Assembly: GCA_030834965.1 (NCBI GenBank)
Contig: JAUQWW010000059.1
Coordinates: 1 to 60,987 of the forward strand
DNA length: 60,987 nt
Origin: Gallionellaceae bacterium
GTDB lineage: Bacteria; Pseudomonadota; Gammaproteobacteria; Burkholderiales; Gallionellaceae
Direction: 5' to 3'
The notes under the pieces are model-generated. The model saw only the letters and a list, made by a program, of their open reading frames with translations. It searched no databases and was not told the origin of the DNA. The position numbers and the translations under genes are program-made. Below are positions 1 through 60,987 of this stretch, piece after piece. Positions within the stretch are counted from its first letter, which is position 1. Every line of letters begins with the position of its first letter.

Positions 1-238
1 CCGTCGTTCAGACTAAGCCAACCTTCACCGGCAGCTACCCGACAGATTGCCGACGCATTGCGGAGCAACTCCCGACGGCAGAAAGGCCGAGTTGTGCGAA
101 TTTGACCTGCGGCAGGTCACGAAGTAACAGCAGCCGTTCAAGCGATCGTCGTCAGGCCGGGACGAACTTCCGCTCGTGGCCGCAAGCGCCCCTCCAGAAA
201 CATATCACCGTCCCGCAGCGACTGACTTTGGCGCCGTC
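1..238. other. Window edge, no gene recognised
   Basis: These bases lie downstream of the DUF2062 gene. Short frames exist on both strands, but their translations are low-complexity, Arg/Ser-rich and resemble no family I know. They look like shadows of GC-rich non-coding DNA. I see no convincing terminator, RNA gene or promoter. The stretch could be a decayed intergenic repeat, but one copy in this window cannot show that. Confidence 0.4.
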
Positions 239-775
239 TCAGCGCCGCCCGCGGCGGCGCCAGTCCCACCACACCTTCAGCCGCCACAGCCAGGTGGCGA
301 GCAGCCAGGCGGCGAGGCCGGCGGCGCTGGCCATGACCGCCATGCCGAGCAGCAGCGGGCGGCCGAGCGCGGCGATGCGCGCCCACCAATAGGCCGCCCA
401 GCCGAGCGCGCCCGGCTCGCGCAGTGCGGCGGGCGCGGCGGCCTGGCGCGGCGCCTCCTCGCCGAGGATCGCGCTGCCGATGCGGTAGGCGGCGTAGTAG
501 AGCGGCGCGTAGGTGACCGGATTGCTCACCAGCGTGCTCGCCACGGCGGTGGGAAGATTGGCACGCAGGACGATGGCGGCGGCGGCCGAGAGCGGGATCT
601 GCGCGATGGGGATCAGCAGGCCGAAGAACACGCCGATGGCCACGCCGAGGGCGACGCCGCGGCGGGTCAGGCGCCACAGGCGCGGATGCTGCATCGCCGG
701 CGCCAGCCAGCGCAGCCAGCGGTGGGCGCGCAGGTGCTCGGGATCGGGCAGCAGGCGGCGCAGGAATTCGCGCAC
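239..775 (-). CDS. DUF2062 domain membrane protein
   Basis: The predicted protein has 178 residues and starts at a GTG. It carries the DUF2062 pattern: a basic N-terminus (LRRLLPDPEHLRAHRWLRWL), a glycine-rich first hydrophobic helix near residues 42-60 (ALGVAIGVFFGLLIP), a second near 61-75, and the conserved N-P-x-T-Y-x-P-x-Y stretch around residue 87. A last membrane segment lies near residue 150. DUF2062 proteins are small inner-membrane proteins of unknown biochemical function. The gene begins 17 bases after the stop of the upstream P-type ATPase, so the two are probably co-transcribed. The GTG start rests on family length, because the ribosome binding site is weak. Confidence 0.85.
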   Translation of the reverse strand: MREFLRRLLPDPEHLRAHRWLRWLAPAMQHPRLWRLTRRGVALGVAIGVFFGLLIPIAQIPLSAAAAIVLRANLPTAVASTLVSNPVTYAPLYYAAYRIGSAILGEEAPRQAAAPAALREPGALGWAAYWWARIAALGRPLLLGMAVMASAAGLAAWLLATWLWRLKVWWDWRRRGRR

Positions 776-792
776 GGCTCGGAATTCCGCCC

Positions 793-3471
793 TCAGGCGC
801 CGACGATCAGGCGCCGGCGCAGGAATTTCTCGATCTCCAGCAGCACCAGCAGCGCGACGCCGACCGCCACGATCTGCAAACCGGTGGCGAAGGACAGCGG
901 GCGGCTATGGAAGAAGGTCTCCATGAAGGGCGCGTAGGTGAACAGCAGCTGCAGGGCGAACACCGCGAACACCGCAATCAGGACCGGTTTGGTGCCCTTG
1001 ACGCCCTCGAAGGTGAACGACTGCGCGCGCAGGTAGCGCACGCTGAAGAGGTAGAACACTTCCATCGCCACCAGGGTGTTCACGGCGATGGTGCGCGCCT
1101 CCTCGATGGGGGCGCCACGCATCAGCGCCAGCTCGAACATGCCGAAGATGCCGGCCATGAACAGCCCCGACACCAGCACCACGCGCCACATCAGGAAACC
1201 GGAGAGGATCGGCTCGCCAGGCGGGCGCGGCCGGCGGCGCATGACCTCGCGCTCGGTCGGCTCGAAGGCCAGCACCATGGCCAGCGCCACCGAGCTGACC
1301 ATGTTCACCCAGAGGATCTGCACCGGAGTGATCGGCAAAGTCAGTCCCAGCAGGACGGCGATGACCAGTGAGAGCGACTCGCCGCCGTTGATCGGCAACA
1401 GAAAGGTGATGGCCTTCTTCAGGTTGTCGTACACCGTGCGGCCCTCTTCGACGGCGTGGGCGATGGAGGCGAAGTTATCGTCGGCGAGCACCATTTCGGC
1501 AGCTTCCTTGGCCGCCTCGGTGCCCTTTAGGCCCATCGCCACGCCGACGTCGGCGGCTTTCAGCGCGGGCGCGTCGTTCACGCCGTCGCCGGTCATGGCG
1601 ACGATTTCACCTTCGGCCTGCAATGCCTGCACCAGGCGCAACTTGTGCTCGGGGCTGGCGCGGGCGAAGACGTCGATGTCACGCACTGCCTCCCGCAAGG
1701 CTGCTTCGTTCATTGCTTCAATATCGGCGCCGATCAGCGCCTTGTCATCGCTCGCCAGCCCCATGACGCGCGCAATCGCGACCGCCGTGACCGCGTGGTC
1801 GCCCGTGATCATCTTCACGCGAATGCCGGCGGCATGACAGGCGACAACGGCGCGGATCGCTTCCTCGCGCGGCGGGTCCATGATGCCGGCGAGCGCCAGC
1901 AACGTGAACCCACCCTTGACATCGTCGAAGCTCAACTCGCGCTTGCCGCTCTCCATGGTCGCGAAGGCCAGCGCCAGAACACGAAAGCCTGCGGTGGCGA
2001 GCGCCTCGATCTGTGCGTGCCAGAAGGCGGGGTCGATCTGCCGGTCCTCGCCATCCTGTCGCTGTTGTGCGCACATGCCGATCACTTGCTCAGGCGCGCC
2101 CTTGATGAAGGCGAACGCGTGTCCGCTGTGGTCGTGATGCAGCGTCGCCATGAAGCGATGCTCGGACTCGAACGGTATGACGTCGATACGCGGCAGCGCC
2201 TCCGCCTCGAAACGCGCATCCAGGCCGGCCTTGAAAGCCAGGGTCAGCAGCGCACCCTCGGTCGGGTCACCTTCAAGCTTCCATTCTCCGTCTTGCTCGT
2301 GCAGGGTCGCGTCGTTGCACAGCAGCGCGGCGCGGGCGATGTCGGCGAATTCGGCAGCATCGACATCGACACCATCCACGGCAAAGCCCCCGTGCGGCGC
2401 ATAGCCTACGCCCGCCACCGCGATCGTCTTTTCCGTCGTGACGAGCCGCTGCACGGTCATCTCGTTCCGGGTCAGCGTGCCGGTCTTGTCCGAACAGATG
2501 GTGGTCACCGCGCCCAGCGTCTCGACCGCCGGCATGCGGCGGATGATGGCGTTGCGCTGCGCCATGCGCTGCACGCCGATGGCCAGCGTGATGGTCATGA
2601 TCGCCGGCAAGCCTTCCGGAATCAACGCCACCGCGATGCCCACCGCAGCGAGGAACATTTCGCCCGCCGGCTGGCCGTGCACCAGCATGCCGAAGGCGAG
2701 CGCGAAACCGGCCAGCAGCAGGATAGCCGCGGTCAGCCTGCGGCCAAAGCCGGCCATCTGCTTCAGGAGCGGCGTGTCGACGCTCTCGACATCGGCCAGC
2801 ATCTTGCCGATGCGGCCGATCTCGGTGGCGTCGCCCGTGGCGACGACCACGCCGCGCCCCTGGCCGAACACGACCAGCGTGCCTGAATACGCCATCGAAG
2901 TGCGGTCGCCGATCGGCACGTCCTCCGCTACGGCATCCGGAGACTTTTCCACCGGCTCGGATTCGCCGGTCAGTGCGGCCTCCTCGATGCGCAGGTTGCG
3001 CAGCCCAATCAGGCGCAGATCGGCCGGCACCTTGTCGCCGGAGGCCAGCAGCACGATGTCGCCGGGAACAAGGCCCTCGGCGGCGATTTCCCGGCGCAGG
3101 CCATCGCGCATGACCATGGCATGCAGCGACAGCATGTTGCGAATGGCATCGAGGGATTTTTCCGCCTTGCCTTCCTGGATGAAGCCGATCAGCGCGTTGA
3201 TGAGCACCACGCCGAGGATCACGCCGGTATCCACCCAGTGCCCGAGTGCGCCGGTGACCACAGATGCGCCGAGCAGCACATAGATCAGCACGTTATGGAA
3301 CTGCAGCAGGAAGCGCAGCAGCGGTCCGCGCTTTTTCGGCGGCGTGAGGCGATTGGGGCCGTGCGCGGCGAGACGGCGCGCCGCCTCTGCTGCGCTCAGT
3401 CCGGCGGGACCGGATTGCTGCGCCGCAAGTGCTTCGTCTGCCGAAAGCTGATGCCAGGATTGCTGTGTCAT
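793..3471 (-). CDS. P2A-type cation-transporting P-type ATPase
   Basis: This 892-residue protein is an ATP-driven inner-membrane cation pump of the P2A (Ca2+/Na+/Mn2+-like) group. Visible landmarks are an N-terminal cation ATPase domain (residues 1-75), the actuator loop TGES (168-171), the M4 motif PEGLP (285-289), the phosphorylated Asp328 in SDKTGTLT, the hinge TGDGVNDAP near 600, and six C-terminal membrane segments. PEGLP is the form usual in Ca2+ or Na+ pumps, but the ion cannot be fixed from sequence. I chose the ATG at 3471 because GGAGG lies five bases upstream; an in-frame ATG at 3498 lacks such a site. It sits between the mrp operon and the DUF2062 gene. A second pump of the same class, with PEALP instead, is at 36827. 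Confidence 0.92.
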   Translation of the reverse strand: MTQQSWHQLSADEALAAQQSGPAGLSAAEAARRLAAHGPNRLTPPKKRGPLLRFLLQFHNVLIYVLLGASVVTGALGHWVDTGVILGVVLINALIGFIQEGKAEKSLDAIRNMLSLHAMVMRDGLRREIAAEGLVPGDIVLLASGDKVPADLRLIGLRNLRIEEAALTGESEPVEKSPDAVAEDVPIGDRTSMAYSGTLVVFGQGRGVVVATGDATEIGRIGKMLADVESVDTPLLKQMAGFGRRLTAAILLLAGFALAFGMLVHGQPAGEMFLAAVGIAVALIPEGLPAIMTITLAIGVQRMAQRNAIIRRMPAVETLGAVTTICSDKTGTLTRNEMTVQRLVTTEKTIAVAGVGYAPHGGFAVDGVDVDAAEFADIARAALLCNDATLHEQDGEWKLEGDPTEGALLTLAFKAGLDARFEAEALPRIDVIPFESEHRFMATLHHDHSGHAFAFIKGAPEQVIGMCAQQRQDGEDRQIDPAFWHAQIEALATAGFRVLALAFATMESGKRELSFDDVKGGFTLLALAGIMDPPREEAIRAVVACHAAGIRVKMITGDHAVTAVAIARVMGLASDDKALIGADIEAMNEAALREAVRDIDVFARASPEHKLRLVQALQAEGEIVAMTGDGVNDAPALKAADVGVAMGLKGTEAAKEAAEMVLADDNFASIAHAVEEGRTVYDNLKKAITFLLPINGGESLSLVIAVLLGLTLPITPVQILWVNMVSSVALAMVLAFEPTEREVMRRRPRPPGEPILSGFLMWRVVLVSGLFMAGIFGMFELALMRGAPIEEARTIAVNTLVAMEVFYLFSVRYLRAQSFTFEGVKGTKPVLIAVFAVFALQLLFTYAPFMETFFHSRPLSFATGLQIVAVGVALLVLLEIEKFLRRRLIVGA

Positions 3472-3506
3472 GCTTGCCTCCGGTTCATTCAGGACCATAA
3501 TTCAAA

Positions 3507-3523
3507 CCACAGAGCGCACAGAG
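3507..3523 (+). repeat. CACAGAG-type dispersed repeat, copy 1
   Basis: The sequence CCACAGAGCGCACAGAG lies in the spacer between the P-type ATPase and mrpG. An inverted relative is about 100 bases away (3609-3625), and a copy with one mismatch occurs at 10273-10289. Together they define a short dispersed intergenic repeat. Its function is unknown. Confidence 0.6.
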
Positions 3524-3608
3524 AGGGTGCGGTGCTCATGACCTTCTCCCTGCACATCCCTTGAGTGAGCCGCCGTTACTTGATGAGCCTTGGGTTTTTC
3601 TCCGTGGC

Positions 3609-3625
3609 CTCTGTGTTCTTTGTGG
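3609..3625 (-). repeat. CACAGAG-type dispersed repeat, copy 2
   Basis: Read on the minus strand this is CCACAAAGAACACAGAG, matching copy 1 at 14 of 17 positions in inverted orientation. The pair brackets about 85 bases of non-coding spacer between mrpG and the ATPase gene. In RNA it could fold into an imperfect long hairpin. Confidence 0.55.
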
Positions 3626-3639
3626 ACGATTTTTCAAAT

Positions 3640-3969
3640 TCATTTTCCAGCATCGTCAATTTCCTCGCTGCATTCTGGCGCGCTCCGGTGCAGCGCCGCC
3701 TTGGCCAGCAGATGGGCGGACACCGGCGCGGTGATGAACAGGAACACCATCACCGCGATCTCGTGCAGGCTGAAGCCCTGCTGTGTGGCGGTGAAATAAA
3801 CGGCGGAGGCCAGCACCATCGCGCCCACGCCCAGCGTGGTCGCCTTGGTCGGGCCGTGCAGGCGGGTGAAAAAGTCCGGCAGCCGCGCCAGCCCGACCGA
3901 GCCCAGCAGTGCAAACGCTGCTCCCAGCAGGATCAGGGATGCGACAACGAATTCGATGACAAGGTTCAT
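3640..3969 (-). CDS. mrpG: Mrp antiporter subunit G
   Basis: The product has 109 residues and three membrane helices, and matches MrpG/MnhG/PhaG with the conserved core GLARLPDFFTRLHGPTKATT (residues 27-46). MrpG is a small membrane subunit of the multi-subunit Na+(K+)/H+ antiporter and is needed for assembly. The ATG at 3969 overlaps the mrpF stop as ATGA, so translation is probably coupled. A longer in-frame opening upstream lies inside mrpF and mrpE and is not real coding. This is the last gene of the mrp operon. Confidence 0.92.
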   Translation of the reverse strand: MNLVIEFVVASLILLGAAFALLGSVGLARLPDFFTRLHGPTKATTLGVGAMVLASAVYFTATQQGFSLHEIAVMVFLFITAPVSAHLLAKAALHRSAPECSEEIDDAGK

Positions 3970-4235
3970 TCGATGATGTCTCCGCGCAACAGGAATTTGC
4001 ACAGCGCCACGGTGGCGACAAATCCCATCGCGGCAAGGATCAGCGCCGCCTCGAAATATGCGGAGCTGGCCGCGCGAATGCCGAACAGCACCAGCAGCGC
4101 GATGGCGTTGATGTTCAGCGTGTCGAGCGCGAGGATGCGGTCGGTGATGTCCGGCCCGCGCAGCAGCCGCCACAGGTTCAGCAGCACGGCGATGCCTATG
4201 AGCACGAAGCCGATTTCGATGGCAAAATTTAGCAT
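3966..4235 (-). CDS. mrpF: Mrp antiporter subunit F
   Basis: This 89-residue protein has three membrane helices and the MrpF/MnhF signature around RGPDITDRILALDTLNINA (residues 27-45), including the conserved DRILALD. MrpF is a small hydrophobic subunit of the Mrp complex. It overlaps mrpE upstream by 7 bases and mrpG downstream by 4, as expected in a translationally coupled operon. Confidence 0.93.
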   Translation of the reverse strand: MLNFAIEIGFVLIGIAVLLNLWRLLRGPDITDRILALDTLNINAIALLVLFGIRAASSAYFEAALILAAMGFVATVALCKFLLRGDIIE

Positions 4236-4720
4236 GAAAATATCTCCCGGATCGGTGTTTCATAACGCAGTTTGATGACACGGACCAGCGCATCCGGGTC
4301 GGGCGCGTCAAGTGCGTGCAGGTGCAGCACCCAGCGATCGCGGTCCACATCGACCGATACCGTGCCCGGCGTCAGCGATACGATGCTGCTCAGAATCGTC
4401 GCAACAAACGGGTCGCGCAAGTCCAGCGGCACTTCGACGAAGGCCGGGCTGAGGCTTGCCACCGGCCCGACCACGCGGCGCGCCACCGCCCAGTTGGCGA
4501 CCAGCATATCCCAGGCCACCCGCGCGGCGAACTTCAGCGCCACAACCGGGCGGGCCAGCCGTGGCGCATCCGGCCAGAAGCGCCGCGTGACGAACGGCAT
4601 CACCAGCGCGAGCAGGCCGCCAAGCAGCAGCGCGCCCAGCGAGGCTGCATTGGTCAGCGCCGCCCACAGCAGGAACAGTGCGAGTGATAGCGCGGGACGC
4701 GGGATCAGGCGGCGCATCAT
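4229..4720 (-). CDS. mrpE: Mrp antiporter subunit E
   Basis: MrpE has 163 residues, with N-terminal membrane helices (about 10-50) and a cytoplasmic C-terminal domain. The family signature is seen in the segment around ILSSIVSLTPGTVSVDVD (residues 109-126), where the S-x-x-LTPGT motif is diagnostic. The subunit supports assembly of the antiporter complex. Its start overlaps the mrpD stop as ATGA. An ATG three bases downstream (MMRR) is also possible. Confidence 0.92.
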   Translation of the reverse strand: MMRRLIPRPALSLALFLLWAALTNAASLGALLLGGLLALVMPFVTRRFWPDAPRLARPVVALKFAARVAWDMLVANWAVARRVVGPVASLSPAFVEVPLDLRDPFVATILSSIVSLTPGTVSVDVDRDRWVLHLHALDAPDPDALVRVIKLRYETPIREIFSC

Positions 4721-6249
4721 GGTCTGGCCTCACGTGCGATGTTTGCGCGCTCCGCACCGAGCACGGCGGCGATGTAGGCCTGCGGGTCGTGCAACTGGGC
4801 GGCGGCACGCGCCGCGTAATCCGCCACCGGGCGCGCGAACAGCGCGAGCAGGATGGCAGGCGATACCAGCAGCAGAATGGCCGTTGCCCGCTGCCAGCCC
4901 ACGGCTGGCGCAGCGGTGGGCGGCATGTCGGGTTTTCTCGCCCAGAACAGGCGGCTGCCGCCCCGCGCCAGCGCCATCATCACCAGCAGCCCGGAAATCA
5001 GCAGCACGCTCCATATCTCCACAGCCGATCCGCTGTCGCGCAACGCGGAGAGCAGCATCAGCTTGCCGAGGAAACCTGCGAACGGCGGCAGCCCGGCCGC
5101 GCTGGCGGCGGCCAGCAGGAAAGCCAGAGCCAGCCAGGGCGCATGAAACACAGGGCCGCTCTTGAAAGCGTCGGCAAATGCGCCACGCCGTTCGGCAATC
5201 GGCTCCGCCAGCAGGAACAGCGTGGCGGCGACTAATGTGGATTGCAGCAAATAATACAGTGCGGCGGCGGTCACCGTGCTCTGCGCAAAGGCGGGTGCAA
5301 CCAGCAATGTGCCCGCGGAACCCAGCACCAGCCAGGCGGCGAGGTCGCGCAGGCGCGGCGCGGCGAGCGCGCCGAGCGCTGCGAAGACGATGGTGGCCAG
5401 CGCCAGAGGGACTAGCCAGCCGTCCAGCAGATCTGTTGTTGTTGCTGCCGCAGGTGACAAGGCGATGGCCTGCACGCGCAGGATGGAGACGATGCCGACC
5501 TTGGTCATGATGACGAACAGCGCGGCGACCGGCGCACCGGCGGCGGCATAGGCATGCGGCAACCAGAACGACAGCGGCAGCAGCGCGGCCTTCAGCGCAA
5601 ACACGGCGATCAGCAGCACGCAGGCGAGCCGCGCCAGCGCGATGTCGATGCCCGGTGCTTGCAGGCGCAACGCGACGTCAGCCAGGTTCAGTGTGCCGAG
5701 CGAGCCATACAGCATGCCCAGCGCGATCAGGAACAATGCGGATCCGGCCAGATTCAGCGCCACATAAGCCAGCCCGGCGCGGGTGCGCGCCATGCCGCCA
5801 CCATGCGCCAGCAGCGCGTAGGAGGCGAGCAGCATTACCTCGAAGAACACGAACAGATTGAACAGATCGCCGGTCAGGAACGCGCCCTGCAAGCCGAAAA
5901 TCTGCAACTGGAACAGCGGGTGAAAATGCCGGCCGCGCTCGTCGAAACCGGCGCTGGCATATAGTAGCGCCGCACTGGACAGCAGCGCGGTGAGCAGCGC
6001 CATCGCGGCAGCCAGCCGGTCCACCGCCAGCACGATGCCAAACGGCGCTGACCAGTTGCCCAGCGCATACACCAGCACCGCGCCCGCATCCGCCAACTGC
6101 ACCAGCCAGAGCGCGGCGCATACGCCGAGCAATGCCGAGGCCATCCCGATGGCGCGCTGCGCGGCGACGCCGTAGCCCTTCGCCGCCAGTTGCAGCAGCG
6201 CTGCGGCGAACGGGATCAGGATGGGCAGGATGGCGGCGTGCTGGGTCAT
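4717..6249 (-). CDS. mrpD: Mrp antiporter subunit D
   Basis: This 510-residue polytopic protein is homologous to the proton-pumping subunits NuoM/NuoN of complex I. It has about 14 membrane segments. The core region (FEVMLLASYALLAHGG near 135-150, and the KAALLPLSFWLPHAYAAAGAP segment near 220) contains the charged residues associated with ion translocation in MrpD. I chose the ATG at 6249, preceded by a run of seven G, over an in-frame TTG 12 bases upstream. It is separated from mrpC by about 196 bases holding a palindromic repeat, the only large gap in the operon. Confidence 0.92.
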   Translation of the reverse strand: MTQHAAILPILIPFAAALLQLAAKGYGVAAQRAIGMASALLGVCAALWLVQLADAGAVLVYALGNWSAPFGIVLAVDRLAAAMALLTALLSSAALLYASAGFDERGRHFHPLFQLQIFGLQGAFLTGDLFNLFVFFEVMLLASYALLAHGGGMARTRAGLAYVALNLAGSALFLIALGMLYGSLGTLNLADVALRLQAPGIDIALARLACVLLIAVFALKAALLPLSFWLPHAYAAAGAPVAALFVIMTKVGIVSILRVQAIALSPAAATTTDLLDGWLVPLALATIVFAALGALAAPRLRDLAAWLVLGSAGTLLVAPAFAQSTVTAAALYYLLQSTLVAATLFLLAEPIAERRGAFADAFKSGPVFHAPWLALAFLLAAASAAGLPPFAGFLGKLMLLSALRDSGSAVEIWSVLLISGLLVMMALARGGSRLFWARKPDMPPTAAPAVGWQRATAILLLVSPAILLALFARPVADYAARAAAQLHDPQAYIAAVLGAERANIAREARP

Positions 6250-6298
6250 GCACCCCCCCAATTCGATATGGATAGTTCACCAAGGCATACCGAAAAAC

Positions 6299-6426
6299 CC
6301 GTCATTCCCGCGCAGACGGGAATCCAGTCGAGAAACAAATCCCCCGCGTAGCGGGACAAAATTGAGCTGTTGCCCGTTTCGCGGAGTATTTTTATTGCTG
6401 GATTCCCGCCTGCGCGGGAATGACGG
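6299..6426. repeat. Palindromic element with dRS3-like ends
   Basis: Two 29-base arms (6299-6327 and 6398-6426) are inverted copies with one mismatch. Each arm contains a 20-mer of the form ATTCCC-N8-GGGAAT (6304-6323 and 6402-6421), the pattern of the neisserial dRS3 repeat. The 70-base centre holds a further small palindrome, CCCGCGTAGCGGG. The element lies between mrpC and mrpD and could form a long hairpin in the operon mRNA. The pattern match is seen directly; kinship with dRS3 is inference. Confidence 0.75.
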
Positions 6427-6445
6427 ATTGGTGAATTATTCGGAT

Positions 6446-6772
6446 TCACAGTTTTTCTTTCACATCCACATGGTCGTTGCCGGATTCGGCCAGTGCGCGC
6501 AGCGCCAGCATCACCAGGTAGGCGGTCATGCCGAAGCCGATGACGATGGCGGTCAGCACCAGCGCCTGCGGCAGCGGGTCGGTGTAAGCCGCACCGTTGC
6601 GGATCAGCGGCGGTACACCCATTTGCAGGCGTCCGCTGGCGAACAGGAACAGATTCACCGCATAAGACAGGAGCGTCAGCCCCAGCACCAGCGAAAACGT
6701 GCGCGCGCGCAATATCAGGAACACGCCGCAGGCGGTGAGGATGCCGATGGCGCTGGAGAGCAGTGCTTCCAT
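6446..6772 (-). CDS. mrpC: Mrp antiporter subunit C
   Basis: MrpC is a 108-residue, three-helix homologue of complex I subunit NuoK. The conserved elements are GVFLILRARTFSLVLGLTLL (16-35), the N-L-F-L-F helix (40-45) and the loop and helix DPLPQALVLTAIVIGFG (65-81). It acts in the inner membrane as part of the Mrp Na+/H+ antiporter. Its ATG overlaps the stop of mrpA by one base pair step (shared base 6772). Confidence 0.93.
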   Translation of the reverse strand: MEALLSSAIGILTACGVFLILRARTFSLVLGLTLLSYAVNLFLFASGRLQMGVPPLIRNGAAYTDPLPQALVLTAIVIGFGMTAYLVMLALRALAESGNDHVDVKEKL

Positions 6773-9567
6773 CAGGTTTTCTCCTCATGGTAAAGGGATA
6801 GTTTGCCGAGCTCGGCCAGCACCATCAGCACCACGCTGACCACCACCAGATACACGCCGAGGTCGAACACCAGCGCCGAGGCCAGTTCGATCTCCCCGAT
6901 CAGCGGCAGCGTGATGTGGCCGTGCGCGGTAGTGAGGAATGGGAAGCCGAACAGCCAGCTCAGCGCGCCGATTCCGGCGGCAGCGGCGAGGCCTGCCGCA
7001 AGAAATAGCGGCAGGCGCTGCGGCAAGCGCGCAGCAGCGAAACCAATGCCGCTGGCCAGATATTGCAGGATCAGCGCCACGCCGGTGACCAGCCCGGCGA
7101 CGAAGCCGCCGCCCGGCAGGTTGTGGCCGCGCAGGAAGATGAACACCGACACCATCAGCGCCAGCGGCAGCAGCGGACGCATCAGCATCTGCAGGAACAG
7201 CGGGTGCCGCTCGCGTGCCCAGAGGCGTCCGTCGGCGTCATGCGTCGGCGCCTGCAGGATCAGCTTGTCGAGCAGCGCATGCGCGGCCAGGCCGACCATC
7301 GCCAGCACGGTGATCTCGCCCAGCGTGTCGAAGCCGCGGAAGTCCACCAGGATGACGTTCACCGCATTGCTGCCGCCTCCGCCCGGCACGGACTGGGCGA
7401 GATAAAAATTGGAAATTGTCTCGAACGGCGAAGTGAGCATCGCGTAGGCAGCCGCGCCCAGCCCGACACCGGCAGCGCTTGCCAGCGCCGCGTCACGCAT
7501 GATGCGCTGCATCGAATCCTCTGCGGGCGAGGCCGGCGGCAGGTAATGCAGCGCCAGCAACAGCAGCACGATGCTGACCACCTCGACCGCAAGCTGGGTC
7601 AATGCAAGGTCAGGCGCCGAGAAACGCACAAAGGTCAGCGCCACGATCAGGCCGATTACGCTGGCGAACACGATGGCGGCGAGGCGCTGGCGATGCAGCA
7701 CCACCACGCCTGCTGCGGCCAGCGCCAGCATCAGCAAAGCAACGATACTGGCCGCATCAGCAGGTTGCGTGACGACAGGCAGCGGGCTTGCGGGCGCAGA
7801 GAACCATGCCCAGCCGCCGAGCGCCAGCACGAAGGTGAAGAACAGCGCAAGGTAGCGTTGCAGCGAAGCGTTGTCCAGCCGGTTCACCAGCGCCGCCGAA
7901 AACCCGGCCAGCCCGTTGTGAAACCGCTCGAACACGATGCTGGCATGAACCGACGGCAACCTTTCGTAAAAGGCATACAGCGGATGGCGCAGCGCATACA
8001 GCGTGATGCCGCCGCCCAGCGCGACCAGGCTCATCAGGAACGGCGCGTTGAAGCCGTGCCACACCGCCAGATGGAATGCGGGCAGTTCCTGTTGCAGCAC
8101 CGCACTGGCGGCGACATGCAATATCGGTGCAATGCTCCACTGCGGAAAGATGCCGACCAGCAGGCACAGCACCACCAGCACCTCGACCGGCGCGCGCATC
8201 CAGCGCGGCGGTTCGTGCGGCTGGCGCGGCAGGTCGATGGGTTCGCCGTTGAAGAACACGTCATGGATGAAACGCGCAGAATAGCCCACGGCGAGGATGC
8301 CGGCGAGCGTCGCGAAGGCCGGCAGCAGCCAGCGCATCTCGTCGAACACCGGATGACCGACCGTCTCGGCGAAGAACATCTCCTTGCTGAGAAAACCGTT
8401 GAGCAGCGGCACGCCCGCCATCGAACCGGCGGCGACGATCGCCAGCGTCGCGGTGACCGGCATGAACTTGAACAGCCCGTTCACGCGGCGCATGTCACGC
8501 GTGCCGCATTCGTGATCGACGATGCCGGCGGCCATGAACAGTGAGGCCTTGAAGATCGCGTGGTTGATGATGTGGAACACGCCCGCCACTGCGGACAGCC
8601 TTGTATCCAGGCCGAACAGCAGCGTGATGAGGCCGAGGTGGCTGATGGTGGAATAGGCCAGCAGCCCCTTGAAGTCGTAGCGGTAGAAGGCGATATAGGC
8701 GGCATACACCAACGTGATCGCGCCGGTGCCGCTGACCACCCAGAACCACAGCTCGCTGCCGGCCAGCGCCGGGTGCAGGCGCGCCAGCAGGAACACGCCC
8801 GCCTTCACCATGGTAGCTGAATGCAGGTAGGCGGATACCGGCGTGGGCGCCGCCATCGCCTGCGGCAGCCAGAAATGGAACGGGAATTGCGCCGACTTGG
8901 TGAAGGCGCCGAGCAGGACGAGAATCAGCATGGGCGCATACAGGTCATGATTGCGGATATGCTCGCCCGCCGCCAGCACCTGCGTCAGCTCGAAGCTGCC
9001 GGCGATATGGCCGAGCAGCAAGACACCTGCGAACAGCGCCAGCCCGCCACCACCGGTAACCGCAAACGCGATACGCGCGGCGAGACGCGACTCGTGGCTC
9101 TCGCGTTTGTATGAGATCAGCAGGAAGGACGACAGGCTGGTGATCTCCCAGAACACCACCAGCAACAGCAGGTTCTCGGACAGCACCACCCCGAGCATTG
9201 CGGCCATGAACAGCAGCAGCAGGGTGTAAAAGCGGCCAAGGGTGTCGTGTTTCGGCAGATAGTAATAGGCATACAGTGTGACCAGCAGCCCAATGCCGAG
9301 AATCAGCAGGCTGAACATCAGGCTCAAGCCGTCGAGCCGGAAGGACAGCGCCAGCCCCCAGTCCGGCAGCCAGGCGAAACTTGCCAGCAGCGTGGTTCCA
9401 CCCATCACCGGCGCCACCAGCGGCGCCAGCACCGTCAGGCAAGCCGCCATCACCAGCGCGGCCGCCAGCGCCGCGTAGCCGCGCCCGCAGCGTTGCAGCA
9501 GCAACGGCAGCGGGCTGGCCGCGAATGCCACGATGATGATTGCGATGAGCAGGTGGACTGGTTCCAT
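6772..9567 (-). CDS. mrpA: Mrp antiporter fused subunits A and B
   Basis: This 931-residue protein joins MrpA, the large NuoL-like antiporter subunit (residues 1 to about 770), to a C-terminal MrpB domain (about 800-931). The MrpB domain is recognisable from RHPLFLQMLMRPLLPLAL and the glycine-rich LPGGGFVAGLVTG. No separate mrpB follows, so the fusion supplies both subunits, as in the PhaAB form known from other proteobacteria. The NuoL-like part shows the helix around KSAQFPFHFWLPQAMAAPTPVSAYLHSAT (split over residues 222-250) that carries proton-path lysine and histidine residues. It is the first gene of the operon, which would exchange cytoplasmic Na+ for H+ and help pH and Na+ homeostasis. 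No clear promoter was seen in the short spacer upstream. Confidence 0.93.
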   Translation of the reverse strand: MEPVHLLIAIIIVAFAASPLPLLLQRCGRGYAALAAALVMAACLTVLAPLVAPVMGGTTLLASFAWLPDWGLALSFRLDGLSLMFSLLILGIGLLVTLYAYYYLPKHDTLGRFYTLLLLFMAAMLGVVLSENLLLLVVFWEITSLSSFLLISYKRESHESRLAARIAFAVTGGGGLALFAGVLLLGHIAGSFELTQVLAAGEHIRNHDLYAPMLILVLLGAFTKSAQFPFHFWLPQAMAAPTPVSAYLHSATMVKAGVFLLARLHPALAGSELWFWVVSGTGAITLVYAAYIAFYRYDFKGLLAYSTISHLGLITLLFGLDTRLSAVAGVFHIINHAIFKASLFMAAGIVDHECGTRDMRRVNGLFKFMPVTATLAIVAAGSMAGVPLLNGFLSKEMFFAETVGHPVFDEMRWLLPAFATLAGILAVGYSARFIHDVFFNGEPIDLPRQPHEPPRWMRAPVEVLVVLCLLVGIFPQWSIAPILHVAASAVLQQELPAFHLAVWHGFNAPFLMSLVALGGGITLYALRHPLYAFYERLPSVHASIVFERFHNGLAGFSAALVNRLDNASLQRYLALFFTFVLALGGWAWFSAPASPLPVVTQPADAASIVALLMLALAAAGVVVLHRQRLAAIVFASVIGLIVALTFVRFSAPDLALTQLAVEVVSIVLLLLALHYLPPASPAEDSMQRIMRDAALASAAGVGLGAAAYAMLTSPFETISNFYLAQSVPGGGGSNAVNVILVDFRGFDTLGEITVLAMVGLAAHALLDKLILQAPTHDADGRLWARERHPLFLQMLMRPLLPLALMVSVFIFLRGHNLPGGGFVAGLVTGVALILQYLASGIGFAAARLPQRLPLFLAAGLAAAAGIGALSWLFGFPFLTTAHGHITLPLIGEIELASALVFDLGVYLVVVSVVLMVLAELGKLSLYHEEKT

Positions 9568-9673
9568 GGCGGTATCTTACCCAAGCCTGCGGAATCGGGG
9601 ATTGAAATCGGTTACATGTACGCAAATTCAGCGGCTTGGCCGCAGCTGTGGCCGATGCAGAAAAACGCACCCA

Positions 9674-10211
9674 TCAGAACACGAGTGGCGCGATCTCTTC
9701 CACCATGCCGCCGATGAGATCGGGGTCGCTGTCCGGTGCAAGCACGCTGGCATCGCCCATCTGTCCGGTCAACTCCAGCTTGAATGTGTCGCCTGTCTTG
9801 TGCAGGCGCGATTTGCCGCCGCAGGCGCGGCAATAGACGTAATCGCCATCCTGCTGAGAGCGGCGCAACGCGATGGGTGCACTGCACGACGGACAGCTTT
9901 GCAGCGGCATGCCCGGCTCACTGTGTCCGACGATGTGCGCCAGATGTCCGGACGGACGCAACGCCAGAAAGCCTTTGCCGAGTCTGGCATCAACCTGTGC
10001 GCCCAGCTCATCGCCGATGATGGTGAAGGCGTTTTCCACCGGCATTCCCTTGCGGTAGGCGCGCGTGCTGGTCATCGCATCGAAGGCATCGGCGATGCTG
10101 ACGATGCGCGCCACTTCGGGTATGACCTCCCCGGCCAGCGCGTTCGGGTAACCGTTGCCGTCCGGCCGCCAAGCCGAGCAACGAGTTCAACAACGATTCC
10201 TTTTCAGTCAT
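9674..10211 (-). pseudogene. HD-GYP phosphodiesterase remnant
   Basis: An ATG at 10211 with a good AGGAG site opens the frame MTEKESLLNSLLGL, which then runs into nonsense. The adjacent +1 frame continues with RPDGNGYPNALAGE, the GYP motif of HD-GYP cyclic-di-GMP phosphodiesterases, then IVSIADAFDAMTSTRAYRKGMP, the family's last conserved helix, and a C-terminal tail with two CxxC pairs (CPSC, CRAC). The N-terminal sensor and the metal-binding HD residues are absent. An internal deletion appears to have joined the gene's start to its last third out of frame. The longest surviving frame is 146 codons (9674-10114). It is unlikely to be catalytically active. Confidence 0.75.
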
Positions 10212-10272
10212 GGCTGCATCTCCTGAACAGTAATTCCGGAAACCCCGGTTAGCTCCATGAATACCTCGCGCG

Positions 10273-10289
10273 CTCTGTGAGCTCTGTGG
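10273..10289 (-). repeat. CACAGAG-type dispersed repeat, copy 3
   Basis: On the minus strand this reads CCACAGAGCTCACAGAG, one mismatch from the copy at 3507. It lies in the 112-base spacer between the HD-GYP remnant and the ArsM-like gene. Confidence 0.6.
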
Positions 10290-10323
10290 CTTGAAGGATC
10301 ATGGAAGCGCCAGTAGGCACGCA

Positions 10324-11364
10324 TCAACAGCAGGCGCAACTCTCGCTGCCGTCTGTTTTGACATCAAAAGGCATCGCCGCGCCGCATCCCTCGAACAAGC
10401 CGTAATGCCGATCGAAATTGCCGATGAAATCGAAGTGCGGGGCAAAGCGCGTGTCCTGCAGCATGCGCCAGGTGTTGCCGCACACCGGGAACACGCGGCC
10501 AGTTTCGATGTGGTGATGCTTGTCCAGCACGAAACGCGATGGATGATCGGGGATGCTGCCGCGGTAGATCACCGCCTGGCCGTAGTCTTCGCACGCCGTT
10601 TCCAGGCCGTGAAGCTTGAACAGCCGATAGGTTGCCGAGAAAAACTTCAGGTTGCCCACGCGCGGCGCAAGCTTGGCATCGGTAATTTCCAGCGGACGGT
10701 CCTCGACCAGACGCGGGTCGGCGAAACCGTGGCGATGCGCGAGGCGGATGAAATCGTTCCAGTACAGCGCGCCCCCCAGGCATTCGCCATACAGCACCGG
10801 ATCGTCACGCACCGTTTCCGGCACGCGGCGGTCGGCATAGACATCGGAGAAATAGAACTCGCCGCCATTCTTCAACAGGCGGTACACGCCCCGCAGCACC
10901 GCATCCTTGTCCGGAGAAAGATTGACCACGCAATTCGACACGATGACATCGAAGCTGCCGGGTGCGAGATCCAGCGCGTCGAGTTTTTCGATATAGCCTT
11001 CCATAAAGCGCACATTGGCGTAGCCGAACTGTTCGGCGTGATAAGCGCGATGCTGTTCGGCCACCGCCAGTTGCTCCGGTGTCATGTCGACCCCGATGAC
11101 CTCTCCGGTCTTGCCTGCCAGCTGTGCCAGCGCATACACATCCCGCCCGGAACCGCTGCCCAGGTCGAGCACGCGAAGGCCTTCGAGCAAAGGCGGACAC
11201 ACCAGCCCGCAGCCATAATAGCGCGACAGCACTTCGGGGTGGACGCGTGCCAGCAGCGGCTTGAGCCAGCCGGGCGCCGCGCTGGCATCGCAGCAGGCGC
11301 TGGTTTTCAGGTCATCCGAATGTTGTAACTGCTTGCCGTAATAGTCCTGAACGATGTCATGCAT
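10324..11364 (-). CDS. arsM: ArsM-like SAM-dependent arsenite methyltransferase
   Basis: This 346-residue class I methyltransferase has the SAM-binding motif LDLGSGSGRD (residues 67-76) followed by the acidic end of strand 2 (GVDM, 91-94). Cysteines sit where ArsM enzymes bind As(III): the Cys24-Cys25 pair, Cys145 in SNCVVNLS and Cys195 in GECLGGALYW. The tail ends in CACC. ArsM enzymes transfer methyl groups from SAM to trivalent arsenic, the first step of arsenosugar synthesis. The role is supported by ArsS, TIGR04282 and TIGR04283 genes just upstream on the same strand. No ArsR regulator is next to it. The substrate is inferred from cysteine placement and context, not proven. Confidence 0.82.
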   Translation of the reverse strand: MHDIVQDYYGKQLQHSDDLKTSACCDASAAPGWLKPLLARVHPEVLSRYYGCGLVCPPLLEGLRVLDLGSGSGRDVYALAQLAGKTGEVIGVDMTPEQLAVAEQHRAYHAEQFGYANVRFMEGYIEKLDALDLAPGSFDVIVSNCVVNLSPDKDAVLRGVYRLLKNGGEFYFSDVYADRRVPETVRDDPVLYGECLGGALYWNDFIRLAHRHGFADPRLVEDRPLEITDAKLAPRVGNLKFFSATYRLFKLHGLETACEDYGQAVIYRGSIPDHPSRFVLDKHHHIETGRVFPVCGNTWRMLQDTRFAPHFDFIGNFDRHYGLFEGCGAAMPFDVKTDGSESCACC

Positions 11365-11431
11365 GATGTAGCCCTCGTCATTGAATGCGCTAAAGGTTTG
11401 TCGGGCAGATCAAAATTCCTTACACGAGCCC

Positions 11432-12178
11432 TTAACCGGGGTTAAAGGAACAGGCTGCATCCCGGGCGACAAAATGAAAATCCGCAAACCCGGCATGGGC
11501 TCGCTCGCCCGTGTTGTCGGTGTCCGAAGCGACCGAGAGCTGAATCATGCGCGCCTGCCCGGACCCGAACTCGGCGACCACATCCTGCTGCACATCATGG
11601 CGTGCGACGACCCACTTTCCTGCGTTGGCCGCACCGGACTCGGCCACGATCATGCGCGTGCGCTCGGTGTAGGCATTTGGCCTGCGTGTGCCGACCGCAT
11701 AGCGGTTGTCCCACACGTAGTTGAGCGCGGCATCCGGCACCGCATCGCCATAGATGCTGCGCGCCAGCTTGAGCCTGGTGCGGGTAATAAAGCCCAACTC
11801 GGAGGGCGGCAGGGTGAATGACACATACACGCGTGCGGCGTAATCATCGCCTGCCTTGGTCGCCATGTCCGCCTTGACCAGCGGCGCATCCACGCGCCAG
11901 CGCCAGCACAGCACCGGCGTGCGATGCAGATCGACTTCCACCGGACGCGCCAATAGCGCCATGCTCTGCTCGGCAGTCGCTTCGATTGCGGACACACCCT
12001 CCCAGTGCGTGAGCCGGTAATGAGTGGGCGGAATTTTCTTGTCCAGTTGCACGACCTGCCAGGGTGCGGGCACCTTCGCGGACTCATGCTCAAAACGATC
12101 CAGCCATACGACTTCGGCCGCCTGCACGCCGCATGACATCGCCAGCAAGCACGCCATCCCGGCCTTACGCACTTTCAT
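11432..12178 (-). CDS. DUF3047 exported protein
   Basis: The product has 248 residues with a Sec signal peptide (about residues 1-20, ending GVQAA) and matches DUF3047, a family of periplasmic proteins of unknown function. Characteristic stretches are LCWRWRVDAPL near residue 90, GDDYAARVYVSF near 110, and the final SDTDNTGERAHAGFADFHF. The domain probably adopts a beta-sandwich fold (inference). Its ATG overlaps the stop of the TIGR04282 glycosyltransferase as ATGA, so it is translated with the arsenosugar genes. Whether it takes part in that pathway is unknown. Confidence 0.85.
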   Translation of the reverse strand: MKVRKAGMACLLAMSCGVQAAEVVWLDRFEHESAKVPAPWQVVQLDKKIPPTHYRLTHWEGVSAIEATAEQSMALLARPVEVDLHRTPVLCWRWRVDAPLVKADMATKAGDDYAARVYVSFTLPPSELGFITRTRLKLARSIYGDAVPDAALNYVWDNRYAVGTRRPNAYTERTRMIVAESGAANAGKWVVARHDVQQDVVAEFGSGQARMIQLSVASDTDNTGERAHAGFADFHFVARDAACSFNPG

Positions 12179-12789
12179 GTTTGCCCCATTCCCCCTGTCA
12201 ACAACTTCAAATCCTGCGGCTCATCCACATCGTGCAGCATCCGGCCAACATGCACCTTCCAGTCCAGCCTTCCGATGCGTGAAATCGTGATGCCGGCGAC
12301 CGCATCGGTGCTCCACGGCATGTCGCTGAACAGCAAGGCGCTGAACTGCGCCAGCCCCAGCAGCGCATAGCCGCCATCACGGGTGCAATGAATGACGGCA
12401 GCGTTTTCATGCAAGGCTTGCGCTGCCTCGCGCAGCAAGTCCGCCGACATTTCCACGCAGTCCGCACCGATCAGCACAACGGCTTCTCCGCGCGCCACTG
12501 CCCGTTCCGCAGCACGTGCCATACGCGCGCCGAGATCGCCCGCACCCTGATCCGAAATCTCGATGCCGTCCGGCAGATGGGTGTCGCGCCACGCGGCATC
12601 ATCGATGGCCGGTGTGGCACTCAGCTCCACGCTGCCGATGCCGGCAGCGAGCGCCTCATCCAGGGTGCACAACAGCATGTGCCGCGCCAGCGCCGCTGCG
12701 CCTGCCGCACCCAGCGCGGGAATCAAGCGTGTCTTGGCAAAGCCGGGTTGGGGCGCCTTGGCGAAGAGGATTATGCGCACGGGTTTCAC
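12175..12789 (-). CDS. TIGR04282 family glycosyltransferase (DUF2064)
   Basis: This 204-residue protein begins with a nucleotide-binding segment VRIILFAKAPQPGFAKTRL, the hallmark of the DUF2064/TIGR04282 family. The family is related to the CofC/GT-A nucleotidyltransferases and is named for arsenosugar biosynthesis clusters. The GADC motif near residue 110 is the likely metal/nucleotide site. I chose the GTG at 12789 because it overlaps the stop of the preceding glycosyltransferase (GTGA), and the family begins directly at this motif. The longer frame upstream is a shadow of that gene. Confidence 0.87.
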   Translation of the reverse strand: MKPVRIILFAKAPQPGFAKTRLIPALGAAGAAALARHMLLCTLDEALAAGIGSVELSATPAIDDAAWRDTHLPDGIEISDQGAGDLGARMARAAERAVARGEAVVLIGADCVEMSADLLREAAQALHENAAVIHCTRDGGYALLGLAQFSALLFSDMPWSTDAVAGITISRIGRLDWKVHVGRMLHDVDEPQDLKLLTGGMGQT

Positions 12790-13460
12790 CGGTACCGCCC
12801 CGCCAGTTTCGCCGCATCCGCGCCGCGCCAATACGCCCAGCGCAGCCGCCACATCAGCACGATGGTGCGCCACACACCGCGCGTCTCCCAGCGGCGGCCG
12901 GAGGTGAGCACGCAGGCTGCAATGCAGGCCGGGCGCGAAAGCGCTTTCAGGCGCTTGCTCATTTCGATATCTTCCATCAGCGGCTGCTCCGGGAAGCCGC
13001 GCAGTTGCTCGAACACATCGCGGCGCACGAAGATCGCCTGATCGCCGGTGGCGATGCCGGTCAGGCGCGAGCGCCAATTCATCATGCGGCTGACCACGCG
13101 CAACATGAACGGCCGCCCGCTGATGCACACATCGAAACGCCCCCAGCAATGATCGTTGGCCTCGAGCGCTTGCGTGATGTGATGCACTGCGCACTGCGGC
13201 AGGCGCGTGTCGGCATGCAGGAACAACAGCACCTCACCGTTGGCGAGCGCTGCGCCGGCATTCATCTGGCGCGCCCTGCCGCGTTCCGCCTGCATCACGG
13301 TGAACCCTGCCGCTTCGGCGAGCCGGGCCGAACCATCCGTGCTGCCGCCATCGGCAAAGATCACTTCGCAGCCCGCGCGCCGGAACGGCAGCACATGTGC
13401 AATCAGCTCCGGCAATTGCGCGGCTTCGTCGAGCATGGGCACGATGATGGAGAGTTGCAC
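12786..13460 (-). CDS. TIGR04283 family glycosyltransferase 2
   Basis: The 224-residue product is a GT-A fold family 2 glycosyltransferase. LSIIVPMLDEA opens the nucleotide-binding fold, DGGSTDGS follows near residue 38, and the DxD-like HADT occurs near 82. MEDIEMSKRLK near 160 is the usual acidic catalytic region. TIGR04283 enzymes are assigned to arsenosugar clusters, where they would act on sugar intermediates. The GTG at 13460 gives a normal family start. The frame could be extended upstream to 13643 only by reading through a palindromic intergenic repeat (PHPNPLPQAGEG), so I reject that extension. The ribosome binding site at 13460 is weak. Confidence 0.85.
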   Translation of the reverse strand: MQLSIIVPMLDEAAQLPELIAHVLPFRRAGCEVIFADGGSTDGSARLAEAAGFTVMQAERGRARQMNAGAALANGEVLLFLHADTRLPQCAVHHITQALEANDHCWGRFDVCISGRPFMLRVVSRMMNWRSRLTGIATGDQAIFVRRDVFEQLRGFPEQPLMEDIEMSKRLKALSRPACIAACVLTSGRRWETRGVWRTIVLMWRLRWAYWRGADAAKLAGRYR

Positions 13461-13494
13461 GTTAATCCGAAACTCGCATAGCGATTCGTTCGCG

Positions 13495-13518
13495 CCCTCG
13501 CCCGCTTGCGGGAGAGGG
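13495..13518. repeat. GC-rich palindromic intergenic repeat
   Basis: CCCTCGCCCGC and GCGGGAGAGGG form an almost perfect hairpin, followed by TTGGGGTGAGGG. When translated it gives the PHPNPLPQAGEG peptide that pollutes many predicted N-termini in proteobacteria. It sits in the spacer before the TIGR04283 gene. Confidence 0.65.
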
Positions 13519-13570
13519 TTGGGGTGAGGGAAACAGGCATCGCGGGGGGACAAATTATTTACCATGCCTG

Positions 13571-15721
13571 TTAGCCTCGTTTCCAGGCGTGATAGCGCGC
13601 CAGCCAGGCCAGCACCTGTTGCGGCGCATGGGCGCGCTTCCATGCTCCGGCTGCGTATTTGTTCGCTTCCGCCAGCGTCGGGTAGATATGGATGGTGCCG
13701 AGTATCTTGTTCAACCCCAGCCCGTGCTTCATCGCCAGCACGAATTCCGCCAGCAGGTCGCCGGCGTGTTCGCCGGCGATGGTGACGCCGAGTATCCTGT
13801 CCTTGCCGGGCACCGTCAGCACTTTGACGAAACCCTGCGCTGTGCCATCGGCGATGGCGCGGTCGAGATCGTCGATGCCATATTTCGTGACCTCGACCGC
13901 GATGCCCTGCTCGCGCGCCTCCTGCTCGTTCAGGCCGACGCGCGCGACTTCCGGCTCGATGAAAGTCGCCCAGGGGATGACCGAGTAATCCACCCTGAAC
14001 TTCCTGAAACCGCCGAGCAGCGCGTTCACGGCCGCATACCAGGCCTGATGCGCAGCGGTGTGGGTGAACTGGTACGGCCCGGCGACATCGCCCGCCGCGA
14101 AGATGTTCGGGTACAACGTTTCCAGGTACGCATTGGTGGTGACGGTGCGCTGGGTGGGGATGCCCAGCTCTTCCAGGCCGAAGCCATTCAGGCGCGCGCT
14201 GCGGCCGACCGCGCAGATCAGCGCATCGAATTCGATGCGGCGCGACTGGCCGTCATGCTCCACCATGATGTATTTGTGCTCACCTTCCTTTCCGCAACGC
14301 ACCGCCTTGTAGCCGGTCAGCACCTCCACCCCGTCAGCGGCGAGTGATGCGCGCGCCAGTTCCGAGACTTCCTCATCCTCGCGGATCATGATGCGCGGCG
14401 CCATTTCGATTTGTGTGACCCGCGATCCCAGCCGCGCGAAACTCTGCGCCAGCTCGCATCCGATCGGCCCGCCGCCCAGCACCACCAGGTGCTCGGGCGG
14501 CGCATCCAGTTCGGCGAAGGTTGACCAGAGCGTGTCGCTGGTGACGTAGCCCGCTTCCTCCAGCCCGGGCAGCGGCGGCACGAAGGGACGCGCGCCGGTG
14601 GCGATGACGATGCTGCGCGTGGTGAGGGTCTGCATCGTGCCGTCGTTGAGCTTGACCTCCACCGTCCACGGATCGGTGATACGGGCATGGCCTTGCAGCA
14701 CTTCCACGCCGAGGCTGGTATAACGCTCCACGCTATCGTGCGGGGCGACGTTGCGGATCACTTCATGCACGCGCGCCATCACTTTGCGGAAACTGAAATC
14801 GGGTGCGCCCGCATTCAGACCGTAGCGTTCGCCGTGACGGATCTGCTGCGCCAGCCTGGCGCTCCTGATCAGCGCCTTGCTTGGCACGCAGCCGTAGTTC
14901 AGACAGTCGCCGCCCATCCTGTGCGCTTCGATCAGCGTGACTTTGGCTTTGACTGCCGCCGCGACGTAGGCCGACACCAGCCCCGCCGCGCCGCCGCCGA
15001 TGACGATCAGGTTGCGGTCGAATCTGGCGGGGCGTTTCCATTTGGCATACACGCGGCGGCGTTGCAGCCATGCGGTGATTTTTTTGCCCAGCATCGGAAA
15101 CACGCCCAGCAGGACAAAAGAAAACAGCAATCCCGGCGACAGGATGCCGGACAGGCTTTGCAACTGCGCCAACTGCGTGCCCGCGTTCACGTACACCAGC
15201 GTTCCCGCCAACATCCCAACCTGGCTCACCCAATAGAAGGTGCGCGTGCGCATCGGTGTCAGCCCCATCAGCAGATTGATGAGAAAAAAGGGAAAGATCG
15301 GCACCAGGCGCAGCGTGAACAGATACAGCGCGCCATCCTTGGCAACACCGTCGTTGATCGTTTTCAGCTTGTCGCCGAAACGCTGCTGCACGGCATCGCG
15401 CAGCACGAAGCGCGAGGCGAGGAATGCCAGCGTTGCGCCGATGCTGGAAGCGAACGACACCAACAGTGCGCCCATCACCAGCCCGAACAATGCGCCCATG
15501 GCCAGCGTCATGACCAGTGCGCCAGGCAATGAAAGTGCAGTAACGATCACGTACAGCACAAAACCGGCAGCCGCAACCATCCACGGCGACTGCGCCTTGA
15601 GCGCGGCGAAATCGTGCTGGCTCTGCTTGAGTGATTCCAGCGTCAGGTAACGCTCCAGGTCGAAAGCAAAGAAGCTGACGACCAGCGCACCGATCAACAG
15701 AATGAGCAGTATGCGCTTCAT
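13571..15721 (-). CDS. TVP38/TMEM64 - FAD disulfide oxidoreductase fusion
   Basis: This 716-residue protein has two parts. Residues 1 to about 225 form a TVP38/TMEM64 (DedA-related) membrane domain with the typical GALFGLVMGALLVSFASSIGATLAF helices and the FPFFLINLLMGLTPM loop. From about 237 it is a class I pyridine nucleotide-disulfide oxidoreductase like MerA or dihydrolipoamide dehydrogenase: FAD-binding IGGGAAG, redox-active GGDCLNYGCVPSKAL near 272, NAD(P)-binding VVLGGGPIGCELA, and C-terminal HIYPTLAEA with the catalytic His-Glu pair. The ATG at 15721 overlaps the arsS stop as ATGA. Its substrate is unknown. Coupling to ArsS suggests membrane-linked thiol or arsenic redox chemistry (inference). 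Confidence 0.88.
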   Translation of the reverse strand: MKRILLILLIGALVVSFFAFDLERYLTLESLKQSQHDFAALKAQSPWMVAAAGFVLYVIVTALSLPGALVMTLAMGALFGLVMGALLVSFASSIGATLAFLASRFVLRDAVQQRFGDKLKTINDGVAKDGALYLFTLRLVPIFPFFLINLLMGLTPMRTRTFYWVSQVGMLAGTLVYVNAGTQLAQLQSLSGILSPGLLFSFVLLGVFPMLGKKITAWLQRRRVYAKWKRPARFDRNLIVIGGGAAGLVSAYVAAAVKAKVTLIEAHRMGGDCLNYGCVPSKALIRSARLAQQIRHGERYGLNAGAPDFSFRKVMARVHEVIRNVAPHDSVERYTSLGVEVLQGHARITDPWTVEVKLNDGTMQTLTTRSIVIATGARPFVPPLPGLEEAGYVTSDTLWSTFAELDAPPEHLVVLGGGPIGCELAQSFARLGSRVTQIEMAPRIMIREDEEVSELARASLAADGVEVLTGYKAVRCGKEGEHKYIMVEHDGQSRRIEFDALICAVGRSARLNGFGLEELGIPTQRTVTTNAYLETLYPNIFAAGDVAGPYQFTHTAAHQAWYAAVNALLGGFRKFRVDYSVIPWATFIEPEVARVGLNEQEAREQGIAVEVTKYGIDDLDRAIADGTAQGFVKVLTVPGKDRILGVTIAGEHAGDLLAEFVLAMKHGLGLNKILGTIHIYPTLAEANKYAAGAWKRAHAPQQVLAWLARYHAWKRG

Positions 15722-16686
15722 GCTGCACCGGCTTTCAATGCGCCGCCGCAACTGCTGCCCTGCCCTGCGGCGCAGCCGTAACAATGACCCGCCACGCGGA
15801 TCGGGCGATCTTGCAGGTCCTGGTTCAACAGATCGCGCAGATGCGGGCGCCCCATGCCGGGCAAAGCCATTCCCAGTTGCTGGTTGAAATCGCAATCGTA
15901 CAGAAAACCCTGCCAGTCCACGCTGACCAGGTTGCGGCACATCACGGTGTCGAGATTGGCGGCCGCGAAGTTTTCATGCAGCAGGTGCAGGTAATCGTTG
16001 AACTGCCCTTTGGAGATGAGCATGGAGCCGAAGCGCTGGATCGGCATGTTGGCGATGACAAACAACTGGTTGAACACGATGCCGAAATGTTCGGACAACT
16101 CGCGCTGATAGCCGGCCTGCAGTGCGGACTGATCCGGCGGAAGAGATGGCCCCTGCGGATTGAACACCAGATTCAGCACCAGACTGCTGTCCGGCTGGCC
16201 GTAGCCCAGCGCATTGAGTTTTTGCAAGGCGAGGATGCTTTTGTCGAATGCGCCCTTGCCGCGCTGCCTGTCCACATTGTCCGGCAAGTAGCAGGGCAGC
16301 GAAGCGACGATCTCCACTCTGTTGGCAGCGAGGAATTCCGCCAGGCTTTCCTGTCCCGGCTCGAACAGGACGGTGAGATTGCAGCGGTCGATCACCTTGC
16401 AGTCCTGTGCCCGTGCGGCACGCACCAGTCCGCGAAAGCCCTCGTGCAGCTCCGGTGCGCCGCCGGTCAGGTCGAGCGTGTGCAGATCGCGCGCCGCCAG
16501 CACTTGCGGGATCAGCGCCAGCGTTTCGCTGTCCATCATCTCGGTGCGATTGGGGCCGGCGTTGACGTGGCAATGCACGCAACTCATGTTGCATCGGTAG
16601 CCGAGATTGACTTGCAGGATCTCCAGCGCGCGGCGGCGCAGCGCGGGAAATTCGGTGGCTTGCAGCAAGGGCAGGGTAGCGTGCAT
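15718..16686 (-). CDS. arsS: Arsenosugar biosynthesis radical SAM protein ArsS
   Basis: The 322-residue product is a radical SAM enzyme with the cluster-binding Cys32, Cys36 and Cys39 in CNMSCVHCH, the GGAPEL SAM-contact motif near residue 85, and the C-terminal cysteine-rich tail (HCYGCAAGQGSSCGG) of the ArsS family with its DUF3641 domain. ArsS is proposed to transfer a 5'-deoxyadenosyl group to methylated arsenic, making the arsenosugar precursor. I chose the ATG at 16686 with GGAG five bases upstream. An ATG 30 bases earlier has no comparable site. Some relatives are selenoproteins; no in-frame UGA is seen here. It probably begins the arsenosugar operon. Confidence 0.9.
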   Translation of the reverse strand: MHATLPLLQATEFPALRRRALEILQVNLGYRCNMSCVHCHVNAGPNRTEMMDSETLALIPQVLAARDLHTLDLTGGAPELHEGFRGLVRAARAQDCKVIDRCNLTVLFEPGQESLAEFLAANRVEIVASLPCYLPDNVDRQRGKGAFDKSILALQKLNALGYGQPDSSLVLNLVFNPQGPSLPPDQSALQAGYQRELSEHFGIVFNQLFVIANMPIQRFGSMLISKGQFNDYLHLLHENFAAANLDTVMCRNLVSVDWQGFLYDCDFNQQLGMALPGMGRPHLRDLLNQDLQDRPIRVAGHCYGCAAGQGSSCGGALKAGAA

Positions 16687-16790
16687 GATCTCTCCGCCTG
16701 AATGAACGGGTTGCACCCGGAGTCGGCACAGGGTATCAAAACCTTACAATGGATCGCACAGGTGCGCAACGACCCGAGCGGACATGCTGG

Positions 16791-17399
16791 CTAGTGCGCG
16801 CCCCCCCACAGTGAATTGACACGCGCGTCCCGTCCGCAGCTTGACCGGTAGAATTTATAGCGGATGGGATTCTTCTTGTAGTAATCCTGGTGATATTCCT
16901 CGGCGAGGTAGAAAGCACCGGCGGCGGCGATCTCGGTATGAATGCGCGGGAAGCGCCCGCTTTTTTCCAGCGCCTCCTTGCTGGCAAGCGCCAGTTTCCG
17001 CTCCGTCTCGTTCTGGTAGAAGATCGCGCTGCGGTATTGCGAGCCGATATCGCAGAATTGCCCATCCTTGACCGTGGGATCGATGTGCCGCCAGAAGTAA
17101 TCCAGCAGCTGCTGGTAACTGATGCGGCGCGAGTCGTAGCTGACGCGCACTGCCTCGGCATGCCCCGTGCCGCCCTGGCCGACCTGCTCGTAAGTCGGAT
17201 TTGCCAGCGTTCCGCCGCTGTAACCTGATTCCACCGCAAGCACGCCGTCCAGTTTCTCGAAGTCGGCCTCGATGCACCAGAAACAGCCGCCCGCGAAGAG
17301 GGCGCTGGCAGGAGGCGTGGATGACACCTCCGCTGCCGGCAAGGATTGCGCGCCGAAGAAGCTGCACGAGAGCAACATCAAACCATGCAAGGTCTTCAT
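16791..17399 (-). CDS. msrA: Peptide-methionine (S)-S-oxide reductase MsrA, exported
   Basis: MsrA reduces the S-epimer of methionine sulfoxide in proteins. The 202-residue protein has an N-terminal Sec signal peptide (about 1-22), so it should act in the periplasm. The catalytic Cys39 sits in AGGCFWCIE, and SGYSGG, the H-AE-V core (GTGHAEAVRV) and the EYHQDYYKKNP C-terminal segment are present. Its ATG overlaps the msrB stop as ATGA, so the two reductases are made together. The reducing partner is not in the window. Confidence 0.94.
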   Translation of the reverse strand: MKTLHGLMLLSCSFFGAQSLPAAEVSSTPPASALFAGGCFWCIEADFEKLDGVLAVESGYSGGTLANPTYEQVGQGGTGHAEAVRVSYDSRRISYQQLLDYFWRHIDPTVKDGQFCDIGSQYRSAIFYQNETERKLALASKEALEKSGRFPRIHTEIAAAGAFYLAEEYHQDYYKKNPIRYKFYRSSCGRDARVNSLWGGAH

Positions 17400-17899
17400 G
17401 TGCGTAACGCCGGTAACGACCCGCCTTCCGGCACGAACTCCAGCGCCAGCCCGTTATTGCAATAGCGCAATCCGGTCGGCTTCGGGCCGTCCTTGAACAC
17501 ATGCCCCTGATGCCCGCCGCAGCGCGCGCAGTGGTATTCGGTGCGCGGCCAGAGCAGTTTGAAATCGGTCTTGGTGGCGACGGCTTCGGGCAAGGGCTGC
17601 CAGAAGCTCGGCCAGCCCGTGCCGCTGTCGTATTTGTGCGCCGAGGAAAACAGCGGCAGGAAACATGCGGCGCAAATGAATGTGCCGGCGCGTTTTTCCC
17701 GGTCGAGCGGGCTGCTGTGCGGCGGCTCGGTGTCGTCCTCGAACAGCACGGCGTAGCGATCGGCAGGCAGCAAGGCCTTCCATGCCGATTTGCTCTTGAT
17801 CAGCGTTTTCATGTTGGCGGCAACCTCCTTGGCTAAAGCGGGAAATGCCAGCAACAGCGGCACCCCGGCCAGATATTTGATGAACGTTCTGCGCTTCAT
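17396..17899 (-). CDS. msrB: Peptide-methionine (R)-S-oxide reductase MsrB, Tat signal
   Basis: MsrB reduces the R-epimer of methionine sulfoxide. This 167-residue form starts with a twin-arginine signal (KRRTFIKYL, then a hydrophobic stretch to ALA at residue 23). The zinc ligands Cys76, Cys79, Cys124 and Cys127 are present, with catalytic Cys147 in RYCNNG. Export by Tat suggests it folds with zinc before crossing the membrane (inference). I chose the ATG at 17899 because GGGAG lies six bases upstream; a start 18 bases earlier is possible. It is coupled to msrA. Confidence 0.93.
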   Translation of the reverse strand: MKRRTFIKYLAGVPLLLAFPALAKEVAANMKTLIKSKSAWKALLPADRYAVLFEDDTEPPHSSPLDREKRAGTFICAACFLPLFSSAHKYDSGTGWPSFWQPLPEAVATKTDFKLLWPRTEYHCARCGGHQGHVFKDGPKPTGLRYCNNGLALEFVPEGGSLPALRT

Positions 17900-18305
17900 G
17901 CCTGGCTCCCTTCTCAAGTGGAATGATCCACCCGCGGTCTGCGTACAGAAATGATACTCGCCGCACCGGCCGGGTCAACCGGACTGACGGAGTGGATATG
18001 GGCGCGCACTGTATCGGCTCGGCCGGCCGCTCGCGCAATTGGCATGGATGGTGCGGGCTGTGCCGGGGAAGAATGTGCCGCCTTGTTTTTCACATCATCA
18101 AGCAAACGGTGGACAGCGCCTTCGATTGCAAGTTCCGGCGCCAGCACGATCCGCCGCAGCCGCCCCGGAGACGGAACTCACGCGTCTTTGCCGGCTTCCT
18201 CATTCTTGCCGCCGGCATGGGCGCGGGCGAGGGAGCGAAAGTTTGCGCTCCAGCGGCTCCGACATCAATTGCGTGGCTTCACGGCAATGCTGGGTTCAAA
18301 ACCGC
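17900..18305. other. 406-bp gap without a recognisable gene
   Basis: Between msrB and the FAD oxidoreductase there is no frame I can assign. A 77-codon GTG frame on the minus strand (17914-18147) and two plus-strand frames overlap one another. They have ordinary composition but no family resemblance. The high GC content and several interrupted frames suggest decayed coding DNA, but I cannot name a parent gene. Confidence 0.45.
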
Positions 18306-19421
18306 TCATGTTTTCCTCTCCGCCAGCACATCATGCTTGCGCATGAAGCGGCGGTCAATCCAGTTTTTCCACTGCCACACCCAATGCCCCTGCGCACTGA
18401 ACGCACCCCACGAAGCGATGGCGTGTCGCGGACCGGTCGTCAACAGATACAGCGATTTCCTGCGCGGGTGATAACTTCGCATCGCCTGCCCGGCCAGGCT
18501 CGCCAGCAGATTGTGGGCAAGCACCGGCCCCGCTAACACGGCATGCACACCGGACCGCGGCAGGCGAATGTCCGCGCGCACGCACACGTCACCGGCGGCG
18601 AGCACGTTGGGATGCGACAGGCTGCGCTGCTGCGCATCCACCAACAGATAGCCCAGATCATCCCGCGCCAGGCCGGTCTGCGCCAGCCATGCGGCCGGGC
18701 GCGCGCCGGTCGCCGCGATGACGCAATCAGCTTGCAGCAGCTCGCCCGTGGAAAGGCGCAGCCCTTCGGCAACGCCCACAGCCTGTCCCTGATACAGGCG
18801 AATACCGCGCAGTTGCAGCAGCGTCCGGGCGCGCCGCTTGACGCCGTCAGCGTGCCCCGGCAACAGGCCGTTAGCGGAAGCAACCAGTGCCACCTGGGCG
18901 GAGCTTGAGTTTTGTGCGAACGCGTAGCGCGCGGCAAACGCCAGTTCGACCCCGGCCGCACCGCCCCCCACGACCACCAGCCGGTAACCGGCGTGCTGCG
19001 ATGCGGCCTTGAGTATGTCCGGCCAGCGCTGCACAAAATCGCCCAGCGGCTTCACCGGCAGCAGGCGTTCATTCGCTGCCTGCAACATCGAGGTATCGGT
19101 CTCGCTGCCCGGATCGAGCGACAAGACGTCATAGCCCAGACGCGTGCCATCCGAGAGCGTAACCGTGCGGCACTCGGCATCAATGCCGGTGACGCAAGCC
19201 AGCACCATGCGCACGCCGGCCATTTCGGCGAGTGGCCGCAGATCGATGCGGCACTCTGCCAGCGTGTAATGCCCCGCCATCCAGCCTGGCAACATGCCGG
19301 AGTAGATCTGATACGGGCTGGGTGTAACCAGCACGGCTTCGACATCCGGCTTATCTTTTGCCAGTGCGTGCAGCACACTGAGCTGCGCATGGCCTCCGCC
19401 CGCCAGAATCAAATAAGGCAT
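18306..19421 (-). CDS. FAD-dependent oxidoreductase, SelD-associated type
   Basis: The 371-residue protein has an N-terminal FAD-binding motif LILAGGGHAQLSVL (residues 4-17), where the GGGHA variant is typical of the TIGR03169 group usually fused to or next to selenophosphate synthetase SelD. An NAD(P)-binding LVVVGGGAAGVELA follows near 145, then AATGARPAAWL and VLAAGDVCV near 265. It is related to type II NADH dehydrogenases and sulfide:quinone reductases. The ATG at 19421 is preceded by GGAG at six bases; upstream in-frame ATGs are less likely. No selD is visible in this window. The electron donor and acceptor are unknown. Confidence 0.82.
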   Translation of the reverse strand: MPYLILAGGGHAQLSVLHALAKDKPDVEAVLVTPSPYQIYSGMLPGWMAGHYTLAECRIDLRPLAEMAGVRMVLACVTGIDAECRTVTLSDGTRLGYDVLSLDPGSETDTSMLQAANERLLPVKPLGDFVQRWPDILKAASQHAGYRLVVVGGGAAGVELAFAARYAFAQNSSSAQVALVASANGLLPGHADGVKRRARTLLQLRGIRLYQGQAVGVAEGLRLSTGELLQADCVIAATGARPAAWLAQTGLARDDLGYLLVDAQQRSLSHPNVLAAGDVCVRADIRLPRSGVHAVLAGPVLAHNLLASLAGQAMRSYHPRRKSLYLLTTGPRHAIASWGAFSAQGHWVWQWKNWIDRRFMRKHDVLAERKT

Positions 19422-19499
19422 GATGAACTCCGCATGAATGATGGCAACCATCACCCGGCAATGGCCGGAGCATGCCTCCGGCTAAATCAGACAGCCGCA

Positions 19500-20921
19500 T
19501 CAGAACAGGCTGCGGTTCAGCACCATATGCACCCCGATACTCGCTGCATAGCCCAGCGCAATGGCCGGCGTCCATTTGAGGTGACCAAAGAAGGTATAAA
19601 TGCCGCGTGCCTGGCCCATCAGCGCAACACCGGCCGCCGAGCCAATCGACAGCAGCGAGCCGCCGACACCGGCGGTCATCGTCACCAGCAGCCACTGGCC
19701 GACCGACATGTCCGGCATCATGGTCAGCACGGCAAACATCACCGGAATATTGTCGACAATCGCCGAAAGGAGGCCAATGGCGATGTTGGCGTTGGTCGCA
19801 CCCCAGCTGCCGTAGATCACCTCCGAGATCATCCCGAGGTAGCCGATGAAGCCCAGCCCGCCGACGCACATCACCACGCCGTAGAAGAAGAACAGCGTGT
19901 CCCATTCGGCGCGCGCCACCTTGCGGTAAATGTCGAACGCGACCGGGCTGCCGATGTTTTCCGCATCGCCGTTACGGGAGTAAGTTTTTTCGCCGCGCGT
20001 TTTCAGGTAATAGGCGAAGAACTGGAGCAGCGAGAGGCCAGTAAGCATGCCAATGACCGGCGGCAAGCCAAGGGTACTGTGGAAAGCCACCGCCAAAGCA
20101 ATGGTGGCGAGGAACAGGGCCACGATGGTGAGCGCACCGCGCCGCAACGCAACCATTTCGCCGCCGCCCAGGGGCTTCTCATCCGGCACGGAAAAATGCA
20201 TCAGCGCCGCCGGCACCAGCCAGTTGATCAGCGACGGAATGAACAGCGCGAAGAATACCCAGAAATCAACGATGCCATTGGTGGCGTGAATGTTCTTCTG
20301 CCAGACCATCAGCGTGGTGATGTCGCCGAACGGGCTGAACGCGCCGCCGGCATTGGCGGCGACCACAATATTGATGCAGGAGAGCATGACAAATTTTTTG
20401 TTGCCGCCGCCGACTGCCATGACCACCGCCGCCATCAACAGCGCGGTGGTCAGATTGTCCGCGACCGGCGAGATGAAAAAGGCCAGCAGGCCGGTGACCC
20501 AGAACAGCGCGCGGTAACCGAAACCCTTGCGGATCAGCCAGGAGCGCAATGCCTCGAACACGTTGCGCTCATCCATCGCATTGATGAAGGTCATCGCGAC
20601 CAGCAGGAACAGCATCAGCTCGGCATATTCTTCCAGGTTGTGGCGCAGCGCGGTTTCAACGACATGCGGGATGCCGTGCGACTGGTAATGCCACGCGATC
20701 AACCCCCAGATGATGCCCGCCGCCAGCATGACGGGCTTGGACTTGCGCAGGTGGGTGAATTCCTCGGCCATCACCACCAGGTAGGCCACGAAGAACAGCA
20801 GCACCGAAGTGATGCCGACCCAGTTGCCGGTCAGGTCGAGGCGTTCGGCACCTTCCGCGGCATGCGCCAGAAAAGGGAAATTCAGCAGGGCCAGGAGCAA
20901 GACAAAGCGTTTCATTATCAT
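19500..20921 (-). CDS. nhaD: Na+/H+ antiporter NhaD
   Basis: This 473-residue polytopic protein of the ion transporter superfamily matches NhaD. It has a cleavable-looking N-terminal hydrophobic segment (to about residue 22), the conserved ISPVADNLTTALLMAAV near 150, NAGGAFSPFGDITTLMVWQ near 190, and IVDNIPVMFAVLTMMPDM near 385. These carry the paired Asp/Asn/Thr residues of the transport core. NhaD exchanges Na+ or Li+ for H+ and works best at alkaline pH in known members. Starts at residue 1 or 3 are equivalent. It lies just downstream of another antiporter gene on the same strand. Confidence 0.9.
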   Translation of the reverse strand: MIMKRFVLLLALLNFPFLAHAAEGAERLDLTGNWVGITSVLLFFVAYLVVMAEEFTHLRKSKPVMLAAGIIWGLIAWHYQSHGIPHVVETALRHNLEEYAELMLFLLVAMTFINAMDERNVFEALRSWLIRKGFGYRALFWVTGLLAFFISPVADNLTTALLMAAVVMAVGGGNKKFVMLSCINIVVAANAGGAFSPFGDITTLMVWQKNIHATNGIVDFWVFFALFIPSLINWLVPAALMHFSVPDEKPLGGGEMVALRRGALTIVALFLATIALAVAFHSTLGLPPVIGMLTGLSLLQFFAYYLKTRGEKTYSRNGDAENIGSPVAFDIYRKVARAEWDTLFFFYGVVMCVGGLGFIGYLGMISEVIYGSWGATNANIAIGLLSAIVDNIPVMFAVLTMMPDMSVGQWLLVTMTAGVGGSLLSIGSAAGVALMGQARGIYTFFGHLKWTPAIALGYAASIGVHMVLNRSLF

Positions 20922-21002
20922 TATCAGATGTCCGGTAAAAAATTTGCGCCATGCGGCGTGGCGGATGATCCCAACGGCCTTCCGGCACGCCCGCTTCGCA
21001 AG

Positions 21003-22244
21003 CTACTGTCCGTCCGCCACTGCCTGCCTGCCCAGCGTACGGCCATACATCTTCTGCATCGCAGGCAGCGGGTACGCCATCACCAGCAAGGCGGTGACCG
21101 TGATGCTGACCAGCACCACCATGTAGGTAGTATCGCGTATCACCTCGCCACCGACAACGCCGTATTGCAGCGGCAACGCAGCCAGCACTGCGGCGGCCAG
21201 CCCTTTCGGCGCCATCATCGAGGTGATGGCGGCATCGCGCAGGCTGTAGCTCGGGTCACGGAATATGAAGCGTGTCAGTGTCAGGCGCATGGCATATATC
21301 AGCAACACCATCGAGAAAGCCACGAGCGCAAGTTGCACCGCACCAAAGTGGATGGAGATACCCAGATAGACGAAGAAGTAGGTCTTGAGCAGGAACACCG
21401 CCTCGCGGTAGAAGGTCAGGTCCATTTCATTCAGCGGCACGATGGTCTTGTTCGACAGGCTCTGGATGCGTGTCAACCCAAACTTCTCGAAATTGGTCAG
21501 TGTTATGCCCAATGCCAGTGCGGCAATCGCGCCGGAGAAGCCCAGTCCTTCGGTCGCGCCATACACGATGAAAACATAAGCAAGTGTGGAGGAGATGGTA
21601 TTGGGGAAGTCGCGCACCTTGCCCAGCACCAGCAGCCAGCCGATGCCACCCAGCACACCGATGGCCGTAGCAAAGACCAGTGCGGCCAGCACGCTGCCGA
21701 TCAACCTGCCCGGCTCGACGCTTCCTTGCGTGTGGATTTGCAGCAGCGCGAAAACGCCGACGATGCACAAAACATCGGTGAGTGACGATTCCAGCACCAG
21801 TACAGTGGCAGGTTTTTCGGACAGGTGCAGCGCATTAATCATCGGGATGACCACTGCAGAAGAAGTGCCGCCCAAGGTGGCGCCCAGCAAGATGGCGGGC
21901 AACATGGTCAAATTCAGCACAAACAGGCCGATCAATGTGACGATCAATGCAGTCATCACAAAACAGGTGATACTGAGCACCCCCGTGGTGCGCAGCGACT
22001 TGTGCAGCACATTCAGATTCAGCGTGGTGCCGCTCTCAAACAGAATAACCACCAATGCGATGGTGGCGATGAGCGAACCGATCTTGCCGAAATCCTGCGG
22101 TGTGACAATGCCCAGCATCGGACCAATCACGATGCCGACCAGCATCAGCACCAAAACGTCGGGAATGTTGGTCCTGCGAAATTGCAAGGATAGAAAGTGT
22201 GCAAAGAACACCATCAGCCCGATGACGAGTATTGTTGTGGACAT
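21003..22244 (-). CDS. Cation:proton antiporter, CPA superfamily
   Basis: The 413-residue protein has about 12 membrane helices of the Na+/H+ exchanger fold. The key segments are LVILFESGTTLNL near 68-80, GATLGGTSSAVVIPMIN near 120, and VLESSLTDVLCIVGVF near 150, with a conserved Asp in the transport helix. It resembles NhaP/CPA1-type exchangers. The ion (Na+ or K+) cannot be fixed. The ATG at 22244 has GGAGG six bases upstream and is preferred to an ATG 18 bases earlier. The spacer to nhaD is about 80 bases, so they may share a transcript. Confidence 0.85.
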   Translation of the reverse strand: MSTTILVIGLMVFFAHFLSLQFRRTNIPDVLVLMLVGIVIGPMLGIVTPQDFGKIGSLIATIALVVILFESGTTLNLNVLHKSLRTTGVLSITCFVMTALIVTLIGLFVLNLTMLPAILLGATLGGTSSAVVIPMINALHLSEKPATVLVLESSLTDVLCIVGVFALLQIHTQGSVEPGRLIGSVLAALVFATAIGVLGGIGWLLVLGKVRDFPNTISSTLAYVFIVYGATEGLGFSGAIAALALGITLTNFEKFGLTRIQSLSNKTIVPLNEMDLTFYREAVFLLKTYFFVYLGISIHFGAVQLALVAFSMVLLIYAMRLTLTRFIFRDPSYSLRDAAITSMMAPKGLAAAVLAALPLQYGVVGGEVIRDTTYMVVLVSITVTALLVMAYPLPAMQKMYGRTLGRQAVADGQ

Positions 22245-22521
22245 CAGGTACCTCCAATGCAAAGGGGATTATTATAACCGAGACGGTTTGAATATCCTTC
22301 TGGCACCGCGTGCACTGGCATCGTGTGCGCGTGTGCGCCGAAATAGCATCATCTCCATCCACACACATCGGAACGCACGCTGAATGCGATGCCTTACCAG
22401 ATTATCTGCAGAACCAGGCAAGCGATGCAATGTAGCCGCGTTGATTCATTGCGCCGCGTGATACCCGGCTAGCTGACGCTCAGGATAGCCTCGAAGAAAA
22501 CCGTAAAAGCATACGGGATTA

Positions 22522-23001
22522 TTACAAGTCCGATAAAGGTCTGTTAGCAAGCTTGTCGTCGCGAATTCGTAATTGTCCAATTACTCCCAACAAGGCGTTG
22601 TCTAAAGCAAGCAATGCTGATTCAGGCAATGCCTGCAGAGCTTCGGGCAGCACACCTTCCGCTGGGCCAGGTGCATTTTTTAACAACCTTGCAGCTTCTT
22701 CAGTCACTCGCAATCCAACCCGTCGTTGATCTTCCTTGCTGCGCACTTTATTTATCAGGCCGCGAACAACAAGTTTCTCAACAAGCTGACTGCCGGTGGA
22801 CTGGTGTATAGACAAGCGATCCGCCAGCTCGGAAATTCCCATGCCGGGAGTCTTCTCCACCTCTTGCAATATCCACAGCTGCGATCCCGTGACACCGCAG
22901 GTTTGTTCAACTTCGCGGAAATGCTGACGAACTGAACCATAAATGATGCGAAATTTCTTGAGTGCTTGAAGTGAAAGCTGGTTCTTGCTGCGCTTGCTCA
23001 A
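22522..23001 (-). CDS. MarR family transcriptional regulator
   Basis: This 159-residue protein has the MarR winged-helix fold. An N-terminal dimerisation helix precedes GSQLWILQEVEKTPGMGISELADRL (split near residues 39-63), the recognition helix IHQSTGSQLVEKLVVRGL (64-81), and the wing RSKEDQRRVGLRVTEE (86-101). MarR proteins are usually small-molecule or redox-responsive repressors of neighbouring genes. It is divergent from the Pal-like lipoprotein gene and upstream of the cation antiporter, so either could be its target. Phased repeats occupy the divergent spacer. Confidence 0.9.
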   Translation of the reverse strand: MSKRSKNQLSLQALKKFRIIYGSVRQHFREVEQTCGVTGSQLWILQEVEKTPGMGISELADRLSIHQSTGSQLVEKLVVRGLINKVRSKEDQRRVGLRVTEEAARLLKNAPGPAEGVLPEALQALPESALLALDNALLGVIGQLRIRDDKLANRPLSDL

Positions 23002-23031
23002 TTTATGCCTTCCATTTCTGCTGGTGGTTGC

Positions 23032-23057
23032 GTTGCCAAATTATAGTTGCCAAATTA
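23032..23057. repeat. 12-bp tandem repeat in marR leader
   Basis: GTTGCCAAATTA occurs at 23032-23043 and again at 23046-23057, a 14-base period. It lies 31 bases upstream of the marR start and may be part of the control region. Confidence 0.55.
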
Positions 23058-23073
23058 CGCCTTGCCTTCAGTA

Positions 23074-23112
23074 TTGATATCAAGTATATTGATGTCATCT
23101 TATTTGATGTCC
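23074..23112. promoter_or_regulatory. Three phased TTGATRTC repeats, candidate operator
   Basis: TTGATATCAA (a perfect palindrome, 23074-23083), TTGATGTCA (23089-23097) and TTGATGTCC (23104-23112) recur at exactly 15-base spacing in the AT-rich spacer between marR and the divergent lipoprotein gene. TTG-N4-CAA-like palindromes are typical of MarR-family operators, so this may be an autoregulatory array. The repeats are seen directly; the regulator is inferred. Confidence 0.55.
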
Positions 23113-23168
23113 ATATATCAGCGTTAGCGTTTTAGTTAAATTTGATTTATTAGATAAGGAAATAACTC

Positions 23169-23729
23169 ATGAAAAAAATAGCTGCTGTTTCGGTTCTTCT
23201 TCTGCTTGCAGCATGCTCTTCCACGCCCAAGACCGATTCTTCAACAGGTTCCCAACCGAGCAAAACAGATAGCACTCCTGTTATAAGCCATTCAACTGAA
23301 GAAAATACTTCAGTATCTGCAGCATCTGCAGCAGATATCGAAGCGAAAAAACTGGCCGATGAAGCAAGCAAGTTGGAATCAGAAATACGTGAGCTACAAA
23401 GGCAGAGCGTTTACTTTGATTTCGACAGGCATGTCGTCAAACCGGAGTATCGGAATGTTGTTCAGCAACAAGCAGCGTTCATCAACGCGCACAAGAATCA
23501 CAATGTCACGGTGGAAGGAAATGCGGATGAGCGTGGAAGCAACGAATACAACCTTGCGTTGGGCGACAAGCGCGCCAACGCCGTCCGGAAGAACCTGGAG
23601 TTACTAGGCATTCCTGGAGATCAAATCAAGACGGTAAGCTTTGGAGAAGAAAAGCCACGGCTCTCATGCCGCGAAGAAAAGTGCTGGCAAGAAAACCGTA
23701 GAGCTGATTTTGTCCATAAGCATAATTAG
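23169..23729 (+). CDS. Pal/OmpA-like peptidoglycan-associated lipoprotein
   Basis: The 186-residue protein has a lipoprotein signal with lipobox LLAAC (Cys16), a Ser/Thr-rich linker (17-70), a short helical segment (about 58-78), and an OmpA-type peptidoglycan-binding domain from VYFDFDRHVVKPEY (near 80) through EGNADERGSNEYNLALGDKRANAV. The Asp and Arg that hold diaminopimelate are present. It should tether the outer membrane to peptidoglycan. The tol genes are absent, so this is probably a solitary paralogue of Pal. AAGGA lies eight bases before the ATG. Confidence 0.87.
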   Translation: MKKIAAVSVLLLLAACSSTPKTDSSTGSQPSKTDSTPVISHSTEENTSVSAASAADIEAKKLADEASKLESEIRELQRQSVYFDFDRHVVKPEYRNVVQQQAAFINAHKNHNVTVEGNADERGSNEYNLALGDKRANAVRKNLELLGIPGDQIKTVSFGEEKPRLSCREEKCWQENRRADFVHKHN

Positions 23730-24010
23730 TGGCAAATCCTGTGTTAAACAAAAACGTCAAAAATGTCTTAAATGGGACGCGTTGAAAACCAGAGGTGGTG
23801 CAAATAAAAATGCCACCACCAAAGTCGCCGCTTGCGCCGCCTAAGCCAGATGTGCGCCAAGTAATTGGTGCTCATCCAACAACATCATGACAATCCTCGA
23901 CCCCGTGCAGCAGGGAGCTCTTGCCCCTGTGTCGCAGCAGTGGGATACCGGTTAATTTAAATGGCATCAGCAAGCAAGCAGCAAACTTAAATTATTGCGG
24001 AGGCTTACCC

Positions 24011-24805
24011 ATGAAAAAAAGCGTCTTGATTGCTGTTGTTGCAGTTTTCATATTGGGTGGGCTCGCCGCTTATTTCTACTGGCCGCATAGCCAGCCTAAA
24101 CCGGAGCCAGCAGAGATGCAAGTAGTACCCTCTCTGCCGCCCGAGCCTGAAGTGCGCCAGGTGATCGAAACTCCCCCTATGTCTCCTCCGCTGCCAGCGC
24201 TGGCCGATAGCGATAATTTCATGCTCGATGCCCTGGCTGGGCTGGTCAACAACAAATCATTGATGAAGCTCTTTCATACCGAGCGGATAATCCATAATAT
24301 CGTCGCCACCATAGACAACCTGCCACGCAGGCGCGCGCCGATGCGTGTAATGCCTGTCGAGGAGGCACCGGGCAAGTTTGCCACTGCGGGCGATGAAAGC
24401 GGCCTGACCATCAGCCCGAAGAACGCGGCGCGCTACACGCCTTACGTGAGAATCGCCGAGGCGGTCGACGCCAGAAAACTGGTCGAGCTTTATGTCCGCC
24501 TCTATCCGCTGTTCCAGCAATCCTACGAAGGGCTGGGCTACCCGAAAAAATATTTCAATGACCGCCTGATGGTGGTGCTCGACGACCTGCTGGCTGCGCC
24601 GGACATCCAGGAACCGGTCAAACTGGTTCAGCCCGGTGTGCTTTACCTGTTTGCCGACCCCGATCTTGAAGGGCGTTCCATCGGCCAGCGCATCCTCATG
24701 CGAACAGGCGGCAAGAACGAAGCAATAATCAAAGGCAAGCTGCGCGAGATCAAACAGGAACTGATGCTCCATCTGCATGAGAAGAAAGTGGAGGGCGCCG
24801 GGTGA
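24011..24805 (+). CDS. DUF3014 membrane-anchored protein
   Basis: This 264-residue protein has one N-terminal transmembrane helix (residues 5-23, SVLIAVVAVFILGGLAAYF), a proline-rich linker (25-65) and a C-terminal DUF3014 domain with the conserved YTPYVRIAEAVDA and YPKKYFNDRLMVVLDDLL stretches. The function of the family is unknown. The topology predicts a periplasmic domain. The ATG at 24011 has GGAGG seven bases upstream, so an in-frame start 90 bases earlier is rejected. It overlaps the MltD gene as GTGA, suggesting a shared job at the cell wall. Confidence 0.88.
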   Translation: MKKSVLIAVVAVFILGGLAAYFYWPHSQPKPEPAEMQVVPSLPPEPEVRQVIETPPMSPPLPALADSDNFMLDALAGLVNNKSLMKLFHTERIIHNIVATIDNLPRRRAPMRVMPVEEAPGKFATAGDESGLTISPKNAARYTPYVRIAEAVDARKLVELYVRLYPLFQQSYEGLGYPKKYFNDRLMVVLDDLLAAPDIQEPVKLVQPGVLYLFADPDLEGRSIGQRILMRTGGKNEAIIKGKLREIKQELMLHLHEKKVEGAG

Positions 24806-26382
24806 TCGGGGGCGTTATCAGTGACAGCAGCTTCCTTGCGCCCATCTCGAACCATGTTTCCGACAATACGATAGCGCCCGCAGCATCCCGGCGCCATCGC
24901 GTGAGTATTGAGCCAACTGGAGCCATGCTCGCACCGTTGATCCGACGGATACACCCTGCTCTGCTCGCCGTCTGCATCCTGATTTCCATCCAGGTCGCAT
25001 ACGCGGAAGAACAGCTTGCTCTGAGCATTACCCTTGCCGATCAGACTACTCCACGGACGCTCCCCAATGCGCGCAACATTCTGATTGAGATCATCCCGGA
25101 CGATGAGCCGGCACCGGGTGATCTTTGGGCGCGTATCCGCAACGGTTTCGCCATGCGCGACCTGGACAGCCCCTTGGTCGCCAGGCATGAGCAATGGTAT
25201 GCCAGCCGTCCCAATTACGTGGCGCGCATGACTGACCGCGCGCGCCGCTATCTGCACTATATCGCGACCGAGGTGGAGCGGCGCGGCATGCCCAGTGAAA
25301 TCGCCCTGTTGCCGATGATAGAGAGCGCTTTCAATCCGGGCGCATACTCTACCGCGCGCGCTTCGGGCATCTGGCAGTTCATGCCCTCCACAGGCAAAAA
25401 TTTCGGCATGGAGCAGAACTGGTGGTATGACGGCCGGCGCGACATTGTCAGCGCGACCAACGGTGCACTCGACTACCTGCAAAAACTGCACGACATGTTC
25501 GGCGACTGGGAGCTGGCGCTGGCCGCCTACAATTGGGGCGAAGGCGCGGTGCAGCGCGCGCAGGCGCGCAACCGCAAGCGGGGCCTGCCGGTAAATTACG
25601 CCAGCCTGAAAATGCCCAACGAAACACGCAACTATGTGCCGAAATTGCTGGCCGTCAAGAATATCGTCGCCAACCCGGCCAGCTTCGGCCTGATGTTGGA
25701 TAACATTCCCGATGAACCCTATTTTACCGCCGTTGCCACTTCCAAGCATATGGACGTAAAACTGGCCGCGCAATTGGCCGATATTTCAATGGAAGAATTT
25801 AAGGCGCTTAATCCCGCGCACAACCGGCCGGTTATTTTGCAGGATAGCAGCGAACTGATTTTACTGCCGGCAGATGCTGTCGAAACCTTCAGCGCCAACT
25901 TGGAAAACTACGACAAGCCATTGGTCAGTTGGCAAGCCTATCAACCTAAAAGGGGCGAGCGGCTTGACCGCCTTGCTCCGCGCTTTGGTCTCTCCGTGGC
26001 AAAACTCAAATCGGTGAACGGCCTGCCGGGATACACCAGGGTTAGCACCGGACAAACCTTGCTGGTGCCGGTCAACAGCAAGGAAGATGAAGCAGGCGAA
26101 GAATTCGAGGCGTTCAACATGCACCTTGCGCCTGCCTACGATAGCGGTCGAGCAATCAAGCACATTGTGCGCAAGGGCGATACGCTTGGCAGTTTGGCGC
26201 GCCGTTATCGTGTAAGCATTAGCAAATTGAAGTTGTGGAACGGGCCATTGAGAATCATCCGGATCGGCCAAGCCATTACCGTCGCGCAGGCCTTGCCCCG
26301 CAAGCCTTCCGGTCATATGAAAACATCCAAAAGACGTTTGCGCGGCACAGTGCAAGCAAAAACAACACGACTTAGCATGTAA
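24802..26382 (+). CDS. mltD: Membrane-bound lytic murein transglycosylase D-like
   Basis: This 526-residue enzyme has an SLT transglycosylase domain (about 135-270) with catalytic Glu174 in LLPMIESAFNP and the SGIWQFMPSTGKNFGM segment, followed by two LysM peptidoglycan-binding repeats near 375-420 and 453-500. It would cleave the glycan strand to 1,6-anhydro-muropeptides in the periplasm. The GTG at 24802 has GGAGG at seven bases and overlaps the DUF3014 stop, but gives a 40-residue extension before the signal-like helix (PALLAVCILISIQVAYA, 52-68). The ATG at 24925 would give a normal signal peptide but has a poorly spaced ribosome site. No lipobox is seen. Confidence 0.88.
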   Translation: MIGGVISDSSFLAPISNHVSDNTIAPAASRRHRVSIEPTGAMLAPLIRRIHPALLAVCILISIQVAYAEEQLALSITLADQTTPRTLPNARNILIEIIPDDEPAPGDLWARIRNGFAMRDLDSPLVARHEQWYASRPNYVARMTDRARRYLHYIATEVERRGMPSEIALLPMIESAFNPGAYSTARASGIWQFMPSTGKNFGMEQNWWYDGRRDIVSATNGALDYLQKLHDMFGDWELALAAYNWGEGAVQRAQARNRKRGLPVNYASLKMPNETRNYVPKLLAVKNIVANPASFGLMLDNIPDEPYFTAVATSKHMDVKLAAQLADISMEEFKALNPAHNRPVILQDSSELILLPADAVETFSANLENYDKPLVSWQAYQPKRGERLDRLAPRFGLSVAKLKSVNGLPGYTRVSTGQTLLVPVNSKEDEAGEEFEAFNMHLAPAYDSGRAIKHIVRKGDTLGSLARRYRVSISKLKLWNGPLRIIRIGQAITVAQALPRKPSGHMKTSKRRLRGTVQAKTTRLSM

Positions 26383-26441
26383 TGGCTCATCGATTAATCA
26401 GAGGAAAATCCTGAAACCGTAATGTTTTCATCCGTAAAGAA

Positions 26442-27410
26442 ATGATAAAACTTGCCCAATCAAGCGAGGCCACTTCTGCATCCCGGTTGCCGATTCTTGG
26501 CGCCAACCGAAAAGGCACAGTTGTATTGTTCGGCGAGGTGTTGGCTGACATTTTTCCCGACCGCACTGTTCTGGGCGGAGCGCCGTTCAACGTTGCGCGG
26601 CATCTAAAAGCCTTTGGACGCAACCCGGTGCTGGTCACACGTGTGGGCAACGATGCCATGGGTGATGAAGTGCTGAACGTGATGTCGCAGAACAGGATGG
26701 AAACCAGGGGCATTCAGTTCGACAAAAGACATCCGACAGGGCAGGTTCGAGTACATTTTGAGAACAACGGCCATCGTTTTGAGATACTTCCCATGCAGGC
26801 CTACGACTTCATTCATCCGGCAGTGGCGCGCATGATCAGGCTTCCGCTAAACCCGGTGCTGGTCTATTTTGGCACACTGGCACAGCGCAACGAAATCTCA
26901 AAGCGCGCACTAAAAACCTTGTTGCGCAGTACGGATGCGGCGAAATTCCTGGATATCAATTTGCGCGCACCCTGGTATGACGAAAAGACACTCCGTTTAT
27001 CCCTGCAATATGCGGATATCGTGAAGCTGAATATTGAAGAGCTGGGCGTGTTGGCGGAAATGATCGATTTGCCGAAAGGCAAGCAGCAGGATCAGGTTCG
27101 GAAATTAATGGCGCAGTTCGATCTTGAGCATGTGGTAGTAACTTGCGGTGCAGCGGGCGCATGGCAAATGAACCGGGCGGGCAAAGTAGTCGAGGCCAGC
27201 GAAAACAGACAGATCACAGCAGTGATAGATACGGTCGGCGCAGGCGACGGGTTTGCCGCAGTTTATATTCTGGGTACGCTACGGCGCTGGCCTATGGCAA
27301 AGACGCTGGCACGAGCCAATGCTTTCGCCACCGCGATCTGTGAAATTCGCGGAGCAATTCCCGACAGTGCGGATTTCTACACCCCATTTATTGAGGAGTG
27401 GGGCGCATGA
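26442..27410 (+). CDS. PfkB family fructokinase
   Basis: The 322-residue ribokinase-fold sugar kinase shows VVLFGEVLADIFPD at the N-terminus, the GGAPFNVARHLKAFG substrate-binding segment near residue 48, and the anion-hole/catalytic motif DTVGAGDGF near 265. It would phosphorylate fructose at C6 with ATP. Its place directly before sucrose-phosphate synthase and amylosucrase supports fructose as substrate, released when amylosucrase splits sucrose. The stop overlaps the next ATG (ATGA), so synthesis is coupled. Confidence 0.9.
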   Translation: MIKLAQSSEATSASRLPILGANRKGTVVLFGEVLADIFPDRTVLGGAPFNVARHLKAFGRNPVLVTRVGNDAMGDEVLNVMSQNRMETRGIQFDKRHPTGQVRVHFENNGHRFEILPMQAYDFIHPAVARMIRLPLNPVLVYFGTLAQRNEISKRALKTLLRSTDAAKFLDINLRAPWYDEKTLRLSLQYADIVKLNIEELGVLAEMIDLPKGKQQDQVRKLMAQFDLEHVVVTCGAAGAWQMNRAGKVVEASENRQITAVIDTVGAGDGFAAVYILGTLRRWPMAKTLARANAFATAICEIRGAIPDSADFYTPFIEEWGA

Positions 27411-29569
27411 AAAAGCAGCCTTCCGAAACCAGGAAACCTTTGTACATTGTATTGATCAGTGTGCACGGATTGATCCGTGGTCATAACCTTGAGCTGGGAC
27501 GCGATGCAGATACCGGCGGGCAAACCAAGTACGTTGTGGAACTTGCGCGCGCCCTGGGCGAACGCGCAGATGTAGAAAAAGTGGTTTTGCTGACGCGGCG
27601 TGTCATAGACAGCCAGGTCAGCCCAGATTATGCCGAACCGTTCGAGCAGCTTTCCGAAAAGGCGAGCATCGTGCGCATCGAATGCGGCGAACAAAAGTAT
27701 CTGCGCAAGGAGATGTTGTGGGACTCGCTGGAAAATTTTTCGGATAACTCCCTCGCTTACCTCAAAAGCCAAGAACGCATCCCGGATGTCATCCATAGCC
27801 ATTATGCGGACGCCGGTTATGTGGGTTCTCGTCTCTCGCATCAATTGGGTATTCCACTGGTGCATACCGGCCACTCACTGGGCCACAACAAACGCAAGCA
27901 ACTGCTGGCCAGCGGCATCAAACGGAGCGAAATCGAAACGACCTACCATATTTCTCGCCGCATCGAGGCGGAAGAAACAACGCTGGGCGTAGCCGAACGC
28001 GTCATCACCAGTACGCAACAGGAGATTGAACAGCAATACGGCCTTTACGATTTCTACCAACCCGAACGCATGCGGGTGATCCCGCCCGGCACGGATATGG
28101 AACAATTCTTTCCGCCGCAAGGCGGCGAGAAAAACAGTCTTATCGCGAACGAGCTCAAACGTTTTTTGAGCCTGCCCAGCAAGCCGATCATTCTGGCGCT
28201 GTCGCGCCCGGATCCCAAAAAGAACATCGTTTCATTGATCGAAGCCTACGGTGAATCTCCCCAGTTGCAGCAAGCCGCCAACCTGGTCATCGTGGCAGGC
28301 AATCGCGACGATATCCAGGATATGGAAAATGTTTCGAGAACAGTGCTGAACGAGATTCTGCTGTCTATCGATAAATACGACCTGTATGGAAAGGTGGCAT
28401 ATCCGAAGCACCACAAGCCAGAAGAGGTGCCTGTTTTATACCGCCTTGCCGCAGCCTCCCGTGGCGTCTTCGTCAATCCGGCGCTGACCGAACCATTCGG
28501 ACTGACACTGATCGAAGCCGCTGCCTGCGGCCTGCCGATCGTGGCGACCGAGGACGGAGGCCCGATCGACATTATCAGGAACTGCCAGAACGGCCTTCTG
28601 ATCAATCCGCTCGACAAAGCGGCGGTGGCGGAAATTCTGCTCCAGACCTTGACGAACAAACAGGAATGGCGCCGTTTGGCAAAGAACGGCATTCAAGGCG
28701 TGCGCCGCCATTACTCATGGCCGGCGCACGTTGAAAAATATCTGGCTGTCATCCGCCCCTTGGCGGATAAGACCGAGCCTTTGTCGAGGATGGCTCTGAA
28801 GCGGCGGCCGGGCGTGTTCCGAGACCGTGCGCTTTTCACCAGTCTCGATCTGAACCTGATTGGTGACGGCGACTCGTTGGCGGCATTTCTGCAAGCCATG
28901 CAGGTGCATCGTAAATCGATCATCTTCGGCATCGCGACCGGACGCCGTCTGGACGATGCACTGGCCACGTTGCGCCAACACAACATTCCTCAGCCTGACG
29001 TGTTGATATCCGGCCAGGGAACGGAGATCCACTATGCGCCGAACCTGACCGTAGACGCCGTTTGGGCGCGTCACATCAACCACCTGTGGAGCAGGCAGAT
29101 GGTGAGCGATATCCTCAAGGAGATACCAGGGCTTGTGATGCAGCCGAAAAACTATCAAAGTGCTTTCAAGATTAGCTACTATATCGATCCTGCGGTGGCA
29201 GATATTCAGGAAATTCGGCAGGCGCTGTTGCGCAACGAACAGGCCGTGAATGTCGTCTTTTCTTTCGGACAATTCCTCGATGTACTGCCCGTCAGGGCAT
29301 CCAAAGGACTTGCCCTGCGCTGGTGTGCCGAACAGCTCGGCTTCCCGCTGGAGAGTACGCTGGTAGCCGGCGTCACCGGCGCCGATGCGGACATGTTGCG
29401 CGGCAATACGCTGGGCACGGTCGTGGATAACCGGCATCTTGCGGAATTGTCCGGCTTGGCCAACATTGAAAAAATCTACTTTGCGAAAAAGCCGCACGCC
29501 GCCGGCATTCTGGAAGCGATGGACCATTACAAATTCTTCGCAGACGCAAATGGAAAAATTGCATCATGA
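27407..29569 (+). CDS. sps: Sucrose-phosphate synthase
   Basis: The 720-residue enzyme makes sucrose-6-phosphate from UDP-glucose and fructose-6-phosphate. Residues 8 to about 465 are a GT-B fold family 4 glycosyltransferase: SVHGLIRG and DTGGQTKYVVELA at the N-terminus, HSHYADAG, and the donor-site ExxxxxxxE region TEPFGLTLIEAAACG near 360. The C-terminal 250 residues form a HAD-IIB domain like sucrose-phosphatase (SLDLNLIGDGD, GVTGADADMLRG). The first Asp of a canonical DxD nucleophile motif appears shifted (SLDLNL), so phosphatase activity is doubtful. The ATG at 27407 overlaps the fructokinase stop; GGAG lies upstream. Confidence 0.93.
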   Translation: MKKQPSETRKPLYIVLISVHGLIRGHNLELGRDADTGGQTKYVVELARALGERADVEKVVLLTRRVIDSQVSPDYAEPFEQLSEKASIVRIECGEQKYLRKEMLWDSLENFSDNSLAYLKSQERIPDVIHSHYADAGYVGSRLSHQLGIPLVHTGHSLGHNKRKQLLASGIKRSEIETTYHISRRIEAEETTLGVAERVITSTQQEIEQQYGLYDFYQPERMRVIPPGTDMEQFFPPQGGEKNSLIANELKRFLSLPSKPIILALSRPDPKKNIVSLIEAYGESPQLQQAANLVIVAGNRDDIQDMENVSRTVLNEILLSIDKYDLYGKVAYPKHHKPEEVPVLYRLAAASRGVFVNPALTEPFGLTLIEAAACGLPIVATEDGGPIDIIRNCQNGLLINPLDKAAVAEILLQTLTNKQEWRRLAKNGIQGVRRHYSWPAHVEKYLAVIRPLADKTEPLSRMALKRRPGVFRDRALFTSLDLNLIGDGDSLAAFLQAMQVHRKSIIFGIATGRRLDDALATLRQHNIPQPDVLISGQGTEIHYAPNLTVDAVWARHINHLWSRQMVSDILKEIPGLVMQPKNYQSAFKISYYIDPAVADIQEIRQALLRNEQAVNVVFSFGQFLDVLPVRASKGLALRWCAEQLGFPLESTLVAGVTGADADMLRGNTLGTVVDNRHLAELSGLANIEKIYFAKKPHAAGILEAMDHYKFFADANGKIAS

Positions 29570-30411
29570 ACCAATACCTGATTTGCACTGACCTCGATCG
29601 GACGCTGATACCGAACGGCAGTCAGCCGGAATCGCCGGCAGCCAAAGAAATATTCAAGAAGTTGGTGAGCCGCGAGGAAATCACGCTTGTCTATGTGACC
29701 GGCCGGCATCGCGCCCTCATAGAGCAGGCCATTAAAGATTTCGACCTGCCGCAACCTGATTTCGCCATCGCCGATGTGGGCACGACGACCTACCAGATTG
29801 ACTCGTCTGGGTGGCGGCAGTGGGGCGAATGGGATACGCAGATCGCGCCGGATTGGCAAGGATTGGCACATGGTGAAATCTACCGTTTATTGAGTGTTTT
29901 TCCGGTGCTGCGCTTGCAGGAAAAGGAAAAACAGAACCGCCATAAGCTCAGCTTCTACGTTCCGCTCGAAACAGACGCGCAAGCATTGGCCGGCGAGATG
30001 GATGCGCGACTGAAACAGGAAGGAATCAAGGCAAACCTGATCTGGAGCATCGATGAAATGGCCGGGTTTGGCTTGCTGGACGTCCTACCAGCCAGCGCCA
30101 ACAAGCTGCACGCCATCCGCTTCCTGATGCAACGCAAGGGCTTTCTTCAAAAGGACGTAATCTTTGCCGGCGACAGCGGCAACGATCTGGACGTGCTGAT
30201 GAGCGACATCCCTTCCGTGCTGGTAGCCAATGCCGATGTTGATACTAAAGCTCGGGCTGCGAATGCGAACAAAGCCACCCTCTATATCGCCAAGGGCGGC
30301 TACCTCGGAATGAATGGCAATTACAGCGCAGGCATCCTTGAAGGAGCAGCATATTACTGGCCGGAAGCAGGCGCATGGCTATGCGAATCGAATCAAACCA
30401 AGGACTGCTGA
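29566..30411 (+). CDS. spp: Sucrose-6-phosphate phosphatase, HAD-IIB
   Basis: This 281-residue HAD hydrolase removes the phosphate from sucrose-6-phosphate. The nucleophile motif is CTDLDRTLIP (Asp9 and Asp11), motif II lies in VTGRHRAL near 45, and the Mg-binding FAGDSGNDLDVL near 205 completes the site. It overlaps the synthase gene as ATGA, and its own stop shares a base with the amylosucrase start. A dedicated phosphatase beside a synthase with a weakened phosphatase domain fits the usual bacterial arrangement. Confidence 0.92.
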   Translation: MNQYLICTDLDRTLIPNGSQPESPAAKEIFKKLVSREEITLVYVTGRHRALIEQAIKDFDLPQPDFAIADVGTTTYQIDSSGWRQWGEWDTQIAPDWQGLAHGEIYRLLSVFPVLRLQEKEKQNRHKLSFYVPLETDAQALAGEMDARLKQEGIKANLIWSIDEMAGFGLLDVLPASANKLHAIRFLMQRKGFLQKDVIFAGDSGNDLDVLMSDIPSVLVANADVDTKARAANANKATLYIAKGGYLGMNGNYSAGILEGAAYYWPEAGAWLCESNQTKDC

Positions 30412-32363
30412 TGTACGAACAAGCTTCCCACTCATTGCTGAATGAAATACTGGTCGAGCTGAAACCCGAAATCGGAAATTTTCGGTTGCGGCATTTCTAC
30501 ACCCGTCTCGGGGCGAACTTTTACGCCATCCATTCCCTGTTCCACCTGCTGTATGGCGACCGTCCCGATCTCAAGGGAAAGATGGTCAAACTGGTCGAGA
30601 CGCTCGCGCTCCGTTACATCGAACGGTCACCCCATCTGCGCAGGTCTGACCTGGAGCGCGAAAAAAACTACAACTGGTTCATGAGCCAGAAGTGGGTCGG
30701 CATGGCGCTCTACTGCGACCGTTTCGCCGGGGACCTGAAAGGCTTGCGCGCAAAGCTGCCCTACCTGCAGGAACTGGGCGTCAACATGCTGCACATTATG
30801 CCCATACTCGACTGCCCTCCGGACAACAGCGACGGCGGCTATGCCGTGCGCAACTTCCGCAGGATCGATCCCCGTTTCGGCACGACAGCGGATGTCGAAG
30901 CGCTAGCAGCCACGCTTAAAAAACGTGACATGTTGCTGGTGCTCGATGTCGTGGTCAATCACACCTCGAACGAGCATGAATGGGCGCAGCGGGCGCGCAA
31001 GGGCGAACAGAAATATCAGGATTACTACTTCGTTTTCGAGGACCGCGAGATTCCGGATATCTATGAAGAGGCTATGCCGGAAATCTTTCCGGTCACCTCG
31101 CCCGGCAACTTCACCTGGAATGAGGAGATGGGCAAGTGGGTGATGACGGTGTTCAACAGCTACCAGTGGGATTTGAACTATCGCAACCCGGCGGTGCTGA
31201 TCGAAATGATCGACATCATCCTGTTCTGGGCAAACAAGGGGGCGGACATCCTGCGCCTGGATGCGGTTGCATTCCTGTGGAAGAAGATGGGCAGCGCATG
31301 CCAGAACGAGCGTGAGGCTCATCTGCTGCTGCAGTTGATGAAGGACTGCTGCCAGGTGACGGCGCCGGGTGTGCTGTTTATCGCAGAGGCCATCGTCTCG
31401 CCGGGCGAGATCGCCAAGTACTTCGGCGAAGACGCAATCAATGCCAAGGAATGCGAGATTGCCTACAACGCCTCACTCATGGCACTGCTATGGGATGCGG
31501 TTGCGACGAAAAATGCAAACCTGCTCAATCGAGGAGTCAAGAACCTGCCTGACAAGCTGGAGCGGGCGACTTGGCTCAATTATGTGCGCTGTCATGACGA
31601 TATCGGCCTGGGATTCGACGATAATGACGCCCGTCTGTCCGGCTATGACCCGTTCCTGCACCGGCGCTTTCTGATCGATTATTTCACCGGCAAATTTCCG
31701 GGTTCGCCTGCCAGGGGCCTGCCGTTCGGCGACAACCCCAAGACCGGCGATACGCGCATCTCCGGCTCTCTCGCCTCATTGGTCGGTCTCGAGACCGCGC
31801 TCGAGCACCAAAATGAAGATGCCATCGAAGCCGCGATCAAAACCATCGTGCTGCTGCACAGCATGATCCTGTCTTTCGGGGGGATCCCGCTGCTCTACTA
31901 CGGTGATGCGCTCGGCATGCTCAACAGCCTCGAATATCTCGCAGACCCATTCAAGCGCCACGACAATCGCTGGGTGCATCGCTCGCACTTCGATTGGAAC
32001 AAGGCGGAGAAGCGCAGTCAGAGCGGCACAGTGGAACAGCGGATATTCAGCGCACTGAAAAAGCTGATCGCGCTGCGCAAGGAGACCACACCATTCGCTG
32101 ACCTGGACAACCGCCAATTGCTGGCGACGGAGAACCCCAACCTGCTGGTGTTCTCCCGTACAGACACACAAAACAGCCGCAACCGGGTGTTGGTGGCCGG
32201 CAACTTCAATGTCGAGGCACAGGCATTACATATCGGCACACCAAGGTCGCATGGTTTCTTCCAGCAGGACGCAATGAAAGACCTCTGCTCGGGCATGCGC
32301 ATTGTTTCGGAAAACGATACAGTCATCATCCCGCCGCTGTCCTTTTATTGGCTCACTGACTGA
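30411..32363 (+). CDS. ams: Amylosucrase, GH13 subfamily 4
   Basis: This 650-residue alpha-amylase family enzyme transfers glucose from sucrose onto an alpha-1,4-glucan and releases fructose. The barrel motifs are VLDVVVNHTSNEHEW near 178, the nucleophile Asp284 in ILRLDAVAFLW, the acid/base Glu326 in FIAEAIVS, and VRCHDDIG near 390. The ADILRLDAVAF and catalytic spacing closely match known amylosucrases, rather than trehalose synthase or sucrose phosphorylase. I chose the ATG at 30411, one base overlapping the spp stop, with AAGGA six bases before it. It gives the operon a sucrose-recycling or glycogen-feeding arm together with fructokinase. Confidence 0.9.
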   Translation: MYEQASHSLLNEILVELKPEIGNFRLRHFYTRLGANFYAIHSLFHLLYGDRPDLKGKMVKLVETLALRYIERSPHLRRSDLEREKNYNWFMSQKWVGMALYCDRFAGDLKGLRAKLPYLQELGVNMLHIMPILDCPPDNSDGGYAVRNFRRIDPRFGTTADVEALAATLKKRDMLLVLDVVVNHTSNEHEWAQRARKGEQKYQDYYFVFEDREIPDIYEEAMPEIFPVTSPGNFTWNEEMGKWVMTVFNSYQWDLNYRNPAVLIEMIDIILFWANKGADILRLDAVAFLWKKMGSACQNEREAHLLLQLMKDCCQVTAPGVLFIAEAIVSPGEIAKYFGEDAINAKECEIAYNASLMALLWDAVATKNANLLNRGVKNLPDKLERATWLNYVRCHDDIGLGFDDNDARLSGYDPFLHRRFLIDYFTGKFPGSPARGLPFGDNPKTGDTRISGSLASLVGLETALEHQNEDAIEAAIKTIVLLHSMILSFGGIPLLYYGDALGMLNSLEYLADPFKRHDNRWVHRSHFDWNKAEKRSQSGTVEQRIFSALKKLIALRKETTPFADLDNRQLLATENPNLLVFSRTDTQNSRNRVLVAGNFNVEAQALHIGTPRSHGFFQQDAMKDLCSGMRIVSENDTVIIPPLSFYWLTD

Positions 32364-32380
32364 TCGACAAGGAGAGAATC

Positions 32381-33208
32381 ATGATCACGAAATGCCTTTT
32401 CCCGGTGGCCGGCTACGGCACCCGGTTCCTTCCCGCAACCAAGGCGCAACCCAAGGAGATGCTGCCCATCCTCACCAAGCCGCTCATCCAATATGGCGTG
32501 GAGGAAGCACTCGAGGCCGGCATGAAAAGCATCGCGTTCGTCACCGGCCGCAACAAGCGCGCCATTGAGGATCACTTCGATATCACCTATGAACTGGAGG
32601 ACAAGATCAGCGGCACCAGCAAGGAAAGCCAACTGGACAGCATCCGCGAGCTGATCGAACAGTGCACCTTCTCCTACACGCGACAGACACACATGCGCGG
32701 CCTTGGCGACGCCATACTTACCGGCGAGACGCTCATCGGCGATCAACCTTTCGGCGTGATCCTGGCGGATGATCTGTGCGTCGGCGAACCGGACGGTGTC
32801 ATGTCGCAGATGGCGCGCGTTCATGAAAAATATCGTTGCAGTATCGTCGCGGTGGAGGAAGTACCCACCGAGGAAGTGGATAAATATGGCATCGTCAAGG
32901 GCAAGTTGCTGGAGGATGGCAACATCAGGATCAAGCGCATGGTGGAAAAGCCGGCGCCGCAGGACGCACCGTCCAACCTTGCCGTCATCGGGCGATACAT
33001 CCTGACGCCCGATATATTCGAGATCATAAGGAATACCCCGCCTGGCAAGAACGGCGAGGTGCAGCTCACCGATGCGCTGCAAACACAGGCAGCAAGCGGC
33101 AAGGTGATCGCATATTCTTTTCAGGGGCGCAGGTTTGACTGCGGCAGTATCAAAGGCTTCGTCGAGGCCACCAACTTTTTCTTTGATCGCCAATCGGAAC
33201 TTTGTTAA
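32381..33208 (+). CDS. galU: UTP-glucose-1-phosphate uridylyltransferase
   Basis: GalU makes UDP-glucose, the donor for sucrose-phosphate synthase. The 275-residue protein starts with FPVAGYGTRFLPATKAQPKEM (split over residues 7-27), holding the nucleotidyltransferase G-x-G-T-R-x-x-P-x-T-K motif. VEKP near 187 and the C-terminal FDCGSIKGFVEA segment are also present. It lies 17 bases after the amylosucrase gene with an AGGAG site, so it belongs to the sucrose operon. It may also serve exopolysaccharide or lipopolysaccharide synthesis. Confidence 0.94.
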   Translation: MITKCLFPVAGYGTRFLPATKAQPKEMLPILTKPLIQYGVEEALEAGMKSIAFVTGRNKRAIEDHFDITYELEDKISGTSKESQLDSIRELIEQCTFSYTRQTHMRGLGDAILTGETLIGDQPFGVILADDLCVGEPDGVMSQMARVHEKYRCSIVAVEEVPTEEVDKYGIVKGKLLEDGNIRIKRMVEKPAPQDAPSNLAVIGRYILTPDIFEIIRNTPPGKNGEVQLTDALQTQAASGKVIAYSFQGRRFDCGSIKGFVEATNFFFDRQSELC

Positions 33209-33450
33209 TTTTGACGTTTGCGCTGCTCTCCCAGAGAGCGGGCGTCACAGCTGATGGTGGCATAGGCCCATTTAACCCCTGGCATCGCTCATAACTGCTG
33301 CCGCCTGCTGCATCTACGCAGCACCACTATGCAACACTGCTCTCTGCTCACCCCCATGCTCGATACTTGGCAAAAAAGGCCATATCGAATCTTCAATAGC
33401 CGTACAAAAGTGCGATAGAAACCTGAATCTTACAAGCCACGGAACATGCC
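33209..33450. other. Spacer after the sucrose operon
   Basis: This 242-base gap separates galU from mscS. It contains a small perfect hairpin, GCTCTC-CCA-GAGAGC at 33225-33239, 17 bases after the galU stop. No T-run follows, so it is not a convincing intrinsic terminator. I see no gene here; a promoter for mscS is likely but not identifiable with confidence. Confidence 0.4.
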
Positions 33451-34338
33451 ATGAACAGTTTTTCTTTCCCCGAATATTTGCACATTCCCAGAGACATGTT
33501 GCATGTTGTCGTCATACTGGCTCTGGCCTGGTTGCTGATGGGTCTGAGCCGCAAGTTGATCCGCCTGTTCCGCAATTACATGAATTCGCGGGCTGCCTCG
33601 AACGAAGATGTAAAGCGCATCGAGACGTTGGCGCGCGCGTTCAGCTACATCGCCACCGTCGCAATATCGTTGGTGGCAGGCATGCTGGCACTGAGCGAAC
33701 TGGGGATTTCCATCGCACCGATTCTCGGCGCAGCCGGCGTGGTCGGCATCGCGGTCGGCTTTGGTGCGCAAAGCCTGATCAAGGACTATTTCAACGGCTT
33801 CTTTCTGTTGCTGGAAAACCAGATTCGCCAGGGCGATGTGGTCGAGGTGGGCGGGAAGGGGGGCCTGGTGGAAGAGGTCACCCTGCGTTACGTCCGCCTG
33901 CGCGATTACGAGGGCAGCGTCCACTATATTCCGAATGGGCTGATTGATACTGTTACCAACAGGTCCCGTGGCTACGCTTATGCGGTGGTTGACGTGGGCA
34001 TCGCTTACCGTGAAAGCATTGAGGAAGTATTCGATGTCATGCGTGAAGTGGGTGCGCAGATGCGCGCCAGCGAGGCGTTCTCCGCCAAGATACTCGATGA
34101 CATCGATATCGCCGGGGTGGAAAATTGGGCGGATTCGGCGGTCACACTGCGCTGCCGTTTCAAGACCGCCGCGCTGGAACAATGGGGCGTGCGCCGCGAG
34201 TTCCTGAGGCGCCTGAAGGATGCGTTCGATGCGCGCGGCATCGAGATTCCCTACCCGCACTTGACGCTCTATGCAGGGCAGGACAAGCAAGGCCATGCGC
34301 CCGCATTTCGTTTGGCCAAGCCGGAAGATATCAGGTAA
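33451..34338 (+). CDS. MscS family mechanosensitive channel
   Basis: The 295-residue protein has three membrane helices. The pore-lining TM3 is visible as GAAGVVGIAVGFGAQSLIKDYFNGFF (from about residue 93), with the alternating Gly/Ala pattern of MscS. A beta domain with GDVVEVGGKGGLVEEVTLRYVRLRDYEGSVHYIPN follows (split over about 125-160), then the C-terminal alpha/beta domain. Such channels open under membrane tension and release solutes on hypo-osmotic shock. Its place after a sucrose operon fits release of sucrose or ions (inference). Confidence 0.92.
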   Translation: MNSFSFPEYLHIPRDMLHVVVILALAWLLMGLSRKLIRLFRNYMNSRAASNEDVKRIETLARAFSYIATVAISLVAGMLALSELGISIAPILGAAGVVGIAVGFGAQSLIKDYFNGFFLLLENQIRQGDVVEVGGKGGLVEEVTLRYVRLRDYEGSVHYIPNGLIDTVTNRSRGYAYAVVDVGIAYRESIEEVFDVMREVGAQMRASEAFSAKILDDIDIAGVENWADSAVTLRCRFKTAALEQWGVRREFLRRLKDAFDARGIEIPYPHLTLYAGQDKQGHAPAFRLAKPEDIR

Positions 34339-34423
34339 CCGATACTCCAAAGGCTTGGGGGTGTTTTTCCGATGTTACAATTCGCGGCTCACCAATAAAC
34401 AGACATGATAAACAAGGAGGTTT

Positions 34424-35182
34424 ATGGTGCCAAAGAAGATAAGCGTCGGCTTGCTTGGTTACGGCAAGGCAGGCAAAGCGGTTGCAAACATATTGAGCGC
34501 CGACCCGCGTTTCGATCTACGCTGGATCGCTCGTCGCTCAGCGAACGACGAATCTGATGTACATCCGGGAACGAATGTTCCCATCGTTGGGATCGAGCGC
34601 ACGCCATTCCCAGCGCTTTTCGGCCGCGCTCCGATAGATGCGCTGGTGGATTTTTCTTCGCGGGAGAGTATCCATGCTTACGGCGATGAGGCGCGCAAGC
34701 GCGGCATCATGCTGGTCAGCGCTATTTCCGCCTACTCGGAGAGCGATCTGGAATATGCACGCAGTCTGGGGCAGCACACCCGCGTGCTGTGCTCGCCCAA
34801 CATCACGCTCGGCATCAACTTCCTGATCGTGGCAGCCAAACTGTTGCGCAAAATTGCACCATTTGCCGATGTAGAAATACTCGAACAGCACTTCCGGGAG
34901 AAATCGGAAGTCTCCGGCACGGCACGCAAGATTGCCGAAACCCTGGATGTTGAAGGTGAGCGCATCACTTCATTGCGGCTGGGCGGTATCGTCGGCCACC
35001 ACGAAGTGATTTTCGGGTTTCCGCACCAGACCGTGCGTCTCACACATGAGTCGATCAGGCGCGAAGCGTTCGGCACCGGAGCCGCCTTCGCGCTATCCCA
35101 GTTGGCCGCCTGCGGCATGGGCTTTTACACCTTTGACGACCTGCTGCTGCGCATCATGCGCGCCGAATTGTCGGGCGGATAG
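34424..35182 (+). CDS. DapB-like dihydrodipicolinate reductase family protein
   Basis: The 252-residue protein begins with a Rossmann NAD(P)-binding motif GLLGYGKAGKAVANIL (residues 9-24). It has VDFSSRES near 73 and the DapB-type C-terminal region EQHFREKSEVSGTA near 158. Compared with DapB (E-A-H-H-R-H-K-x-D-x-P-S-G-T-A), the catalytic His and Lys are kept, but the second and third histidines are replaced and the DAPSGTA loop is one residue shorter. It may be a paralogue with a different substrate. The true lysine-pathway DapB may lie elsewhere. A GTG or ATG start with an AGGAGG site upstream is clear. Confidence 0.72.
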   Translation: MVPKKISVGLLGYGKAGKAVANILSADPRFDLRWIARRSANDESDVHPGTNVPIVGIERTPFPALFGRAPIDALVDFSSRESIHAYGDEARKRGIMLVSAISAYSESDLEYARSLGQHTRVLCSPNITLGINFLIVAAKLLRKIAPFADVEILEQHFREKSEVSGTARKIAETLDVEGERITSLRLGGIVGHHEVIFGFPHQTVRLTHESIRREAFGTGAAFALSQLAACGMGFYTFDDLLLRIMRAELSGG

Positions 35183-35233
35183 TCGGGCCATCTCTATGCA
35201 CCCCCTGAAGACCACCGTCACCATTACTACAGT

Positions 35234-35737
35234 ATGATTGAACTCGCCCTTCTCATAATTCTCGTTCTGGCAGTGATCGCAATCATCCGCCCGGGAAAAA
35301 CTCCACCACTGGACAACCCGTTGATTATCGAACGCCCGGGGCAGCATCACATGACGCTGGCGCCGCAGCTCAATCTGGCGCAACCTCTGCTGGAAACAAT
35401 TTCAAAGGAAATCCGGAAGCAGGTGCAGCCGCACGAGAACTGCGCCACACAATGCTTCGAAGTGCGCGACAAACATGCCAGGGCACATGGGCAGGATTTC
35501 TATCTGCTGGCCATTACCCAGCGCAACGGCATGCTGTATTTCCAGGCCATCGCGCCGGACCCGCTGGTGCGTGACGGGGATAGCCACTTCAACACGCTGA
35601 TGGAATTTGCCCATGCCGTGCTGGCTAATATTCCCGCACCGGATGCGTACAATGCGGAAGCAGGCGAGCAAATCGCTGCCGCAGCGAATATTGCCGCACA
35701 ACAGCATCAGGTCGAAATCAAGCGCTTGCTGGGTTAA
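35234..35737 (+). CDS. Small anchored protein of unknown function
   Basis: I do not recognise this 167-residue protein. It has one N-terminal membrane helix (ALLIILVLAVIAII, residues 5-18), a linker rich in proline, and a soluble alpha/beta region with CATQCFEVRDKHARAHGQDFYLL near 70-92 and MEFAHAVLANI near 123. The topology could place the domain on either side of the membrane. It lies 50 bases after the DapB-like gene and 80 bases before the exchanger, so it may be co-transcribed with either. Confidence 0.6.
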   Translation: MIELALLIILVLAVIAIIRPGKTPPLDNPLIIERPGQHHMTLAPQLNLAQPLLETISKEIRKQVQPHENCATQCFEVRDKHARAHGQDFYLLAITQRNGMLYFQAIAPDPLVRDGDSHFNTLMEFAHAVLANIPAPDAYNAEAGEQIAAAANIAAQQHQVEIKRLLG

Positions 35738-35817
35738 ACTTGCGGCAAGCAGGTAATGCCAGCATTCCTGAAACTGCACTCCGTTAAACGAACTACTTGT
35801 TATGGAGTAAAAGCAAT

Positions 35818-36837
35818 ATGCCTCCCAGCGCTGCGATCGTATGGCTTGAACTCATTGCCTGCGCATTTTTCATCGGCATGGCGGGCGCCAGGCTGTGCCG
35901 CTATGCCGACGCTATCGCGGACAAGACCGGTTTATCCGGCAGCTGGATCGGGCTCATCCTGCTCGCGACCGTCACCTCATTGCCTGAACTGGTTACAGGC
36001 ATCAGCTCGCTCACGCTGGCCGATGTGCCGAATATCGCGGTCGGCGACGTGCTCGGCAGCTGCGTGTTCAACCTCGCGATTCTGATCGTGCTGGATTTTC
36101 TGCTGCGCGGCGAATCGGTTTACCGCCGCGCCAGTCAAAGCCATATTCTCTCGGCGGGATTCGGTGTCGTGCTGATTGGCTTCGCCGGGCTCAACGTGCT
36201 GCTCGCCACCAAGACGGCTGCCTTCAATATTGCACATGTCGGTGCTTATACACCGATAATAATCGTGCTCTACCTCGTCGCCATGCGCGCATTGTTTGTG
36301 CATGAGCGCGCACAGGTGCGCGAGTTTGTCGGGCAAATTGCGGATCGCTATCCTGATATTTCGCTGAGAGAAGCCGTCAGCCGTTACAGCATTGCCGCCG
36401 TGTTCGTTATTATTGCCGGATGTTTCCTGCCTTTCGTCGGCGCACAGCTGGCTGAAGTCATGGGCTGGCACAAGACTTTTGTCGGTACGCTGTTTGTTGC
36501 CGGGGTTACTTCTTTGCCGGAGTTTGCAGTCACTGTTGCCGCACTGCGCATAGGTGCACTCGACATGGCGATAGCCAACTTGCTGGGCAGCAACCTGTTC
36601 AACATTTGCATTCTGGCATTTGACGACCTGATCTTCTTCAAAGGCCCGCTGCTTTCACATGTTTCCCCCATGCACGCAGTGTCCGCAGTGTCCGCCGTGG
36701 TCATGAGCGGAATCGTCATCATCGGTCTGGGATACCGTGCGAATTCGCGCCTGTTCCGAACCGTCGGGTGGATCAGCCTGAGCCTGTTCACCTTCTATCT
36801 TTTGAATTCCTACGTGCTCTACCTCCATGGCGAATAA
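35818..36837 (+). CDS. Sodium/calcium exchanger family protein
   Basis: The 339-residue protein has about ten membrane helices with the two inverted alpha repeats of the Na+/Ca2+ exchanger family: LATVTSLPELVTGISSL followed by GDVLGSCVFNL (near residues 46-80), and VAGVTSLPEFAVTVAAL followed by ANLLGSNLFNI (near 231-270). The Glu in each S-x-PE motif binds the cation. It would exchange Ca2+ for Na+ or H+. I chose the ATG at 35818; a TTG at 35797 is possible. Its end overlaps the next P-type ATPase gene by 11 bases, suggesting a joint role in cation efflux. Confidence 0.88.
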   Translation: MPPSAAIVWLELIACAFFIGMAGARLCRYADAIADKTGLSGSWIGLILLATVTSLPELVTGISSLTLADVPNIAVGDVLGSCVFNLAILIVLDFLLRGESVYRRASQSHILSAGFGVVLIGFAGLNVLLATKTAAFNIAHVGAYTPIIIVLYLVAMRALFVHERAQVREFVGQIADRYPDISLREAVSRYSIAAVFVIIAGCFLPFVGAQLAEVMGWHKTFVGTLFVAGVTSLPEFAVTVAALRIGALDMAIANLLGSNLFNICILAFDDLIFFKGPLLSHVSPMHAVSAVSAVVMSGIVIIGLGYRANSRLFRTVGWISLSLFTFYLLNSYVLYLHGE

Positions 36838-39493
36838 GACTCCACAGATTGACAGCACTGGGGAGGCCAGCAACGCTGCACCTCCATGGCATACCCTGCA
36901 CGTGCCGGAGGTGGGCGACAAACTTGCGTCCAGCCTGGATAGTGGTTTGTCGCCGGAAGAATGCAAGCGACGCGCTGCGCATTTCGGCGCGAACGAGCTG
37001 ATTGAAAAGCCGCCGCGCCCGATCTGGCGCATGCTGCTCGACCAGTTCGCCGATTTCATGATTCTGGTATTGATCGCGGCGGCGCTGATCTCCGGCATGA
37101 TCGGTGACATAGAGGACACGCTGGCAATTGTTGTCATTGTGTTGCTCAACGCGCTGATCGGTTTCATTCAGGAGTTTCGTGCCGAACGCGCCATGGCAGC
37201 GCTGAAACAGATGACCGCGGCGAATGCACGGGTCTTGCGCGGGGGCGAACAACTGACCGTGCCGGCGAAAGAAATCGTGCCCGGCGACATCGTGCTGCTG
37301 GAAGCCGGCAATCTGGTGCCTGCCGATTTGCGCCTGATCGAAGCCGCACAATTCAAGGTGGACGAAGCGCTGCTCACCGGCGAGTCCGCCACCGTTGAAA
37401 AACACTCCGCTACGCTGGAAAACCCCGAACTTCCGTTGGCCGACCGCAAGAACATGGCCTACAAGGGCACCATCGCGAGCTACGGCCGCGGTCGCGGCGT
37501 GGCGGTCGCAACCGGCATGGCAACCGAGCTGGGGAAAATCGCTACCCTGCTCGAAAGCAGCGAGGACACCAAGACACCGCTACAAAAACGGCTGGCCAGT
37601 TTCGGGCGGTACTTGGGAATCGTGGTGCTGGTTATTTGCGCCATCATCTTCGTGGTCGGGCTGCTGCGCGGCGAAGCGCCGGTACTGATGTTGCTCACCG
37701 CGATCAGCCTCGCCGTCGCGGCGATTCCTGAAGCATTGCCTGCCGTCGTTACCATCTCGCTGGCGCTGGGCGCGCACAAGATGGTTAAACAGCATGCGCT
37801 TATCCGGCGTTTGCCGGCTGTCGAAACGCTGGGTTCCGTCACCTATATCTGTACCGACAAGACCGGCACCCTCACCCAGAACAAGATGCATGTGGAAGAA
37901 CTCTACGCCGACGACACTGCATCGCGAGAATGGCGCGGCATGGCCGAGAACGAACCATGGGCCAGCCTGTTCACTGCATTGGCGCTGTCCAACGACGCGC
38001 AGCGCAGCCATCACGGCAAGTTCACCGGCGACCCCACAGAAACCGCCTTGTATTCGGTGGCGCTGGAAGCTGGCTACGACAAGGCCACCTTGGAAGCAGG
38101 TGCGCCGCGGTTGCTGGAGGTGCCTTTCGATTCCGAGCGCAAGCGCATGACCACCTTGCACCGCCACCCTTCCGGAATCGTGGCATACACCAAGGACGCG
38201 CCGGAAAGCGTGTTGCCGTTGTGCACGGCGCAGCTCGCCACACAAGGCGAAGTGGCTCTGCCGCGCGACGAAATTCTTGCCCATGCGGAGCGCATGGCGG
38301 CAGAAGGGCTGCGCGTGCTGGCCGTCGCACAGCGCCGCTGGCCAGACTTGCCGCAGGATAAGGATACCCACGCGGTCGAAAACAGCCTGGTTTTCATCGG
38401 CTTGGTCGGCCTGATGGATCCGCCGCGCCACGAAGCAAAAGAGGCCGTCAGGCTGTGCAAATCGGCCGGCATCACGCCGGTGATGATCACCGGCGACCAC
38501 CCTGCCACTGCCCGCGCCATCGCTGCACGTCTGGACATAGGCAACGGCGGCGTGATCACGGGGGCGGAACTGGCACGCTTGAGTGATGAAGAATTCACGC
38601 AGCAGGTTGCACATATTCAGGTGTACGCACGCGTCGATCCGGCACAAAAAATCCGCATCGTCGAGGCGCTGCAGGCACGCGGCGAATTCGTCGCGATGAC
38701 CGGCGATGGCGTGAACGATGCGCCCGCATTGAAACGCGCCGACATCGGCATCGCAATGGGCAAGGGCGGTACCGATGTGGCACGCGAAGCATCGAGCCTG
38801 GTGCTGCTCGATGACAACTTTGCCACCATCGTGCATGCGGTGCGAGAAGGCAGGCGTATCTTCGACAATATCCGCAAGTTCATCAAATACACCATGACCA
38901 GCAATTCCGGCGAAATATGGACGATCTTCCTCGCGCCGTTCCTGGGCTTGCCCATTCCGCTGCTGCCGATACACATTCTGTGGGTCAATCTCGTCACCGA
39001 TGGCCTGCCGGGTTTGGCGCTCGCCGCCGAACCTGCGGAAAAGGGCATCATGACGCGCCCTCCCCGCCCCCCAAAAGAAAGCATCTTTGCTCACGGTATG
39101 TGGCAACACATGCTGTGGGTCGGGCTGACCATGGGTGCCGTATGCCTGTTCGCCCAGGCCTGGGCCATCCATTCCGGCTCCAGCCACTGGCAGACCATGG
39201 TATTCACGGTATTGACGCTGTCGCAAATGGGCCACGTACTGGCGATCCGCTCGGAAAGGTTATCCGTGTTCGAGCAAGGTCTGTTTTCCAACTGGTATCT
39301 GCTGGGTGCGGTAGCCCTTACCTTCCTGCTGCAACTCGCCACCATCTATGTGCCGGCGCTGAATGGAGTCTTCCACACTCAGCCACTCAGCGCGAGTGAG
39401 TTAGGCATATGCCTCGCACTATCGAGCGTGGTTTTTTTCAGCGTGGAGTGCGAGAAATGGCTGGTTCGCCGTGGCGTGCTTTACTCGGTCTGA
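36827..39493 (+). CDS. P2A-type cation (Ca2+) P-type ATPase
   Basis: This 888-residue pump shows TGES (residues 184-187), M4 PEALP (301-305), the phosphorylated Asp344 in [13 protein letters not shown], the TGDGVNDAP hinge near 625, and a C-terminal six-helix domain. PEALP in place of PEGLP is seen in some bacterial Ca2+ or Mn2+ pumps. The ion is inferred, and coupling to a Na+/Ca2+ exchanger gene by an 11-base overlap favours Ca2+. A strong terminator follows. It is the second P2A pump of the window and differs from the one at 793 in M4 and N-terminal sequence. Confidence 0.92.
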
Positions 39494-39535
39494 CGCGCTT
39501 GGTAATTGAAAATGGAATTTCTTAGACAAAAAAAC

Positions 39536-39559
39536 AACAGGGGGCTGGCGCCCCCTGTT
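39536..39559. terminator. Bidirectional intrinsic terminator
   Basis: A ten-pair stem (AACAGGGGGC with GCCCCCTGTT) closes a TGGC loop. On the plus strand it is followed by TTTCATTT, and on the minus strand by TTGTTTTTTTG. It would end transcription of the P2A ATPase from the left and of pbpG from the right. Confidence 0.9.
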
Positions 39560-39580
39560 TCATTTAAAACTCCAACCACA

Positions 39581-40474
39581 TTAACCCTTGCGTGAGCTGC
39601 GCACGCGCGTATAGGCGCTTTCCATCCACTTTTTGATGCGGTTGGCATCACCCACACGCGTCTGCTTCCCTGCAGAATCGAGCAGCACAATCACCACCGG
39701 GCGTTGCCTGATATTGGCCTGCATCACCAGACAGCGCCCTGCCTCATTGATGAAGCCGGTCTTGCTGACGCCGATATTCCAGGATGCGCTCTTCACCAGC
39801 GGATTGGTATTGTTGAAACGCATCGGGCGATGCCCGGAAACGTCGACAATATGGGAAGAGGCGGTCGTGAATTTCTGGATAAGATCATAGCTTTGCGCGG
39901 CCTGCACCATTTTCACCAGATCCTGCGCGGTAGAGACGTTGCCGCTGTTCAGGCCGGATGGGTCAAGGAAGCGGGTGTTTTTCATGCCTAACTCACGTGC
40001 CTTGGCATTCATCTTCGCTACGGCTGCAACGGTACCGCCCGGATAGGTGCGGGCCAGTGCAGCGGCTGCACGGTTCTCCGACGACATCAGCGCCAGCTTG
40101 AGCAATTCGCCGCGCGACAGCGCCATGCCGGGGCTCATGCGCGAGTGCGTTCCCTTGAGCATATCCATGTCTTGCACGCTGATGCTGATTTCTTCGTCCA
40201 GCGGCAACTGTGCGTCCAGCACGATCATCGCGGTCATCAGCTTGGTGATGGAGGCAATCGGCGCTATGGTGTCCGCATTTTTCGCATAAAGCACGCGCGA
40301 TCCCTGCTCGTCATATATCAGCGCAATCGCCGAGCGCAGCTTGGGTGATGCAGTCCGCTTCAGCACCGTGCTGGTCAGTTCGTCGTCCTGGATCAGCCTG
40401 ATCGCCTCGTTCTCAGCCGCCTGTGCGCTCAGCACATGGCCCAACAACAGGAACATTAGAAGTATTTTGCGCAT
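39581..40474 (-). CDS. pbpG: D-alanyl-D-alanine endopeptidase PBP7
   Basis: The 297-residue protein has a Sec signal peptide (1-20, ending SAQA) and the penicillin-binding triads: Ser75-x-x-Lys78 in SITK, Ser132-x-Asn134 in SEN, and KTG in SKTGFIN near residue 236. This is the S11 peptidase family of PbpG/PBP7, which cleaves peptide cross-links in peptidoglycan. It should act in the periplasm. It lies alone between convergent and same-strand neighbours and ends at the bidirectional terminator. Confidence 0.92.
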   Translation of the reverse strand: MRKILLMFLLLGHVLSAQAAENEAIRLIQDDELTSTVLKRTASPKLRSAIALIYDEQGSRVLYAKNADTIAPIASITKLMTAMIVLDAQLPLDEEISISVQDMDMLKGTHSRMSPGMALSRGELLKLALMSSENRAAAALARTYPGGTVAAVAKMNAKARELGMKNTRFLDPSGLNSGNVSTAQDLVKMVQAAQSYDLIQKFTTASSHIVDVSGHRPMRFNNTNPLVKSASWNIGVSKTGFINEAGRCLVMQANIRQRPVVIVLLDSAGKQTRVGDANRIKKWMESAYTRVRSSRKG

Positions 40475-40571
40475 ACCTTCTCTCGGGCAAATTTTATGGA
40501 TGGAAAGCTGCCGGAAAGGATACCGAAAAATTTGGATAAATCAAGCAAATCCAGACGGATGGTACGACAAG

Positions 40572-42350
40572 TTAAACTTCTTCCTGTTGTTGCAGTGCCC
40601 ACATCTGCGCATACACCCCTTGTTGCGCCAGCAATTCGCGGTGCGAGCCGCGCTCAATGATGCGCCCTTTATCCATCACCAGTATCTGTTGCGCATCCAC
40701 GATGGTGGACAAACGGTGTGCGATGATCAGCGTGGTGCGATTGCGTGCCACATTATGCAGCTCATCCTGGATTGCCTTCTCATGCTTGGAATCCAGCGCG
40801 GAAGTAGCCTCATCGAAAATCATGATGGATGGATTCTTAAGGATGGCGCGTGCAATGGCTACGCGCTGCTTTTCGCCACCCGACAGTTTCAGGCCGCGTT
40901 CGCCAACCACAGTATCGTAACCATGCGGCAGTGATTCGACAAAAACGTGGATATGTGCCGACTGCGCCGCCTGCAGCACTTCCTCGCGCGTGGCATCGGG
41001 GCGGCCATAGGCGATGTTGTAATAGATACTGTCGTTGAAAAGCACGGTATCCTGCGGCACGATGCCTATCGTTGCACGCAAGCTGGCCTGTGTTACTTTG
41101 CGGATGTCCTGGCCGTCTATCAGGATGCGGCCGGCAGTCACATCGTAGAAGCGGAACAACAAGCGCGACAAGGTGGATTTGCCCGCGCCGCTCGCCCCCA
41201 CGACGGCAACCGTATGCCCGGCCGGAATATCAAAGCTGACGTCGAACAGAATCTCCCGCTCTGGATCGTAGGCAAAGCATACGTTCTCAAAGCGCACAGC
41301 CGCCTGCTCTACTTTCAGTGGCACCGCATCCGGCGCATCTTCAATTTCGCGGCTTTCACCGAGCAGGCGGAACATTTTTTCCATGTCTGCCAGCGAGTGT
41401 TTGATTTCGCGATAGACGAAGCCGAGGAAATGCAGCGGCATGTATAGCTGCAACATGAATACGTTGACCAGCACGAGGTCGCCCACCGTCATCGTGCCCT
41501 TGACCACGCCGTCCGCCGCCAGCAGCATCAGTGCCGTAACGCCTATGGCGATGATAATGCTCTGCCCGGCGGTCAATGCAGCCAGAGAAGTCTGGTTACG
41601 CACCGCTGCAACTTCCCACGTATCCAGGTGCTCGTCGTAGCGGCGTGCCTCATAACGTTCGTTGCCAAAATATTTCACCGTCTCATAATTGAGCAGGCTG
41701 TCTATGGCGCGCGTATTGGCCTTGGAATCCATGTCATTCATGGTGCGGCGGAATACCATGCGCCACTCGGTGATAAACAGGGTAAATACGATATACACCA
41801 CCAGGGTGGCAAAGGTGATGGCAGCGAACCACGGGTCGTATTTGCTGAACAGGATGGCGGCCACCAGGCATATTTCCAGCAGCGTGGGCAGAATATTGAA
41901 CAGCATGAAGTTGAACAGAAAGCTGATGCCCCGGGTACCACGCTCAATGTCGCGCGAGACGCCGCCGGTCTGCCGCTCCAGATGAAAGCGCAGACTCAGG
42001 TCGTGCAGGTGGGCAAACACCTTGAGCGCCACGCGCCGAATGGTGCGTTGTGTGACCTTGGCAAATATCGCATCGCGCAATTCGCCGAACAACGTGCTGA
42101 ACAGCCGCAACAGTCCATAGGCGACCACGAGAAACACCGGCACCAGCAGCATCGCCTTGGGCTTGTTCATCGCATCGATGATTTCCTTAAGCACCAATGG
42201 CACCGCCACATTGGCCAGCTTCGACAGCACCAACAGCGTCAATGCAATGGCAAGTCGCCCCTTGAATTCCAGCAGATAAGGCGACAGGATGCGTATCGCA
42301 TTCCATTCAAGACGGGGTGTGGATTCGGATGCAGCGGAATAATGGCGCAT
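40572..42350 (-). CDS. Atm1-like ABC exporter (permease-ATPase fusion)
   Basis: The 592-residue half-transporter has six membrane helices (about 30-320) and an ATPase domain (about 340-590) with Walker A VGASGAGKST, signature LSGGEKQRVAIARAIL and Walker B IMIFDEATSALD. The permease resembles the Atm1/heavy-metal-tolerance group, seen in YEYLSLRFHLERQTGGVSRDIERG-like loops (here HDLSLRFHLERQTGG near residue 118) and LNYETVKYFGNE near 215. Such exporters are linked to iron-sulfur precursors, glutathione conjugates or metals. The cargo here is unknown. It functions as a homodimer. Confidence 0.88.
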   Translation of the reverse strand: MRHYSAASESTPRLEWNAIRILSPYLLEFKGRLAIALTLLVLSKLANVAVPLVLKEIIDAMNKPKAMLLVPVFLVVAYGLLRLFSTLFGELRDAIFAKVTQRTIRRVALKVFAHLHDLSLRFHLERQTGGVSRDIERGTRGISFLFNFMLFNILPTLLEICLVAAILFSKYDPWFAAITFATLVVYIVFTLFITEWRMVFRRTMNDMDSKANTRAIDSLLNYETVKYFGNERYEARRYDEHLDTWEVAAVRNQTSLAALTAGQSIIIAIGVTALMLLAADGVVKGTMTVGDLVLVNVFMLQLYMPLHFLGFVYREIKHSLADMEKMFRLLGESREIEDAPDAVPLKVEQAAVRFENVCFAYDPEREILFDVSFDIPAGHTVAVVGASGAGKSTLSRLLFRFYDVTAGRILIDGQDIRKVTQASLRATIGIVPQDTVLFNDSIYYNIAYGRPDATREEVLQAAQSAHIHVFVESLPHGYDTVVGERGLKLSGGEKQRVAIARAILKNPSIMIFDEATSALDSKHEKAIQDELHNVARNRTTLIIAHRLSTIVDAQQILVMDKGRIIERGSHRELLAQQGVYAQMWALQQQEEV

Positions 42351-42476
42351 ATATGCTAGACGGGATTAACGATACGCATTATAGCTGTGCCCTGCTTGCC
42401 ATAGGCCTCGCGCTGTTTTTGCAGCCCACGAGTATTGGTACAAGCGCATGCCAGATCAGTGCAGTAACTTCGCTGC

Positions 42477-44537
42477 TCAGGCAGGCCGCGCAGGATGGCC
42501 GTAGAAATAGCCTTGGGAGAAATCAACACCTATTTCCACCAGAATTTTCGCGGTTTCCTCGTCCTCGACAAATTCGGCTACGGTCTTGAGCCCGAATTCC
42601 TTGGCCATCTGGTGGATGTGCTGCACCATGACGCGGTCGCGGTCATCGATTGCGATCTGGCGCACAAAACTTCCCTCGATTTTCACGTAGTCCACCGCAA
42701 GGTATTTCAAATAGAGGAAGGATGAAAAACCGCTACCGAAGTCATCCAGCGCAAAAGCGATATGACTGAGGCGAAGCTCATCAATCACTTCCTTTACCTG
42801 GTTGAGATGAGGCAATGCTTCGCGCTCGGTAATCTCCAGCACAACATTTTCACAGGCCACTCCCTGCTGCTCCACCATGCCGGGAATGGTGCGCATCCAC
42901 TCGACGTCTCCGAAACTGCGCGCCGAAAGGTTAAAGAACATCTTGATTTGTGGACGATCCACTCTGATCTTGCCAAGATGCAATAGCGCACTTTGGAATA
43001 CGGCTCGGTCCACTTCCTTGGACATACCCAATTCATCTGCAACTTCGATAAAATCACACGCCGGGATTATATTTTCACCGTCGCGTATGCGTGCCAGCGC
43101 CTCATAAGCCACCACCACATTGCGCTTCACGTCCACTATAGGCTGCAGGAATGCTTCGACGCGCCCCTCACGCAAGGCTTGTCGCAGAAAATCACCATGG
43201 CGGAAAATACTCATCATGGTGCGATCATGCGCGGACTCGGCCATCATCACCTGATTCTTGCCATGGCTCTTGGCCTTGTATAACACCACGTCCATCGCCG
43301 CGTATATCTCCTCCCTGGTCTTTCCATCTTCCGGATAGCTCACCATACTGAAACTTGCCGTCACGCCGATCGTCCCTACCGGCACATCAAACTCCTTTTC
43401 CCCAAGCAATTTGTGCAGTTTGTGCGCCACCTGCAACCCGGTGATGGCCGGCGTATCGGGAAAGATCAGTGCAAATTCGTCGCCGCCCAGACGCGCCAGC
43501 AGATCGCCACGGCGCAAATCGGATGCGAGAAACGCGCTTAACTCCTTGAGAACCAGGTCACCAACCGGATGCCCGTAGTTATCGTTGATGAATTTGAAGT
43601 TGTCGAGATCGACCATGATGATCGAGAACGTATGAAAGTACCGCTCGCCACGCGCAATCTCCTGGTCGAGAAATTCCTCAAACTTGCGCCGGTTATACAG
43701 CCCGGTAAGCGGATCGCGCACCGACAACTCTTCCAGCTTGTTGTTATAGTCCTGCACCGTCCTCAACAGAAGATTGAAATACTCTGCCAGGCGCTGCAGT
43801 TCGACAACCCAATGTCTGCCCTCCACGCGATGGCTGAAATCTCTTTCATGGCTGATTTGCTGCATCACGCGGACCAGATTGGCGAGCGGCACCGCTACCA
43901 GATGACGCAACATGAAATACAACACGGCAAATACCAGCCCCATCACCAGCAGAAAATAACTGACGATGGGGTTGATCACATGATTGAGCGAGGTTTTGAT
44001 GGTATCAATCGGGTATGTGACGTCGATCACGCCATGCACCGCACCCTCGGTGGAGTTGGCATGGCACATGACACATTCCTTGTCGGCGCGTACCGAGTAC
44101 AGGTAGCGAATAGACTTCTCACCCTGAAATAGCGTCGCATCCTTGCCGTCGCGCAGGACGCCTGCCAGTGCAGGATCAGCAGCAATAATATCGCGCTCGC
44201 CCGGCATGGCGCCGTATTCACGCTCGACAATCTCGGCCCGATACACCCGAATCGAAAGGCCGGGCACGGATGAGTTGAGCTGATTGATCGCTTCCTTGAT
44301 TTCCCGCTTGCTCCAGCCCTTGCGCATCGCCGAATACAGGCTCCGGAATACCAGCCTGGAGGTTTGCTGCGCGCTCTCGCTTGCCAGGTCATGCACTGCA
44401 CGGTCACGCACCGCGCCGGACAAGATGAAGATCAGGGCAAAGGCAAGCAGCAGAAAAATTACGGACAGCGAAATCAGCAATGTCCCCAGTGTGATCTGTT
44501 TGCTGCCCCCGAAAACCTTGCTCACCATTTTCCCCAT
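42477..44537 (-). CDS. GGDEF-EAL protein with periplasmic CxxCH sensor
   Basis: This 686-residue protein has TM1 (18-41), a periplasmic sensor region with a CxxCH motif (Cys155, Cys158, His159 in CVMCHANS), TM2 (about 190-210), a HAMP-like linker, a GGDEF domain (GGDEF at 351-355, with the RxxD inhibitory site at 342-345) and an EAL domain (YEALARI near 460, DDFGSG, QGYFYGHP). CxxCH in the periplasm suggests covalent heme c, hence redox, NO or O2 sensing. It could make and break cyclic-di-GMP. I chose the ATG at 44537. The motif is seen directly; heme attachment is inferred. Confidence 0.88.
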   Translation of the reverse strand: MGKMVSKVFGGSKQITLGTLLISLSVIFLLLAFALIFILSGAVRDRAVHDLASESAQQTSRLVFRSLYSAMRKGWSKREIKEAINQLNSSVPGLSIRVYRAEIVEREYGAMPGERDIIAADPALAGVLRDGKDATLFQGEKSIRYLYSVRADKECVMCHANSTEGAVHGVIDVTYPIDTIKTSLNHVINPIVSYFLLVMGLVFAVLYFMLRHLVAVPLANLVRVMQQISHERDFSHRVEGRHWVVELQRLAEYFNLLLRTVQDYNNKLEELSVRDPLTGLYNRRKFEEFLDQEIARGERYFHTFSIIMVDLDNFKFINDNYGHPVGDLVLKELSAFLASDLRRGDLLARLGGDEFALIFPDTPAITGLQVAHKLHKLLGEKEFDVPVGTIGVTASFSMVSYPEDGKTREEIYAAMDVVLYKAKSHGKNQVMMAESAHDRTMMSIFRHGDFLRQALREGRVEAFLQPIVDVKRNVVVAYEALARIRDGENIIPACDFIEVADELGMSKEVDRAVFQSALLHLGKIRVDRPQIKMFFNLSARSFGDVEWMRTIPGMVEQQGVACENVVLEITEREALPHLNQVKEVIDELRLSHIAFALDDFGSGFSSFLYLKYLAVDYVKIEGSFVRQIAIDDRDRVMVQHIHQMAKEFGLKTVAEFVEDEETAKILVEIGVDFSQGYFYGHPARPA

Positions 44538-44703
44538 AGAATTTCGCTTCTCACACCTCGCACCCGGGGCAGATGCGCCCAAGCGCTATTGTCGATGTGG
44601 CAATTATACACCTGCACTGCGTGAGCATTTATGCAGCAGCTTCTGCGAGTTGATGCCTGTGATTAATTGTTGTCATTCCGGATGTTGGTAATTGAAAAAA
44701 GCG

Positions 44704-45879
44704 CTAAACATCATCCCCGCCGCGCGCATATCCGATCACGCCGGTCAGCAAGCGCGCTATTGAATAACTGGCGCGTAACAACAAGCGTTTCCACAGACTC
44801 TGTACGCGCCAGGCAGAATACTTGACGGGGCTTGCGGCGCTTGACATCTCGTGCAACAAACTGGCGCGCAAGGATTCAGCGAAACCCCCATCGCGCACCA
44901 CCAGATTGGCTTCACGCCCCAGCCACAGACTGAACGGGTCGATATTTGATGATCCCACAGTTGCCCAATATCCATCCACTACCGCCACCTTGGCATGCAA
45001 ATAACTGGCGTGGTACTCGTTTATTTCTACACCTGCACCCAGCAACTCATCGTAAAGCGCAAGGGTTGCGTAGTGCTGCAGTCGATATTCCACCTTGCCC
45101 TGCAACAAAAGCACCACACGCACCCCGCGCTGCACCGCATCCAGCAAGGCGCGGCGCAGGCGTAGGCCGGGCAAAAAATAGGCGTTGGCGATGATAATTT
45201 CATGCTGTGCGCCCCCAATGGCTGCAAGGTAGGCGTGCTCGATGTCGCGCCTGTGGCGCAGATTGTCACGCTGCAGAAAAATCACTTTCTCGCGCAGATC
45301 AACGGCATGTGCAGGATGCAGCTTTCCGTTCTTGCGCCGTTGCTTGCGCCGAAAGTTTGTCCACGACACCAACGCCCACAAACGCTGCATGGTTGCATTG
45401 ATGCGCCCTGCCGCGTGTCCCTGCACTTCCACCGCATAATCCAGTCGCGGCAGCTTGATCTGCCCGCCTGGTACATCATCGATGATATTGATGCCGCCGA
45501 CAAATGCAATGCGCTCGTCCACAATCGCCAGCTTGCGGTGCAAACGGCGCAGGCGGTGACGACGCAGACTGAAGCGTGCAATTTCAGGGCGAAACCACAG
45601 CACTCCTACTCCCGCCGCACGCAACTCATCTATCCACTCATGCGGAAAATTGGCCGAACCGAAACCATCCATGAGCAAATGCACAGCTACGCCGCGCTTG
45701 GCAGCTCGCTGCAAAGCAGCCGACACCATGCGCCCACTCGTGTCGGCTGCAAATATATAGGTTTCCAGAAAAATCGACTTAACGGCGGCATCTATCGCAG
45801 CTATGAGACGCGGAAAATATTCTTCTCCATTGCGCAGCAGTGTTAGCGTATGGCCGTCAACAAGATGTGTGCTGCTCAT
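44704..45879 (-). CDS. clsB: Cardiolipin synthase ClsB-like phospholipase D protein
   Basis: The 391-residue protein has two HKD motifs: HRKLAIVDE near residue 118 and HAKVAVVDG near 302, each with the G-G or G-S following. This is the phospholipase D superfamily, and the order matches ClsB, which makes cardiolipin from phosphatidylglycerol (and another donor). The ATG at 45879 overlaps the stop of the endonuclease/phosphatase gene (ATGA), and I prefer it to an upstream ATG. Pairing with that gene mirrors the clsB-ybhP arrangement known in E. coli. Confidence 0.88.
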   Translation of the reverse strand: MSSTHLVDGHTLTLLRNGEEYFPRLIAAIDAAVKSIFLETYIFAADTSGRMVSAALQRAAKRGVAVHLLMDGFGSANFPHEWIDELRAAGVGVLWFRPEIARFSLRRHRLRRLHRKLAIVDERIAFVGGINIIDDVPGGQIKLPRLDYAVEVQGHAAGRINATMQRLWALVSWTNFRRKQRRKNGKLHPAHAVDLREKVIFLQRDNLRHRRDIEHAYLAAIGGAQHEIIIANAYFLPGLRLRRALLDAVQRGVRVVLLLQGKVEYRLQHYATLALYDELLGAGVEINEYHASYLHAKVAVVDGYWATVGSSNIDPFSLWLGREANLVVRDGGFAESLRASLLHEMSSAASPVKYSAWRVQSLWKRLLLRASYSIARLLTGVIGYARGGDDV

Positions 45880-46640
45880 GACAGGGCAAGTGTCGCAGAC
45901 AGCGCTACGTGATCGGAAATCTTGTTCCACAGTCGATGGGCATGCATCTCGCCATGCTGAATGCTCAGGCCGCGCACATAAATACGGTCCATCCGCAACA
46001 ACGGCAGGCCGGCGGGATAACTGGGAGCCGGTTTGCCACGGCTCGCCTCAAACACCTCATGCAATTGCAACTCATGCGCCAACAGGTCACTGGCATGGTT
46101 GCGCCAGTCGTTGAAATCCCCCGCGATAATCAGCGGCGCATCCGTTGGCACCATATGCTTGATGCGCTCAACCAGCGCATTAAACTGTATCCCACGGCCG
46201 CGTTTGAACAGTCCAAAATGCACACAAATGCAATGCAGCATTTGTTTGGCTTCCGGCTGCCCGGTATCTGGCAAAGCAATCTCGCAATGCAGTAATCCGC
46301 GGCTTTCAAATCGATGCGCTGAAATATCCTGGTTGTCCCACCGTACAATAGGATAACGGCTCAGAATGGCGTTGCCGTGATGACCTTCGTCGTACACTGC
46401 ATTCTTCCCATAGGCATGGTGCGGCCATATCTGGTCAGCCAGAAACTCATGTTGTGGCAAAGTCGGGTAGTTAAGATGGCGCTTAGCATCGCCACAATTC
46501 TCACCTTGCACTTCCTGCAAAAACACAATATCGGCGTTAAGTTCATGCAGGCGATCACGCAATTCGTGCATCACCATGCGCCGATTGAAATGGGAGAAGC
46601 CCTTGTGAATGTTGTAGGTGACGATTTTGAGCGAAGTCAT
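45876..46640 (-). CDS. Endonuclease/exonuclease/phosphatase family protein (YbhP-like)
   Basis: The 254-residue protein has the EEP fold: TYNIHKGF near residue 8, FLQEVQG near 40, the GDFNDWRNH metal-binding motif near 173 and SDHVALSA at the end. EEP enzymes cut phosphodiester bonds in nucleic acids or lipids. Location beside clsB favours phospholipid metabolism (inference from the E. coli ybhP-clsB pair). No signal peptide is seen, so it is probably cytoplasmic. Confidence 0.85.
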   Translation of the reverse strand: MTSLKIVTYNIHKGFSHFNRRMVMHELRDRLHELNADIVFLQEVQGENCGDAKRHLNYPTLPQHEFLADQIWPHHAYGKNAVYDEGHHGNAILSRYPIVRWDNQDISAHRFESRGLLHCEIALPDTGQPEAKQMLHCICVHFGLFKRGRGIQFNALVERIKHMVPTDAPLIIAGDFNDWRNHASDLLAHELQLHEVFEASRGKPAPSYPAGLPLLRMDRIYVRGLSIQHGEMHAHRLWNKISDHVALSATLALS

Positions 46641-46675
46641 AACTGATCTGGCGTTTGGAATAATCTGGTCAGTCC

Positions 46676-46697
46676 GGGAATTTTTTATATAATTCCC
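46676..46697. promoter_or_regulatory. GGGAATT inverted repeat over an A/T core
   Basis: GGGAATT (46676-46682) and AATTCCC (46691-46697) flank an eight-base TTTTATAT core about 36 bases upstream of the EEP gene. On the minus strand the core reads ATATAAAA, like a -10 element, so a regulator binding this site could block transcription. No matching -35 was found. Confidence 0.35.
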
Positions 46698-46814
46698 ATA
46701 CTACCTTACCCTTGGCATTTTACGCTTCCCTCTCATAGCGACCCAATAAAACAGAAACGCAAAGTTGCTTATCGATTTTCCCAACGCGGATAAAGCATGC
46801 TCCTGCAATAAGCG

Positions 46815-46855
46815 AACAACAAAAAAGCCGGACCAAGGCCGGCTTTTTTGTTGTT
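46815..46855. terminator. Intrinsic terminator after rplQ
   Basis: A 17-pair stem (AACAACAAAAAAGCCGG with its complement) has a seven-base loop. On the minus strand the 3' arm ends in a run of T, so it ends the alpha operon 15 bases after rplQ. The symmetry means it also works from the other side. Confidence 0.95.
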
Positions 46856-46869
46856 TATGGAAACTTCGC

Positions 46870-47262
46870 TTATTCGCCAGAGGCTTCCACAGGTTGCATT
46901 TCAGCCGGACGATCCAGCAATTCAACCAATGCCATCGGTGCATTGTCGCCCTTGCGGAATCCAAACTTGAGGATGCGCGAGTAACCGCCATTGCGGGCAG
47001 CATAACGTGGGCCAAGTTCGTCGAACAGCTTGACCACCATTTCACGGTCACGCAGGCGTGCAAATGCGAGACGGCGGTTAGCCAGGCTGGGATTCTTGCC
47101 AAGGGTCAGGATAGGCTCTGCCACGCGGCGCAACTCCTTGGCCTTCGGCAATGTAGTCTTGATGACCTCATGGCGCAACAGGGATACTGTCATGTTGCGC
47201 AGCATGGCCAGCCGATGACTGCTGGTGCGATTAAGTTTTCTTAGTCCTAAACGGTGACGCAT
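46870..47262 (-). CDS. rplQ: 50S ribosomal protein L17
   Basis: The 130-residue protein shows the L17 core [17 protein letters not shown] and LRNM, with the acidic C-terminal tail common in betaproteobacteria. It is the last gene of the alpha operon, directly before the terminator. L17 lies near the exit tunnel of the large subunit. Confidence 0.96.
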
Positions 47263-47304
47263 GATTATTCCTCTCTTACTTTGTACTTCTAAACAGCCGC
47301 TGGC

Positions 47305-48276
47305 TTATTTCTCAGCAGCAACCGGCCAGTTTTCCAGTTTCATGCCCAGCGACAAGCCATGCTCCGCCAGCACCTGCTTGATTTCGTTCAGCGACTTGCG
47401 CCCCAAGTTAGGGGTGCGCAGCAAATCATTTTCCGTGTACTGAATCAGATCGCCGATGTAATGAATGCTCTGTGCCTTGAGACAATTGGAGGAACGAGGC
47501 GTCAACTCCAGATCGTCCACGGGACGCAGCAGCATTGGATCAACCTTGGGTGTTTGCGGTTTCTCTACTGGCGCTGGCGTGCCTTCAAGGGCGGCAAATA
47601 CTGAGAACTGTTCAACCAGAATACGTGCTGCATAGCGGATGGCTTCTTCCGGATCGATGGCACCGTTGGTTTCTATGTCCATGACCAGTTTATCCAGGTC
47701 GGTCCGCTGTTCCACACGCGCGCTTTCCACTGCATAACTGACACGGCGCACCGGGCTGAACGATGCATCCAATGCAATATGACCAACAGCACGGCTTTCT
47801 CCGGGCGCCTGGCGCGCGATGGCAGAAACATAGCCACGGCCCTGCTCAACCTTGATCTCCATGTCCAGCTTACCCCCAGCAGTCAGGTGGGCAATGATGT
47901 GTGAAGGATTGACTACCTCTGTATCGGAACCAATGGCAATGTCGCCTGCAGTTACAACGCCCGCTCCTTCCTTCTTCAATGTCAGCACTGCTTCGCTGGA
48001 ATTATGCAGCCTTAGTACCAGGCCTTTCAGGTTGAGCAGAATTTCCACAACATCTTCCTGCACGCCATCGATGGATGAGTACTCATGCAGCACGCCGGAA
48101 ATCTTGACCTCTGTGGGTGCAAAACCTGGCATGGAAGACAACAATATGCGACGCAGCGCGTTGCCGAGCGTGTGCCCATAACCCCGCTCAAACGGCTCCA
48201 TTACCACTTTAGCTTGAGTGGCGGAAATTCTTTGCACATCTATGATACGAGGTTTCAGAAAATCATTCTTATGCAT
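47305..48276 (-). CDS. rpoA: RNA polymerase alpha subunit
   Basis: The 323-residue subunit has the assembly domain (1 to about 235) and the C-terminal DNA- and activator-binding domain (about 250-323). [11 protein letters not shown] near residue 263 matches the Arg265-Asn268 region that contacts the UP element in E. coli. It lies 43 bases before rplQ and 18 bases after rpsD in the alpha operon. Confidence 0.97.
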
Positions 48277-48293
48277 ATCCGACTCCGCGTGGA

Positions 48294-48923
48294 TTACTTG
48301 GAATACAACTCGACAATGAGGTGCTCGTTGATTGTGGCAGGCAACTCGGAACGTTGTGGCTTGGCCTTGAACGTTCCTTTCATTGCCTTGGTGTCAACAT
48401 CGATCCACTCCGGAAAGCCACGCTGCTCGGCAGCCTGCAATGCAGCTTTGACGCGCAATTGCGCCTTGGCCTTCTCTGCGATCTCTATGACATCCCCAGA
48501 GCGAACCTGATAGGACGGGATGTTAACGCGCTTGCCGTTCACCAGAATGCCGTTGTGGCGCACTACCTGACGTGCTTCTGAGCGCGAAGCGCCGAAGCCC
48601 ATACGGTAGGCTATGTTGTCCAAACGCGATTCCAGCAATTGCAGCAGGCTTTCGCCGGTAATTCCGCGCTGCATTTCAGCAGAGCGATAGGTCAGACGGA
48701 ACTGGCCCTCAAGCATGCCGTAGATACGGCGAACTTTTTGCTTTTCACGCAACTGGCCACCATAGTCGGACATGCGTGTGTTCTTCTTTTGTCCGTGCTG
48801 GCCGGGCGGATAGGCACGACGCTCAACCGCACATTTGTCGGTAAAACATTTCTCGCCTTTCAGAAACAGCTTTTCGCCTTCGCGGCGGCACTGACGGCAC
48901 TTTGGATCAAGATTTCTAGCCAA
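48294..48923 (-). CDS. rpsD: 30S ribosomal protein S4
   Basis: This 209-residue primary 16S rRNA-binding protein has an N-terminal zinc site with Cys9, Cys12, Cys26 and Cys31, the C-plus form, and an S4 RNA-binding domain ([20 protein letters not shown] split near 95-115). S4 is also the translational regulator of the alpha operon in E. coli. Confidence 0.97.
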
Positions 48924-48938
48924 GGCTATCTCCTAAAA

Positions 48939-49328
48939 TTAGATGCGACGCTTTTTCGGCGGACGGCAGCCGTTATGCGGTACTGGCGTGATATCGGAAA
49001 TGCTGGTGATCTTAAAGCCCGCCGCATTCAATGCACGCACTGCAGATTCGCGTCCAGGGCCGGGGCCCTTGATGCGCACTTCGAGGTTCTTCACGCCACA
49101 TTCCTGTGCCGCTTTGCCCGCCGTCTCAGCAGCAATCTGTGCTGCAAAAGGCGTGCTCTTGCGCGAGCCCTTAAAACCGTTTCCGCCACTGGTAGACCAG
49201 GCCAGGGCATTGCCCTGACGGTCTGTAATCGTCACGATAGTATTGTTAAAAGACGCGTGCACGTGGGCTATGCCCTCGGCTACATTCTTTTTGACTTTCT
49301 TGCGCACTCGCGTGCTGGTCTTAGCCAT
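48939..49328 (-). CDS. rpsK: 30S ribosomal protein S11
   Basis: This 129-residue protein shows [19 protein letters not shown] and the C-terminal [13 protein letters not shown] typical of S11, which binds near the 690 and 790 loops of 16S rRNA. The arrangement rpsM-rpsK-rpsD-rpoA is the standard alpha operon. Confidence 0.97.
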
Positions 49329-49348
49329 GTCTCAAATCCTCTATTAAA

Positions 49349-49714
49349 TTACTTCTTGGCGCCAGCAACAGACTTGCGCGGTCCCTTGCGGGTGCGTGCA
49401 TTAGTGCGGGTACGCTGGCCGCGCACCGGCAAGCCGCGGCGATGACGCAAGCCACGGTAGCAACCCAGGTCCATCAATCGCTTGATGTTCATGGAGATTT
49501 CACGGCGCAGATCGCCTTCCACTGTAAACTTGCCGACCTCATCGCGCAGTTTGTCCATCTCTGCATCGGTGAGATCTTTGATCTTGGTGGAAGTGTTAAC
49601 CCCGACAGCAGCGCAAATTTCGCGCGAGCGGGTGCGTCCTATGCCATAGATCGCGGTCAAGGCGATCACAGCGTGTTGGTGATTGGGAATGTTTACCCCG
49701 GCAATACGAGCCAT
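49349..49714 (-). CDS. rpsM: 30S ribosomal protein S13
   Basis: This 121-residue protein begins [19 protein letters not shown], with the S13 helix-two-turn-helix segment IYGIGRTRS and the C-terminal [15 protein letters not shown] tail. It sits at the subunit interface near the P site. Confidence 0.97.
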
Positions 49715-49773
49715 GCAGCTACCCTATCGTTCGTTCGTTCAAAAAATAATCATCCAAGCGCGACTTGATGCTA

Positions 49774-49890
49774 TCAGCCTTGGCGTTGCTTGTGACGCGG
49801 ATCGCTGCTGCAAATCACGCGCACTACCCCTTTGCGCCGCACCACCTTGCAGTTACGGCAAACCTTTTTTACCGATGCTTGTACTTTCAT
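49774..49890 (-). CDS. rpmJ: 50S ribosomal protein L36
   Basis: A 38-codon gene lies between infA and rpsM: ATG at 49890, TGA at 49774. It encodes [17 protein letters not shown] followed by a Cys27-x5-His33 pair, the zinc-ribbon (C-plus) form of L36. It is below the usual length cut-off but has the right family sequence and position. Confidence 0.95.
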
Positions 49891-49919
49891 TTGCTTCTCC
49901 TCGATTGCCTAATCGGTTA

Positions 49920-50138
49920 CTACTTGGCGCGGAATATTATGCGCCCTTTGGTTAAATCATAAGGGGTCAATTCAACCGTCACCTTGTCTCCCGGCAGGAT
50001 GCGTATGTAGTGCATACGCATTTTGCCGGAGATATGTCCTAACACAATATGACCATTTTCCAGTTTCACGCGGAAAGTTGCATTGGGTAATGATTCGACG
50101 ATCTCCCCTTGCATTTGCATCGCATCTTCTTTGGCCAT
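49920..50138 (-). CDS. infA: Translation initiation factor IF-1
   Basis: The 72-residue OB-fold protein shows [20 protein letters not shown] and [17 protein letters not shown], typical of IF-1, which blocks the A site during initiation. Its ATG shares one base with the secY stop. The secY-infA-rpmJ order is typical of betaproteobacteria. Confidence 0.97.
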
Positions 50139-51460
50139 CAGCGCGCTAACCCGCCCTTGAAATTGGCTTTCTTCAACAAGCTTTCATACTGATGCGTCAT
50201 CATGTAAGACTGTACCTGAGCCATAAAATCCATCGTCACAACCACTAGAATCAGCAGTGAGGTGCCGCCAAAATAAAACGGTACATTCCACTTCACTACC
50301 AGAAATTCAGGCACCAAACATACCAGCGTCACATACAATGCACCTACCAAGGTCAGGCGCAGCATAATCTTTTCCACGTAGCGCGCAGTCTGCTCACCTG
50401 GTCGTATTCCGGGCAAAAAAGCGCCACTCTTCTTCAGATTGTCTGCTGTATCTTTCGGGCTGAACACCAGTGCCGTATAAAAGAAACAGAAGAAAATAAT
50501 CGCCGTAGCGTACAGCAAGACGTATATCGGCTGGCCGGGTGACAGCTTATCGCTGATATCTTTCAGCCAGATCATACTGGTGCCGCTACTAAACCAGCCT
50601 GCGAGCGTCGCAGGAAACAGGATGATACTCGAGGCAAAGATCGGCGGAATCACGCCGGCCATGTTCAGCTTCAATGGCAAATGCGAACTCTGCCCTCCGT
50701 ACACCTTGTTGCCGACCTGACGCTTGGCATAATTGACCAGTATCTTGCGTTGCCCACGTTCAACAAACACCACCAGCGCCGTAATCGCGACAACCCCCAC
50801 CACCAGAAACAGCACCAATGGTATGGAAAATGCGCCTGTACGCGCCATCTCCAGAGTATTTGCAATCGCGCTCGGCAAGCCAGCTGCAATCCCTGCAAAT
50901 ATAATCAACGAGATCCCGTTACCCAAACCGCGCTCTGTGATCTGCTCACCAAGCCACATCAGGAACAAGGTGCCCGTCACCAGCGTGATGACCGTGGTCA
51001 TCTGAAACATCGCGCCGGGGTGTGGCACCAATCCAGCCTGCGACTGCAACGCGGCGGATATGCCAAATGCCTGAAACAACGCAAGCACCAGAGTGCCATA
51101 GCGGGTGTACTGGGTAATCTTTCTGCGCCCGGCGTCGCCTTCCTTCTTCAGCTGCTCCAGATGTGGCACCGCAATTGTTGCCAGCTGCATGATGATGGAG
51201 GCCGAAATATACGGCATGATGCCCAGCGCAAAAATCGTGAAGCGTGACAGTGCACCGCCCGAGAACATGTTAAACATGCCCAGTATGCCGCCACTTTGCG
51301 ACTTGAACAGATCCGCCAGCACCACCGGATCGATCCCCGGCACGGGAATATGCGCCCCGATGCGGTACACCACCAGCGCGCCCAAGAGGAACCACAGACG
51401 CCTCCCGAGGTCACCATACTTCCCCTTGCTCACACCACTATTCTTGGCAACTGCGTTCAA
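50138..51460 (-). CDS. secY: Protein translocase subunit SecY
   Basis: This 440-residue protein forms the central pore of the Sec translocon, with ten membrane helices. The plug region lies near IPVPGIDP, and the conserved loops [11 protein letters not shown] and [14 protein letters not shown] are present. It is embedded among the ribosomal genes after rplO. Confidence 0.97.
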
Positions 51461-51468
51461 AGCGTTCC

Positions 51469-51903
51469 TTACTCTGCGACGCTGCCGCCGGCAGCTTCTA
51501 CAGCAATACGCGCACCCTTGGTAAGCGTCAGGCCTTGCAATTTAACTGCACGATTGATTTCGCCAGACAACACCACTTTCGCGGTCAAGGCTGAGGCCGC
51601 CACAACACCAGCCTGCTTCAGGGCCAACAAATCGATAACATCAACCGGAATTTTTTGCAGATCGGACAAACGAACTTGTGCAGTGTCATTACGCGTCAGC
51701 GACACAAAGCCACGTTTCGGCAAGCGGCGTTGCAGTGGCATCTGCCCACCCTCGAAGCCCACCTTATGAAAGCCGCCCGAACGGGATTTCTGCCCTTTAT
51801 GTCCGCGACCACAAGTTTTGCCCAAGCCACAACCGATACCACGCCCCACACGGCGTTTGGCATGCGTGGAACCTGCAGCCGGTTTAATTTGATTGAGTTG
51901 CAT
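51469..51903 (-). CDS. rplO: 50S ribosomal protein L15
   Basis: The 144-residue protein shows the glycine-rich [24 protein letters not shown] segment (split across residues 18-41) diagnostic of L15, which helps late large-subunit assembly. It starts directly after rpmD. Confidence 0.96.
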
Positions 51904-52089
51904 TTACGCCTCGCACTTAACTAGGTAATACACTTTGTTAATCATGCCACGCACAGCCGGAGTATCTTCCACTTCAACGGTGTGATTGAGGCGACGCAGG
52001 CCCAAGCCACGCACACACGCACGGTGCGACTCCTTGGTTCCAATCACGCTTTTTACCAGCGTTACTTTCAACTTCTTAGCCTGTGCCAT
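51904..52089 (-). CDS. rpmD: 50S ribosomal protein L30
   Basis: The 61-residue protein contains [28 protein letters not shown] (from residue 8, split), the short L30 fold. It is packed between rpsE and rplO with no spacer. Confidence 0.95.
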
Positions 52090-52091
52090 GA

Positions 52092-52613
52092 TTACCCCTG
52101 AATTTCTTCGATACTCTTGCCGCGTTTTGCAGCGACTTCGGCTGGAGAGTTGAGCGCCTGCAGACCATTCAAGGTTGCACGCACTACGTTATAGGGATTG
52201 CTCGAACCTATGCATTTGGCCAGGATATTGTGCACACCCACGGCCTCGAACACAGCGCGCATTGCGCCACCGGCGATAATCCCAGTACCTTCGGACGCTG
52301 GCTGCATATAAACCTTGGCAGCACCGTGACGGCCAATGACTGCATGATGGAGGGTGCCATTCTTCAGACTTACCTTGATCATCTTGCGACGCGATTCCTC
52401 CATCGCCTTCTGCACGGCTACCGGCACTTCCTTGGATTTACCCTTGCCCATTCCGATGCGGCCATCACCATCGCCCACCACGGTCAGCGCAGCGAAACCC
52501 ATGATACGGCCACCCTTCACAACCTTGGTCACGCGATTGATAGAAATCATCTTCTCGATGAGTCCGTCACCACGATCTTCAGGTTGCTGCATTTTTCCTT
52601 GTGCCTTAGCCAT
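52092..52613 (-). CDS. rpsE: 30S ribosomal protein S5
   Basis: The 173-residue protein has the dsRNA-binding-like N-terminal domain ([20 protein letters not shown] near 20) and the C-terminal domain with [21 protein letters not shown]5 influences decoding accuracy. Of two adjacent ATG codons (52616 and 52613), I chose the second because GGGG is then six bases away. Confidence 0.96.
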
Positions 52614-52626
52614 CATTTACCCCAAG

Positions 52627-52983
52627 TTAAAACTTCAAGCCATGCTCGCGCGCAGCTTCCGCCAGCGCCTTTACGCGACCGTGATATTTGTTGCCGGAAC
52701 GGTCGAATGCAACCTCGTTAATGCCAGCGCTCTTTGCCTTCTCGGCAACGCGCTTACCCACCACTACAGCTGCCTTGACGTTGCCGCCGTTCGCCAATTC
52801 TTTGCGCACTTCCGCCTCCAGGCTGGAAGCGCTAGCCAGAATCTTGCTGCCGCAAGCGGAGATCACTTGTGCATAGATATGCAGGTTAGTGCGATGTATC
52901 GCCAGGCGATTCGTCTTTTGCTCAGCAATGCGTGCACGGGTTTTACGTGCTCTGCGCTGACGCGATTCTTTCTTGTTTAACAT
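52627..52983 (-). CDS. rplR: 50S ribosomal protein L18
   Basis: The 118-residue protein begins with a basic, Arg/Lys-rich tail ([16 protein letters not shown]) and continues with [15 protein letters not shown] and the [23 protein letters not shown]-terminus. It binds 5S rRNA. Confidence 0.96.
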
Positions 52984-52994
52984 ATACGCCTCAA

Positions 52995-53528
52995 TTATTT
53001 CTTCTTGGTTTCTTTCAGGATTACCACCTCATCGGCGTAACGCACACCCTTGCCCTTGTAAGGCTCTGGCTCGCGGAACGCGCGGATCTCGGCGGCAACC
53101 TGTCCGACCTGCTGCTTATTGGAACCCTTCAGCAAGATTTCAGTTTGAGTCGGTGTCGCCACCGTCACGCCAGCTGGCATCTTATAGGTCACCGGGTGAG
53201 AAAAGCCGAGCGTCAGGTTAAGTGTGTCACCGGCTGCTTGCGCGCGATAACCCACGCCAACCAAAGTCAGCTTGCGTTCAAAACCTTTGCTCACACCGAC
53301 CACCATGTTGGCAATCAGCGCACGCACGGTTCCGGACATGGCATTCGCCTGCATCGAATCATTGCTGGCTTTGCACTGCAACTGCTCACCTTCACGATGC
53401 ACGGTGACATCACTGCCCAATATTTGCTTCAAGGTGCCCAATGGGCCCTTTACGGAAACTTCGTTGGCAGCCAGCGTTACTTCGACACCAGCAGGCACTA
53501 CAATAGGATTTTTAGCGACTCTAGACAT
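52995..53528 (-). CDS. rplF: 50S ribosomal protein L6
   Basis: The 177-residue protein begins [16 protein letters not shown] and ends in [15 protein letters not shown], as in L6, which sits near the sarcin-ricin loop. I chose the ATG at 53528, with GGGG upstream. The 16 extra codons of the longer frame overlap rpsH and are not conserved. Confidence 0.96.
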
Positions 53529-53538
53529 GATTACCCCG

Positions 53539-53934
53539 TTACGCGACGATGCACAAAACTTCGCCACCAATTCCATTGGCGCGTGCTTTGTGGTCAGTCA
53601 TCAACCCCTTAGAGGTAGAAACAATGGCGATACCCAAACCATTCATCACCTTGGGTATATCACCGCAGCCTTTGTACATACGCAGTCCAGGACGGCTTAC
53701 GCGCTGAATCTTTTCGATTACTGGGCGACCGGCGTAATATTTGAGGCCAATTTCCAATGTGGGCTTGCCATCGTTAGTGGAAACATTAAAGCCTTCAACA
53801 TAACCCTCATCCTGAAGCACCTTGGCAATCGCCACCTTAAGCTTTGAAGATGGCATATTTACTGTTACTTTTTCCGCCATCTGCGCGTTTCTGATACGCG
53901 TCAACATGTCGGAGATCGGATCACTCATACTCAT
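53539..53934 (-). CDS. rpsH: 30S ribosomal protein S8
   Basis: This 131-residue protein starts [17 protein letters not shown] and ends [28 protein letters not shown]-like (here [14 protein letters not shown] then GGEVLCIVA). S8 binds 16S helix 21 and, in E. coli, represses the spc operon. GGGTG lies five bases before the first ATG. Confidence 0.96.
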
Positions 53935-53944
53935 AAATTCACCC

Positions 53945-54250
53945 TTACCAGCTTGCCTTGATTACACCAGGAATTTCACCGCGCATTGCATATTCACGCA
54001 ATTTTGTGCGACCCAGACCGAATTTGCTGAATACACCACGCGGGCGACCGGTCAGAGCACAGCGATTGCGCAGGCGCACCGGACTCGAGTCACGCGGCAA
54101 TGCCTGCAATTTCTGCCTCGCAGCGTAACGCTCTTCCTCGCTCACCTTCACGTTCGCAATGATCGCCTGCAACTCGGCACGCTTAACGGAATACTTCTTC
54201 ACGGTTTCGCGACGCTTTAGATCACGGTTGATGACAGATGTCTTAGCCAT
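53945..54250 (-). CDS. rpsN: 30S ribosomal protein S14
   Basis: The 101-residue protein is the long C-minus form without a zinc ribbon: [20 protein letters not shown] and the terminal [11 protein letters not shown] are present. It belongs to the 30S head. Confidence 0.96.
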
Positions 54251-54257
54251 GTTGCCC

Positions 54258-54797
54258 TCAGTTCTTCAATGGGAATTTGAATGCCTGGAGAAGGGCTCGC
54301 GCCTCCTCATCAGTCTTTGCACTGGTGGTAATGGTAATGTTCATACCACGCAATGCATCTATCTTGTCATACTCGATTTCCGGAAAAATGATTTGCTCCT
54401 TGACGCCCATGTTGTAATTGCCACGGCCGTCAAACGATTTGCCGGAAATTCCGCGGAAGTCACGAATCCGCGGAATAGCCACGGTAACCAGGCGGTCCAG
54501 AAATTCGTACATGCGCGCCTTGCGCAGGGTGACCTTGCAGCCCACCGGGTAGCCCTCACGGATCTTGAAACCCGCAATGGACTTCTTTGATTTAGTCACC
54601 ACCGGTTTCTGACCTGCGATTTTCTGCATATCAGATACGGCATGCTCCATCACTTTCTTGTCAGCTACCGCCTCACCAACACCCATGTTAAGGGTTATTT
54701 TTTCTATGCGCGGAACTTCCATAATGGATTTGTAGCCGAACTTTTTCATTAGTTCCGGCGCCACCGTATCCTTGTAGTAATCAAACAAACGAGCCAT
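54258..54797 (-). CDS. rplE: 50S ribosomal protein L5
   Basis: This 179-residue protein shows the L5 motifs [37 protein letters not shown] (split) and [20 protein letters not shown]. It binds 5S rRNA and contacts the P-site tRNA. Confidence 0.97.
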
Positions 54798-54811
54798 GCT
54801 CTGTTACCCCT

Positions 54812-55126
54812 TTACGCGTCAATCATTTCGCCGCTGGACTTGAATACACGCACCTTGCGGCCGTCTTCCAGCGTTTTGATACCAACACGATCAGCCCTCT
54901 TGGCAGCCGCGTTATAAATGGCAACATTGGAGGCATGAATGGACATCTCAACTTCCACGATACCGCCAGCCACACCCTTCACCGGATTAGGCTTCTGGTG
55001 TTTCTTTACCTTATTGATGCCACTCACCAGCAGACGGTCATCGAGTACGCGCAGCACACTGCCGCGATTACCCTTGTCTTTTCCGGCGATGACAATGACA
55101 TCATCATTCTTCTTAATCTTGCGCAT
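54812..55126 (-). CDS. rplX: 50S ribosomal protein L24
   Basis: The 104-residue protein has a KOW motif near the N-terminus ([19 protein letters not shown]) and [18 protein letters not shown]. It initiates large-subunit assembly. Confidence 0.96.
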
Positions 55127-55155
55127 GATTTTTCCTTGACTGCGTTACGTCCCGG

Positions 55156-55524
55156 TTACAACACTTCCGGGGCCAACGACACGATCTTCATAAAGCGCTC
55201 GGTACGTAACTCACGCGTTACCGGGCCAAAAATACGCGTACCGATCGGTTCCAACTTTGCATTCAGCAATACCGCGGCATTACCATCAAACTTTATCAGC
55301 GAGCCATCCGGACGGCGAACACCCTTGGCAGTACGCACCACCACAGCACTGTATACTTCACCCTTCTTCACACGTGAACGTGGGGCTGCATCTCTGATGC
55401 TGACCTTGATAACATCACCGATGGCCGCATAACGGCGCTTAGACCCTCCCAGCACCTTGATGCACATAACCGAACGCGCACCAGTATTATCGGCGACATT
55501 CAAAACCGTCTGCATTTGTATCAT
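55156..55524 (-). CDS. rplN: 50S ribosomal protein L14
   Basis: This 122-residue protein shows [20 protein letters not shown] at the N-terminus and FGPVTRELR near the end. L14 lies at the subunit interface. GGAGAG precedes its ATG. Unlike the other genes here it has a 152-base leader with its own putative promoter. Confidence 0.97.
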
Positions 55525-55556
55525 TTTTTAACTCTCCAACTTTATCCGCTTACCGC

Positions 55557-55675
55557 GGCTAGTTTTGGAACCCGTTCGGGTTAGGCCGCCGCAAGCGGCG
55601 GTGAAACGAAGCCGCGCATTATATTCAGTCTTGACAACATGCACAAGAGATATATGCAATAAATTTTAACTAGCC
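55557..55675. repeat. Inverted-repeat-bounded element between rpsQ and rplN
   Basis: GGCTAGTT (55557-55564) and AACTAGCC (55668-55675) bound 119 bases that begin one base after the rpsQ stop. Inside are two GC hairpins, AACCCG-TT-CGGGTT-like at 55569-55582 and CCGCCGCAAGCGGCGG at 55586-55601. Neighbouring genes of the operon are otherwise almost gap-free. It may be a small inserted element or a leader regulating rplN. Confidence 0.6.
55618..55646 (-). promoter_or_regulatory. Putative internal promoter for rplN
   Basis: On the minus strand, TTGTGC (55641-55646) and a perfect TATAAT (55618-55623) are 17 bases apart inside the inverted-repeat element. A transcript from it would start near 55611, carry both GC hairpins in its leader, and enter rplN. 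The -35 matches the consensus at three of six positions, so strength is uncertain. Confidence 0.5.
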
Positions 55676-55676
55676 T

Positions 55677-55940
55677 TTATGCCGCTTGACCTTTTTCCAC
55701 CAACTTGGTCACGCGCCAGCTCTTGGTCTTGGCAAGCGGGCGGCATTCTTCAATGATAACCACATCGCCTTGATGGCACTCGTTGTTCTCATCATGCGCA
55801 TGATATTTCTTCGACACGCTTATGATTTTTCCCAACACAGGGTGCTTGGTCTTGCGCTCAATCAGCACGGTAACCGTCTTGTCCATCTTGTCGCTCACCA
55901 CCGTACCGGTCAACGTACGTTTCAAATTCGTTGCACTCAT
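55677..55940 (-). CDS. rpsQ: 30S ribosomal protein S17
   Basis: The 87-residue OB-fold protein shows [20 protein letters not shown] and [17 protein letters not shown], typical of S17, which binds 16S rRNA helices 7 and 11. It overlaps rpmC upstream by four bases and ends just before the inverted-repeat element. Confidence 0.96.
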
Positions 55941-56131
55941 TGCTGCGCACCCTTTTCTTTCAATATGGTTTTTACACGGGCAATGTCACGACGCACCTTG
56001 AGCAACTGGCTGTTATTGCTCAGCTGCTGTGTAGCCACCTGCATACGCAGGCCGAATTGCGCCTTCGCCAGCGACAGCAATTCTTGCTCCAGGTCTGCTG
56101 TGGATTTTGCTCTCAGTTCACTTGCCTTCAT
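55937..56131 (-). CDS. rpmC: 50S ribosomal protein L29
   Basis: This 64-residue two-helix protein has [19 protein letters not shown] and [11 protein letters not shown], typical of L29, which lies near the exit tunnel. It overlaps rpsQ and lies two bases after rplP. Confidence 0.95.
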
Positions 56132-56133
56132 GA

Positions 56134-56550
56134 TTACGCCCCTACCTGTCTAATTACAAATGTGGTGGCGATAGGCAGCTTGGCGGAAGCCAGGCGGAAC
56201 GCCTCGCGAGCTATCATTTCTTCCACGCCATCCATTTCATACAGCATCTTACCTGGCTGAATTTCAGCAACATAGAACTCAGGGCTACCCTTGCCGTTAC
56301 CCATACGCACCTCGGCAGGCTTCTTCGAGATTGGCTTATCCGGAAAAATACGGATCCAGATGCGCCCGCCACGCTTGATGTGACGCGTCATTGCGCGGCG
56401 CGCTGCCTCAATCTGGCGTGCCGTCAAACGACCACGACCGACCGCCTTGAGGCCAAACTCGCCGAAGCTAACTTTGTTGCCGCGCGTCGCGACCCCGTTG
56501 TTGCGGCCCTTTTGCTCCTTGCGGTATTTCCTTCTAGCTGGCTGTAGCAT
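56134..56550 (-). CDS. rplP: 50S ribosomal protein L16
   Basis: The 138-residue protein begins [17 protein letters not shown] and contains [18 protein letters not shown] and the RMGNGKG segment. L16 shapes the A site of the large subunit. Its start overlaps the rpsC end by 17 bases. Confidence 0.97.
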
Positions 56551-57247
56551 GTTTTGCTCCCGACTTTCTTACTCTTTTTTCCGGCTCGGCTACTGCTGGT
56601 GCGGACACTTCCTCCAAACCAGTTTGATCACCCTTGTAAACCCATACCTTGACGCCGATGATGCCATAGGTTGTTTTCGCTTCGGCGAAACCGTAATCAA
56701 TATTGGCACGCAGGGTATGCAGTGGCACCCGACCTTCGCGATACCACTCGCTGCGCGCAATTTCAATCCCGTTCAAACGGCCCGCACTCATGATTTTGAT
56801 ACCTTGTGCACCCAAACGCATAGCATTCTGCATGGCGCGCTTCATGGCGCGTCGAAACATGATGCGTTTCTCCAGTTGCGAAGTGATGCTTTCCGCGATC
56901 AGTTGCGCATCGATTTCCGGCTTGCGCACTTCCTCAATATTCAAGGCCACATCGGGCAGTCCCATGCGCTTGCGTAACTCGGCACGCAGAACTTCGATGT
57001 CTTCACCCTTCTTGCCAATCACAACGCCCGGACGTGCGGTATAAATCGTAATCTTGGCATTTTTTGCCGGACGCTCGATAACAATCTTGGATACGCCAGC
57101 GTTAGCCAGTTTTTTCTTGAGATAATCACGCACCTCAATATCCTTGAGCAGCATGCCGGCAAAATTTTGGCTGTTGCCATACCACTTAGAAGTCCAGTTC
57201 TTTTGCACGCTCAACCGGAAACCGATTGGATGAATTTTCTGTCCCAT
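56534..57247 (-). CDS. rpsC: 30S ribosomal protein S3
   Basis: The 237-residue protein starts [13 protein letters not shown], has a KH domain with [12 protein letters not shown] near residue 75, and the C-terminal [10 protein letters not shown]3 helps form the mRNA entry site. The extra C-terminal tail ([17 protein letters not shown]) is variable in the family. Confidence 0.97.
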
Positions 57248-57255
57248 ATTTATCC

Positions 57256-57585
57256 TCAGCTTCCGACAGTTATAGTAATGTGGCAGGTCTGCTTTTCAAT
57301 ACCGTTGCCACGACCCTTGGCGCGCGCCATCATGCGCTTCAGAGAGGCAGCCTTATCCACATAGATTGTGGTAACCTTCAACTCATCAATGTCTGCGCCA
57401 TCATTATGTTCGGCATTGGCAATCGCCGACTCCAAGCCCTTCTTGATAATCACGGCAGCCTTCTTCGGGCTGAATGTCAACAAGTTCAGCGCCTTATCCA
57501 CCGGCAGACCACGGATTTGATCCGCAATCAGGCGACCCTTCTGGGCCGACAGGCGAACACCCTTAACTACAGCAGTTGTGCTCAT
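57256..57585 (-). CDS. rplV: 50S ribosomal protein L22
   Basis: The 109-residue protein contains [20 protein letters not shown] and the tunnel-lining hairpin segment with [12 protein letters not shown]22 contacts all 23S domains. I chose the ATG at 57585, with GGAG five bases away; the adjacent ATG at 57588 is too close to it. Confidence 0.96.
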
Positions 57586-57594
57586 CATGTCTCC

Positions 57595-57876
57595 TTATTT
57601 CTTGACCGCTGCTTTTTTGTCAGCAGCGTGCCCCTTGAAAGTGCGGGTCAGCGAAAACTCGCCCAGCTTATGCCCTACCATATTCTCAGAGATATACACT
57701 GGAATGTGCTGTTTGCCGTTATGCACTGCTATGGTCAAACCAACGAAGTCAGGCAGAACAGTGGAACGACGCGACCAGGTTTTAACCGGGCGCTTGTCGT
57801 TGGTTGCACGCACCGTCTCCACTTTCTTCTGCAGATGCGCATCGACGAATGGACCTTTTTTAATAGAACGTGCCAT
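57595..57876 (-). CDS. rpsS: 30S ribosomal protein S19
   Basis: This 93-residue protein begins [14 protein letters not shown] and ends in [12 protein letters not shown], as in S19 of the 30S head. It directly follows rplB. Confidence 0.97.
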
Positions 57877-57878
57877 GT

Positions 57879-58712
57879 TTACCCCTTAGTCTGATAGCGA
57901 CGGCGGACAATCATGCCGCTAGTACGCTTGTTACGGCGTGTACGGAAGCCCTTGGCTGGAACACCCCATGGGCTGACCGGATTGCGTCCGGCTGCAGTCT
58001 TGCCTTCACCACCGCCGTGCGGGTGATCGACCGGGTTCATAGCGACACCGCGCACGGTCGGACGTATACCACGCCAACGTGTTGCGCCGGCTTTGCCAAT
58101 GGAACGCAAACTGTGTTCTGCATTACCTACCTCACCGATAGTCGCCTTGCAGTCCACGTGCACCTTGCGAATTTCGCCAGAACGCAACCGCAACTGCGCA
58201 TAACTTCCTTCACGCGCCAGCAGTTGCACCGAGGTGCCAGCCGAACGCGCCAGCTGCGCGCCCTTCCCTGGGAGCATTTCGATGCAATGTATGGTCGAAC
58301 CCACCGGGATGTTGCGCAGCGGCAACGCATTACCTGCCTTGATCGGAGCCTCCGATCCGCTTAGCAGTTGCGTACCTACAGCCACACCCTTGGGCGCAAT
58401 GACATAACGACGCTCGCCGTCGGCATAGCACAGCAGTGCCAGATGCGCAGTGCGGTTCGGATCATATTCCAGATGCTCAACAGTGGCGGGAATACCATCC
58501 TTGTCGCGCTTGAAATCAACCAGACGGTAACTCTTCTTATGGCCGCCCCCCATATGACGGACAGTAATATGGCCATTGTGATTGCGACCGGCCGTTCTGT
58601 TCTTCTTTTCCAGAAGTGAAGCTTGCGGCTTGCCCTTATGCAGCTCCGGGCTAACTACGCGCACAACTGCGCGCCGACCAGGAGATGTGGGTTTAAGTTT
58701 GATCAGTGCCAT
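57879..58712 (-). CDS. rplB: 50S ribosomal protein L2
   Basis: The 277-residue protein starts [16 protein letters not shown] and contains the peptidyl-transferase-proximal [16 protein letters not shown] segment near residue 222, including the conserved His. It needs no longer N-terminus; a frame extending to 58844 overlaps rplW and is a shadow. Confidence 0.97.
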
Positions 58713-58716
58713 GATT

Positions 58717-59034
58717 TTATCCTTGCTCACTTGCAGCAAAATTGATTTCCTGGCCAGGCGCGAGGCAGACATATGCCTTTTTCCAATCCTTGCGCTGCCC
58801 CATGAACTTGCCGAATCGCTTCTGCTTACCCTTGACACAGGCAACCTGCACGTTTTCGACGTTCACCTTGAACATCAGTTCGACCGCCGCCTTTATTTCT
58901 GGTTTGGATGCGTCGGACGCCACACGGAAAATTACCTGCTCATTCTTTTCGGCAACATAGGTTGCCTTTTCGGAAATTTGCGGGGCGAGCAATATATTCA
59001 TCAAACGCTCCTGACTGAATTTTTGATTGCTCAT
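58717..59034 (-). CDS. rplW: 50S ribosomal protein L23
   Basis: The 105-residue protein has the L23 pattern [19 protein letters not shown] near residue 7, and is the docking site for SRP and trigger factor. The ATG at 59034 overlaps the rplD stop (ATGA) and keeps the conserved residues. An internal ATG at 59001 has a good ribosome site but would remove them. Confidence 0.95.
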
Positions 59035-59657
59035 GCCAGTATCTCCTCGATTTTAGCTATTGCGCCGCGCGTCACCAGCACCTTGGAAAAATGCACCAGG
59101 CTTACCGGATCTGCCTGATGCGCTTCCAGCACCAGCACATGCGGCAGGTTACGCGAAGACAGATACAGGTTTTCGTCGACATTGTCCGTAATGATCAAAA
59201 CGCGATCCGAATCCAATCCCAACTGCTTCATTTTCTGTGCCAGCAGCTTGGTCTTGGGTGCTGCCAGCGTCAGACTATCCACCACCGTAAGGCGATCTTC
59301 ACGCACCAGTTGCGAGAGAATCGACGCCAATCCGGCGCGGTACATTTTGCGGTTAACTTTTTGAGTAAAATTTTCGTCCGGGCTGTTCGGGAAAATCTTG
59401 CCGCCACCACGCCACAGCGGACTGGATGCCATACCTGCACGCGCACGGCCAGTGCCCTTTTGAGCAAATGGCTTACGGGTACTCTTGGCGATTTCGCTGC
59501 GCCCCTTTTGCTTGCTGTTGGCAGAGCGGGCATTCGCCTGATACGCAGTCACCACTTGGTGAATCAGCGCCTCATTGTATTCACGCCCGAACAAATCATC
59601 AGAGGCAGAGCAACTTGCGCTCGCCTTGCCGCTGTCATCAATAACTTTCAGCTCCAT
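59031..59657 (-). CDS. rplD: 50S ribosomal protein L4
   Basis: This 208-residue protein shows [19 protein letters not shown] (near 33), the tunnel loop with [14 protein letters not shown] near 63, and [13 protein letters not shown]4 lines the exit tunnel and, in E. coli, represses the S10 operon. Its ATG shares a base with the rplC stop. Confidence 0.97.
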
Positions 59658-60301
59658 TATGCACCTGCCTTCACTGCTGGACGCACAACCACATCACCGC
59701 CTTTGGCACCTGGAACAGCACCTGTAACCAGCAGCAATTGGCGTTCCGTATCAATACGAACGATTTTGAGATTTTGCACAGTACGCTGAACGTCACCCAG
59801 GTGACCAGTCATGCGCTTTCCAGGAAACACGCGGCCTGGATCCTGCGCCATACCGATAGAACCTGGTACGTTATGCGATTTGGAGTTACCGTGCGTGGCA
59901 CGGCCAGATTTAAAATGGTAGCGCTTGATCGTGCCGGCATAACCTTTACCAATTGTCACGCCGGTGACATCGACCTTCTGCCCGACCTTGAATAGATCAA
60001 CCCCGATTACGCCGCCGGCCTGCAAGCCAGATAATTGCTCGGGAGTAGCAGTAAATTCCTTCAGCACGCTACCCGCTTCCACACCTGCCTTGGCAAAATG
60101 ACCTGCAGCGGCCTTCGTCACACGACTGGCACGACGCACTCCAAACGCAACCTGCACTGCGCTGTAGCCGTCCGTATTTGCGGATTTGATTTGGGTAATG
60201 CGATTATTGGACACGTCCAGCACTGTCACTGGCAACGATGCTCCGTCGTCAGTAAAGATGCGGGTCATGCCAATCTTGCGACCGACAAGTCCTAAACTCA
60301 T
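59657..60301 (-). CDS. rplC: 50S ribosomal protein L3
   Basis: The 214-residue protein starts [19 protein letters not shown] and contains [21 protein letters not shown] (split) and the [14 protein letters not shown] segment. L3 reaches the peptidyl-transferase centre. AAGGA lies before the ATG. Confidence 0.97.
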
Positions 60302-60403
60302 GTTATATCCTTGTTTATTTTAAGGGGCTGACTACAATTGGCCAGCCGATCCATTTACTACAATTTCATCTACAAATATTTCTTGCTGCAAGCCGCCACA
60401 ACA

Positions 60404-60715
60404 CTACTGCAACTTGATTACCACATCCACGCCTGCAGGCAAGTCCAACTTCATCAGCGCATCCACCGTCTTCTCAGTGGGATCAATGATGTCCATCATG
60501 CGCAAATGCGTACGAATCTCGAACTGGTCACGCGAAGTCTTATTGACATGCGGGGAACGCAATACGTCGAAGCGCTCAATTTTGGTGGGCAAGGGAATCG
60601 GCCCCTTTACTACAGCACCAGTTCGCTTGGCAGTATCCACGATGCGCAGCGCGGACTGATCGATCAAACGATAATCAAACGCCTTCAGGCGAATGCGAAT
60701 TTTCTGACTTTGCAT
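60404..60715 (-). CDS. rpsJ: 30S ribosomal protein S10
   Basis: This 103-residue protein starts [19 protein letters not shown] and contains [19 protein letters not shown], the S10/NusE pattern. S10 acts both in the 30S head and in transcription antitermination. I chose the ATG at 60715 over a GTG nine bases earlier because it gives the standard N-terminus and length. It is the first gene of the S10 operon proper. Confidence 0.97.
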
Positions 60716-60794
60716 AATGTTCACTCAGCTATGGCAGCCTGGCAGTTTTGCGACTTCTTAAGCAACTGCCCGACCACGAATTAAAGAACGAAAT

Positions 60795-60822
60795 ATTATA
60801 CAGCAAGGCAGCGCCTTGCTGT
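60795..60822 (-). promoter_or_regulatory. Hairpin and -10-like site between tuf and rpsJ
   Basis: A perfect ten-pair hairpin (60800-60822, ACAGCAAGGC with GCCTTGCTGT) follows the tuf stop. A TATAAT on the minus strand (60795-60800) abuts it. The hexamer 17 bases upstream (TACAGC, inside the hairpin) is a poor -35. It may act as partial terminator, mRNA processing site or weak promoter for rpsJ. Confidence 0.4.
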
Positions 60823-60830
60823 AAGCATTA

Positions 60831-60987
60831 TTACTCGATTATTTTAGCCACCACGCCGGCGCCGACGGTACGACCGCCTTCGCGGATCGCGAAACGCAGG
60901 CCTTCTTCCATCGCGATCGGAGCAATCAGCGCAACCGTCACCGATACGTTGTCGCCTGGCATCACCATTTCGGTGCCGGACGGCAGT
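60831..60987 (-). CDS. tuf: Elongation factor Tu, C-terminal part
   Basis: The window ends inside this gene. The last 51 residues, including [18 protein letters not shown], then [18 protein letters not shown] and KIIE before the TAA, are the beta-barrel domain 3 of EF-Tu. EF-Tu delivers aminoacyl-tRNA to the ribosome. The start lies beyond the window. Confidence 0.97.

What the first reader, a model, noticed from the sequence alone, without database searches (positions are those of the whole stretch)
10324..16686. Compact arsenosugar-type cluster in a betaproteobacterium
Six consecutive minus-strand genes combine ArsS, an ArsM-like methyltransferase, and the TIGR04282 and TIGR04283 glycosyltransferases, the families named for arsenosugar biosynthesis. 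A TVP38-oxidoreductase fusion and a DUF3047 protein are included. ATGA/GTGA overlaps link arsS to the fusion and link TIGR04283, TIGR04282 and DUF3047. The extra genes could be new pathway components.
Basis: partly seen in the sequence, partly recalled or inferred. Interest (0 to 1): 0.7.

Follow-up and report, generated by a model that had tools for sequence, protein, structure and literature searches.

The report
Arsenic-sugar gene cluster with membrane module
A bacterium carries a compact set of genes that very probably builds sugar compounds containing arsenic, and comparison with many genomes suggests which neighbouring genes do the unknown later steps and shows that some relatives use a different, unnamed enzyme for the key step.

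Summary
Six minus-strand genes run arsS, a TVP38-FAD fusion, TIGR04283, TIGR04282, DUF3047, arsM, with three 4-nt overlaps as described. ArsS, TIGR04283 and TIGR04282 pass NCBI's cut-offs. The methyltransferase matches a solved ArsM with all four cysteines.

The proposed survey was run. In 399 genomes of the same order, the fusion is in 99 of 119 ArsS+ and 8 of 280 ArsS- genomes; DUF3047 in 89 of 119 and 30 of 280. The extra genes are linked to arsS but not dedicated to it: with DUF547 and TIGR03169 they also stand in genomes without ArsS. TIGR04283, TIGR04282, ArsM and a nucleoside phosphorylase (MTAP) track ArsS instead, which suggests a route: ArsM, ArsS, MTAP, TIGR04282 (nucleotidyltransferase), TIGR04283 (glycosyltransferase).

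Against a simple arsenic reading, only 30 of 119 ArsS+ genomes have a detectable ArsM.

Unexpected: an unnamed radical SAM family (rSAM2) takes ArsS's place beside the same partners; ArsS is in 1 of 31 rSAM2 genomes. No product was tested.

The parts
15718..16686 (-). arsS: radical SAM enzyme, ArsS family (TIGR04167), 322 aa, C-terminal Cys-rich DUF3641 domain
   Evidence: 453.7 bits, cut-off 300; PF12345 182 bits; eight Cys (C32 C36 C39 C250 C265 C302 C305 C313) in all of 121 ArsS aligned
13571..15721 (-). TVP38/VTT membrane domain fused to a class I pyridine-nucleotide disulfide oxidoreductase, 716 aa; redox Cys pair C273/C278, His678/Glu685
   Evidence: the named residues invariant in 10 aligned fusions; ATGA overlap with arsS
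12786..13460 (-). TIGR04283 family GT2 glycosyltransferase, 224 aa, GTG start inferred from the domain start
   Evidence: (285.9 bits, cut-off 182)
12175..12789 (-). TIGR04282 family (DUF2064) CofC-like transferase, 204 aa; probable nucleotidyltransferase (inferred)
   Evidence: (192.1 bits, cut-off 134; also TIGR03552 CofC 40.6 bits, cut-off 105), (3cgx, E 1e-12); GTGA overlap
11432..12178 (-). DUF3047 protein, 248 aa, signal-peptide-like N terminus (my reading), beta-sandwich fold
   Evidence: PF11249 232.8 bits; model pLDDT 90.3; ATGA overlap
10324..11364 (-). arsM: arsenite methyltransferase, 346 aa, conserved C24, C52, C145, C195
   Evidence: 5evj, residues 4-329, E 1.5e-105
13495..13529 (.). 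REP-like GC-rich palindromic element in the gap between the fusion and TIGR04283
   Evidence: one copy in the window; the kind of element is recalled
18306..19454 (-). TIGR03169 (Nterm_to_SelD) flavoprotein, upstream on the same strand; family found in 38 of 121 arsS neighbourhoods
   Evidence: (354.9 bits, cut-off 310)
16791..17399 (-). msrA, directly upstream of arsS (104-nt gap); probably a neighbour only, seen in 2 of 121 arsS neighbourhoods (the window included)
17396..17917 (-). msrB, overlapping msrA; as for msrA

Best explanation
The cluster encodes an arsenosugar-type pathway plus a membrane module. Proposed route: ArsM methylates arsenite to dimethylarsenite (known for the family). 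ArsS joins it to the 5'-deoxyadenosyl group of SAM (known for the family). A nucleoside phosphorylase of the MTAP kind, encoded elsewhere in this genome but beside arsS in some others, swaps adenine for phosphate and gives 5-dimethylarsinoyl-ribose-1-phosphate (inferred). TIGR04282, a CofC-like nucleotidyltransferase rather than a glycosyltransferase, activates the sugar phosphate (inferred). TIGR04283, a GT2 enzyme, moves the arsenic-ribose onto glycerol, a glycerolipid or another acceptor (inferred). The TVP38-FAD fusion is a disulfide/thiol redox enzyme anchored to a scramblase-like membrane domain; it keeps arsenic trivalent at the membrane or moves a lipid-linked product (inferred). DUF3047, probably secreted and with a fold shared by sugar-binding modules, binds sugar in the periplasm (inferred). 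These last two belong to a module (fusion, DUF547, DUF3047, TIGR03169) that also exists without ArsS and was recruited here.
For: Family membership. Link of extra genes to arsS in an evenly drawn sample of 399 genomes. Order, orientation and spread: of 121 arsS neighbourhoods, TVP38 domain in 94 (24 of 28 families), TIGR04283 in 86 (25), TIGR04282 in 78 (24), DUF3047 in 41 (18), DUF547 in 49 (16), with every DUF3047, DUF547, TIGR04283 and TIGR04282 hit on arsS's strand. arsM-TIGR04282-TIGR04283-arsS-MTAP in a row on one strand in two Polaromonas loci; a third (L219) has the same order with no arsM hit. MTAP in 7 of 120 order neighbourhoods and 7 of 25 named loci with arsS; MTAP also beside rSAM2 (L258). 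Both PNP-family genes of the own genome match the MTAP model, the better at 337 bits. Module split. DUF3047 fold. COG0398 DedA proteins as possible scramblases and their fusion to this oxidoreductase: PMC10127716, passages.
Against: Only 19 of 119 ArsS+ genomes have a window-type ArsM and 30 of 119 any ArsM found by this search (at most 5 candidates a genome were scored), so ArsS often works without ArsM, or its substrate comes from outside or differs. G251, of the same family, has the cluster without ArsM. The fusion is not exclusive: 34 of 74 classified named fusion loci lie in genomes with neither ArsS nor a local rSAM2. MTAP is a salvage enzyme of wide occurrence and is not in the window. 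The beta-sandwich of DUF3047 is as close to ciliary doublet-microtubule proteins (Z 13-14) as to sugar enzymes, and middling Z is common. One metagenome study groups DUF3047 with polyamine and purine nitrogen scavenging (PMC3597751, passages). No step beyond ArsS rests on chemistry.
Confidence: 0.6

Rival explanations
1. An ordinary arsenosugar cluster (ArsM, ArsS, two transferases) that happens to sit in a shared transcription unit with unrelated membrane and periplasmic genes.
For: Fusion, DUF547, DUF3047 and TIGR03169 also occur together without ArsS; the fusion type is already known and was discussed without arsenic.
Against: 99 of 119 ArsS+ against 8 of 280 ArsS- genomes carry the fusion, and the TVP38 domain is near arsS in 24 of 28 families; 5 of the 8 are rSAM2 genomes. 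Genes placed by accident do not recur so.
Confidence: 0.2
2. The product is an arsenosugar phospholipid: TIGR04283 glycosylates a membrane glycerolipid, the TVP38 domain moves it across the membrane, DUF3047 receives it in the periplasm.
For: TVP38/COG0398 proteins may be phospholipid scramblases (PMC10127716, passages); DUF3047 has a fold shared by carbohydrate-binding modules; a paper on arsenolipids of Synechocystis is in the reference list of PMC12159101 (not read).
Against: No lipid enzyme is among the families recognised in the cluster; the fusion lives without ArsS in other genomes.
Confidence: 0.3
3. ArsS in most of these bacteria acts on something other than dimethylarsenite (for example a selenium compound) or on organoarsenic taken up from outside, and the window is a minority case with ArsM.
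For: 89 of 119 ArsS+ genomes show no ArsM in the search; TIGR04167 bears a selenoprotein name (PMC9312934 table passage).
Against: The window itself has ArsM in the cluster; 24 of 28 window-type ArsM hits (E under 1e-90) lie within 10 kb of arsS or rSAM2 (places); no SelD over the cut-off in this genome.
Confidence: 0.2

Closest known systems
Cyanobacterial arsenosugar pathway, ArsM + ArsS of Synechocystis (PMC8552651 passage; ArsS biochemistry cited as Cheng 2021 in PMC12159101, that paper itself not read)
   Same: ArsM and ArsS families; TIGR04282/TIGR04283 are the families NCBI names for arsenosugar biosynthesis
   Different: Betaproteobacterial; all in one gene row; ArsM is not the NCBI AsSugarArsM type (87.3 bits, cut-off 400); adds TVP38-FAD, DUF3047, TIGR03169
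Arsinothricin cluster arsQML (PMC8552651 passages)
   Same: ArsM plus a radical SAM enzyme forming an As-C bond
   Different: ArsL transfers the aminocarboxypropyl group; no ArsS; the window ArsM misses the arsinothricin ArsM cut-off (145.5 of 500)
COG0398 DedA/TVP38 fused to pyridine nucleotide-disulfide oxidoreductase (PMC10127716 passages)
   Same: Same domain fusion
   Different: The paper links it to aerobic metabolism; 'arsen' does not occur in its main text
Mercuric reductase MerA
   Same: Same flavoprotein superfamily
   Different: TIGR02053 372.2 of 454.45 bits; no cysteine near the C terminus (the MerA C-terminal Cys pair is recalled)

Membership tests
ArsS (TIGR04167) | Score over NCBI's equivalog cut-off | tested here: met
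   453.7 of 300 bits
ArsS (TIGR04167) | Radical SAM CX3CX2C and C-terminal Cys-rich domain | tested here: met
   C32-C36-C39 and C250, C265, C302, C305, C313, each in all of 121; PF12345
ArsS (TIGR04167) | Adenosylates dimethylarsenite | not testable with these tools
   needs enzyme assay
ArsM arsenite methyltransferase | Similarity over nearly the whole length to a solved ArsM, with its four catalytic cysteines | tested here: met
   5evj over residues 4-329 of 346; SAC, GCG, SNC, GEC cysteines aligned; four cysteines needed for catalysis in most ArsM: PMC8552651 passage
ArsM arsenite methyltransferase | NCBIfam cut-offs for PRK11873 (263) or AsSugarArsM (400) | tested here: not met
   171.5 and 87.3 bits; so an ArsM by homology, not a member of these two NCBI models
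TIGR04283 / TIGR04282 'arsenosugar' transferases | Scores over NCBI's cut-offs | tested here: met
   285.9 of 182 and 192.1 of 134 bits
TIGR04283 / TIGR04282 'arsenosugar' transferases | Glycosyl or nucleotidyl transfer on an arsenic sugar | not testable with these tools
   no assay
DUF3047 (PF11249) | Score over Pfam's gathering score | tested here: met
   232.8 of 27 bits
TVP38-disulfide reductase fusion | VTT domain and both oxidoreductase domains in one frame with a CX4C redox pair | tested here: met
   C273 and C278 invariant in 10
MerA mercuric reductase | TIGR02053 cut-off | tested here: not met
   372.2 of 454.45 bits
Carbohydrate-binding module (for DUF3047) | Sugar-binding beta-sandwich | tested here: inconclusive
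   Z 14.6 to a glucuronyl C5-epimerase domain, about 10-11 to CBMs, but also 13-14 to ciliary doublet-microtubule proteins; binding not tested
rSAM2 as a member of ArsS | TIGR04167 cut-off | tested here: not met
   48.4 of 300 bits; profile match 96.9% over 159 core columns only

The most novel reading that the evidence does not exclude
Arsenic-carbon bond formation for arsenosugar-like products has two radical SAM solutions. Besides ArsS, an unnamed family of about 300-320 aa (rSAM2; CX3CX2C plus a CYSCFxxGASC C terminus that echoes ArsS) stands beside ArsM and, where it could be read, mostly the TVP38-FAD fusion, with TIGR04282 and TIGR04283, and in one or two loci MTAP, DUF547 or a Pst-type transporter. 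It replaces ArsS in one family of the window's order and in scattered members of the class. Because both enzymes share the same partners, these partners define the unknown later steps: phosphorolysis, nucleotidyl activation, glycosyl transfer and membrane handling.
Probability: 0.45. Interest if true: 0.8.

Novelty: new variant of a known kind. Interest (0 to 1): 0.6.

Why it matters
How the adenine of adenosyl-arsenic is replaced by glycerol to give arsenosugars is, as far as I recall, unsolved. The comparison names concrete candidates for each later step (MTAP, TIGR04282, TIGR04283), separates them from a recruited membrane module (TVP38-FAD, DUF547, DUF3047, TIGR03169), and offers compact gene rows that can be expressed in a laboratory strain. 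The rSAM2 clusters offer an independent test of the same route. It would also place arsenic-sugar synthesis in many proteobacteria, not only in algae and cyanobacteria, which matters for arsenic cycling.

Tried and rejected
Selenium reading: no SelD over the cut-off in the genome (72.9 of 125 bits). Acr3 arsenite pump: no match in the genome; other arsenic resistance genes and mobile genes were not looked for. MerA reading of the fusion: cut-off missed. Scan of 10100-18200: 3 promoter-like sites (1.4 expected) and 16 terminator-like sites (7.2 expected), none used. The REP-like palindrome is single in the window.

Errors of mine: one search used a wrong family (TIGR04345 is the OvoA C-terminal domain). 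In some searches the TIGR04282 query was out of frame, so those two counts for it are void; the TIGR03169 count (94 loci) took in other flavoproteins; one search corrected both. The first gene callings let wrong-frame or over-long ORFs win; one search replaced them. One search was not needed.

Papers: ten searches. No held paper has TVP38 with ArsS, ArsM with radical SAM and Nitrosomonas, or two of DUF547, DUF3047, ArsS, arsenosugar, DUF2064, TVP38 except the pair ArsS/arsenosugar. The library lacks most subscription papers, so this is weak evidence of novelty. Papers were seen as passages (PMC12159101, PMC8552651, PMC9312934, PMC8801600, PMC3597751, PMC10127716, PMC12608789) or as search listings; none was read whole. 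PMC12608789 and PMC8801600 added nothing to the argument.

Limits and rows dropped: of 123 ArsS hits over the cut-off I fetched 120 neighbourhoods; left out were the window itself (added separately), G195 (3-kb contig) and G313 (partial hit); many of the 120 are cut by contig ends. The fusion search scored at most two candidates a genome and used E 1e-110, so split genes count as absent; seven hits to the FAD half alone were dropped from its 114 genomes. The named loci are the best 80 of a capped list of 590 stretches. Of 55 named fusion loci without local arsS, 50 were sent and 49 searched. Fisher values treat genomes as independent, which they are not.

Full report
What is there. On the minus strand, 16686 to 10324, six genes follow one another: arsS, a 716-aa TVP38-FAD fusion, TIGR04283, TIGR04282, DUF3047 and arsM. 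ArsS, TIGR04283 and TIGR04282 pass their NCBI cut-offs. ArsM misses the PRK11873 and AsSugarArsM cut-offs but matches the solved arsenite methyltransferase 5evj over residues 4-329 with all four cysteines aligned. Upstream on the same strand lie msrA, msrB, a TIGR03169 flavoprotein and NhaD.

Organism. A betaproteobacterium is therefore right; the species is not known to me.

Association test. In 399 genomes drawn evenly from the order, ArsS is over the cut-off in 119, DUF3047 in 119, and the fusion in 107 (three of them partial: G153, G195, G305). The fusion is in 99 of 119 ArsS+ and 8 of 280 ArsS- genomes (Fisher 8e-63); DUF3047 in 89 of 119 and 30 of 280 (1.5e-36). These values ignore relatedness. 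Seven ArsS+ genomes have neither. Locally, in 120 fetched arsS neighbourhoods plus the window, out of 121: TVP38 94, FAD domain 92, both in one frame 78, TIGR04283 86, TIGR04282 78, DUF547 49, DUF3047 41, TIGR03169 38, ArsM 19; 16 neighbourhoods show none of the families scored. Families with such loci, of 28: TVP38 24, FAD 24, TIGR04283 25, TIGR04282 24, DUF547 16, DUF3047 18, TIGR03169 14, ArsM 11. In some loci TVP38 and the FAD protein are separate neighbouring genes upstream of arsS, which supports a shared role of the two domains. An unnamed protein that I read as metallophosphoesterase-like, without Pfam or NCBIfam match, is in 41 of 120 loci.

Two modules. I fetched the best 80 named fusion loci (of a capped list of 590 stretches) from a collection of one genome per species: beta-, gamma- and alphaproteobacteria and Desulfobulbaceae/Desulfobacterales. 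ArsS is local in 25. Of the other 55, 49 genomes could be searched: 14 have ArsS elsewhere, 35 do not; one of these 35 has a local rSAM2. Near the fusion, TIGR04283 (18 of 19), TIGR04282 (18 of 19), ArsM (13 of 13) and MTAP (7 of 7) occur where ArsS is in the genome or rSAM2 in the locus; the one exception, L176, is a 5.8-kb contig of a 1.9-Mb MAG. DUF3047 (8 of 18), DUF547 (10 of 21) and TIGR03169 (13 of 24) are about as frequent where ArsS is absent. So the core tracks arsenic chemistry and the 'extra' genes are a module that can live alone. The 80 were chosen by similarity to the fusion, so these are not population frequencies; in the evenly drawn order sample at least 104 of 107 fusion genomes have ArsS or rSAM2.

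Later steps. In Polaromonas (L190, L192) arsM, TIGR04282, TIGR04283, arsS and MTAP lie on one strand in a row; L219 has the same without an arsM hit. MTAP is in 7 of 120 order neighbourhoods (within 0.9 kb of arsS's start in three) and in 7 of 25 named loci with arsS, and beside rSAM2 in L258. The own genome has two PNP-family genes, one a good MTAP match (337 bits), on other contigs. TIGR04282 resembles CofC guanylyltransferase weakly (40.6 of 105 bits) and a putative nucleotide-diphospho-sugar transferase, 3cgx, and ends in a DVDxPxDL motif that I recall from nucleotidyltransferases. Hence the inferred order: adenosylation, phosphorolysis, nucleotidyl activation, glycosyl transfer.

Fusion and DUF3047. 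The oxidoreductase half keeps the CX4C redox pair and a C-terminal HxYPTxxE in all 10 aligned fusions and has no cysteine near its end, so it should work like a lipoamide or glutathione type reductase, not MerA. The fusion type is already described for COG0398 DedA proteins, which may be phospholipid scramblases (PMC10127716, passages). The DUF3047 model is confident (pLDDT 90.3, 18 sequences): a beta-sandwich nearest to a glucuronyl C5-epimerase domain (Z 14.6) and ciliary doublet-microtubule proteins (Z 13-14), then carbohydrate-binding modules (Z about 10-11). With its signal-peptide-like start this fits a periplasmic sugar binder, but the fold alone does not fix the function.

The rSAM2 variant. 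Eight fusion genomes in the order sample lack ArsS. In four of them (L155, L156, L157, L159) the fusion follows ArsM and an unnamed radical SAM gene, with TIGR04282 and TIGR04283 upstream in three, and a Pst-type transporter downstream in two, one of these with DUF547; a fifth (G146) has fusion and Pst genes together (L158) and ArsM next to rSAM2 at another place. Two more (L160, L161) have fusion, DUF3047 and TIGR03169; the last (L162) is a 3.9-kb contig. rSAM2 scores 48 of 300 bits for ArsS and best 93 of 380 for another model. It is in 27 of 61 genomes of that family, in 4 of 229 genomes of the class, in four families, and in a Methylophilaceae MAG (L252). It lies beside ArsM in 10 of 11 distinct loci read. 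ArsS is absent from 25 of 25 rSAM2 genomes searched and present in 1 (G303) of the other 6, against 119 of 399 in the order. So rSAM2 looks like a stand-in for ArsS.

Evidence against. Window-type ArsM is in 25 of 399 genomes, 19 of them ArsS+; with weaker hits 30 of 119 ArsS+ genomes have some ArsM. Most ArsS+ genomes in this sample therefore lack a detectable methylating partner, by a search that scored at most five candidates a genome. The window belongs to the complete minority.

Verdict. Observation confirmed, interpretation partly supported. A new variant of a known kind of cluster, with a testable proposal for the unknown later steps and an unexpected radical SAM stand-in.

Noticed in passing
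L155 5976-11647; L156 6485-12124; L157 7469-12427; L159 6187-11793; L252; L257-L264: ArsM beside an unnamed radical SAM family (rSAM2) and, in most loci read, the TVP38-FAD fusion; ArsS in 1 of 31 rSAM2 genomes.
   Followed up: partly
L157-L159, L177, L215, L225: A PstS-like protein near the arsM/fusion cluster (L158: near the fusion only); in L157-L159 with two permease genes and an ATPase gene. Could be an arsenate or phosphate uptake partner.
   Followed up: no
41 of 120 arsS loci, e.g. L070, L093, L110: A metallophosphoesterase-like protein (my reading) without Pfam or NCBIfam match; in 36 of the 41 it starts 0.9-2.6 kb after arsS's start.
   Followed up: partly
L036, L055, L062, L076, L105, L107, L129, L139, L140, L149 and others: A sigma-70-family-like factor (15 of 120 loci, 11 families; upstream in 14) and a small zinc-finger anti-sigma-like protein (10 of 120) near arsS; identities are my reading of the sequences.
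   Followed up: no
L113, L120, L123, L125, L130, L131, L133, L135, L144, L147: FAD reductase and TVP38 as separate genes, in that order, upstream of arsS: an unfused form of the window's fusion.
   Followed up: no
L001 (G000:C29:8583-9308): The genome has an OvoA-like C-terminal methyltransferase domain (356.6 bits), i.e. may make ovothiol.
   Followed up: no
window 16791-17917: msrB and msrA overlap and stand directly upstream of arsS; one other arsS locus (L107) has the same arrangement.
   Followed up: no
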